The notes beneath the pieces are model-generated. The model searched no databases and had not been told where the DNA came from. It saw only the letters and a list, made by a program, of their open reading frames with translations. A DNA stretch of 39,033 bases. Origin: a bacterium (GTDB lineage: Bacteria > Vulcanimicrobiota > Vulcanimicrobiia > Vulcanimicrobiales > Vulcanimicrobiaceae). The stretch lies in NCBI GenBank assembly GCA_021845615.1, contig JAJZVP010000008.1:1-39033 (forward strand), given 5' to 3'. Positions 1 to 39,033 of the stretch are shown in pieces. Position 1 is the stretch's first letter. Every line of letters begins with the position of its first letter. Made by a program: the position numbers and the translations under genes.

Positions 1-3000
1 GACTGCTCGGGAACGATTTGAAAGCTCTCGGTGAGGCGAACCCCAATCGCTTCCTGGGCACCCAACAGGGCGAAGGCTATCTCGTGCTGCGAGAGATCCG
101 GACAGGCGCCGTAGCCCCACGAGTAGCGTTTGCCGCGTTCGGGTGCCAAGCCGAGTTCGCGGCGAATGCGCCGATGGCTCCATTCCGCGAGTGCCTCCGC
201 CGACTGAACCGAAAAGCCGTGCAAGAAATACGATTCGCTAAAGTCGCCGCGAGCGTGAAGCGCCTCGATTTCGTCGCCGACCTCGGCGCCGACGGTCACC
301 ACCTGAAGCGCGATGATATCCGAGGCGGCGCCGGCGATCGGCTCGCGGAGATAGTCGGCGAGCGAGAGATGCTCTCCGCCGACCTGGCGCGCGAACGTCA
401 TGCGGGCGATTTCGCGCGTCGGATCCTTCGGATCGAAAAACAGAATGTCGTTCCCGATGCCGGCGGCTGGGAAATACCCGTAGACGACGCGTGGATGCAA
501 GATGCCACCGCGCTCCGCCTCCGCGCGAAAATGGGCGAGCCGCGGCTCGAACTCTTCGCGAACCGTCTTTTCAAAGACTTCCCCCTTCTGATTGCTCGCG
601 CCCCACGAGAGACGGTAGAGCGATTTGAGGTCGAAGCACTCCCACAGTTCGCGCACGTCGATCGCATCGATCGTTCGCGCGCCGAGAAAGGGCGCTTGCG
701 GCGGTTCGACGAGCACGCTCTTGACGCTCGATATCCGGAGTTCGCCGGTAGGTTTCGAGAGCTCGCGCACTTTCGCTCGCGCTTCGAGCGCCTCGCTTTT
801 GATGCGCTGGACGAAATCGCGCCGCCGTTCCGGCTCCCCGGTCAACACGTCCATGATATCGAGCCCCTCGAACGCATCCTTCGCGTAGAACACGCCGGGT
901 TCGAAGGGGCGGCTGCCGTCGTCGAGCAGGGCGATCCGTCGCCCGAAATCGCGGTTGATCGCGGCTCCGCCGACGATGACCGGAAACTCCAACGCGCGGG
1001 CGTCTTGTTCTTGCACGCAAATCGGCATTTGCTTGCTCGTCGAAACTAACAACGCGGAGAGGCCGATTGCATCGGCGTTGACCTCGCTCGCCTTCTCGAG
1101 AATGACGTTCATCGGCACCTGTTTGCCGAGATCGTGGACGGTATACCCGTTATTCGAAAGAATCGTATTGACGAGATTCTTCCCGATGTCGTGTACGTCG
1201 CCGAAGACCGTCGCGAGCACGACCGTGCCTTTCGTGCTGCCGTCGCGACGTTCGAGGAATTGTTCGACGTGAGCGACCGCGCGTTTCATCACCTCTGCGG
1301 ACTGGAGGACGAAGGGAAGGATGAGTTCGCCGGCCCCGAAGCGGTCGCCGACCTCTTTCATCGCCGGCAACAGCACTTCGTTGAGCACCTCAACGGGGGT
1401 TCGACGCTGCAACACCTCGTCGAGCATCGCTTCGATGCCGTCCTTCTTACGACGGAGAATCGCCTGATGGATGCGCGCCTCGGCGGGCGAATCGCCCTCC
1501 TCGTTCGCCGCTTCGCCATCGGCACGAACGACGGCATGCTCGTAGCGTTCGATAAAGCGCGCGAGCGCGTCGGGGCGTCGATTGAAAACGAGATCGTCGC
1601 AAGCCTCGCGTTCTTCGGCATCGAGTTCCGCATACGGCGTGATCTCTTTGGGATGCACGAGCGCGAGGTCGAGACCGGCTTCGACGCAATGATGGAGAAA
1701 AACGGAATTCAGCGCCGCTCTGGCGGCTGGCTTCAGGCCGAACGATACGTTGCTGACGCCCAACGAGGTGAGCACGCCGGGAAGCGCCGCCTTGATCGCA
1801 CGAATGCCTTCGATGGTTTCGCGCGCCGAATCGATATACTCGGCATCGCCGGTCGCGAGCGTAAAGGTAAGGTCGTCGAAGATCAACGCTCCGGGCTTCA
1901 AGCCGTACTCGCCAACGACGATATCGTAGATGCGTCGCGCCACCTCGGCCTTGCGTTGCGCGGTCTTCGCCATGCCCGCCTCATCGATCGTCAGGGCGAC
2001 GACCGCGGCTCCATGCTCGATCGCCATCGGAAGGACGGCATCGATCTTCGCGCGCCCGCTCTCGAGATGAACGGAATTCACGATCGCACGCCCCGGATAG
2101 TTCTCCAGCGCGCTGCGAAGAACGGCGACCTCGGTGGAATCGATCATCGCCGGGGCTTCGACCGACTGCGCGAGCCGCCGCACCACCGCGCGCATCTGCT
2201 CGGGCTCGTCGGTACGTTCCGTAAGCGCGGTGCAGACGTCGAGGACGTGCGCGCCGCCGTCGATCTGGTCGCGCGCGAGCTGTCCGATCGCTTCGTAATC
2301 GTCCTCCAACAACAAGCGCTTCACGCGGCGAGAGCCTTGGCTGTTGATGCGTTCTCCGACGATGAGCGGGCGCGGTTCTTGTTCTAACGAGACCGCCGTC
2401 ATCGCGCTGGCGACGTATTCGGGGCGCGGCGGCGCCGGCCGGTGCGGCGCGCGGCTCTCCGGGCTCGCATCGAGAGCGGCGCGCAACGACGCAATGTGTT
2501 CGGGGGTGGTGCCGCAGCATCCGCCGATCGCGCGAACGCCGAACGAGCGCACGAATTCCATCAGTTCGCTCGTCAGTTCGTTCGGCGTCTCGGGATAGAT
2601 CGTCTCGCCTTTGGGGCCCATCAGCGGCAATCCGGCGTTCGGAATGACGCTGACGTAACAGCGCGAGGTCTCGCCGAGATAGCGAACCGAGTCGCGCATC
2701 TGCGCCGGTCCGGTCGAACAATTCAAGCCGATGACGTCGATCGGCAGCGCGTCGAGCACGGCGCAGACCGCCGCGATATCGGTTCCCAACAGCATGCGCC
2801 CTTCGGTGATGAGCGTCGGCTGCGCCTGAATCGGCACGCGGCGAAGTCCGTCGTGAAAGGCACGACCGATCCCCACGATCGCCGCTTTGAGTTCGAGCAG
2901 ATCCTGCATCGTTTCGAGCAGGAGCAGGTCCACGCCGCCTTCGACGAGGGCGCGGGCCTGCTCGCCGTAGAGCGCTGCGAGCTCCGCAAAGGTGATTTTC

Positions 3001-3404
3001 GAAAGTGAAGGATCGCTCGACGAGACGAGCATGCCCGTTGGCCCCATCGAACCGGCGACGAAACGCGGACGCGCCGGCGTGCTGTATGCATCGGCCGCCG
3101 CGCGCGCGAGACGGGCCGCATCGTAATTGACCGCATAGGTGTGCTCGCCGATACCGAACTCGTCGAGTTTCAGCCGCGACGCGGTAAAAGAGTCGGTCTC
3201 GACGACGTCGGCACCCGCCTCGAGATAGCGTTCGTGAATCGAACGAATGAGCTCCGGTCGCGAAAGAACGAGCGCCTCGTTACACCCGAGTTGGCGTTCG
3301 CCGCCGAAATCTTTCGCCGTTAATTCCAACGCCATGAGCTGCGTGCCCATGGCGCCGTCGAACAAAAGAACGCGCTCGCGTAATGCATCGAGATAACTCG
3401 TCAA
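1..3404 (-). CDS. metH: Cobalamin-dependent methionine synthase (C-terminus cut by window edge)
   Basis: MetH moves the methyl group of 5-methyltetrahydrofolate to homocysteine through cob(I)alamin, in the cytoplasm. The frame stays open from about 3404 to the left edge, roughly 1,134 residues. The order is: homocysteine domain starting with LLFDGAMGTQL and carrying its zinc cysteines in NCSTG (about residue 226) and GGCCGTTPEH (about 296); a pterin-binding domain; the B12 domain with GDVHDIGKN (about 740), whose His is the lower cobalt ligand; and the AdoMet reactivation domain with SWGYGACPDLSQ (about 1096). The last visible residues, LTESFQIVPEQS, lie about 20 residues before the usual end. 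The start is taken as TTG at 3404, one base after the asparaginase stop; no ATG or GTG fits better, so the exact start is uncertain. It is the last gene of a cysK-asparaginase-metH run. Confidence 0.95.
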   Translation of the reverse strand, partial: MTSYLDALRERVLLFDGAMGTQLMALELTAKDFGGERQLGCNEALVLSRPELIRSIHERYLEAGADVVETDSFTASRLKLDEFGIGEHTYAVNYDAARLARAAADAYSTPARPRFVAGSMGPTGMLVSSSDPSLSKITFAELAALYGEQARALVEGGVDLLLLETMQDLLELKAAIVGIGRAFHDGLRRVPIQAQPTLITEGRMLLGTDIAAVCAVLDALPIDVIGLNCSTGPAQMRDSVRYLGETSRCYVSVIPNAGLPLMGPKGETIYPETPNELTSELMEFVRSFGVRAIGGCCGTTPEHIASLRAALDASPESRAPHRPAPPRPEYVASAMTAVSLEQEPRPLIVGERINSQGSRRVKRLLLEDDYEAIGQLARDQIDGGAHVLDVCTALTERTDEPEQMRAVVRRLAQSVEAPAMIDSTEVAVLRSALENYPGRAIVNSVHLESGRAKIDAVLPMAIEHGAAVVALTIDEAGMAKTAQRKAEVARRIYDIVVGEYGLKPGALIFDDLTFTLATGDAEYIDSARETIEGIRAIKAALPGVLTSLGVSNVSFGLKPAARAALNSVFLHHCVEAGLDLALVHPKEITPYAELDAEEREACDDLVFNRRPDALARFIERYEHAVVRADGEAANEEGDSPAEARIHQAILRRKKDGIEAMLDEVLQRRTPVEVLNEVLLPAMKEVGDRFGAGELILPFVLQSAEVMKRAVAHVEQFLERRDGSTKGTVVLATVFGDVHDIGKNLVNTILSNNGYTVHDLGKQVPMNVILEKASEVNADAIGLSALLVSTSKQMPICVQEQDARALEFPVIVGGAAINRDFGRRIALLDDGSRPFEPGVFYAKDAFEGLDIMDVLTGEPERRRDFVQRIKSEALEARAKVRELSKPTGELRISSVKSVLVEPPQAPFLGARTIDAIDVRELWECFDLKSLYRLSWGASNQKGEVFEKTVREEFEPRLAHFRAEAERGGILHPRVVYGYFPAAGIGNDILFFDPKDPTREIARMTFARQVGGEHLSLADYLREPIAGAASDIIALQVVTVGAEVGDEIEALHARGDFSESYFLHGFSVQSAEALAEWSHRRIRRELGLAPERGKRYSWGYGACPDLSQHEIAFALLGAQEAIGVRLTESFQIVPEQ

Positions 3405-3405
3405 T

Positions 3406-4443
3406 TTAACCCGTACGTGCCTCCGCAAACATGTCGATACGCGCGCGAATCTCGCCGGCCCGCGCTCCTTTGCGAGTATAGAGGATCGGTTCGGAAAAGT
3501 CTGTGAGTTCTGCCTGAGCGCTCTCCGGAAGCGCGCCGAGCGTTCGTAGCCCGGCGAGCACCGCCGGCGGACGCGCGCGCGAGGCTCCGTCGACGACTTT
3601 GAGTGCGAAGCCGAGCCCCGCAGTCATCGAAGCGACCCCCGAGACGCCCTCCGCTCCGACCTTCGAGGCGATGGCGCCGCCCGCCGCCGCCATGAGACGG
3701 GTATCGAACTGCCCCGTACCCGCAACGTACTCCGGGTGCGAGAGCATTGCGTCGCGGACGACCACGAACGCCTGTAATTCGCGGTCGGGCAGCCCTTGCA
3801 GCGTTGCGAACCGTGCGAATGCGAGCGCGGCGTTGCGCAACGGGGTTGCAAAGACGGGAATGCCGCACCCATCGATCGCGACCGGCCAACGGCCGGCATC
3901 GTCGTTACAGGCGCGCGCGCAGAGATCGAGGATCGCACGCTGTGCCGGGTGATCGGGCTCGCGATAGTTCGCGGGATCGGCGCCGAGAACGCGCGTCAAT
4001 GCGAGAATGCCGGCGTGCTTTCCGGAGCAATTATCGTGCACCGCACTCGGTTGCACGCCCGCGCGGATCAATTCGTGCGCGCTGCCTTCGTCGAGCGGGA
4101 GATGCGTGCCGCACTGCAGCGCGGATTCATCGAGATCGATTTTCCGAAGAATCGAGCGGACCGCCGCCACGTGAAACGGTTCGCCGCTATGCGAAGCCGC
4201 CATCACCGCAATCTCTTCCATGGTCAGGCCGAAGGCCTCGCGCACGCCGGCGGCGATCGCCGCAGCGGCGATAAATGGTTTCGCCGCCGAACGAAGATAG
4301 ACCGGGCGATCGATCTCACCCATCGCGAGGAGCACGCTCCCCGATGCATCGCTCGCGCATGCCGCGATGCGATGCCACGATTCGACGTTTTCTCCACGGC
4401 GTATTTCGATCGCCGCGACGCCGCCAAGTTCTCTATCGTTCAA
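3406..4443 (-). CDS. L-asparaginase, Rhizobium etli ReAV-like family (PF06089)
   Basis: Predicted to hydrolyse L-asparagine to aspartate and ammonia. At 345 residues it matches the asparaginase II family (PF06089), unrelated to E. coli AnsA/AnsB. The active-site residues reported for the R. etli enzyme all appear with a constant +4 offset: Ser52 and Lys55 (RSAAKPF), Ser84, Cys139 and Lys142 (DNCSGKHAG), Asp191 and Cys193 (DGCG). No signal peptide, so cytoplasmic. The start codon is TTG, placed directly after the cysK TAA in the same frame, so the gene cannot begin earlier; a GGAG lies about 10 bases upstream. It sits between cysK and metH on one transcript, which suggests a role in amino-acid supply (aspartate feeds the methionine branch), but that link is inference. 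Confidence 0.9.
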   Translation of the reverse strand: MNDRELGGVAAIEIRRGENVESWHRIAACASDASGSVLLAMGEIDRPVYLRSAAKPFIAAAAIAAGVREAFGLTMEEIAVMAASHSGEPFHVAAVRSILRKIDLDESALQCGTHLPLDEGSAHELIRAGVQPSAVHDNCSGKHAGILALTRVLGADPANYREPDHPAQRAILDLCARACNDDAGRWPVAIDGCGIPVFATPLRNAALAFARFATLQGLPDRELQAFVVVRDAMLSHPEYVAGTGQFDTRLMAAAGGAIASKVGAEGVSGVASMTAGLGFALKVVDGASRARPPAVLAGLRTLGALPESAQAELTDFSEPILYTRKGARAGEIRARIDMFAEARTG

Positions 4444-5418
4444 TTACACCGACTCCGCAGCGACGCGTTCGTCGACGACGACCGATTCCAATTCCGAGAA
4501 CACGGGATTGCTGAGATAGCGCTCGCCGGTATCGCAACCGATCGTGACGATACGTTTGCCGCGCATCTCGGGACGCGCCGCAACCTGTAGTGCCGCGTGG
4601 ATATTCGCGCCCGCCGAGATGCCGACGAGCAAGCCTTCCTCCCGCGCGGCTCGCCGCGCCATCGCGATCGCCTCGCCGTCGGTCACGCGCAGCACTTCGT
4701 CGAAGATTCCGGTGTCGAGAATCGGCGGGATAAATCCCGTTCCGGCGCCTTGAATTTTGTGCGGACCCGGTTCGCCGCCGGAGAGCACCGGTGAGGCATC
4801 GGGCTCGACGGCGACGATGCGGACTCCCGGTTTGCGCTCCCGAAGCAATCGCCCGACGCCGGTGAGCGTCCCACCGGTACCGACCGCCGCGACGAACGCG
4901 TCGACGCTCCCGTCGGTGTCGCGCCAAATCTCTTCCCCGGTGGTGCGTCGATGAATTTCGGGGTTCGCCGGATTCTCGAACTGCTGCGGCATGAAGTAGC
5001 GCTGCGGCGCGGCATCGCGTATCGCGGTCGCGCGAGCGATCGATCCCTTTATTCCCTCGCTGCCCGGCGTCAGCACGAGTTGCGCGCCGTAGGCCTTCAA
5101 GAGATTCCGTCGCTCGATCGTCATCGTTTCGGGCATGACGAGAACGATGGGGTAGCCCTTCGCCGCTGCGACAAAAGCGAGAGCGATGCCGGTGTTGCCG
5201 CTCGTCGGTTCGACGATCGCCATTCCCGGGCGCAAGCGACCGTCGGCCTCGGCGGCTTCGATCATCGCGATGCCGATGCGATCTTTCACCGAGCCTGCGG
5301 GGTTGAACGACTCGACTTTGACGAGTACCTCCCCCGGAAGGCCGGCGTTGAGTCGCGGTATCCGCACCAGCGGCGTGTTGCCGAACGTGTCGGCGATCGA
5401 GTCATAGATGCGTGCCAT
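4444..5418 (-). CDS. cysK: Cysteine synthase A (O-acetylserine sulfhydrylase)
   Basis: PLP enzyme that makes cysteine from O-acetylserine and sulfide. The 324-residue product has the family landmarks: [11 protein letters not shown]-type N-terminus, the PLP lysine Lys45 in NPAGSVKDR, the substrate loop TSGNTG at 72-77, and [11 protein letters not shown] for phosphate binding. The ATG at 5418 is preferred because AAGGA precedes it closely and the family alignment begins there; an upstream in-frame extension to 5484 has no family counterpart. The C-terminus runs about ten residues beyond typical CysK. First gene of the cysK-asparaginase-metH group, divergent from the exonuclease gene with only 55 bases between the starts. 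A cystathionine beta-synthase role is less likely because the regulatory CBS domains are absent. Confidence 0.93.
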
Positions 5419-5473
5419 AGTTCCTTCTTCAACGCGCAAGAGCGCGCGAGCGTTGCACCGAAGCGCCGTGGGA

Positions 5474-6433
5474 ATGTTCGCCAAGCGCGACGCCGGACTC
5501 TACCTGCCGGATCTCGATCTCTGGGTCGACGCCTCGCGGCGCCGCGAACGCGGCTACGTCTCGCACGCCCATGCCGATCACGCCCGCGAACACGACATCG
5601 TCATCTGCACGCCCGAAACCGCGGCGCTCTGCGCGGTGCGCTTTCGTTCGCGCAAGCGGAGCGCGTTCGAGATCCATCGCTTTAACGAACCGTGGGAGAT
5701 CGGCGAGTATCGGCTCACGCTCTTCCCCGCCGGACACGTCCTGGGCAGCGCCCAGCTCCTCGTCGAAGGTTCGAGCGGGCGCCACGTCTACACCGGCGAC
5801 TTCAAACTCGCGCCGTCGCGCACCGCCGAACCAACCGAATGCAAGCCCGCCGACGTGCTGGTGATGGAGTGCACCTTCGGCTCGCCGCACTACGTCTTTC
5901 CACCGCGCGAAGAGATTGAGGCGGAGATCGTCGGCTTCGCCCGTGCCGCGCTCGAAGACGGAGCGACCCCGGTCTTCTACGCCTACTCGTTAGGGAAAGC
6001 GCAGGAAGCGATGGCGATACTCGGATCGGCGGGCATACCGATGCGCGTCCATTCGGCGGTTGCGAAGATCGCGGAAGCCTATCGCGCCTGCGGCGTTGGC
6101 TTACCGGCGGCCGAGCAAGGCGAAGGTGACGGTGAGTACGCCGAGATTCGTCCGCCCGGGCGAACGAACCCAGCGCCCTCGAACCGCAAGCGGCGCACCG
6201 CCATGCTCACGGGATGGGCGATCGATCGAAGCGCGCGCTATCGGTACGGGGTCGACCGCAGCTTCGCCCTCTCCGATCATGCGGATTATCCGGCGCTCCT
6301 ACGCACGATCGAACTCGTGCGGCCGCGTAAGGTGCTGCTCGTGCACGGCCGTAGCGATTTCACGCATCGCCTGCGGCGGCTCGGCATCGATGCGGAATAT
6401 CTCGAAGAGCACGCGCAGCTCTCGCTGTTTTGA
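5474..6433 (+). CDS. MBL-fold/beta-CASP-type DNA exonuclease (DNA ligase-associated Exo-like)
   Basis: A 319-residue metallo-beta-lactamase-fold nuclease. It carries the zinc motif SHAHADH near the N-terminus, AGHVLGSAQ and TGDFK further on, and a C-terminal ALSDHADY plus KVLLVHG typical of the RNA/DNA-specific branch. The ending ([15 protein letters not shown], then LSDHADY) resembles the 'DNA ligase-associated exonuclease' family (TIGR04122), which works with Lhr-type helicase, PdeM/MPE endonuclease and an ATP-dependent ligase in DNA repair. Two likely partners, the helicase and PdeM, lie at 16.8-20.1 kb; no ligase is in the window. The ATG at 5474 is chosen; GTG at 5468 is an alternative. 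An mRNA 3'-end-type nuclease role cannot be excluded. Confidence 0.78.
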
Positions 6434-6446
6434 TTCCTCCGAATCC

Positions 6447-6722
6447 CTACTCGCCGATATCCCAGAGCAGTCCGAGATCTTTTTTCGCAAACGAGCGGAA
6501 CGCGATCAGCGTTTCGGTCGATTCGATGCCTTCGAGCGCGCCGACGCGTTCGGTTACGAGATCGTTGAGTTGCTCGTGCTCGCGCACGCGCGCGATGGCG
6601 ACCAGATCGAACGGCCCGGCGACCGAATAGACTTCGGCGATGCCGTCGATCGCCAGCAGGTCGTCGGCGATCGATTTCAAGCGCGGGCGCTCGACGTTCA
6701 TAAGGATAAATGCGGTAACCAT
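6447..6722 (-). CDS. Stand-alone Lrp/AsnC ligand-binding (RAM) domain protein
   Basis: A 91-residue protein made only of the Lrp/AsnC C-terminal alpha-beta ligand-binding fold: MVTAFILMNVE at the start, DGIAEVYSVAGPFDLVA in the middle and a final strand ending in ETLIAFRSF. The N-terminal helix-turn-helix of full Lrp regulators (about 60 residues) is absent, so it probably does not bind DNA itself. Such single-domain proteins form decamers or mix with full-length Lrp proteins and sense amino acids or other small effectors. It is the last gene of the minus-strand group led by the BoxB-like oxygenase and lies 57 bases downstream of the small membrane protein gene. Its ligand cannot be inferred. 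Confidence 0.85.
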   Translation of the reverse strand: MVTAFILMNVERPRLKSIADDLLAIDGIAEVYSVAGPFDLVAIARVREHEQLNDLVTERVGALEGIESTETLIAFRSFAKKDLGLLWDIGE

Positions 6723-6771
6723 AGGCGAACGCTTCGACGCGCGCCTACGAAGCCCCGGCGAGAGCCGCTCG

Positions 6772-6791
6772 ACGCGCCGCTAGCGGCGCGT
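6772..6791. repeat. Perfect 20-bp palindrome over a stop codon
   Basis: ACGCGCCGCTAGCGGCGCGT is its own reverse complement, and its centre holds the TAG stop of the small membrane protein gene (6780-6782 on the minus strand). No T-run follows on either strand, so it is not a standard intrinsic terminator. It could be an mRNA hairpin that separates expression of the downstream Lrp-like gene, or a protein-binding site. Confidence 0.6.
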
Positions 6792-7019
6792 GAAACGGTG
6801 CGAGCGCTCCTCGCGGATTCGCTCCGCCGCGGCGGCGGGGTCGAACCCGGCGGAGCGCTCTTTCTTACCGTAGAGGGCCGCGCGCAGCCGCGCGCTCGCG
6901 ATGATCGAGAGCAGCAGCATCGCGGTGAGCGCGAGTAAGAGACGCCCCGGGATATTCAGCGCCGAGAGGCTCGCCAAAATGACGGCGAGCAAGGCGAGGC
7001 GCGTCTCCCAGCGTTTCAC
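6780..7019 (-). CDS. Small membrane protein of unknown function
   Basis: A 79-residue protein that I do not recognise. It has two adjacent hydrophobic stretches (about residues 8-23 and 27-44) separated by a short NIPGR turn, followed by a charged, Arg/Glu-rich tail of about 30 residues. This suggests a two-pass inner-membrane hairpin with a cytoplasmic tail. The start is GTG at 7019, overlapping the TGA of the enoyl-CoA hydratase gene (GTGA), so it is probably translated by coupling. Its position in the oxygenase-hydratase transcript is the only clue to a role. Confidence 0.65.
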   Translation of the reverse strand: MKRWETRLALLAVILASLSALNIPGRLLLALTAMLLLSIIASARLRAALYGKKERSAGFDPAAAAERIREERSHRFTRR

Positions 7020-7870
7020 CCGTTCTTGAAGCGAGCCACGCGCTTTTCGTTGTAGGCGGCGATGCCTTCTTTCGCATCTCCGCTCTTAAAGAGCAGCGAC
7101 TGCAGTTCGCGCTCCAGCGTCAAGCCGGCCTCCAGCGGCATCTCCGCGCCGCTCTGAACCGCGCGTTTGATATGCCCCACGGCCATCGGCGCCTTGTTCG
7201 GCGTGCAGAACTGACGGGCGTAGGCGAGCATCTGCTCGCGGAAGCTCGCCGCATCGCCTTCGAGGACATCGTTGACGATGCCCCAGTCGGCGGCTTGTTC
7301 GAAGCTAAACGTCTTGCCGGTCACCATCAACTCGATCGCGCGCGATTTCCCGACGAGGCGCGCGAGACGCTGCGTACCGCCCGTTCCCGGGAGCACGCCG
7401 AGCGCGACTTCGGGCAGCCCGATCTTTCCCGCATCCTTGCGGGCGATGCGAATGTCGGCGGCCATCGCGATTTCCATGCCACCACCGACGCAGTGGCCGT
7501 TGAGCGCGGCGATGACGAGTTTCGGCGTCTGCTCCAAACGCGAGAGCGTCTCGTTGGCGTGCAAGCAGAACATGTATTTGAACTCCGGCGTCACCGAATT
7601 GAGCATGGCGATATTCGCGCCGGCGGAGAAAAATTTCTCGCCCTTACCGACGAGCAGAATCACTTCGACGTTCGAATCGAAGCGCGCGTCGACGATCGCC
7701 TCGTCGAGCTGTCGCATCATTTCGTGGGTGTAGGTGTTGGCCGGGGGATCGTCCATCTCGACGACGGCGACGTGCCCGTCCACGTGATAGTTGATGACGC
7801 GCTTGCCTTCGAAGGCGCGTTGTTCGCGCCCGAAGGGCGTGCTCTGCATCGTGCTTCCGTTACCGCTCAT
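7016..7870 (-). CDS. Enoyl-CoA hydratase/isomerase (crotonase family)
   Basis: Predicted to hydrate a 2-enoyl-CoA to a 3-hydroxyacyl-CoA. The 284-residue crotonase has the oxyanion-hole segments FFSAGANI (80-87) and GHCVGGGMEIA (125-135), and both catalytic glutamates of hydratases, Glu133 and Glu154 (GLPEVALG). It lacks the long extra domain of BoxC-type ring-opening enzymes (about 550 residues), so it resembles PaaF or a generic hydratase. It lies 40 bases downstream of the BoxB-like oxygenase on the same strand and overlaps the next gene by GTGA. In this setting it plausibly acts on intermediates after ring cleavage, before the PaaH-like dehydrogenase at 14.6-16.2 kb. Substrate assignment is inference. 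Confidence 0.9.
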   Translation of the reverse strand: MSGNGSTMQSTPFGREQRAFEGKRVINYHVDGHVAVVEMDDPPANTYTHEMMRQLDEAIVDARFDSNVEVILLVGKGEKFFSAGANIAMLNSVTPEFKYMFCLHANETLSRLEQTPKLVIAALNGHCVGGGMEIAMAADIRIARKDAGKIGLPEVALGVLPGTGGTQRLARLVGKSRAIELMVTGKTFSFEQAADWGIVNDVLEGDAASFREQMLAYARQFCTPNKAPMAVGHIKRAVQSGAEMPLEAGLTLERELQSLLFKSGDAKEGIAAYNEKRVARFKNG

Positions 7871-7910
7871 GTTGGTTCTCTTTTCTTTCTTCGGTGATTA
7901 TCGCAGGAAA

Positions 7911-9038
7911 TTACGCGCGGAGGTCGCCCTTGGCGGCGATCCACGACGGGTCTTTGAAATACTCTTTCAGGAGTACGTCGTCTGCAGGTGAGGGAAGCAC
8001 GCTCGCTTCGTATGCCGTCCATTCTTCATCGGAGAGCGGGCGGCCGTCAACTGCGAAGTGCAGATCGGAATACTGGCCGATCTTGCGGTTAAACTTCATG
8101 TCGGGGACGTAGAGCTTCTTCTCGCTCGCGTTCACGTCGTTGACGCGCTGCACCGTCTGCACGACCTCGTCGTAAAACTGCTCGCGCGCGCGTTCGTTGA
8201 GCGCCTCTTTATCGACCTCTTCCGAGAGTTTATCCTCGTCGACGCGGCCCTTGATTCCCCAGGTGTAGGCCCATTGTGCCGAACCGGAGTGATCGGTGCC
8301 GAAAAGATCGAGCGAGCCCGAGATCCATTTGTTGTAATATTTCTGCTGGATCTCCACCGGAATCACGCCGGCCTTGGCGATGCGGCGCAACCCCGAGATA
8401 CCCGTGCCCATGTGAAAGCTCTCTTCGCGCAGCATCGGTCCCATCGAAGCGGCGAGCGGGGCGAACGCCGAATGCGAGAGCATCGTCAGCTGGAACTTGC
8501 CGTCTCGATCCATGAAATTCGTGTAGGCGAAGAAATCGAGCCAATGCGTTACGTCTTCGTTGAACGCATTCAAGAGACGGTTTTTCTTGCCGAACGCGCG
8601 CCGTTCGAGCATCTTCTGCGCTTCGATGCGCCCTTCGCTACCGAACTGCTCGACCAAGAGGTGACACATCTGGTAACCGTGTCGCGTTTCTTCAACCATA
8701 ATGCGCACGAGAGCTGCGAGGTCGTACTCCGTCGGTGCGTTATTGACCAGGAAACGCTGCTGCTCGTTCGAAGCAAACTCGGTGTCGCCCTGATAGACGA
8801 TCATGTTCAACGCTGCATCGCGCATACGCTGGTCGGGAATTTCGGTGACCCGTTCCCAGCGGCGCTCGCCCTTAAAATCCCCGAAATAAATCTCCGAGGT
8901 CGGCAGTTCGCCGTATTTCGCCTCGAAGCGGTATCCGGGCATGAAACGTTCGATCAGCTCACGGTCCAAACCGATATCGTTCTGCCAGGATTGCAACAGG
9001 TCGATCCAGTCGTCAAAAGTCGAGATTCGCGCAGCCAT
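7911..9038 (-). CDS. BoxB/PaaA-like di-iron aromatic-CoA epoxygenase
   Basis: A ferritin-like di-iron oxygenase of the PaaA/PaaC/BoxB family (PF05138), which epoxidises aromatic rings carried on CoA. The iron ligands expected of the fold are visible: Glu87 (TEFASNEQQ), Glu117 and His120 (EETRH), Asp168 in the helix after FNEDVTHW, and Glu206 and His209 (EESFH). QGDTE, FMDRDGKFQL and the FNRKIGQYSD...DGRPLSDEEW segment align with benzoyl-CoA epoxidase BoxB better than with PaaA. At 375 residues it lies between PaaA (about 310) and BoxB (about 470). The ATG at 9038 has a very good ribosome site (GGAGGG, 5 bases before). A PaaX-type repressor is divergent 22 bases away, and a hydratase follows. 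No BoxA or PaaBCDE partner is in the window, so the electron donor is unknown. Confidence 0.85.
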   Translation of the reverse strand: MAARISTFDDWIDLLQSWQNDIGLDRELIERFMPGYRFEAKYGELPTSEIYFGDFKGERRWERVTEIPDQRMRDAALNMIVYQGDTEFASNEQQRFLVNNAPTEYDLAALVRIMVEETRHGYQMCHLLVEQFGSEGRIEAQKMLERRAFGKKNRLLNAFNEDVTHWLDFFAYTNFMDRDGKFQLTMLSHSAFAPLAASMGPMLREESFHMGTGISGLRRIAKAGVIPVEIQQKYYNKWISGSLDLFGTDHSGSAQWAYTWGIKGRVDEDKLSEEVDKEALNERAREQFYDEVVQTVQRVNDVNASEKKLYVPDMKFNRKIGQYSDLHFAVDGRPLSDEEWTAYEASVLPSPADDVLLKEYFKDPSWIAAKGDLRA

Positions 9039-9057
9039 ACACCCTCCGGCAAGGACT

Positions 9058-9087
9058 ATTGTGACAAAAGAATCGCATACCGTGCAA
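9058..9087 (-). promoter_or_regulatory. Candidate promoter of the BoxB-like operon
   Basis: On the minus strand, TTGCAC (9082-9087) and CACAAT (9058-9063) are 18 bases apart, and the -10 ends 19 bases before the oxygenase start codon, leaving room for its GGAGGG ribosome site. The matches are moderate (3/6 and 4/6). It overlaps the 5' end of the divergent PaaX-family gene, so the regulator could control it from this short shared region. I could not define a clear PaaX operator. Confidence 0.4.
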
Positions 9088-9930
9088 GAAATGATATACG
9101 ACAAAAGTCTAACCAGAGAGGTTTCGCGCCCGAATTCCTTTATCTTCAATATTTACGGCGATATCGTGACCCGCCGCCCCGGGGAGCAACGGGTCGCCCT
9201 CGCCGGGCTGGTGCGCTTGATGGATCCCTTCGGCGTCTCGGAGGCGGCGGTTCGCCAGTCGGTCTCCCGCCTCGCCCGCCAGGGATGGCTCCGCGCCGAA
9301 CGGAGCGGGAATCGTGCCTATTATGCCGTGACCGATCGCGGTCGTCGGCGGATCGAGGAGCTCAGCCCCCGCATCTACGGCCCACTCGTAGACTGGGACG
9401 GCCACTGGCGCATGCTCGTCTATTCGATCGACGAGCGTCGCCGCGACCGGCGCGACCGCCTGCGAAAGGAGCTCGCCGTTCTCGGATGGGCTCCACTGGC
9501 GACCGCGACCTGGATCTCCCCGAACGGCGATCTCGCGGCGGTCGCGGCGGCGGCGGCGGAGGCCGAGGCCTCCGGCGATATCGCCATCTTTGAAAGTTCG
9601 CATCGCGGTCCCGGGAGCGATGCGGCCTTAGTTGCGCGCTGCTGGAACCTCCCGGCGATCGCGGCGGCCTACGAGCGCTTTACCGAACTCTATCGGCCGC
9701 GCCTCAACGCCGAACGGAGCGCGCGGGCCATCGGCGAGCGCGATGCATTCGTCGAACGGCTCTGGCTCGTGCACGACTATCGCAAATTCACCTACGTCGA
9801 TCCGGCGCTCCCGAGCGTTCTCTTGCCGGCGCACTGGCCGGGCAGCACCGCCGCGGCGATTTTCCGCGAATACTACGCGTTGCTCTACGATCGATCGAAT
9901 CGCTTTTTCGATAGGAACGCGGGGCCGTGA
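9061..9930 (+). CDS. paaX: PaaX-family transcriptional regulator
   Basis: A GntR-related repressor of the PaaX family (about 290 residues; E. coli PaaX is 316), which in Paa systems is released from DNA by phenylacetyl-CoA. The N-terminal winged helix reads FIFNIYGDIVTRRPGE, then SEAAVRQSVSRLARQGWL and a wing with RSGNRAYYAVTDRGRRRIE. A PaaX central domain follows (DWDGHWRMLVYSIDE) and the conserved C-terminal part contains VHDYRKF and LPAHWPGS. GTG at 9061 is preferred since AAGGA lies 5 bases before it; ATG at 9091 is the alternative. It is divergent from the BoxB-like oxygenase and overlaps the next gene by GTGA. The effector is probably an aromatic acyl-CoA, but which one is not shown. 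Confidence 0.88.
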   Translation: MTKESHTVQEMIYDKSLTREVSRPNSFIFNIYGDIVTRRPGEQRVALAGLVRLMDPFGVSEAAVRQSVSRLARQGWLRAERSGNRAYYAVTDRGRRRIEELSPRIYGPLVDWDGHWRMLVYSIDERRRDRRDRLRKELAVLGWAPLATATWISPNGDLAAVAAAAAEAEASGDIAIFESSHRGPGSDAALVARCWNLPAIAAAYERFTELYRPRLNAERSARAIGERDAFVERLWLVHDYRKFTYVDPALPSVLLPAHWPGSTAAAIFREYYALLYDRSNRFFDRNAGP

Positions 9931-11441
9931 GTTCGATCTTCGCTCGGTACCCCGCACTCGTGGTGGAATTCGGCGCCGCCGCCGTGCTCGTCGCTGCGTT
10001 GCTCGCGCGCGCGCTCTCCCGACGCTTCGGCATCCCCTCGATCATCACGCTTCTGACGATCGGCCTTACGCTCGGTCCGAGCGGCCTCAACTTTCTCCAG
10101 CTCGATCTCGCCGCTCCGGCAACGCGAGCGCTGCTCTCGCTCTGCGTCGTCATCGTGCTCTTCGAAGCGACGCTGCGCATCGATATCGGCCGTTTACCGA
10201 AGCGTCCGCTCTTCTTGCTCGTGATTTTCGGTGCGGGGCTCACGTTGATCGTGATCCCGCATCTCGCGCGCGCCTTCGGTCTCTCCACCATCGTCGCAGC
10301 GATGCTGGCCTCGGCGTGCATAGTCACCGGCCCGACGGTCACCGGGCCGCTGCTCGCTCGTCTCCGGCTCCGCCCGGAGTTGCGACATCTCCTCGAATCC
10401 GAGGGCATCCTGCTCGATGCGATGGGCGTCATCGTCGCCGCGGCAACCTTTACGTCGTTCACCACGCGCGAGCGCGGCCCGTTCCTCACCGCGCTCGCGA
10501 CGGTCGAACGGCTCGGATCGGGCGCGATCGTCGGCCTCATCGTCGGCGCGATCGGCCTCTTTTTATTGCGGCGCTACGCCCGCGCGTGGTCGAGCGACGT
10601 CACGAAACTCCTGCTGCTCGCATTGGCGTTTGGAGCGTACGCACTCGGTGAGTTCGTCGCGCAGGAGAGCGGGCTCACCGCGGTTATCGCCTGCGCGCTC
10701 GTCGTCGATTTTCGCGGTTTGCCGAGCGAACGATTGCTTCGCTCGTACAAAGAGGATCTCTCGATTCTCGCGCTCTCGACCGTCTTCGTCTTGCTCGCCT
10801 CGCAGATCCGCATCGCCTCGGTCCTGCCGCTCGTCGGCGTCGGCGCGGCGATCGCCGGAACGTTGGTGATCCTGCGCATCCTCGTCGTCGCCATTGCCAC
10901 GGCGCGATCGGCGCTCAACGTTCGCGAGCGCATCTTCGCCTGCACCGTCTTTCCGCGCGGCATCGTCGCCGTCTCGCTCGCAACCTATTATGCGACGCAA
11001 TTATCGGCGTGGGGCTTTCGCGGCGGCAATCGTTTCTCCGAAGTCCTCTTCGTGGTCATCGTCTTGACCGTCTCGATTTCGACGGTGCTCTCCATCGTCG
11101 CATCGCGCATTCTTCGCCTGCGGCAGCCCGTGGTCGTCCTTGCTGGCATCGATCCCACCAGCACCGAACGCGCGCGCACCCTCGAAGAGGAAGGCTACGT
11201 CGTCGTCCTCGCCGACACCGACGAAGCGAGCGTCGCGTTCGCGCGCTCGCAGGATTGCGACGCGGCCTACATCGAGTCGGAGGTGCGTATCGGGGAACTC
11301 GTGCGCGAACGCGGCGCCTCGGTGCTCCTCGACGATGGGAATCCACGCTGGAACCGCCTCGGCAAGGGCTTCCTGCCCGCCCATATCGCCCGCTCGCTCC
11401 CGCTCGCCGAGCCTCGCGAGAGGAACGCACAACCCGGATAG
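9927..11441 (+). CDS. Cation/proton antiporter (CPA family, NhaP-like)
   Basis: A 504-residue inner-membrane antiporter with about 12 hydrophobic segments over the first 400 residues. It shows the family's RRFGIPSIITLLTIGLTLGP segment, the FEATLRIDI region, and a conserved acidic site in LLESEGILLDAMGV. After the membrane part comes a soluble tail (about 410-490) that starts QPVVVLAGID and resembles a degenerate TrkA-N/RCK nucleotide-binding fold. It probably exchanges Na+ or K+ for protons in pH or salt balance. The GTG start overlaps the TGA of paaX, so the two are translationally coupled. Why an antiporter is tied to an aromatic-CoA regulator is unclear; acid stress from aromatic acids is one possibility. 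Confidence 0.88.
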   Translation: MSSIFARYPALVVEFGAAAVLVAALLARALSRRFGIPSIITLLTIGLTLGPSGLNFLQLDLAAPATRALLSLCVVIVLFEATLRIDIGRLPKRPLFLLVIFGAGLTLIVIPHLARAFGLSTIVAAMLASACIVTGPTVTGPLLARLRLRPELRHLLESEGILLDAMGVIVAAATFTSFTTRERGPFLTALATVERLGSGAIVGLIVGAIGLFLLRRYARAWSSDVTKLLLLALAFGAYALGEFVAQESGLTAVIACALVVDFRGLPSERLLRSYKEDLSILALSTVFVLLASQIRIASVLPLVGVGAAIAGTLVILRILVVAIATARSALNVRERIFACTVFPRGIVAVSLATYYATQLSAWGFRGGNRFSEVLFVVIVLTVSISTVLSIVASRILRLRQPVVVLAGIDPTSTERARTLEEEGYVVVLADTDEASVAFARSQDCDAAYIESEVRIGELVRERGASVLLDDGNPRWNRLGKGFLPAHIARSLPLAEPRERNAQPG

Positions 11442-11457
11442 CGCACTCTGCACGGCT

Positions 11458-11874
11458 ATGCCACGACCGTTTATCATCGCCGGCGCGCTGCTCGCGCTCG
11501 CGCTCTCCGTTGTCGCCTGTAACTCCAGTAACGGGCTGATCGCCGTCACCACGCCGACGACCGCACCGACGAGTTCGCCGACGGCGAATCCATCGATCAC
11601 CTATGCGTACGTCAAGGTTACCGCATCGGCGACCCCGGTTCCCAACGCCTCGGTCTCGCTCTGCACGAGTAACGGCTGCGCGACTCCCGCAAACGTACTC
11701 CAGCAACAGACGACGAACGCCTCGGGCGAGGCCGAATTCACGGCGATGACTCCGGGAACGACCTACTGTTTCTTCACGCAGTCGACGGCACCGGGATCGA
11801 CCACTACCTACCAGATCTGCACGTCGAACTGGCAAGGGACCTCGACGACGACCCCCCTCTTGCTCGGAAACTAG
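11458..11874 (+). CDS. Small lipoprotein with an Ig/CnaB-like domain
   Basis: A 138-residue exported protein. Residues 1-21 form a lipoprotein signal: MPRP, a hydrophobic run, then LSVVAC, with lipidation expected on the cysteine. A Thr/Pro/Ser-rich linker follows (TTPTTAPTSSPTANPS). The rest is a beta-rich domain with VPNASVSLC and NASGEAEFTAMTPGTTYCF, which resembles carboxypeptidase-regulatory or CnaB-type domains. It contains four further cysteines that could form disulfides. It starts 16 bases after the antiporter stop and is probably on the same transcript. The function is unknown. Confidence 0.8.
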   Translation: MPRPFIIAGALLALALSVVACNSSNGLIAVTTPTTAPTSSPTANPSITYAYVKVTASATPVPNASVSLCTSNGCATPANVLQQQTTNASGEAEFTAMTPGTTYCFFTQSTAPGSTTTYQICTSNWQGTSTTTPLLLGN

Positions 11875-11898
11875 CCTCTCGGCTTCGGCCGCGGCTAG
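11871..11898. terminator. Hairpin between convergent genes (UUCG loop)
   Basis: CTAGCC at 11871-11876 pairs with GGCTAG at 11893-11898, and inside them CGGC-TTCG-GCCG forms a second stem with a UUCG tetraloop. The stop codons of the lipoprotein and the aldehyde dehydrogenase both lie in the outer stem. A U-tract is missing, so it is a likely bidirectional mRNA end structure rather than a classic terminator. Confidence 0.45.
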
Positions 11899-13376
11899 AC
11901 GCCGAACGGATTCATCGCGCGCTCGCCGATTTGGACGAGCGCGCTCTTCGTTTCGCTGTAGAGCGCGAGCGTATCGGCGGAGAGTTCGCGGCCGTACCCC
12001 GAGGATTTATACCCACCGAAGGGCACGCCCGGGAAGACGCTATACGGCGCGTTGACCGCGACCGTACCGCTTCGCAGAGCGCGAACGATACGGTGCGCGC
12101 GCCCGATATCGCGCGTCCAGACGCTCGCCGCAAGACCGTATTCGGAGTCGTTCGCCATCGCAATCGCTTCGCGTTCGTCGCGAAAGCGCGAGAAAACGAC
12201 GACCGGGCCGAAGATTTCTTCGCGCGCGATCCGATGGCTCGGCTCGGCTTCGAAGGCTGTCGGTTGCCAAAACATTCCTTCGGCGAAGGGGCCACCGATC
12301 TCGGCAGCTTTTCCGCCGAAGAGCAACCGGGCACCCTCCGCGATGCCGAGCGCACAGTAGCGTTCGATTTTTTCGAATTGCTCGCGCATGGTGATCGCGC
12401 CGATCTGCGTCTGCGGATCGAGCGGATCGCCCTGGCGCAACCCGGCACTCCGTTTCGTAAACGCTTCGACGAAGCGATCGTAGACCGACTCGTGAATCAG
12501 CACGCGCGAACGCGCTTCGCAGGCCTGTCCGCTGTTGTAATAGATCGCATAGATCGATGCGGCGACGGCGGCGTCGATATCGGCGTCGTCGAAGACCAAC
12601 GTCGGCGATTTGCCGCCGAGCTCGAGGGTCACGCGTTTTAACGACTGCGCTGCGGCGGCCGCCACGCTTCTCCCCGTCTGCGTGCTGCCGGTGAAAGCAA
12701 TTTTATCGACGCCGGGGTGTTCGACGAGCCACTGCCCCAACTCGCGCCCTTCTCCGGTCACGATATTGAGCACGCCTTCGGGCAACCCGCATTCCAGCGC
12801 GATCTCGCCGAGCGCGAGTGCGGTGAGCGGGGTCGCCGGCGCCGGCTTTAAGACGACGGTACAACCGGCGGCGAGCGCCGGGGCGACCTTCCAACTCGCG
12901 AGCAAGAGCGGAAAATTCCACGGCACGATCGCGCCGACGACGCCGATGGGCTCGCGCAGCGTGTACGAGAAATAGCTCGGCAACGGACCCGAAAGCGTTT
13001 GCCCGCCGAACGTAAGAATCGCACCGGCGTAAAATTCGAAGCAATCGACGATCGCCCCGATCTCGCCCTTCGCCGTCGCCAACGCCTTCCCATTATCGCG
13101 TATCTCCGAGTCCACGATCGAACTCGCCATCTCGCCGATGCGCGCCGCTATTTTGTTGAGAATTTTCGCGCGTCGGGAAGCGGGCATTCCCGACCATTTT
13201 CCCGCATCGAACGCCGCCCTCGCGGCCGCAACCGCGGCATCGCAATCGCCCTTCGAGGCGTCCGCGACGCGGGCGAGCTCTTTCCCGGTCGCCGGATTAT
13301 AGTCGGTGTAGCTCCGGTCGGCGTCGATCCACTTTCCGCCGATCAATAATTTCGTTGGTTGCTGCGTCACGCTCAT
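11895..13376 (-). CDS. Aldehyde dehydrogenase (NAD(P)+-dependent)
   Basis: A 493-residue member of the ALDH superfamily that oxidises an aldehyde to its acid. Visible landmarks are [20 protein letters not shown], the NAD-binding FTGSTQTGR, the general-base Glu in LELGGKSP, the catalytic Cys286 in [10 protein letters not shown], and EIFGPVVVF. Sequence style is of the betaine/4-aminobutyraldehyde type, so the substrate cannot be read from it. It lacks a PaaZ-type MaoC domain. The ATG at 13376 overlaps the thiolase TGA (ATGA), making it the third gene of the PaaH-PaaJ-ALDH transcript. In that context it could oxidise a semialdehyde made after aromatic ring opening, the BoxD/PaaZ-type step. This role is inference. 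Confidence 0.92.
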
Positions 13377-14578
13377 CGGGGGTTCATTCCTTCGAAGATC
13401 GTAGCGATCCCCTGCCCGACGCCGATGCACATCGTCGCCGCTCCGTATTTCGTGCCGCGTCGGCGCATCTCGTGCAACAGCGTGGTCGCGATGCGCGCGC
13501 CGCTCGCTCCGAGCGGATGACCGAGCGCGATCGCCCCGCCGTTGACGTTGACGCGCGCCGGGTCGAGCCCGAGCCTGCCGATGCAGGCCAACGACTGCGC
13601 CGCGAACGCCTCATTGAGTTCGACGAGATCGATCTCGTCGAGGCGGAGCCCTGCGAAGCGCACCGCAGCCTGCATGGCGGGAACCGGGCCGATCCCCATG
13701 ATCTCGGGGGAGACGCCGGCGACGCCGGTAGCGAGGACGCGCGCCATAGGTTGTAGCCCGTGACGGCGCGCGCATTGCGCTTCGACGAGCAACACCGCGG
13801 CGGCTCCATCGTTGAGCCCCGACGAGTTCCCCGCGGTGACGGTTCCATTTTCGCGAAACGCCGGAGCGAGCGCGGCGAGGCGATCGTAGCTCGTATCGGG
13901 GCGCGGATGCTCGTCGCGTTCGACCGAGCGTTCGCCTTCGCGATGGGGAATCTTCACAGGTACGATCTCGTCGGCAAAGGCGCCGCGCGCGAGCGCCGCC
14001 GCACATTTTTCCTGAGATGCGACGGCGAAACGATCCTGCGCCTCGCGCGCGATGCCGTCGATCTCGGCGACGCGCTCGGCGGTCTCGCCGAGCGATATCG
14101 TCCAGCGTTCCGGCATCTTCGGATTCACCATACGCCAACCGATCGTCGTGTCGTAGAGCCGCGCGTCGCGGCCGAAGGGTTGCGCGTTCTTCGGCAAGAC
14201 GTAGGGAGCGCGCGTCATCGATTCGACGCCACCGGCGACGATGGCATCGCACTCGCCCCACGCGATCGCGTGCGCCGCGCTATTGATCGCTTGCAAACTC
14301 GAACCGCAGAGTCTGTTGAAGGTGCAGCCGGGAACCTCCACGGGGAGCCCCGCCAATAACGCGGCCATCCGCGCGACGTCTCGATTATCCTCGCCGCTCT
14401 GATTCGCGGCACCGAAGTAGATGTCGCCGAGCTCCGCGGGATCGAACCCGCTACGCTCGATCACGGCGCGCACGACCACGGCGGCGAGATCGTCGGGGCG
14501 CGCGCCGGCGAGGGCGCCGCCGAGTCGACCGATCGGCGTTCGCACGGCATCGATCGCCCACACCTTGCGTGCGTTCAT
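13373..14578 (-). CDS. paaJ: 3-oxoadipyl-CoA / acetyl-CoA C-acyltransferase (thiolase)
   Basis: A 401-residue thiolase predicted to cleave a 3-oxoacyl-CoA with CoA to give acetyl-CoA. The nucleophile is Cys91 (RLCGSSLQ), with His354 ([10 protein letters not shown]) and Cys384 (CIGVGQG). The segment [13 protein letters not shown] is close to the signature of 3-oxoadipyl-CoA thiolases (PcaF/PaaJ), which end the phenylacetate and beta-ketoadipate routes by forming succinyl-CoA and acetyl-CoA. It overlaps the upstream dehydrogenase and the downstream aldehyde dehydrogenase by ATGA on each side, a tight three-gene operon. A general beta-oxidation role is possible but fits the signature less well. 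Confidence 0.9.
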
Positions 14579-16161
14579 TCCGCGCCTTCCTCGCTTCCAT
14601 CCTCACCGAGCGGCGCGCCTTCGCCCGGCGCCGCATTCTCGTCGAGATCGAGCAACCAAAGCGCGCGGTGCGGGCCGAAATCCGGTCCATCCTCCGCCGC
14701 AAGCGCGCGCAGAATACGGGCGATGCGCGCTCCGCCGATCTCTCGTCCCCATGCGATCGGGCCGAGCGGGTAGTTCGTGCCCAGGCGCATCGCCAGGTCC
14801 ACATCTTCGGCGCTCGCGACTCCTTCGTGAACCGCGATTACCGCTTCGTTCACGATCGAGCCGACGATCCTCCCGAGGACGAGCCCCGGGGCTGGAGCGA
14901 CCAACACGACGCGCTTGTGAAGTCGCTCGAAGAATTCTTGCGCGAGCGAGAGCATCTCGTCGTCGAGCGCATCGTGGTCGACGATTTCCACGACGCGCTG
15001 CGAGGCGAGCAATCCGAGAATGCCGTAGCCGATAAAGCGCTCGGGGTGTCGCGCGCGCTTGAGCAGCGCTTTGATATCGGTGCAATAGGCATCGAAAAAA
15101 ATCGCGCAGGCTTCGTCGAGAAGCCCTTCGATCTCCAGCAACGCTTCGGTACGATCGGTCGTCCCATCCCCGGCATCGAACGCGATGGTGACCGAGGGAT
15201 CGATATCGGCGAGAAACTCGTCGTTCTCGATGCGGTCGATCGCCCCGATCGCCGCCTCGGCCTCGGTCGACAGGTCGTCGGCGAGCGCGCCGAAGCCCAA
15301 GACGCAGATGCGTTCGTCGAAGGTCTCGTCGTCGAAGGCCGCCGGCGGTTCGACCGATCGCGGTGGGTGCTCGCCACCCTCGTAGTTATAAAAGCCCTTG
15401 CCGCTCTTGCGGCCGAGCGCGCCGGCCTCGACGAGCGCGATCTGCGTTTCGACCGGTTCGAAACGCGGCGCGCCGGTCCGTTCGAAGAGCGAGCGACTCG
15501 TCGCCAAGTTCACGTCGAGCCCGATGAAATCCATCAGCGCGAACGGACCCATCGGAAAGCCGACGCCGAGAGCGAGTTCGTCGATCTCCTCGATCGAAGC
15601 GACGGCGTCGTGCTCGGCGCGCAATGCCTGTAAGTAGAACGGACGCGCGACGCGATTGACGATAAAGCCCGGCGTATCGGCCGCTTCTACCGCGTTCTTC
15701 CCCAATCGCACGGCGAGCGCTCGTACGCTCTCGACCGCGTCGTCATCGGCGCTCTCGGTAACGACGATCTCCACCAGCGGCATCTGTTGCGGAGGATTAA
15801 AAAAATGAAATCCGAGAAAACGCTCGGGGCGTCGAAGCGCCTTTCCGAGCTCCGCGATTTCGAGCGACGAGGTGTTGGTGGCGAGCACCGCGTTCGGCGC
15901 CAACGCCGCCTCCATCGCGATCAGCGTGTCGCGTTTGAGGGTGAAGCGCTCCGGTACCGCCTCCAATGCAACGCTCGCGAGCGTCTGCACCGGGATCGCC
16001 TCGAGCAGTTGAATCGTCGTCCCGGCGATGCGTTGGGCGGCGCGGGCGCGCGCCGCCGGATCGCTCTCGACGAGTTCGACCCGTTCGCCGTGCTCCGCGG
16101 CGAGCAAGGCGATCCCGAGCCCCATCGTTCCGGCGCCGACGACAAGAAAGGTACTCTCCAT
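14575..16161 (-). CDS. paaH: 3-hydroxyacyl-CoA dehydrogenase, PaaH-like with two C-terminal domains
   Basis: Oxidises a 3-hydroxyacyl-CoA to the 3-oxoacyl-CoA with NAD+. The 528-residue protein has a Rossmann domain with GAGTMG at 9-14, the catalytic pair His119 (GFHFFNP) and Glu131 (PLVEIV), then two successive 3HCDH C-terminal domains. The second (about residues 385-490) contains GRIVGSIVNEA and GTNYPLGP. This double-domain build is typical of PaaH, the 3-hydroxyadipyl-CoA dehydrogenase of phenylacetate breakdown, though a 3-hydroxybutyryl-CoA role is also seen in the family. The acidic tail is unusual. ATG at 16161 follows AAGGGA. It leads the operon that continues with thiolase and aldehyde dehydrogenase. 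Confidence 0.9.
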   Translation of the reverse strand: MESTFLVVGAGTMGLGIALLAAEHGERVELVESDPAARARAAQRIAGTTIQLLEAIPVQTLASVALEAVPERFTLKRDTLIAMEAALAPNAVLATNTSSLEIAELGKALRRPERFLGFHFFNPPQQMPLVEIVVTESADDDAVESVRALAVRLGKNAVEAADTPGFIVNRVARPFYLQALRAEHDAVASIEEIDELALGVGFPMGPFALMDFIGLDVNLATSRSLFERTGAPRFEPVETQIALVEAGALGRKSGKGFYNYEGGEHPPRSVEPPAAFDDETFDERICVLGFGALADDLSTEAEAAIGAIDRIENDEFLADIDPSVTIAFDAGDGTTDRTEALLEIEGLLDEACAIFFDAYCTDIKALLKRARHPERFIGYGILGLLASQRVVEIVDHDALDDEMLSLAQEFFERLHKRVVLVAPAPGLVLGRIVGSIVNEAVIAVHEGVASAEDVDLAMRLGTNYPLGPIAWGREIGGARIARILRALAAEDGPDFGPHRALWLLDLDENAAPGEGAPLGEDGSEEGAE

Positions 16162-16213
16162 ATCGGTTCCCTTCGCGCAAGGGCTTCGCAAAGCCCCGTC
16201 GCACCTAGCGAAG

Positions 16214-16759
16214 ATGGAGCGACCGCTTTGGAAACGCCTCAGGAGCACCTATCTCATCGACTCGACCTACCTCAAAATTCGTCGCGATGAGATCGAACTG
16301 CCCGACGGTACCGTCCTTCCCGATTACTATATCCGCGAAGCGCGCGGCTTCGCGATCGTCATCGCGCGCACGGCGGCGCGGCGCTTTCTCGCCATCGAGC
16401 AATACCGTTATGCATCCGACGAGGTCGGGCTCGAATTCGTTGCGGGCTCGCTCGAACGCGCCGAAGATCCGCTCCATTGCGCGCAACGCGAATTGCGCGA
16501 AGAGACCGGATACGAGGCTCCCGTCTGGAGGTTACTCGGAGAGTTTCGCCCCGATCCGGTGCGCTCGACCTCGACGGCCTATCTCTTTTTTGCCGACGGG
16601 GCGTTCCTCGCCGGCGAGCCCGCGCTCGAACCGACCGAACAGATCGAGGCGACCGAATTGAGCCTTGAGGAGTTGCTCGGCGCGATTCGGGACGGGCGCA
16701 TGCATGCCGGCCCTTCACTCGCAGCATTTGCAATCGGGACGGCGCACGGGCTTTTCTAG
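16214..16759 (+). CDS. Nudix hydrolase (ADP-ribose pyrophosphatase type)
   Basis: A 181-residue Nudix enzyme. The full Nudix box, G-x5-E-x7-REUxEExGU, is present at residues 78-100 (starting GSLERAEDP and ending RELREETGY), so Mg2+-dependent pyrophosphate cleavage should be intact. The N-terminal strands (KIRRDEIELPDG and the EQYRY region) match the ADP-ribose pyrophosphatase/NudF-like branch, which removes ADP-ribose or related nucleoside diphosphates. The ATG at 16214 is 52 bases from the divergent paaH start. Its stop overlaps that of the convergent PdeM-like gene by four bases. Confidence 0.9.
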   Translation: MERPLWKRLRSTYLIDSTYLKIRRDEIELPDGTVLPDYYIREARGFAIVIARTAARRFLAIEQYRYASDEVGLEFVAGSLERAEDPLHCAQRELREETGYEAPVWRLLGEFRPDPVRSTSTAYLFFADGAFLAGEPALEPTEQIEATELSLEELLGAIRDGRMHAGPSLAAFAIGTAHGLF

Positions 16760-17478
16760 CGGGCGAAACGCAGCTCGCGCGCCGCGCGCGCGAGCGAGGC
16801 GATGCTCCCAAATGGATAGCAGTGCGACGCCGTTGCGGCGATCACGTCGGTGGATCCGGCGCGCGCGCCGTAGGCGGCGATCGCCGCGCGACAATCGCGA
16901 CCGAGGACGTTGAGACCGCGCGAATACGAGCTCGCCGCCGGAAGGACGATCGCCTCGGGCGCGACGAGGAACGCAGGAACGCTCCGATCACCTCCAAGCG
17001 CGATGCTCGGATGGAGGTGCCCGATAACGTGTCGGAATCCGGAGAGCCGCGGGCGATCCCCATGGTGGAGCAGCATGCCGCTCCGCTCGACCTCCTCGAC
17101 GCATTCTCCGAGCAGTTCCGCACCGCGCGTCGCGCCTTCGTGATTTCCGGCGACGATCGTCAGCGTGCAGAGCCGTCGTAAGCGCCGTATCGTCGCCGTC
17201 ACGCGAGCCGCCGCACCTTCGCTCAACCGCGTGCCGTGCACCACGTCGCCGAGCAAAATCAATTCGCGCGCGCCGTGCGCGGCGCACGCGTCTTCGAGCG
17301 CGGTGCGGCTCTCGTCGAGGCTCCATAACGGCAGCGCCCCACCGATCGCCTCTTCGTAGGCGAGGTGCAGATCGGCGACGACGAGCGATGCGGTCGCTTC
17401 GAGCCAGAGCAATCCCCCCGGAAGCGCGTGCGCGCCCCCGCCGAGCGCGACCGAGAGCGCGCGCGGAGCGGCATTCAT
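16756..17478 (-). CDS. pdeM: PdeM/MPE-like metallophosphoesterase (DNA ligase-associated)
   Basis: A 240-residue calcineurin-like phosphoesterase. All metal motifs are in order: ADLHL (Asp36, His38), GDVVH (77-81), GNHE (111-114), HHGD (138-141) and GHLHP (153-157). The size and layout match the 'DNA ligase-associated metallophosphatase' family (TIGR04123). Its Pseudomonas putida member MPE is a Mn2+-dependent single-strand DNA endonuclease encoded with Lhr-Core helicase, an exonuclease and a ligase. Here its ATG overlaps the end of the Lhr-type helicase by 4 bases, so the two proteins are probably made together. An exonuclease of the same system lies at 5.5 kb. Confidence 0.85.
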   Translation of the reverse strand: MNAAPRALSVALGGGAHALPGGLLWLEATASLVVADLHLAYEEAIGGALPLWSLDESRTALEDACAAHGARELILLGDVVHGTRLSEGAAARVTATIRRLRRLCTLTIVAGNHEGATRGAELLGECVEEVERSGMLLHHGDRPRLSGFRHVIGHLHPSIALGGDRSVPAFLVAPEAIVLPAASSYSRGLNVLGRDCRAAIAAYGARAGSTDVIAATASHCYPFGSIASLARAARELRFAR

Positions 17479-20084
17479 GGAGCGATCGCCCCTGCGAGAT
17501 AGGCGAGCAGTCGTTCGTGTAACGCTTCGACCAACTCGCTCCGGTCGGCAACGGCGACGCGATCGCCGAACGACGAGGTCAGGATGCCGAAACTCATCGG
17601 CGATGCCACCGGCGGGTGAACGATCCGCGGCGGGGCGACGAGCGTCGCGCAGTAGCGCAGCGCGCGCTCCGCGTCGAGCACGTCCTCGCAGACGCTGCGA
17701 AACGTTTCGCGAACCAGAGGAAAGCGTTCGTCCTCGCGCACCAGTCGGTCGAGGATGCGCCCGCTATTCCAGCGCAACGACGAAGCGCGAAGCGAGCGGC
17801 CGTTCGCGCGCCGCAGCACCAGGAGCCCGGTGTTCGCGACGTAGCGAAAATGCGTTCGCAGCAAGGACGATCCGAGCAATCCATCGCGAAGATCGCGCTC
17901 GAACGCCCGCTCGTCCAGGAGCCGCTCCCATTGCGCGTCGGCGAGCCGCGCGCGCGCCGGAAGTTGCACCAGAAAGCCGAGATCGTCGGTAAGGATGCTC
18001 ACCTCGCCGGCGACCAACCGCGTTACGCGCGTTGCCGCCACCCGCGCGAGCGCTTCGTTCGCGCGCCGGCCGATTCCGGTAAGCACGACCGCGCTCTGTA
18101 GCGCGTCGAGAATGTAGATCTCGATGACCGGGCGGTGAGGATGGGGAAGCGCGCTCACCGCCCGTTGCTGCTCCAGATAGGAGACCGTTTTTTCGGCGAG
18201 GCCGGCATCGAGCGCGTAGCGTCGCTCCAACCAGGCCGCGGCCTCCGCGCGTTCGCCGGCCTCCAAGCGTCGTTCGACTCCATCGCGCAATCGCTCGATC
18301 TCCTCGACCAGCGGCGTGGCGATGCCGCGCACGTGCGAGTTCCATTGCGGCACCGTCGGACGCCCGCGATGGGCACGCGTCGTAATGCCGGTGCGATCGA
18401 TCGACTCGACGCGCACCGTGCGCCCTTCGAGAACGAAGACGTCGCCGACGCGCAAACGATCGACGAAATCTTCTTCGAGACGTCCGAACGATCGCTCGCC
18501 GGCGATGCGGACGGGGACGCTGCGCTCGTCGGGAATCGTGCCGACGTTCTCAAAAAATGCGGTGCTCGCATCGCGCCCCAATCCCCAGATCGCGTGGCCG
18601 TCGAATCCGAGGCGTCGAACGTGCGCGGGATCGTCGGCGACGCCGCCCCCGCCGAGATACGCGGCGCACGCGAGCAGATCTTCGCGGAGCAAGCCGCGGA
18701 ACGGCGCCGCTCGGCGCGCGATCTCCAACACCGCATCGATCTCGATGCGCCGCTCGGGAACGACGAGCGAGAGCATCCATTGCGCGAGAACGTCGAGCGG
18801 CGCGCGGGGCAGGACGATCCGTTCGATCGCGCCATCGGCGATGCAACGACGCGTCGCGGCGGCCTCGATGATATCGTCGCGATCCTGGGCGAGCACGACG
18901 CCGCGCGCGAGAGCGCCCGGGCTGTGGCCGGCGCGCCCGACGCGCTGTAACGTGGTCACGACGCCGCGCGCGCCGCCGACGAGGAGCACTTGCTCGATCG
19001 CGCCGATATCGACGCCGAGTTCGAGCGACGCGGAGCAGACCACCGCGCGCAATTCTCCCGCCCGCAAGCGGGCCTCGGTGCGGTGACGGACGCTTCGCTC
19101 CAGCGCGCTATGGTGGACGCCGATCCGGGCATCCGATGGGCGCGGCGCCGCGTCGCCCTCGATCGTTTCGACGGCGGGGGAAGCGCGATCGCCACCCTCG
19201 AGCGCGCGCAATTCGTAAGCGATGCGCTCGGTCTGGCTACGCACGTTCGTAAAGACCAGCGTCGTTCCGGCGCGGTCGATCGCCGAACGAGCGGCGCGAG
19301 CGATCGTCGCCAAGGGAGCCATCGCCCCGGTGAACGGGGCTCGAATTTCGAGCGAGATCTCGCGTAGCGAGCGCGTGTCGACGATCGTGCAGGCGCGCTC
19401 GGTACCGACGAGATACTCGGCGACGATCTCGAGTGGTGCGACCGTCGCCGAGAGCCCGATCCGCCGTATCGGCGCGCGAGCGATCTCTTCGAGCGATTCG
19501 AGCGAGAGGCTCAGGTACGCTCCGCGCTTGTTCGCGGCGAGGGCGTGAACTTCGTCGACCACGACGTAACGCAGGTCGCGCAGGGTCGCGCGGTAGCTCT
19601 CCATTGCGAGCATCACCGCCAACGACTCCGGCGTCGTCAGTAAAATATGCGGCGGACGCGAGAGCATGAGGCGCCGTTCGGCCGTTGGCGTATCGCCGGT
19701 TCGCACGCCGGTCCGCACGAAACGGCTTCGAATTCGTCCGCGGCGCACGCGGTCGCGTTCGGAATCGGGACGTTCGAGCAAGCCCATCTCGCGCAGCGGA
19801 CGGCGCACGTTATGCTCCACGTCGTAACCTAACGCGCGCAGCGGCGAGATGTAGAGAGCCGTCGTTCGAGCGAACAATTCGTCGCGATCGAGGCGTTCGG
19901 CGAGGTCGGAAAAAATCGGCAAAAAGGCCGTCAGCGTTTTGCCCGTGCCGGTCGGCGAACAGATCAAAACGTGGCGGCCTTCGAGGATTGCCGGAATGCC
20001 TTCGCGCTGCGGGGCGGTCGCTTCGCCGAGATTACCTCGACACCAAGCCGCGACGGCTCCGTGCAGTGATGCGAATGGCTCTAT
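17475..20084 (-). CDS. lhr: Lhr-Core-type DEAD/DEAH-box helicase, non-canonical start
   Basis: A superfamily 2 helicase of about 869 residues, the size of the Lhr core (full Lhr is about 1,500). It shows a Q-like TAPQREGIPAI, motif I SPTGTGKT, motif II DEVH in VVVDEVHALAANKRG, SATV, and motifs V-VI LGVDIG and QRVGRAGHSPG, followed by winged-helix and C-terminal Lhr domains. Lhr helicases unwind with 3'-5' polarity in DNA repair. The first canonical start, TTG at 19967, falls inside motif I and would remove about 39 conserved residues (FASLHGAVAAW and TAPQREG). No ATG, GTG or TTG lies between it and the upstream in-frame TAA. ATA at 20084 overlaps the TAG of the upstream gene (ATAG) and is my best guess; CTG about 8 codons later is an alternative. 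Confidence 0.88.
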   Translation of the reverse strand: MEPFASLHGAVAAWCRGNLGEATAPQREGIPAILEGRHVLICSPTGTGKTLTAFLPIFSDLAERLDRDELFARTTALYISPLRALGYDVEHNVRRPLREMGLLERPDSERDRVRRGRIRSRFVRTGVRTGDTPTAERRLMLSRPPHILLTTPESLAVMLAMESYRATLRDLRYVVVDEVHALAANKRGAYLSLSLESLEEIARAPIRRIGLSATVAPLEIVAEYLVGTERACTIVDTRSLREISLEIRAPFTGAMAPLATIARAARSAIDRAGTTLVFTNVRSQTERIAYELRALEGGDRASPAVETIEGDAAPRPSDARIGVHHSALERSVRHRTEARLRAGELRAVVCSASLELGVDIGAIEQVLLVGGARGVVTTLQRVGRAGHSPGALARGVVLAQDRDDIIEAAATRRCIADGAIERIVLPRAPLDVLAQWMLSLVVPERRIEIDAVLEIARRAAPFRGLLREDLLACAAYLGGGGVADDPAHVRRLGFDGHAIWGLGRDASTAFFENVGTIPDERSVPVRIAGERSFGRLEEDFVDRLRVGDVFVLEGRTVRVESIDRTGITTRAHRGRPTVPQWNSHVRGIATPLVEEIERLRDGVERRLEAGERAEAAAWLERRYALDAGLAEKTVSYLEQQRAVSALPHPHRPVIEIYILDALQSAVVLTGIGRRANEALARVAATRVTRLVAGEVSILTDDLGFLVQLPARARLADAQWERLLDERAFERDLRDGLLGSSLLRTHFRYVANTGLLVLRRANGRSLRASSLRWNSGRILDRLVREDERFPLVRETFRSVCEDVLDAERALRYCATLVAPPRIVHPPVASPMSFGILTSSFGDRVAVADRSELVEALHERLLAYLAGAIAP

Positions 20085-20818
20085 GGTTTTTTCGGCGCCA
20101 TCGAATCGTCGATGAGTTTATACGAAACCTCGGTCCGATCCGTAACGTCTTTCCCGAAATTTCCTTGACGTTGCGTCACCAGACGCTCGACGATCGCCGT
20201 TGGGACGGTGCGCATCGAATCGTAGGTGAAATGCCCCACGGTGCGCGCGGTATAGGCGTCGATACCGGTCTGCGTGTACGTTCTGGTCATATCGACATAG
20301 AACTTCGAGCCTTTATGCCCGCTGATCGTATACCCCGATTTCATCGAGCTGTGCGCCGCGCTCACCTTGTAGCCCCAGTGGCCCTTCGCATCGATCTGTA
20401 CCGGGTTCATGAAGTTCTGCCCGAGGTAGGCGAGGAGCTCCATCTCTTCGAGATTGACTTTCTTCGTCCGGTCGCAGAGCACCGCCGTGTCGCTATACAC
20501 GATGCAGGTCGTTGCAGGCGCCGAGCGCGTATTGCGGGCATGCTCCGCGACGCTCACGACCAAGCTGCCATCGGGCTGCGCCGCTTTCACGACCACGTCG
20601 ATGGTGCCGCGATCGGAGACGCGAGCGACGTAATTGTTGATACCCGAACCCTGGCCGCTCGATGAAATTCCCGACGATGTCGTCGTCATATCGTTCGCGT
20701 CACCGTAGGTAAAGTGAAAAACGAGCCGCCGAAGCGGCTTGTTTGCTGGGGTCGCACCGAGAAGCGCGAGACCGAAGAGTGCGGCGCAGAGCGCCCCGAC
20801 TACCCTACGCAAGGGCAT
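20081..20818 (-). CDS. Secreted protein of unknown function
   Basis: A 245-residue protein with a clear signal peptide: MPLRR, a hydrophobic stretch (about 7-21), and a cleavage-like GATPA. The mature part is beta-rich and Ser/Thr-rich, with two cysteines (CIVYSD, LCDRT) close enough to form a disulfide. I recognise no family. It starts inside the 3' end of the YjfB-like gene (14-base overlap in another frame), and its TAG overlaps the proposed ATA start of the helicase. The three may share a transcript. Confidence 0.75.
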   Translation of the reverse strand: MPLRRVVGALCAALFGLALLGATPANKPLRRLVFHFTYGDANDMTTTSSGISSSGQGSGINNYVARVSDRGTIDVVVKAAQPDGSLVVSVAEHARNTRSAPATTCIVYSDTAVLCDRTKKVNLEEMELLAYLGQNFMNPVQIDAKGHWGYKVSAAHSSMKSGYTISGHKGSKFYVDMTRTYTQTGIDAYTARTVGHFTYDSMRTVPTAIVERLVTQRQGNFGKDVTDRTEVSYKLIDDSMAPKKP

Positions 20819-20960
20819 TCACGGATTGGCCGAGGCCGATCGAGGCAAACAACAGGGCAGCTTCGCTCTGGTCGAGGTTCTGCGTTGCTTTGAGAAGAGA
20901 GACGTTGATAGCCGCGCCCACCGATCCGGAGGCGGCACTTGAAAGAGCAGCGATATCCAT
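20805..20960 (-). CDS. YjfB-like putative motility protein (51 aa)
   Basis: A short gene with an excellent ribosome site, GGGAGG four bases before the ATG. The product begins MDIAALSSAASGSVGAAINV, continues with SLLKATQNLDQSEAALL and ends at a TAG at 20805. The MDIAALS start, the helix ending in a Leu-Leu-Lys and the overall size of about 55 residues match the YjfB putative motility family (PF14070), known from Bacillus and others but without a proven function. It overlaps the downstream secreted-protein gene by 14 bases. A candidate promoter lies just upstream. The family call rests on pattern resemblance only. Confidence 0.6.
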   Translation of the reverse strand: MDIAALSSAASGSVGAAINVSLLKATQNLDQSEAALLFASIGLGQSVNALA

Positions 20961-20986
20961 TAGACCTCCCGAAACTTTACAAGACT

Positions 20987-21015
20987 AGTATCGGTAAATC
21001 GACACGAACCTTCAA
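20987..21015 (-). promoter_or_regulatory. Candidate promoter of the YjfB-like gene
   Basis: On the minus strand TTGAAG (21010-21015) and GATACT (20987-20992) are separated by 17 bases; each matches the sigma-70 consensus at 4 of 6 positions. The -10 ends 26 bases before the ATG at 20960, with the GGGAGG ribosome site between them. Confidence 0.45.
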
Positions 21016-21045
21016 GCCCCTTCCTGGGAATTCGGTTCTTAAGTC

Positions 21046-21058
21046 AAGGAGACTCCTT
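21046..21058 (+). promoter_or_regulatory. Ribosome binding site within an inverted repeat
   Basis: AAGGAG at 21046-21051 is a strong ribosome site eight bases before the ATG at 21060. It is followed, after one base, by its complement CTCCTT (21053-21058). In RNA a small AAGG/CCTT hairpin with a five-base loop could partly hide the site. Confidence 0.5.
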
Positions 21059-21059
21059 T

Positions 21060-21248
21060 ATGAACCCGACCCTCGCCCTCTACCTGCGCCTGACGATCGG
21101 CATCGCAGCTCTCTTCATCGCTATCATCATCGCCTTCGCTCTATTGAAGATAGCGATCGTCGCGGCGCTCCTCGCCGGCGTCGTGCTCGCCGGGCTCATG
21201 GTCTGGCGGACCCTGAGCCGCTCGGGGCGCCTCCCCACGCTGCGATAA
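21060..21248 (+). CDS. Small membrane protein (62 aa)
   Basis: A 62-residue protein almost entirely hydrophobic from residue 9 to 47, enough for one long or two short membrane spans, then a basic tail (WRTLSRSGRLPTLR) likely in the cytoplasm. The ATG at 21060 is supported by AAGGAG eight bases upstream. I do not recognise a family. It is a single-gene unit, divergent from the YjfB-like gene and convergent with the alpha/beta hydrolase. Confidence 0.65.
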   Translation: MNPTLALYLRLTIGIAALFIAIIIAFALLKIAIVAALLAGVVLAGLMVWRTLSRSGRLPTLR

Positions 21249-21274
21249 GCGAGCCAAGCCTCGTTCGCTTATCG
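21243..21274. terminator. Bidirectional hairpin between convergent genes
   Basis: CGATAAGCGA (21243-21252) and TCGCTTATCG (21265-21274) form a perfect 10-bp stem with a 12-base loop. The TAA stops of the small membrane protein (21246-21248) and the convergent hydrolase (21269-21271) both sit in the stem. There is no long T-run, so termination strength is uncertain. Confidence 0.5.
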
Positions 21275-22048
21275 AGCGAGGAGCGCCCGAAGAGCCCGCT
21301 CCAACCCGGCGGGATCCTCGAGCATCGGTAGGTGGCCGACCCGTTCGAGCACCACCAGGTCGGCGTGGGGGAAACTCGCCGCGGAGGCTCGCGCTTCATC
21401 GAGCGAGATCCCGCGATCCTCGGCTCCCGCGATGACCGTCACCGGCATCGAGAGTTCGGCGGCGATATCGTGTGCGTCGTCGCGCATCGCCATGCCGCGC
21501 AGCATCGCGGCGAGGCCGGCCGGCGTGTTCTCGCGCGCGATCTCGAATACGGTTCGCTCGAGTGCGGCGAGATTCTCGGCGGCCATCGAGCGGGGCAGCA
21601 TCGTATCGAGCACGGCATCGACGGCGTTCTCCGCTTCCACGCGCGCGGCGAGTTCGCGACGCGACCGCGCGATCTCGGGAGTGTCGGCGCCGAGCCGACT
21701 CGTCACCAACGCGAGGCGCGCGACGCGCGCGTCGTACATTCGCGCGAATGCGATCGCGACGTAGCCGCCGAGCGAGTGTCCGACGAAGGTGGCGCGTTCG
21801 ATTCCGAGCGCGTCGAGCATCGCCGCGATATCGCCCGCAAGTTGCTCCATGAGATACGGTCCCGAAGAGAGCCCCGATTCGCCCATTCCACGAAGATCCG
21901 GAGCGACGACGCGATACTCGCGCGCGAGCGCCGTCGCCGTCGCCTCCCAAATTCGATGCGTCAGCGGGAAACCGTGGAGCAGTACGACGGCTTCGCCCTC
22001 GCCTCGAATGTCGGCGTAGAGTGCGATATCGTCGACGGCGCGATGCAT
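21269..22048 (-). CDS. Alpha/beta-fold hydrolase
   Basis: A 259-residue serine hydrolase. The nucleophile elbow is GHSLGG (Ser92), the oxyanion loop is LLHGFPLTHRIW (from about 23), and His239 in VGHLPMLEDP closes the catalytic triad; an Asp near AGAEDRGIS is the likely acid. DLRGMGES is also typical. The sequence resembles 3-oxoadipate enol-lactonase/PcaD-like and chloroperoxidase-like hydrolases, but these branches cannot be told apart by eye. No signal peptide. Transcribed alone, divergent from the histone-like gene. Confidence 0.88.
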   Translation of the reverse strand: MHRAVDDIALYADIRGEGEAVVLLHGFPLTHRIWEATATALAREYRVVAPDLRGMGESGLSSGPYLMEQLAGDIAAMLDALGIERATFVGHSLGGYVAIAFARMYDARVARLALVTSRLGADTPEIARSRRELAARVEAENAVDAVLDTMLPRSMAAENLAALERTVFEIARENTPAGLAAMLRGMAMRDDAHDIAAELSMPVTVIAGAEDRGISLDEARASAASFPHADLVVLERVGHLPMLEDPAGLERALRALLAR

Positions 22049-22133
22049 GGTGTGCGAGCCTTTCGGAACGGACGAGCGGGCCGCGCAACGGGGCGCAGCG
22101 GCGAGGGCACTTCGCTCGCCGATGCGACAAAAC

Positions 22134-22162
22134 TTGCATTAAAATCCTGCATCGAGTATAAG
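22134..22162 (+). promoter_or_regulatory. Sigma-70-type promoter of the histone-like gene
   Basis: TTGCAT (22134-22139) and TATAAG (22157-22162) are 17 bases apart. The -10 matches 5 of 6 consensus positions and the -35 matches 3 of 6. It lies 52 bases before the ATG at 22215. Confidence 0.55.
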
Positions 22163-22175
22163 GAGGGCAATAACC

Positions 22176-22191
22176 CCGGTCGCACGACCGG
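22176..22191 (+). promoter_or_regulatory. 5' leader hairpin of the histone-like mRNA
   Basis: CCGGTC and GACCGG pair around a GCAC loop in the leader between promoter and start codon. An AAGGAGGG just upstream (22160-22167) is too far from the ATG at 22215 to act as its ribosome site; AAAGGA at 22195-22200 is 14 bases away. The hairpin may stabilise or control the message. Confidence 0.4.
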
Positions 22192-22214
22192 AGAAAGGAC
22201 ATCGTACAAGAACG

Positions 22215-22559
22215 ATGGCTGTAAAGAAGACCAAGGCCGCACCGAAACGTGCCGCCAAGAAAGCCGCTCCCAAAAAAGCGGCCCGTAAGGCGCCCGCCCG
22301 TAAGAAGGCGACGCGCAAGAAGACCGCCCGGAAGGCGACCGCGCGCAAGAAGACCACCCGCCGCAAGGCAGCGAAGCGCCCGGCTCGCAAGACGGCGAAG
22401 CGCAAGACGGCAAAGCGCAAGACCGCGAAGCGCGGCACCGCAAAGCGCAAGACCGCAAAGCGCAAAACCACAAAACGCGCGACCCGTAAGGTAGCTCGCA
22501 AAGTGAGCAAACCGCGCGCACGCAAAGCGACAGCACGTCGGAAAAAGGCAGCCGCCTAA
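22215..22559 (+). CDS. Histone H1-like, lysine/arginine-rich DNA-binding protein
   Basis: A 114-residue, extremely basic protein made almost only of Lys, Arg, Ala and Thr. The N-terminus is MAVKKTKAAPKRAAKKAAPK, and the middle repeats the pentapeptide KRKTA about six times. This is the make-up of bacterial histone H1-like proteins (Hc1/Hc2, AlgP/AlgR3 C-terminus), which bind and compact DNA without sequence specificity. The repeats are also visible in the DNA as near-identical 15-base units, so length changes by slippage are likely between strains. It has its own promoter, a leader hairpin and a strong terminator, consistent with an abundant nucleoid protein. Confidence 0.85.
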   Translation: MAVKKTKAAPKRAAKKAAPKKAARKAPARKKATRKKTARKATARKKTTRRKAAKRPARKTAKRKTAKRKTAKRGTAKRKTAKRKTTKRATRKVARKVSKPRARKATARRKKAAA

Positions 22560-22584
22560 TCCGGCGTTTTTGTTTGCCGAGAAA

Positions 22585-22613
22585 ACGAGCCGCCCCCGCG
22601 GCTCGTTTTTTTT
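22585..22613 (+). terminator. Intrinsic terminator of the histone-like gene
   Basis: ACGAGCCGC (22585-22593), a CCCC loop, and GCGGCTCGT (22598-22606) make a perfect 9-bp stem followed directly by eight T (22606-22613). It is the clearest rho-independent terminator in the window. Confidence 0.9.
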
Positions 22614-22664
22614 GTGCCGTTCGCGGCGAGGGCGGCCGGCGCGAGTGCGGCGAAGAACGCCTGC

Positions 22665-23666
22665 GTGCCGCTCATCGTAACGCGCGATCTCCGCAAAGTT
22701 TTCCGAAACGCGAAGCGCTTTCCGGGGGCGCTCGGCGCGCTTCGCGGCCTCTTCTCACCCGTCTACGAAGATCGGGTCGCCGTCGCCGGCCTCTCGATGG
22801 AGATCGAACGCGGCGAGTTTATCGGCTACATCGGCCCCAACGGGGCCGGGAAATCCACCACCATTAAAATGCTGACCGGGATCCTGGTTCCCAGCGCCGG
22901 CGAGGTGGAGGTCGCCGGGATCGTTCCCCACCGAAAGCGCCGGGAGAACGCGCGCAATATCGGCGTCGTCTTCGGGCAGCGGACCCAGCTCTATTGGGAC
23001 CTTCCGCTCGTCGATTCGTTCGAGTTGCTGCGCGCGATCTACGGGATCCCCCAGGATCGCTATCGGCGTTCGCTCGACGCCTTCATCGAGCTGCTGGAGA
23101 TGGGCGATTTCTTGCGAACGCCGGTCCGCCAACTCTCGTTGGGGCAACGCATGCGCGGCGACTTTGCCGCCGCGATGTTGCACGAGCCACCGATTCTCTA
23201 TCTCGACGAGCCGACCATCGGGCTCGACGTCGTTGCAAAAGAGGCGATCCGAACGTTCGTCGCTCGGGTCAACCGCGAACAGGGGACGACGATCATCCTA
23301 ACGACGCACGACCTCGCCGATGTGGAGCGCCTCTGCCGGCGCATCGTACTCATCGACCACGGGCGCGCCATCTTCGACGGGCCGATCGAGCGCATCAAAA
23401 ATGAGTATGGGCGCGAACGCACCCTCGTCGTGCGCTTCACCGAAACGACCTCGGCTCCGACGATCCCCGGCGCGCGGCTCGAGAGCGTCGAAGGGATGAC
23501 CGCGCGTTTCGTTTTCGACCGCGCGACCCAACGCGTCGATCGCCTGGTGCGCGAAGTCAGCGATCGTTATAGCGTGGAAGATATCGCCATCGAAGAACCG
23601 GAACTCGAAGGGATCATCCGGCACATTTACACCCAAGGATATGCGGGGGAGGAACGAAGCGCATGA
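22665..23666 (+). CDS. ABC-2 exporter ATP-binding protein (COG4586-like)
   Basis: The ATPase of an exporter, 333 residues. It has Walker A GPNGAGKST, the signature LSLGQRMRGDFA, Walker B ILYLDEPTIGLD and the switch His in TTHDLADVERL, followed by an ABC-2 type C-terminal extension (about residues 235-333). The long insertion before Walker A (AKRFPGALGALRGLFSP) is typical of COG4586 ATPases, which pair with the COG4587 and COG3694 permeases seen here. GTG at 22665 begins MPLIVTRDLRKVF, where the family starts; an earlier GTG at 22614 abuts the terminator T-run and is less likely. The substrate is unknown. It overlaps the next gene by ATGA. Confidence 0.9.
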   Translation: MPLIVTRDLRKVFRNAKRFPGALGALRGLFSPVYEDRVAVAGLSMEIERGEFIGYIGPNGAGKSTTIKMLTGILVPSAGEVEVAGIVPHRKRRENARNIGVVFGQRTQLYWDLPLVDSFELLRAIYGIPQDRYRRSLDAFIELLEMGDFLRTPVRQLSLGQRMRGDFAAAMLHEPPILYLDEPTIGLDVVAKEAIRTFVARVNREQGTTIILTTHDLADVERLCRRIVLIDHGRAIFDGPIERIKNEYGRERTLVVRFTETTSAPTIPGARLESVEGMTARFVFDRATQRVDRLVREVSDRYSVEDIAIEEPELEGIIRHIYTQGYAGEERSA

Positions 23667-24421
23667 TGTTCAGCAGCGGCGGAGCGAAGCCGAAGATTCA
23701 TTCTAGTGCCTACGTCGCGCCGAGCGCGGTGCTCTCGGGCGAAGTGGTCGTCGGCCCCGATTGCGCGATCCTTCATGGTGCGGTTCTCACCGCGGAGGGG
23801 GCGCCGTTGGAGATCGGCGCGCGCTCGGTCATCATGGAGAACGCCGTCGTGAAGAGCAGCGGGGGGAAAGCCTTACAATTCCCTACTCGCATCGGCAAAG
23901 ATTGCATCGTCGGCCCAGGGGCGTACGTCGTCGGCGCGCGCGTCGACGACGGCTGCTTTATCGCGTCAGGGGCGCGCGTTTTCAACGGCGCCCATATGGA
24001 GAGCGGGAGCGGCGTAGAACTCGGAGCGATCCTGCACGTCAACGCGCGGCTCGCCCGCGGCGCGAGCGTTCCGATGCAACACATCGCCGCCGGCAACCCC
24101 GCAGCGATCTTTCCCCCAGAGAAGGCCGCGGAGGTCGGGCAACGGCTCGATTTCTTCGAGAACGTCTTCAATATCGAGGCGGGCTCCGACGCGCGCGCGA
24201 AGGCCGCCGCCGCGTATTCAAAATTCCTCCGCGCCTTTCACGCCACCGACGCGCGCACCGATACCGAACGTACCACCAAACCGGTCGCGCGCAGGGCCGG
24301 CGAAGAGCCTCCCCAGCAACAGGTCGCCGACGTCGGCGGCGTCGTCGATGCGATGATGCTCGAGCTTCAGGAAATGGAGCACCGCCGCAAGGAAGCGACG
24401 AAAAAACGTCCGCCTTCGTGA
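23663..24421 (+). CDS. Gamma-carbonic-anhydrase-like left-handed beta-helix protein
   Basis: A 252-residue protein whose first about 160 residues are hexapeptide repeats of the gamma-carbonic anhydrase/PaaY type (IHSSAYVAPSAVLSGEVVVG, then further turns). The expected zinc histidines are mostly missing: where active enzymes read GHGA and LHG, it reads GPGAYVVGA; only ILHGAVL keeps a His. Catalytic activity is therefore doubtful. A helical, charged C-terminal tail of about 85 residues follows. It is locked between an ABC ATPase (ATGA overlap) and a permease (GTGA overlap), so it probably serves the exporter, as a scaffold, regulator or acyl-modifying partner. Confidence 0.82.
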   Translation: MMFSSGGAKPKIHSSAYVAPSAVLSGEVVVGPDCAILHGAVLTAEGAPLEIGARSVIMENAVVKSSGGKALQFPTRIGKDCIVGPGAYVVGARVDDGCFIASGARVFNGAHMESGSGVELGAILHVNARLARGASVPMQHIAAGNPAAIFPPEKAAEVGQRLDFFENVFNIEAGSDARAKAAAAYSKFLRAFHATDARTDTERTTKPVARRAGEEPPQQQVADVGGVVDAMMLELQEMEHRRKEATKKRPPS

Positions 24422-25212
24422 CGACGTTCGCCCCCTATATCGAGTACGCGCGCAAGGCGTTCGCTCGCGAGGCTACCTATCGCATCGAGCTGATCGCGGA
24501 GATCGGCTCGGTGGTGCTGCGCGTCTATCTGCTGCGTTCGTTGTGGACCGCGCTCTACGCTCATAACGCGGCGCCGACGGGACTCCCGCTGCATTCGATG
24601 ATCACGTACACCACCGTCGCGCTCTTGATGTCGCTCGTCCTCGAAGTCGATGGGACGCGCGTCATTCGCGAAAAACTCCGTGAAGGCGGCATCGCGGTCG
24701 ACCTCATGAAGCCCATCGTCGTCCCGTTCGCGTATTTTAGCGACGGCATCGGCCAGACGCTGCTCCACGCCGCCGCGATCGTCCCATCGCTGTTGTTCGC
24801 GCTCCTATTGGTCCGGATCGACGTGCCGTCGTTGCCGGTCCTCGCGATCTTCTGCTGCTCCTTGGCGCTCGGATACGGCGTGAATTTCTTCGTGAATTTT
24901 CTTATGAACGGGGTCGCGTTCTGGACGCTCGAAACATTCGGCCTGCAACTCATCGTTCGCTGGATCTCCGACTTGCTCAGCGGTCAAATTCTCCCGCTCT
25001 CGTTCTTCCCCGGGTGGTTCGGCCGCGCGGTCTTCGCGTTACCGTTCGCCGCGATCTATTCGACGCCGCTGCTCGTTTACGTCGGAATCATTCCGCCCGC
25101 GAAATGGGCCGCCGCACTCGCGGTGCAAGCCGCCTGGCTCGCGGCGACGGCGGGCGCGTCCTTCCTGCTCTGGCGCGCGGCGTCGCGACGCGTCGTCGTG
25201 CAGGGAGGGTAG
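24418..25212 (+). CDS. ABC-2 family permease (first subunit, COG4587-like)
   Basis: A 264-residue inner-membrane protein with about six hydrophobic segments. The N-terminal amphipathic part (APYIEYARKAFAREATYRIE) and the later MKPIVVPFAYFSDGIG and LPLSFFPGWFGRAVFALPFA match the ABC2_membrane_6/DUF990 family. It forms half of the exporter channel with the next gene. The GTG start overlaps the TGA of the gamma-CA-like gene, and five bases separate its stop from the next ATG. Cargo is not known for this family. Confidence 0.87.
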   Translation: MTTFAPYIEYARKAFAREATYRIELIAEIGSVVLRVYLLRSLWTALYAHNAAPTGLPLHSMITYTTVALLMSLVLEVDGTRVIREKLREGGIAVDLMKPIVVPFAYFSDGIGQTLLHAAAIVPSLLFALLLVRIDVPSLPVLAIFCCSLALGYGVNFFVNFLMNGVAFWTLETFGLQLIVRWISDLLSGQILPLSFFPGWFGRAVFALPFAAIYSTPLLVYVGIIPPAKWAAALAVQAAWLAATAGASFLLWRAASRRVVVQGG

Positions 25213-25217
25213 CGGCG

Positions 25218-26012
25218 ATGCTCGCGGCCTACGTGCAATACTGGAAGATCAATCTCCTCACGATCGCGGAATATCGCGCGGATTTCTTCATGTGGTTCGC
25301 CTTCACCATCGTCTATCACGGCACCGCCCTCGCCGCGCTCGCGGTGACGATGTTGCGTTTCCCGTCGATGAACGGCTGGAGCCTGCGCGAGATGTTTTTC
25401 CTCTACGCGCTGTGGATGACGGCGCACGAGTTGCACAACGCACTGTTTTTCAACGTCGTCTCCGTTCCCGAATACATCCGCGAAGGGCGTTTCGATCGCT
25501 TTTTCGTGCGCCCGTTCGACACGCTCTTTCAGGTGCTGACCGTCCCGTCGCGCACCTTTCCCGACGGGTTCATCCTCGGGCTCGTCACGCTCGCGATCGC
25601 GACGCACGTCGCCGGCATCCACGTAACGCCGTTCACGGTTCTTACGATCGCCGCGGTGCTTTGCGGCGGCGCCGGCATCGACCTCGGCATCTCGCTCTTC
25701 GTCGCCGCGCTCTCATTTTGGCTCATTCGCGTCGATACGCTGCGCTGGATCGTCATGTCGTTGGAGCAAGATTTCACGCGCTATCCGATCAGCATCTACA
25801 CGCGCGGCGTGCGCATCGTCCTCGCCTACGTGCTACCCTTCGCCTTCATGAATTATTTCCCGGCGACTTATTTTCTCGGAAAGCACGATGCGGCGTTCGG
25901 GCTCTCCCCGGAGGTCGGGCTTCTAACGCCGCTCATCGGTCTTCTCTGGACCGCGCTTTCGTATGCGTTTTGGAATCTCGGCCTTCGGCATTACCAGGGA
26001 ACCGGCTCTTAG
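25218..26012 (+). CDS. ABC-2 family permease (second subunit, COG3694-like)
   Basis: The partner permease, 264 residues with about six membrane segments. FDRFFVRPFDTLFQVL and FTRYPISIYTRGVRIVLAYV are typical of the second DUF990-type subunit, and PFAFMNYFPATYFLG matches the C-terminal conserved region. The ATG at 25218 is preceded by AGGGAGG. It closes the operon; its stop overlaps that of the convergent fusion gene, with no terminator hairpin visible. Confidence 0.87.
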   Translation: MLAAYVQYWKINLLTIAEYRADFFMWFAFTIVYHGTALAALAVTMLRFPSMNGWSLREMFFLYALWMTAHELHNALFFNVVSVPEYIREGRFDRFFVRPFDTLFQVLTVPSRTFPDGFILGLVTLAIATHVAGIHVTPFTVLTIAAVLCGGAGIDLGISLFVAALSFWLIRVDTLRWIVMSLEQDFTRYPISIYTRGVRIVLAYVLPFAFMNYFPATYFLGKHDAAFGLSPEVGLLTPLIGLLWTALSYAFWNLGLRHYQGTGS

Positions 26013-26830
26013 GGCGTGCGCGGCTCCATCGTCACGCTCGTCATCGTATCGCCGCGGCGGATCGCATCGAGCGTTTCGAAACCGTCGATCAACTGGCCGA
26101 AGACCGTGTACTGTCCGTCGAGAAAGCGCGCGTCGTCGAGACAGATATAAAACTGCGAGCCCGCCGAATCGGGATGCGAGGAGCGCGCCATCGCCAGCGT
26201 ACCGCGCAGATGCGGGAGCGCGCTGAACTCGGCCTTCAGGCGATAGCCCGGGCCGCCGGTACCGTCGCCGTCGGGGCATCCACCCTGAATGACGAAACCG
26301 GGTTCCACGCGGTGGAACGTGAGCCCGTCATAAAATCCCGCCTCGACGAGCTTTACGAAAGCGGCGGCGTGGTTCGGTGCGGCGTCGGCGTTGAGCGACA
26401 ATCGCATCTCGCCCTTCGGCGTGCTGACGCGAACGACGTGCGTACGTGCGGTTGCGAGCAGCGCGTCGCGCTCCTCGGCCTGTGGTGGCGTGGCCATCGA
26501 AATCCCCCCCTGGACGGCTCGTAGTACGGCGGGCGTTTCGATGACCCGATACCCAAAGGCCTCCGCCGTTCGCAACAACGCGAGTTTCTCCGCCCGCGGG
26601 AGCCGTTTGAAACGCGCCTCGGTCGACCGAGCGCCGCTCGCGGATTCCGCACGCCACCAAGCATGCAAGCGAACGGGGAGCGCCCGGCGCGTCGCCTTCG
26701 CCGCGCGGCCGCGGAGGTGGGCGCGTACGCGGCGCGCGAGGTCGTTGCTCCAGCCCGTGTAGAGTGCGCCGTCGGCACATTCCAGCACGTAAACGACCGG
26801 GTCCCCGTGCTGCGGGATTTGTCGCAGCAA
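26009..26830 (-). CDS. GIY-YIG nuclease domain fused to cyclophilin (PPIase)
   Basis: A single frame of about 273 residues joining two unrelated domains. Residues 12-85 are a UPF0213/YhbQ-like GIY-YIG domain: VVYVLECADGALYTGWSND, the catalytic Arg in RRVRAHLRG, and the late Glu in ARFKRLPRAEKLALL. Residues 112-273 are a complete cyclophilin: FYDGLTFHRVEPGFVIQGG, GTLAMARSSHPDSAGSQFYI, DGQYTVFG. No stop lies between them. A G7 tract six bases before an internal ATG (26497) could serve as ribosome site for a free cyclophilin of 162 residues, the normal size. The upstream start is taken as TTG at 26830; it is uncertain. The gene is divergent from the M28 peptidase with only 16 bases between starts. 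Confidence 0.8.
   Translation of the reverse strand: MLRQIPQHGDPVVYVLECADGALYTGWSNDLARRVRAHLRGRAAKATRRALPVRLHAWWRAESASGARSTEARFKRLPRAEKLALLRTAEAFGYRVIETPAVLRAVQGGISMATPPQAEERDALLATARTHVVRVSTPKGEMRLSLNADAAPNHAAAFVKLVEAGFYDGLTFHRVEPGFVIQGGCPDGDGTGGPGYRLKAEFSALPHLRGTLAMARSSHPDSAGSQFYICLDDARFLDGQYTVFGQLIDGFETLDAIRRGDTMTSVTMEPRTP
26504..26510 (-). promoter_or_regulatory. G7 tract: possible internal ribosome site and slippage point
   Basis: Seven G in a row on the coding strand end six bases before the ATG at 26497 that begins the cyclophilin part. The tract resembles a Shine-Dalgarno element and is also a homopolymer in which one base gained or lost would split the two domains. Confidence 0.5.
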
Positions 26831-26846
26831 GGTGCAAGTCTGCGAT

Positions 26847-28184
26847 ATGCTCGCACGATCGATCGCTTTCGCCGCCGCCGTTGCCGTCACCGCAACCGCC
26901 GCCGCGCCCTCCGCTTCGCCCGCCCCCGATCCTCGCATCCTCGCCATGGTGCGCGCCGTCTCGGCCTCGCACCTGCGCGCGATCGACGAGCGATTGGTGG
27001 GCTTCCGCACGCGCAACGATTTCTCGGAGATCCATTCGACGAAGACGCAAGGCGTCTTCGCCGCGCGCGACTGGCTCGTCGCTCAATTCAAAAAGATCGC
27101 TGCGACGACCGGCGGACGTATGACGGTTCGCCTCGACACCTACGTTCAGCCAAAACTCAAATTCACGCCGCGCGCGGTCACCGAATCGAGCGTGATCGCG
27201 ACGTTGCGCGGCACCGAACCGGGGCGTATCTACGTCATGTCGAGCCATTACGACGATTGCAACGGCAACTGCACCGACGGCCTCGGCGTCGCGCCGGGAG
27301 CGGACGATAATGCATCGGGCACCTCGGCGGTGCTTGAAGCGGCACGCGTGATGGCCGCCACGCACTTCCGCGGCACGATTATCTTCGCGTGCTTCGACGG
27401 AGAGGAACTGGGGCTTTGGGGATCCGACCATTTCGCCCACGAGATGGCCGCCCGGCACGCTCCCATCCTCGCGGATCTCAACAACGATATAGTCGGCAAT
27501 TCCAAGACGCACGACGGCCGCAGCGTTTTTCATACGCTACGCATTTTTAGCGAAGCGCTTCCCGCCGGCGCGAAACCACGATTGGTCAATCTTCTCGGTA
27601 CCGAGAACGACTCGCCTTCGCGAGAACTCGCGCGTTTTATCGTTTCGACCGATAAGCTCTATCTTCCGACGCTCCACATCCAAGAGATCTTCCGCGCCGA
27701 TCGTTTCCTCCGCGGAGGCGACCAAGAATCGTTCCAAGCTATGGGCTACCCGGCGATTCGGTTCACCGAGGCGAGCGAAGTCTTCGAACACCAACACCAA
27801 AACGTCCGCGTCGAACACGGCGTACAATACGGAGACCTTCCGCAGTACATCGACCCGCGCTACCTCGCACAATCGACGCGCGCCAACGTCGCGGCGCTGG
27901 CGACGCTCGCACTCGGGCCGGCGGCACCGACGCACGTGCATATCGTCCTCGCACACCTCGGCTACACCACGACGCTCCGCTGGCGCCGCGCGGCCGACGC
28001 GACGGCGTACGAGGTGTTATGGCGCAAAACCGATGCCGCGACCTGGCAACACGTGCGCCCGGTCGGCAACGTGACGACCGTGACGTTGCCGATTAGCTAC
28101 GACGACTACGTCTTCGCGGTGCGAAGCGTCGACGCGAAAGGGTTGCGTAGCGTCGGCGTTTTCCCCAGCCCGGTTCGCAAATAG
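26847..28184 (+). CDS. Secreted M28-family zinc peptidase
   Basis: A 445-residue exported peptidase. The signal peptide is MLARSIAFAAAVAVTATAAA with a likely cut soon after. The M28 zinc ligands are visible in SSHYDD, GADDNASG and DGEELGLWGS (Glu-Glu), and a further Asp and His lie in DLNNDIVG and FTEASEVFEHQHQ. The C-terminal about 85 residues (from THVHIVLAH) look like a fibronectin type III domain, with LRWRRAADATAYEVLWR. It should act in the periplasm or outside the cell as an aminopeptidase. ATG at 26847 is chosen over a GTG five codons earlier. Confidence 0.88.
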   Translation: MLARSIAFAAAVAVTATAAAPSASPAPDPRILAMVRAVSASHLRAIDERLVGFRTRNDFSEIHSTKTQGVFAARDWLVAQFKKIAATTGGRMTVRLDTYVQPKLKFTPRAVTESSVIATLRGTEPGRIYVMSSHYDDCNGNCTDGLGVAPGADDNASGTSAVLEAARVMAATHFRGTIIFACFDGEELGLWGSDHFAHEMAARHAPILADLNNDIVGNSKTHDGRSVFHTLRIFSEALPAGAKPRLVNLLGTENDSPSRELARFIVSTDKLYLPTLHIQEIFRADRFLRGGDQESFQAMGYPAIRFTEASEVFEHQHQNVRVEHGVQYGDLPQYIDPRYLAQSTRANVAALATLALGPAAPTHVHIVLAHLGYTTTLRWRRAADATAYEVLWRKTDAATWQHVRPVGNVTTVTLPISYDDYVFAVRSVDAKGLRSVGVFPSPVRK

Positions 28185-28185
28185 C

Positions 28186-28226
28186 GCGCCTCGATAGGGC
28201 GGCTTCGGCCGCCTACTCGGCGTGAC
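28186..28226 (+). repeat. 41-bp repeat, copy 1, with UUCG hairpin
   Basis: Starts one base after the M28 peptidase stop and differs at one base from copy 2 at 28415-28455. It contains GGCGGC-TTCG-GCCGCC (28198-28213), a very stable 6-bp stem with a UUCG tetraloop, followed by CTACTCGGCGTGAC. It may act as mRNA 3' end or as a mobile palindromic (REP-like) element. Confidence 0.75.
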
Positions 28227-28236
28227 AAAGCCGCGC

Positions 28237-28310
28237 GACGACGACGGGCGACCGTGCGATGTCGGCGCACCGGCCCGACGACGACGAGCGACCGTGCGAT
28301 GTCGGCGCAC
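28237..28310 (+). repeat. Pair of 34-bp direct repeats
   Basis: The unit at 28237-28270 recurs at 28277-28310 with one mismatch (GGGCG against GAGCG); six bases separate them. Key parts are GACGACGACG and GACCGTGCGATGTCGGCGCAC. No gene is present. The 320-base stretch 28185-28504 holds only these and the flanking repeats. Confidence 0.75.
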
Positions 28311-28414
28311 CCGACGAGCGATTAAGCGAGCGGCGAGGACCCTGACATTGCTTGTCCGAGCCGCGAGCGTCTAGCTCGGAGCGGTGCGCCGCAGTCGCAC
28401 GGGAGCACGAGAAC

Positions 28415-28455
28415 GCGCCTCGATACGGCGGCTTCGGCCGCCTACTCGGCGTGAC
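28415..28455 (+). repeat. 41-bp repeat, copy 2, with UUCG hairpin
   Basis: Second copy of the element at 28186-28226, in the same orientation, with the same GGCGGC-TTCG-GCCGCC hairpin. Its 3' half runs into the 21-bp tandem array. Confidence 0.75.
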
Positions 28456-28504
28456 ACAAGCCCTACTCGGCGTGACACAAGCCCTACTCGGCGTGACGCA
28501 AGCC
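28442..28504 (+). repeat. Three tandem 21-bp units abutting the hemL stop
   Basis: CTACTCGGCGTGACACAAGC plus C repeats at 28442, 28463 and 28484 with one change in the third (ACGCAAG). The array stops exactly at the hemL stop codon (28505-28507), whose first bases CTAC resemble the start of another unit. The unit equals the 3' part of the 41-bp element. There are no spacers, so this is not CRISPR. Confidence 0.85.
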
Positions 28505-29806
28505 CTACAACGTCGCGCGTTCGTTCGTGAAAATCTCGTCGAGCGACTCGCCGATCGCGACGAGCGTCGCCTCAACGTCGCCGCGAGCGTGTGCGACCGA
28601 GAGGAACATCACTTCGTTCTGCGACGGCGGCAAGAGAATACCGCGCGCCAGCATCGCTTCGTAATACCGACGGTAGAGCTGCTTGTCGGCGCGGAGGGCG
28701 TCGTCGAAATTGCGATTCGGTTCGCCCTCGCGAAACTTGAAATCGACGATCGAGGCGTGCTGCACGACTGCGTAGCGCAGCCCTCGTTCGGCGAATAGAG
28801 CGCGAATGCCGTCGGCGAGTTGCGTGGCGAGTCGCTCCATCTGCGAGTAATACTGCGGATGCGATTCGAGTAGGTCGAGGACGCGGTGCGCCATTCCCAC
28901 GGCGAAGGGGTTGCCGGCGTGCGTGCCGCCGGTAAAGACGCGGCCGTCGGGAGCGAGTTCGGCCATGATCTCGGCGCGGCCACCGAAGGCGGCGATCGGC
29001 GCGCCCCCGCCAAGTATTTTGCCGACGGTGACGAGATCGGGGCGCACGCCGACGAGCGCGCTCGCGCCGTGCAGCCCGAGCCGCAACCATGTGATCACTT
29101 CGTCGAACATCAGTAGCGCGCCGAAGCGGTCGGCGCGTTCGCGCAGGCCGGCGAGAAAGCCCGGAATCGGCGTTACGTAGCCCATGTTGCCGACGATCGG
29201 CTCGACGAGAATCGCCGCGATATCGCTCTCCCGCCCGCGTATTTTTGCGTCGAGGTCTTCGAGATCGTTGTAGCGCGCGACGATGACGTCTTGCGTGACG
29301 CCGAGGGGAATTCCGCTGCGTCCGGCATCGTCGGTGTGCGCCGACGCCCCCGCGTCGAAGAGCGCGAGATCGGAGTGGCCGTGATAATTGCCGGCAAACT
29401 TCACGATCGTGCTACGTCGCGTCGAAGCGCGAGCGACGCGGATCGCTCCCATCACCGCCTCGGTTCCGGTCGTCGCGAAACGCATACGCTCCATCGCCGG
29501 CAGGTACCCGCGAATCCGCTCCGCGAGACGAATCTCCTCGGGATGCGTCGTTCCCCACATCCAGCCGTTTGCGGCGAGTGTATCGAGATCGGTGACGAGC
29601 GCGGGGTGCGTGTGGCCGAAGAGCAACGGGCCGTACCCCATGATGTAATCGATGTAGCGCCGCCCGCGTTCGTCGTAGGCGTAGGCGCCTTGGGCGCTCA
29701 CCTGGACGAACATCGGCGCCCCGATGGAATGGCCGCTCCGCACCGGCGAATCGCATCCACCGGCAAGAATCGCGCGCGCGCGCTCGCTTGTATCTCTCGT
29801 CTGCAC
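28505..29806 (-). CDS. hemL: Glutamate-1-semialdehyde 2,1-aminomutase
   Basis: PLP enzyme that makes 5-aminolevulinate, the first tetrapyrrole precursor, in the C5 route to heme and cobalamin. The 433-residue protein begins with SERARAILAGGCDSPVRS (family: IPGGVNSPVR) and continues with GPLLFGHTHPALV, the MRFATTGTEAVMGAIR substrate-binding segment, FDEVITWLR, and the PLP lysine in TVGKILGGGAPIAAFGG (about 262). GTG at 29806 is the only reasonable start; the frame stays open far upstream, but that stretch is antisense to mrp. Its stop touches the 21-bp tandem repeats. MetH in this window needs cobalamin, which derives from the same precursor. Confidence 0.92.
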   Translation of the reverse strand: MQTRDTSERARAILAGGCDSPVRSGHSIGAPMFVQVSAQGAYAYDERGRRYIDYIMGYGPLLFGHTHPALVTDLDTLAANGWMWGTTHPEEIRLAERIRGYLPAMERMRFATTGTEAVMGAIRVARASTRRSTIVKFAGNYHGHSDLALFDAGASAHTDDAGRSGIPLGVTQDVIVARYNDLEDLDAKIRGRESDIAAILVEPIVGNMGYVTPIPGFLAGLRERADRFGALLMFDEVITWLRLGLHGASALVGVRPDLVTVGKILGGGAPIAAFGGRAEIMAELAPDGRVFTGGTHAGNPFAVGMAHRVLDLLESHPQYYSQMERLATQLADGIRALFAERGLRYAVVQHASIVDFKFREGEPNRNFDDALRADKQLYRRYYEAMLARGILLPPSQNEVMFLSVAHARGDVEATLVAIGESLDEIFTNERATL

Positions 29807-29900
29807 GAGGGGCGCGGATTCCGGCCCGGCCTGCCCGCGCCCTGCGGGGCTGCCTTTGGTCGCAGAGGAATGCGGCGCTTCGCGCTTTACTAGGGAGTAT

Positions 29901-30995
29901 ATGCCGCATAGCACCATCGAAATCACGCCGCAGAGCAACATTCGCGAATTGGTCTCCTCCCTTCCGATCGCCGCCGACGTCCTCACGCAATTCGGACTGG
30001 GATGCTCGGGCTGTGGAGTCAGCAAGTACGAAACCATCGCGCAGGGCGCTGCGGCCCACGGCTTGCGCGTCGAGCCGATCCTCGCCGCCCTGACACAAGC
30101 GCGGCTCTCGGGCTTCGTTCCGCTCATCGCCAACGAAGATCGTCTCGCGCATCGTCGCGCGCCGGGGAGCTTTAGCGGGCGGGCGAAGATCGCGCATGTC
30201 GTCCCCGTCATGTCGGGGAAAGGCGGCGTCGGCAAATCGCTCGTCACCGCACTCCTCGCGCTCGGCCTTCGCCGTCGCAACCTTCGCGTCGGTATTCTCG
30301 ACGGCGATATTACCGGTCCCTCGATTCCGAAACTCTTCGGCTTACGCGATCCGCTCGCGATCGAGGCCGATCCGAACGCGCCGAAAACGCCCCAAGGGAA
30401 CCCGCAACCGTTAATGGTCCCCGCGGTAACGCGCAGCGCGATCGAGGTCGTCAGTTCGAATCTTCTGACCGATAAGGAAGATACCGCGATGATCTGGCGC
30501 GGTCCGATCGTCAGCGGCGTCATTCGGCAATTTTACGAACAGGTTCTTTGGAGCGATCTCGACGTGTTGCTCATCGACCTTCCGCCCGGCACCTCCGACG
30601 CTCCGTTGACGGTGTTGCAGTCGCTGCCGATCGACGGCGTCGTCCTCGTCACGATGCCGCAGGCGCTCGCAACGATGATCGTCCGCAAAGCGGCGAACCT
30701 GATCCATCAACTCAAAAAACCCATTCTCGGTGTCGTCGAAAACATGTCGTACTTCACCGCACCCGATACCGGAGTTCGGTACGACGTTTTCGGGCCGTCC
30801 TACGCGCAGCGCGTCGCAGAACTCGCCGAAGCTCCGGTCCTCGCAACGCTGCCGATCGACCCGAAGAAGGCGATGCTCGCCGACGAAGGACGGGTGGAAG
30901 AGATCGACGATCCGGTCTGCGACGAACTCGCCGCGCGCCTGGTCGACGCGCTCGCCGCGCACCCCAAGCCGAAGGAAACGATCTCGATCATCTAA
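29901..30995 (+). CDS. mrp: Mrp/ApbC-type P-loop ATPase with N-terminal DUF1858 domain
   Basis: An iron-sulfur cluster carrier ATPase of 364 residues. The N-terminal about 70 residues are a DUF1858 domain (hybrid-cluster-associated, ScdA-N-like) with Cys35 and Cys38 in LGCSGCG; the MIP18-type domain usual for many Mrp proteins is absent. The Mrp part follows, with the deviant Walker A SGKGGVGKS (105-113), GDITGPSIPKLFG and LIDLPPGTSDAPLT. The C-terminal CxxC that binds the cluster in ApbC is replaced by TAPDTG in ENMSYFTAPDTGVRYDVFG, a variant seen in other bacteria. ATG at 29901 follows TAGGGAG. It is probably cotranscribed with the M48 protease, four bases downstream. Confidence 0.88.
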   Translation: MPHSTIEITPQSNIRELVSSLPIAADVLTQFGLGCSGCGVSKYETIAQGAAAHGLRVEPILAALTQARLSGFVPLIANEDRLAHRRAPGSFSGRAKIAHVVPVMSGKGGVGKSLVTALLALGLRRRNLRVGILDGDITGPSIPKLFGLRDPLAIEADPNAPKTPQGNPQPLMVPAVTRSAIEVVSSNLLTDKEDTAMIWRGPIVSGVIRQFYEQVLWSDLDVLLIDLPPGTSDAPLTVLQSLPIDGVVLVTMPQALATMIVRKAANLIHQLKKPILGVVENMSYFTAPDTGVRYDVFGPSYAQRVAELAEAPVLATLPIDPKKAMLADEGRVEEIDDPVCDELAARLVDALAAHPKPKETISII

Positions 30996-30999
30996 CGTC

Positions 31000-32199
31000 A
31001 TGAAGAACCGACGCACCTACGCGCTGCTCGTCGGAGCCGCCGGCCTTTCGTACGTTGCCTGGCGCGCGTGGCAGAGCCGCGCGGAGTTGCTCGCACCATC
31101 ACCGCAGGGAACGCGCGATGTCGAGCGCTACGCGCGAGAGCGGCGCCGGCTCGCCGTGTTCGGCACGCTGCGCTCGCTCGCACAGGCATGGGCGCTCCCC
31201 GAGAGCCCGGTCGCCGACGCCCTCGATGCGCTCGCCGCGCGCGCACCGGCGTGGCTCGCACCGGCGGCGTTCGCCGCTCCGATTACCGCGGCGAGCGCGC
31301 TCCTCGAACTCCCCGTCGATTTCATCGAAGGCTACGTCACCGAGCGACGTTACGGCCTCACCGAGCAGTCGCCGCGAAGCTGGCTCGGCGATCAACTCAA
31401 AGGTGTCGCCCTTGCGACCGCGCTCTCGGCGATTCTCGCGACGATCGGCGGCGCGGTGATTCGGCGAGTGCCGCGAGGTTGGCCGCTCGTCGGTGCCGCG
31501 ATCTCGCTCCCACTTCTCGCGCTCGGCAATATCGTCGTTCCGCTCTACGTGATGCCGCTCTTCAATCGTTTCGAACCGCTGGAGGGAGAGATCGAACGAC
31601 GCTTGCGCGCTCTTGCCGAGCGTTTCGGATGCGGGAACGCCGAGATCCTCACCATGAACATGAGCGCTCAGACGACGAAGGCGAACGCATTCGTCATCGG
31701 GATCGGCAGCACGCACCGCATCGTCATCGGCGACACGCTCCTCGAAAACTTCACCCCCGACGAAATCGAATTCGTCGTCGCGCACGAACTCGGCCACTAC
31801 GTCGCACACGACACCTATCGCCTGATGGCGGCGGCGGAGGCGCTGGTGACCGCATCGCTCCTGTTCGCCGCGACGCTTCCGGAAAATCGCGATGCGGCGA
31901 CGCGGGAGCGCCCGCGGTTTCTCGCACAAATTTCGGCTCGGGTCGCTCTCGCTTCGACGTTCCTGCGCCCCCTCGTGCTCAAGCTCACGCGTGATCGCGA
32001 ACGCGCCGCCGATCGATTTGCAATCGCCGCGACCGGCGCACCCGCGTGGGGAGTCGCCGCCTTCGAACGGCTCGCGGAACAGAATCTCGCCGAGACGGAA
32101 TCGCCGCGATGGTTCGAAGTGCTGTTCGCCTCGCACCCGAGTCTGCGCGAACGCATCGCCGCCCTACGCGCCGCGGGCGAAGCCCCCGCCCCCGGTTAA
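31000..32199 (+). CDS. M48 (Ste24/CAAX-type) membrane zinc protease
   Basis: A 399-residue membrane protease of the Ste24-like M48A group. It has an N-terminal membrane segment, the ERRYGLTEQSPRSWLGDQLK motif typical of Ste24 homologs, further membrane spans, and the zinc site HELGH at 262-266 with the third ligand Glu in RERAADRFA. NMSAQTTKANAF and FASHPSLRERI are also conserved. Bacteria lack most CAAX prenylation, so quality control of membrane proteins is more likely. It starts four bases after mrp and its stop overlaps that of the convergent folK-folE2 gene. Confidence 0.9.
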   Translation: MKNRRTYALLVGAAGLSYVAWRAWQSRAELLAPSPQGTRDVERYARERRRLAVFGTLRSLAQAWALPESPVADALDALAARAPAWLAPAAFAAPITAASALLELPVDFIEGYVTERRYGLTEQSPRSWLGDQLKGVALATALSAILATIGGAVIRRVPRGWPLVGAAISLPLLALGNIVVPLYVMPLFNRFEPLEGEIERRLRALAERFGCGNAEILTMNMSAQTTKANAFVIGIGSTHRIVIGDTLLENFTPDEIEFVVAHELGHYVAHDTYRLMAAAEALVTASLLFAATLPENRDAATRERPRFLAQISARVALASTFLRPLVLKLTRDRERAADRFAIAATGAPAWGVAAFERLAEQNLAETESPRWFEVLFASHPSLRERIAALRAAGEAPAPG

Positions 32200-33656
32200 C
32201 GCATCGCGTCGACGACCCGCGAGTTCCGCGTTCCGAGCCAACTCGCGAGATCGGTCTTCGCCGTCACGTACGCGCCGCCCGCAAGCTCGCGCCGAAACTC
32301 GCCAAACGTGCCGAAGGCTTCGGCGAATGCGTCGTGCTTGTGAATCGATTCGTCGTTCACCTGGCTAGCGAACAAAAAGGCGTCGTCGCCAAAATCCGCG
32401 TAGCAGTCGAGCGCGCGCGCGAGGATCCCGCGCACGACATCCTCGACGAACTTCGGATTATGATGCGCCTTGTTCACGATAAAAAATTCGTCGGGGCGCT
32501 TTAACAGATCGTAGGTCTCCGACGACATCGACGATTCGACGATCTCGACGAGATCTTCGGCGCGAATCGCTTCGCCGCGCCGATCGGTCGTGCCGATGAG
32601 AACGCTTCCGCGGCCGCGTTGGTTGTGCGTCGCGCCCGGCAATGCGTCGAGCGCGCGCTGCGCTTCGTCGGAAGAAAATCCGGCCTCGACGAGTTCGCGC
32701 TCCGAATGTTCGCGCACCATCTGCTGCGCGCAGGGGCATGCGGTCATGCCTTCCGCTTCGACGCCGACGGCATGTCGCGTCGTCTCGGGATCTGCGTGCG
32801 CGATGCCGACGAGCGTGTACGTCTCGACGCCGCGTTTCGCACTCACCGGCGTCCACCGCTCCAGGCCGAACTCGGCACGAATTTTCACGTCGGCCCGAAT
32901 CGCCCGCTGGGTATGGACGACGCGCTGGGCGATCCGCTCGCCCAACCGTTCGATTCGCGCGGGCATATCGCCGTCGGCGAGCACGTCGAGCAGCGTTTCT
33001 TCGAGAATCTCGGAGAAGCGGGACATATGCACGCCGGCCTTATCGGGCGCGAGATCGGCGACCATTGAAAATTCCGCGTTATAGACGCGCGGCTCTCCGC
33101 CCAATTCGAGGTGAATCACGCGTTTGACGCGAGCGACGCCCACACGGTTGAGCGAGAGGCGCACTTCGGGCTCTTCGTCCTGGCGATTCGAGAGAAAATG
33201 CAACGAACGCTCGAGGCGCCGCACGCCGTTCCCATGATGGAGGGCGGCGAGATCGCGCAGCGACTGTCCGCTCAGCCCGTCACGCAGATCGGGGGCGATC
33301 TCCGCCAACGGTAGGAGATCGAAAATGCGCTCGGAGATATCGGGGCGCACCGATCCCTGCGCGACGGTAATATCGATATCGATCGCCCGCGCGACGAGCG
33401 GTTCGTGGCTCGCCCGCCCGACGGCGCGTTCGACCCCGCCGGCGTACCGGACGAATTCGTCGATATCGAGCGGCCCGCGAATCTCCGCGGCAACGTTCAA
33501 AAACGCCGGCCCCTGCGCGCCGTTCGCGGGAGCGCTCTCGTAAAAGCCGGAGAGTGCGAGCACCTCGACGCGCGTGCGCAGGCGCTGCAGAGCGCTGAGA
33601 ATATTCGCTTGGCGATCGCCGAGATTCGATCCGAGGCTGATATGGAACTGGTACAC
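32196..33656 (-). CDS. folK-folE2: FolK (HPPK) - FolE2 (GTP cyclohydrolase IB) fusion
   Basis: A 486-residue bifunctional folate enzyme. Residues 1-145 are HPPK, which pyrophosphorylates 6-hydroxymethyldihydropterin: SLGSNLGDRQANIL, FLNVAAEI and the Mg2+ motif AIDIDI (91-96). Its loop before LLPLAEIAPD is shortened (RPDISER). Residues 155-486 are FolE2/MptA (PF02649), which opens GTP to dihydroneopterin triphosphate: ELGGEPRVYNAEFSM, the metal-site ACPCAQQM (Cys307 and Cys309), THNQRGRG and HHNPKFVEDVVR. Fusing the first pathway step with a later one is unusual; the step between them (FolB) is not in the window. GTG at 33656 starts the HPPK fold. The gene is divergent from manA. Confidence 0.9.
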   Translation of the reverse strand: MYQFHISLGSNLGDRQANILSALQRLRTRVEVLALSGFYESAPANGAQGPAFLNVAAEIRGPLDIDEFVRYAGGVERAVGRASHEPLVARAIDIDITVAQGSVRPDISERIFDLLPLAEIAPDLRDGLSGQSLRDLAALHHGNGVRRLERSLHFLSNRQDEEPEVRLSLNRVGVARVKRVIHLELGGEPRVYNAEFSMVADLAPDKAGVHMSRFSEILEETLLDVLADGDMPARIERLGERIAQRVVHTQRAIRADVKIRAEFGLERWTPVSAKRGVETYTLVGIAHADPETTRHAVGVEAEGMTACPCAQQMVREHSERELVEAGFSSDEAQRALDALPGATHNQRGRGSVLIGTTDRRGEAIRAEDLVEIVESSMSSETYDLLKRPDEFFIVNKAHHNPKFVEDVVRGILARALDCYADFGDDAFLFASQVNDESIHKHDAFAEAFGTFGEFRRELAGGAYVTAKTDLASWLGTRNSRVVDAMR

Positions 33657-33737
33657 GCTCTCTCGTTTCCGGCCCGGCCCACACGTTCCCCGCAGCACTC
33701 GCCAGGACACCGCACTCTGGGGCGAAAACCAGCGGCC

Positions 33738-34817
33738 ATGGCCGACGTATCCACGAATGCAGCCCTCGCGCCGCTTCGCCTCGATCCCGTTCTCACGCCC
33801 GCTATCTGGGGCGGCGAGGCGCTCGTTCGGCGCTACGGTAAGAGCGGCGACCCCAACGCACGCATCGGCGAGTCGTGGGAGTGTTGGGAAGGGAGCCGCG
33901 TCGCCGACGGCCCGCTCTCCGGCAGCACGCTCTCATCGCTGCGCACGACGTTCGGAGCGCGCCTGATGGGCCATCTCGATGCCGATCGCGTTTTCCCGAT
34001 ACTGACAAAATTTATCGACGCGCGCGACTGGCTCTCGGTGCAAGTGCATCCGACCGACGCCTACGCCCAACGCGTCGAACGCCAACCCTTCGGAAAGACC
34101 GAGTGTTGGTTCGTCCTGCACGCCGAACCGAATGCGGAAATCGTGCTCGGATGGACGCGCGATACCTCGCGCGACGAGTACGAACGTCGCGTCGCCGACG
34201 GCACGCTCGGCGAGCTCCTTCGCCGCGTTCCGGTACGGAGCGGCGATGCGTTCTATCTCCCCTCGGGAACCCTGCACGCGATCGGCCCCGGGATCGTCGT
34301 CTACGAAACGCAACAGACCAGCGATCTCACCTATCGCATCTTCGATTGGAATCGCCTCGGCAGCGATGGGAAGCCGCGCGAACTCCACGTCGCGAAGGCC
34401 GCCGACGTACTCGATTACCGCGCCGGAACGACCGGCGCTCTGAAGACGATCGTCTATGCGTGGCAAGGGTGTTCGCGCACCGCGCTCATCTCGGATAGCA
34501 ATTTCACCGTCGAACGTTTCGAACTCGCGAACGGCGCGACGACGACCTTGCTCACCGAGGGCTTGCCCGCGATCTTCACCGCCCTCGCCGAGACCGTCGA
34601 GATCGCTCATTCCGGCGGCTCGCTCCGTCTCGCACCCTACCAGAGTGCGTTGATCCCCGCCGAGCTCGATTCGGTAACGCTCAGTAGCAGCGATACGACC
34701 GCGTTCCTCTCTATCGTTCCGACGGTACCGGGGCGGCTCGCCGCGCGCGTTCACCAAGCCGGCACGCTCGACGCGACGATCGCCGAGTTTCTCGCTCAAT
34801 TTTCCCCCGCAACTTAG
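33738..34817 (+). CDS. manA: Mannose-6-phosphate isomerase, class I
   Basis: Interconverts fructose-6-phosphate and mannose-6-phosphate, a step towards GDP-mannose and cell-surface sugars. The 359-residue protein is the short, Bacillus-type form. Zinc ligands are visible in LSVQVHPTD (Gln102 and His104), GKTECWFVL (Glu122) and SGTLHAIGPG (His180). The opening IWGGEALVRRYGK and ESWECWEGS are also typical. ATG at 33738 fits the family N-terminus. It is followed 13 bases later by lysA, so a manA-lysA-dacB transcript is likely. Confidence 0.92.
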   Translation: MADVSTNAALAPLRLDPVLTPAIWGGEALVRRYGKSGDPNARIGESWECWEGSRVADGPLSGSTLSSLRTTFGARLMGHLDADRVFPILTKFIDARDWLSVQVHPTDAYAQRVERQPFGKTECWFVLHAEPNAEIVLGWTRDTSRDEYERRVADGTLGELLRRVPVRSGDAFYLPSGTLHAIGPGIVVYETQQTSDLTYRIFDWNRLGSDGKPRELHVAKAADVLDYRAGTTGALKTIVYAWQGCSRTALISDSNFTVERFELANGATTTLLTEGLPAIFTALAETVEIAHSGGSLRLAPYQSALIPAELDSVTLSSSDTTAFLSIVPTVPGRLAARVHQAGTLDATIAEFLAQFSPAT

Positions 34818-34830
34818 GAGCGTTCGAGCG

Positions 34831-36027
34831 ATGGAAGCGGCTCTCGCGCTCGCGCAGCGTTTCGGAACGCCATTGGTCGTCTACGATCTCGAACGGCTCG
34901 ATGCGGCGGTCGCCCGCGTTCTCGCCGCGGCGAAACCGTTCGATATCGAGGTCTCCTACGCCGGGAAGGCCTTCCTGTGCGTTGCATTCGCGCGCTATCT
35001 CCACGAACGAGGGATCGGCATCGACGTCAGTTCGCTCGGTGAATTCGAAACCGTTCGGCGCGCGGATATCCCACCCGAAGCGCTCACGCTGCACGGGTGC
35101 ATGAAGAGCGAGGCGGAGATCTCGCTCGCCGTCGATGGCTTCGTCGGCCGTTCGGTCGTCGACGGCTGCGAGGAACTCCGCCGCACAGTCGAGCGCTCCG
35201 CCGCAGCATCGCCAGTGCCGATCCTCCTGCGCCTCAACACGGGGATCGCCGCCGCGACGCACGCGGCGATTCGAACCGCCGGCGAGGCGAGCAAATTCGG
35301 CATCGCGCCCGATAGCGAAGGCGAAGCGCTCGCGCTCCTGCGTTCGGCGAACGGTCGCCTGCGTTTTCTCGGACTCCACGCCCACCTCGGCTCGCAGATC
35401 GAAGAGAGCGACGCCTTCGTCGCTCACGGTCTCGCACTCGTCGATGCGGCGGCGCGCTTCTCCGCCGCCGGATTTCCGGTCGAACGCATCGTGCTCGGCG
35501 GCGGTTTTGTCGACGATCCCGCACCGGCGCTCGCCGCCTGCATTCCGGCGATGCGCGCGCGAGCTCACGAACGGCAGATCGCGTTTCCGCGGATCGGCAT
35601 CGAGCCCGGCCGCGCGATCGTCGCCGCTGCCGGAACGACGATTCTCCGCATCGGAGCGGTGAAGCGCACCTCGCGCACGCGCATCGCCATCTGCGACGGA
35701 GGGCTCTACGAAAATCCGCGCCACGCCCTCTACGGCGTCACGCATCCCGCGATCGCTTTCTCCCACGAGGGCGAAGCAACCGAACCGACGCTTCTCTGCG
35801 GGCGCTCCTGCGAGAGCGACGAAATGGGCACCTACGAGTTCCCGCGTTCGTTAGCAGCGGGTGATGCGATCGCACTTCTCGATACCGGAGCGTATACGGT
35901 GAGCATGGCTAGTACCTACAACCGATTCGCGCGCCCCGCCGTCGTCGCGGTGCGCGGAGGCGAGGTGGCGCTCTGGATGCGCGCGGAGACGCTCGACGAA
36001 ACGGTCGGGCGCGATGTTCGTGCGTAA
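34831..36027 (+). CDS. lysA: Diaminopimelate decarboxylase family PLP enzyme
   Basis: Predicted to decarboxylate meso-diaminopimelate to lysine. The 398-residue fold-III PLP enzyme has its Schiff-base lysine Lys46 in VSYAGKAFL, HGCMKSEAE, ASKFGI, HAHLGSQI, GIEPGRAI for phosphate binding, CGRSCESDE at the active site and GAYTVSMASTYN near the end. Related ornithine/carboxynorspermidine decarboxylases share much of this, but the CGRSCESDE segment favours LysA. AGGAG lies upstream of the ATG. It overlaps dacB by 14 bases, tying diaminopimelate use to peptidoglycan remodelling. Confidence 0.88.
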   Translation: MEAALALAQRFGTPLVVYDLERLDAAVARVLAAAKPFDIEVSYAGKAFLCVAFARYLHERGIGIDVSSLGEFETVRRADIPPEALTLHGCMKSEAEISLAVDGFVGRSVVDGCEELRRTVERSAAASPVPILLRLNTGIAAATHAAIRTAGEASKFGIAPDSEGEALALLRSANGRLRFLGLHAHLGSQIEESDAFVAHGLALVDAAARFSAAGFPVERIVLGGGFVDDPAPALAACIPAMRARAHERQIAFPRIGIEPGRAIVAAAGTTILRIGAVKRTSRTRIAICDGGLYENPRHALYGVTHPAIAFSHEGEATEPTLLCGRSCESDEMGTYEFPRSLAAGDAIALLDTGAYTVSMASTYNRFARPAVVAVRGGEVALWMRAETLDETVGRDVRA

Positions 36028-37486
36028 GCGCCTCGGCGCCCTCGCGCTCGCGGCACTCCTCGCGTCGCCGGTTCTCGCATCGGCCGATGCCAGCGCGCCC
36101 ACGGCGCCCGCATCGACGCGCTTCTCCACCGCCGAGGTAGCGCGGCTGCGCGCGCGCATCGCCGCGATTCTTCGCGCCGCACGCACTGGAACGTTACGCG
36201 GCGCGCACGTCGCGTTTCTCGCCATCGACGCAAAGCGCGGCACGCTGATCGACGCCGTTCGTCCCGACGACGATTTCATTCCCGCGTCGACCTTCAAATT
36301 GATCGTCGGCTCCGCGAGCCTCGATACCCTCGGCCCCGAGCGGCGCTTCGTGACGACGCTCTCCTCCGATGGCACGCGCGCGGGTACGGCCCTCCACGGC
36401 GATCTCATCCTGCGCGGCGGCGGCGATCCAACGCTCGACGGCAAGGCGCTCCGCGAAGCCGCACGAGCGGTCGCGCGGAGCGGGATCAACCGCGTCGACG
36501 GCGCGCTGCTCCTCGACAATACGGCGTTTCGCTATCCGAGCGCACTCTATCGCCCCGGATGGGCGTGGGACGATCTCACGTACGGTTACGGCGCCCCAAC
36601 CGACGCGCTCTCGGTCGACGAAAACGCGCTGCATATCACCGTCGCCCCCGGCCCCCGCCCAGGATCGGCGGTCGCGCTCTCCGTCTCGCCGGAGACGGCA
36701 TCGCTGCAAATCGAGAATCACGCGATCACCGGATCGAGCGAAGCGACCGATACCATCGATGCGATGCGCCCGTGGAACGATCCCAACGTCGTCCGCATTA
36801 TCGGCGTCATTCCGCAAGGCGCGAAGGGCCCCGACCGTTTTCGCGTTGCGGTCGAAAACCCGCAGGCGTTCGTCGGCGATGCATTTCTCGCCGATCTCGA
36901 AGCGAACGGCGTCGCGGTCGCCGCCGGCATGCGCACCGACGCATCGCCGCCGGGTGCGACGACGCTCTGGCAACATCGCTCGCCGCCGCTCTCGACGATC
37001 CTCGCGCGGATGTGGCAACCGAGCGATAATTTCATCGCCGAGATGCTCTTCCGCCATCTCGGCGGCGCACGCGCGGAGCGCGCCTGGCTGCGTCGCGTCG
37101 GCATCGATCCGAAAACGCTCACCATCGTCGACGGTTCGGGGCTCTCCGCGTACGATCGCGTCACTCCGCGAGCGCTCGTTCGCATCCTTCAATACGACCG
37201 CGCGCCGCAGCGGAGGGCGATCGTCGAGGCAGCACTCCCGCTCTCGGGCGTACGCGGCACCCTCAAATATCGCTTCCGCGACCCCATCCTTCGCGGCAAG
37301 GTCAACGCAAAAACCGGGAGCGTCAATCACGTCCGAACGCTCGCGGGCTACCTCCAAACGGAACGGCACGGTACGGTGACCTTCGCGTTGCTCGTGAACG
37401 ACTGGATGGATCGCGGCCCGGGTGCGATGAAACGGCTCGACGCGGTGCGCGCCGCGATTCTCAGCGCGATCGTCGCGGCGCCCTGA
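36014..37486 (+). CDS. dacB: D-alanyl-D-alanine carboxypeptidase/endopeptidase, PBP4 type (S13)
   Basis: A periplasmic penicillin-binding protein that trims or opens peptidoglycan cross-links. The 490-residue precursor has a signal peptide (MFVRKRLGALALAALLA, cut near ASA). The three active-site motifs are in place: Ser92-x-x-Lys95 (PASTFK), Ser337-Asp-Asn (QPSDNF) and Lys433-Thr-Gly (NAKTGSV). The long insert between motifs 1 and 2 is typical of S13, as are LILRGGGDPTL and DGSGLSAYDRVTP. Its ATG lies within the last 14 bases of lysA. Closely linked in function to lysA through diaminopimelate. Confidence 0.92.
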   Translation: MFVRKRLGALALAALLASPVLASADASAPTAPASTRFSTAEVARLRARIAAILRAARTGTLRGAHVAFLAIDAKRGTLIDAVRPDDDFIPASTFKLIVGSASLDTLGPERRFVTTLSSDGTRAGTALHGDLILRGGGDPTLDGKALREAARAVARSGINRVDGALLLDNTAFRYPSALYRPGWAWDDLTYGYGAPTDALSVDENALHITVAPGPRPGSAVALSVSPETASLQIENHAITGSSEATDTIDAMRPWNDPNVVRIIGVIPQGAKGPDRFRVAVENPQAFVGDAFLADLEANGVAVAAGMRTDASPPGATTLWQHRSPPLSTILARMWQPSDNFIAEMLFRHLGGARAERAWLRRVGIDPKTLTIVDGSGLSAYDRVTPRALVRILQYDRAPQRRAIVEAALPLSGVRGTLKYRFRDPILRGKVNAKTGSVNHVRTLAGYLQTERHGTVTFALLVNDWMDRGPGAMKRLDAVRAAILSAIVAAP

Positions 37487-37540
37487 GCCCGGCGCCGACC
37501 GGAGCAACAAGCGTCGAATCCAAGCGCTCCTTCGAGGCGT

Positions 37541-37546
37541 TATACT
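37541..37546 (+). promoter_or_regulatory. -10 element for msrA, nearly leaderless
   Basis: TATACT ends seven bases before the msrA ATG (37554), the spacing expected when transcription starts at or next to the start codon. No ribosome site is visible before this ATG and no good -35 lies at the usual distance. The mRNA may therefore be leaderless. Confidence 0.4.
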
Positions 37547-37553
37547 CGCTGAG

Positions 37554-38027
37554 ATGACTGAAAAAGCGATATTTGCAGCGGGCTGTTTCTGGGGGGTCGA
37601 GGCCGGCTTTCTCCAAGTCCCCGGCGTCCTCGACGTCACGAGCGGTTACACCGGCGGGCACACCGAGAATCCGACCTACCGCGAGGTCTGCGGGCATGGA
37701 ACGGGGCACGCCGAAGCGGTCGAAGTCACCTTCGATCCCGAGAAGGTCGGCTACGACTCACTGGTCGCCTATTTTTGGCGCATGCACGACCCGACGCAAG
37801 TGAATCGGCAAGGCCCCGATATCGGTTCGCAATATCGATCGGCGATATTCGTGCTCTCGCCCGAACAACGCCGCATCGCCGAGGCCTCGAAGCGCGCCGC
37901 ACAAGCGGCCTTCGGAAAGCCGATCGCAACCGAGATCGTCGACGCCACAACCTTTTGGCCGGCGGAGGCCTATCACCAGCGCTATTTCGAACGGAACGCG
38001 ATCGCCTGCCACGTTCCCGCGCCGTGA
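37554..38027 (+). CDS. msrA: Peptide methionine sulfoxide reductase A
   Basis: Repairs the S-form of methionine sulfoxide in proteins. The 157-residue enzyme has its catalytic Cys11 in AAGCFWGVEAGF, then GYTGGHTENPTYREVC, GTGHAEAVEV, and FWRMHDPTQVNRQGPDIGSQYRS, all classic. The last cysteine (CHVPAP, Cys152) is the likely resolving residue. No signal peptide. It overlaps msrB by GTGA, so both stereoisomer repair enzymes are made together. Confidence 0.95.
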   Translation: MTEKAIFAAGCFWGVEAGFLQVPGVLDVTSGYTGGHTENPTYREVCGHGTGHAEAVEVTFDPEKVGYDSLVAYFWRMHDPTQVNRQGPDIGSQYRSAIFVLSPEQRRIAEASKRAAQAAFGKPIATEIVDATTFWPAEAYHQRYFERNAIACHVPAP

Positions 38028-38512
38028 CGCGCGCAGGGATGCTCGTCGGCGTAACCGCGCTGCTCACGACGGCGTCGAGCGTGAAGCATTCGCAGGCGCG
38101 GCGCTACGCCGTCTCGATGAGCCCGGCGGCATGGCTGCGCAAGCTCGGCTCCGCTCGCTACGCGATCTTGCGCGAAGGGGGAACCGAGGCACCGTACTCG
38201 AGCCCGCTCGATAAAGAATTCGCCGCCGGCACCTACGAATGCGCGGGCTGCGGCCAAGCGGCCTTCAGTTCGACAACGAAGTACCACGCCGGCGAGGGCT
38301 GGCCGTCGTTCTGGGATGTTTTGCCGAGGGCGGTGCGTTATCGAAAAGACTATCAGCTCATCGGCGAGGTTCGCACGGAGGTTCACTGCTCGCGCTGCGG
38401 CGGCCATCTCGGCCATCGCTTTCACGACGGCCCACAACCCACCGGCCTGCGCTACTGTATCGACGGGCTCGCGCTGCGATTCATTCCGAAATCCGGCGCC
38501 GGTCGTGACTGA
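38024..38512 (+). CDS. msrB: Peptide methionine sulfoxide reductase B
   Basis: Repairs the R-form of methionine sulfoxide. The 162-residue protein has the zinc cysteines Cys73, Cys76 (CAGCG), Cys122, Cys125 (CSRCGGHLGH), the GEGWPSFWD substrate motif and the catalytic Cys145 in GLRYCIDGLALRF. The first about 30 residues add a short hydrophobic stretch (MLVGVTALLTTASSV) and RR before the domain, which may be a membrane anchor or weak export signal. The GTG start overlaps the msrA stop. Its 3' end overlaps the convergent SemiSWEET gene by 32 bases. Confidence 0.93.
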   Translation: MTRAGMLVGVTALLTTASSVKHSQARRYAVSMSPAAWLRKLGSARYAILREGGTEAPYSSPLDKEFAAGTYECAGCGQAAFSSTTKYHAGEGWPSFWDVLPRAVRYRKDYQLIGEVRTEVHCSRCGGHLGHRFHDGPQPTGLRYCIDGLALRFIPKSGAGRD

Positions 38513-38753
38513 TTTTTAAAACGAGAATCGTACAATTCAACGCGAGCGTTACCGCGTTCGTGAGGAGAATCGGCAACGAACGTAAGGCGATGCCGTACCA
38601 CACCCAGAGCGATATTCCGAGGATAAAGAACGCCAGCGCGCCATAGGAAAGATCGTCGGCGCTGCGCCGCTTGAGAATACGCAGCATCTGCGGCATGAAC
38701 GAAATCGTCGTGAGCGTTCCCGCGGTTAAGCCGAGAACGTCGAGCGCGCTCAC
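38481..38753 (-). CDS. SemiSWEET-family sugar transporter (PQ-loop)
   Basis: A 90-residue three-helix membrane protein. ISFMPQMLRILKRRSADDLS carries the PQ motif (21-22) and the following basic/acidic pattern of bacterial SemiSWEETs, which dimerise to form a sugar uniporter. The second helix contains FFILGISLWVWYGIAL and the third ends in LALNCTILVLKI. Sugar specificity is unknown. The GTG start overlaps the TGA of the OPT-type gene (GTGA), and the gene's 3' end lies within msrB on the other strand. Confidence 0.85.
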   Translation of the reverse strand: MSALDVLGLTAGTLTTISFMPQMLRILKRRSADDLSYGALAFFILGISLWVWYGIALRSLPILLTNAVTLALNCTILVLKISHDRRRISE

Positions 38754-39033
38754 GTGCCGTGCGCTCGACGGGACATGCGATACATCCAGGTATAGAGCCC
38801 GCCGACCGTCGCGACGAACGCAAGCGTCCCGATGATTTGCGATGGCCCCGCAAAGGCATCGCCGACGAGCGCGAGCGGGGTGCCGCGATCGCTCGCGACG
38901 ATGAGGCCCGCGAGGAGCACGCCGAAGAGGCTCTCGCCGACGATCAACCCCGATGCGAGCAGGACGCCCAAGCGCCGTCCGAGATCGGCGAACGCTTCGC
39001 CGCGCAGGCGACGTTCGTACCAGTATCCGAGCA
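38750..39033 (-). CDS. OPT-type oligopeptide transporter, C-terminal part (cut by window edge)
   Basis: Only the last 94 codons are visible; the frame is open to the right edge. The two membrane spans and the GVLLASGLIVGESLFGVLLA segment match the C-terminus of the bacterial OPT/YSL-like transporter family, which imports peptides or metal complexes. A short cytoplasmic tail (YRMSRRAHGT) ends the protein. Its stop overlaps the SemiSWEET start, so the two transporters are probably cotranscribed. The call rests on a short segment. Confidence 0.6.
   Translation of the reverse strand, partial: LGYWYERRLRGEAFADLGRRLGVLLASGLIVGESLFGVLLAGLIVASDRGTPLALVGDAFAGPSQIIGTLAFVATVGGLYTWMYRMSRRAHGT

Follow-up and report, generated by a model that had tools for sequence, protein, structure and literature searches.

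The Locus and Its Two Domains

The window analyzed here, that is, the whole stretch of 39,033 nucleotides, is a contig of a metagenome-assembled genome (2.2 Mb, 81% complete) belonging to the phylum Eremiobacterota, in a genus coded here g1 of a family coded f1; records of Candidatus Eremiobacterota are among the named relatives of the locus. An open reading frame on the minus strand (26830..26009), which counts 273 residues from a TTG codon that is not conserved in relatives, encodes a GIY-YIG domain and then a complete cyclophilin, as recognized by Pfam. The GIY-YIG domain (PF01541; residues about 11-98, 26537..26800, minus strand) scores 34.8 bits against a curated cut-off of 22.6, with 52.9 bits for the corresponding protein of a split relative, and NCBIfam models returned no subfamily match for it. 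The cyclophilin (PF00160; 26012..26497, minus strand), 162 residues long from an internal ATG at 26497-26495, reaches 149.5 bits against a cut-off of 21.7 and covers positions 2-144 of the 159 in the model; cyclophilins are also the only entries among the best 50 matches of a fold search. AlphaFold predicts two fairly confident domains and a disordered linker at residues 99-111 (26498..26536, minus strand; pLDDT below 50), which coincides with the position of a putative ribosome site. A first-pass annotation had proposed that the two domains share one frame with a run of seven G at their joint, and both parts of that proposal are borne out by the Pfam matches and by the count of exactly seven G.

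The frame is flanked by a divergent gene for an M28 peptidase with a signal-peptide-like N-terminus (26847..28184, plus strand) and by a convergent gene for an ABC-2 permease (ABC2_membrane_6; 25083..26012, plus strand), both of which are found beside the locus throughout much of the family. The stop of the permease gene overlaps that of the cyclophilin, four bases (26009-26012) being common to the 3' ends of the two genes. A different arrangement is seen in genus g35, where the GIY-YIG gene stands head to head with a divergent gene for an RsbW-like anti-sigma ATPase (PF13581), their start codons overlapping inside one CATG (L015:1455-1458, L017:2332-2335).

Among 32 fused proteins, residues Y14, Y24-x-G26, R34, H38, and E71 of the GIY-YIG domain are invariant, and they include what we take to be its catalytic residues, namely the tyrosine pair Y14/Y24, R34, and E71. 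Equally invariant in this set are R174, F179, and Q182 of the cyclophilin, which form the catalytic arginine with its phenylalanine and glutamine in the motif FHRVxPGFxIQGG. Active-site residues are retained in both domains, for which nuclease and prolyl isomerase functions are putative. Because omega within the genus is 0.12 for the GIY-YIG domain and 0.055 for the cyclophilin, both domains are very probably translated and used. The sole other cyclophilin match in the genome lies inside a frame of 543 codons (G000:C23:12087-12482, locus L002); long frames of this kind are present in many relatives. Small single-domain GIY-YIG proteins of the present type are presumably those called UPF0213 or YhbQ. 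In comparison with this type, a lone GIY-YIG domain of ~90 residues, the window protein adds an in-frame cyclophilin at the C-terminus; in comparison with cytosolic cyclophilins (PpiB; PDB 2mvz, 1j2a), it has the complete domain with the same three residues kept in HRVxPGFxIQGG, while differing by its N-terminal fusion.

Fused, Split, and Single-Partner Relatives

When 99 genomes of the family were searched at the protein level, the locus turned up in nine of the ten genomes of the window's genus, the tenth being 61% complete, and all nine loci are fused in an identical frame. The same architecture, which the first-pass annotation had suggested seeking in related genomes, is present in 35 genomes from 19 genera of this one Eremiobacterota family, a count that leaves out genome G028, in which a run of N falls inside the gene. 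Outside the family, no fusion was found near the 80 best-kept cyclophilin loci, most of them from other phyla, a set that is not exhaustive over bacteria; in family f3, which belongs to another order, no GIY-YIG gene adjoins the cyclophilin.

Other relatives carry the two partners as separate genes. In the seven genomes of g32 the GIY-YIG gene ends with TAA or TAG immediately before the cyclophilin ATG, in a shared frame, and in g9, g38, and one genome of g13 an in-frame stop lies 3-21 nt before the cyclophilin start; in the second g13 genome, the two genes overlap out of frame. Within the sister family f2 the genes are adjacent with a stop between them, two loci being in the same frame and one not. 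Overall, split relatives retain the same start codon, with an in-frame stop 0-75 nt upstream, and are mostly in frame, except L049 and L155. The first-pass annotation had taken relatives with two separate genes as a sign against the fusion; such relatives do exist (g32, g9, g13, g38, and f2), but they mark the opening or closing of the pair in the course of evolution, not an artefact. Single partners occur as well: the GIY-YIG gene is alone at an M28-flanked locus in two genomes (L158 and L159), the cyclophilin is alone near M28 in L047, L050, L051, L055, and L061, and the GIY-YIG domain is found by itself, with about 90 residues, in relatives from g32 and g5.

The linkers of the fused loci span 42-78 nt and have little sequence in common. 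When mapped on the cyclophilin tree, their length has changed at least 16 times, each length being a multiple of three; for all adjacent pairs, fused and split together, there are at least 23 length changes versus 2 frame changes, where about two thirds of the length changes would be expected to alter the frame if this were unimportant. The comparison shows selection preserving the fused frame through many changes in linker length. These numbers bear directly on the notion that GIY-YIG nuclease and cyclophilin function as separate proteins, their fusion being a costless loss of the GIY-YIG stop. Such a notion would suit the lineages in which a stop lies just before the cyclophilin start, as well as those retaining only one partner at the locus; it would, however, predict a drifting frame, contrary to the scarcity of frame changes even among split lineages, so that we regard it as unlikely.

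In evolutionary terms, fused loci lie on both deep branches of the family in the cyclophilin tree, which is built on 160 columns and has weak deep support. The most likely history on this basis is that the gene pair fused early in the family and that several lineages afterwards either lost the GIY-YIG part or acquired a stop; given the few columns and the weak deep support, repeated independent fusion may be an alternative history.

The G7 Tract

The tract at the joint (26504..26510, minus strand) consists of exactly seven G and ends six bases ahead of the cyclophilin ATG. The same seven positions read GGGGGGA in all eight relatives from the genus, and the G7 of the window is therefore a single A-to-G substitution in a tract of fixed length. 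Three readings had been offered at first pass for this run: a ribosome site, a phase-variation switch, and a sequencing or assembly error joining two genes. The last would draw on the proneness of homopolymers to error and on the derivation of the window from a single contig of a metagenome-assembled genome, but eight separate relatives share the frame and have GGGGGGA at these positions, and fusion extends to 18 further genera, leaving it with virtually no probability. Phase variation or slippage is suggested by the presence of a seven-G run within a coding frame, but is very improbable: in the relatives the tract is made of six G followed by an A, and none of the nine genomes departs from the common frame. 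No uninterrupted homopolymer with variation in length was found, the length being constant within the genus, and the tract was accordingly rejected as a slippage site. Comparison favors the ribosome site, for a Shine-Dalgarno (SD)-like motif occupies this position across the family in differing sequences such as GGGGGG, AGGAGG, AAGGAG, and GGAGGA.

A Probable Internal Start within the Fused Frame

In every fused locus the cyclophilin begins with ATG or GTG, a codon aligned with the starts of free-standing relatives; since GTG would encode valine in the fusion, it is the start function that appears to be kept rather than methionine. A conserved start codon with an SD is thus found inside the open frame, as expected for an internal in-frame start. 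Six members of the family carry the anti-SD CCUCC in their 16S RNA, no 16S sequence having been recovered from the window genome. Compared within fused loci, SD pairing ahead of the internal start reaches a median energy of -7.6 kcal/mol, versus -2.1 kcal/mol for 122 further in-frame ATGs in these ORFs (the nominal p = 8e-12 overstates the significance, because the loci are related). On average the SD becomes weaker when the last seven linker codons are recoded synonymously (Stouffer z of -3.5 across 19 genera), with per-locus significance in two loci only, and a few fused loci have weak SDs (-0.3 in g20 and -2.1 in L017).

Within the genus, dS is 0.19 in the 22 codons before the ATG versus 0.90 in the GIY-YIG part and 0.82 in the cyclophilin. 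The most depleted window of 11 codons spans codons -23 to -13 (permutation p = 0.025, on related sequences), and the joint from -23 to +9 has 11 synonymously variable codons versus 22 expected, in a region that was picked after seeing the data. Taken at the nucleotide level, these comparisons show that the internal SD and start codon are preserved beyond the needs of the protein. A consensus scan of the joint found no sigma-70-type promoter; a promoter of some other type may lie there and could also account for the conservation of codons -23 to -13.

The same evidence weighs on the simpler proposition that only the long protein is made, SD and ATG being relics of a former separate cyclophilin gene. 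The retention of the frame through many indels and the purifying selection on both domains in one frame agree with it, and an old start would persist if the fusion were recent. Yet fusion is found on deep branches while, across linkers that share little sequence, no fused locus has lost the start codon and most retain the SD; the SD exceeds its synonymous null, and the genus offers a poor upstream start for the long form or none. We consequently judge this proposition improbable.

For the window's genus, a candidate hairpin may be drawn over the internal ATG. Its predicted 5' arm, GGTCATCGA (26538..26546, minus strand; codons -17 to -14), can pair with the 3' arm TCGATGGCC (26492..26500, minus strand), which includes the ATG, in nine of nine members of the genus, GGTTATCGA replacing GGTCATCGA in two of them. 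The predicted unpaired probability of the start codon in the genus is 0.02, as against 0.39 for synonymous recodings. A masking hairpin common to the whole family was rejected, the values in other genera being 0.50 versus 0.46 for recodings, and the candidate is confined to the genus, where no compensatory changes or covariation occur among the nine near-identical sequences. We infer that the hairpin would make use of the internal ATG depend on ribosomes arriving from the GIY-YIG part.

Where the Long Form May Start

As to the product of 273 residues proposed at first pass, its open frame stands but its upstream start is doubtful: only the window has TTG at 26830, and the seven relatives with a readable codon at this place all have TCG or GCG. 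Within the genus, no conserved ATG, GTG, or TTG was found between the start of the M28 gene and the GIY-YIG domain. An ATG stands 16-20 codons ahead of this domain in many other genera; its counterpart in the genus is ATA or ATC, closely followed by the invariant block CGACAAATCCCGCAG. Initiation of the long form may use a weak non-standard codon, and this would agree with the production of little fusion and more free cyclophilin. A start farther upstream, in sequence antisense to the M28 gene (ATG at -46, GTG at -30), is less likely, given that the M28 reading is intact and has its own start there.

Two further observations concern this region. Locus L035 has an open stretch ahead of the GIY-YIG domain without any standard start codon. 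A motif close to ATTCTACCGCAA-N12-AAAC, with nearly fixed spacing, lies at the 5' end of the GIY-YIG part in L018, L031, L034, L035, L049, L072, and L157, and is common to distant genera; read on the opposite strand, it resembles a promoter of the divergent gene (GTTT..., TAGAAT).

A Gene with Two Probable Products

The explanation that we consider probable, on the strength of sequence comparison, is that of a single gene with two products, a long fusion and a free cyclophilin arising from the conserved internal start. Ribosomes starting upstream would make the GIY-YIG nuclease, a short flexible linker, and the cyclophilin as one protein, whereas those starting at the internal SD and ATG (26510-26495) would make the free cyclophilin of 162 residues; in the genus of the window, a ribosome crossing the GIY-YIG part would also open the hairpin over the internal ATG. 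We infer that both products are made, the free cyclophilin being the main one. More tentative, and in our estimate rather doubtful, is the fuller scenario in which the fused frame, the internal ribosome site, and the genus hairpin are under joint selection, with a non-standard start for the long form and a fusion kept for the age of the family.

Bacterial genes with two in-frame starts and N-terminal proteoforms are known, as for infB with its IF2 alpha and beta, clpB, and cheA; the likeness lies in the single frame, the downstream start with its own SD, and the sharing of the C-terminus by the products (PMC11005335). Unlike in these genes, the N-terminal part is here a whole unrelated enzyme domain and the short product a whole cyclophilin, relatives of the window locus carry two separate genes, and the dual products are predicted. 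To our knowledge, there is no link between GIY-YIG nuclease and cyclophilin of the kind that binds Cas11b to its parent. Cas11b is translated from an internal methionine within cas8 and is a subunit of the complex of its parent, resembling the predicted case here as a functional separate protein from the internal start of a larger gene (PMC11899642). Translationally coupled pairs use termination-reinitiation, a type matched by the TAAATG and TAGATG junctions of the same two genes in g32 (PMC10666635); it cannot operate at the window locus, because there is no stop there. The mechanism is therefore already known, and what is new is the combination of partners together with the preserved series from split to fused forms. 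Among the papers searched, none joins GIY-YIG and cyclophilin in one protein, and the two naming both appear unrelated, judging from title and abstract.

Fusions are usually taken as evidence for one joined product, and a single annotation of 273 residues can hide a conserved second one. Since one family presents the pair with a stop, the fused form with an internal start, and the single partners, the step from operon to fusion can be studied within it. Were the fuller scenario of joint selection true, the fused form would serve some separate purpose, for instance as a nuclease tethered to a folding catalyst.
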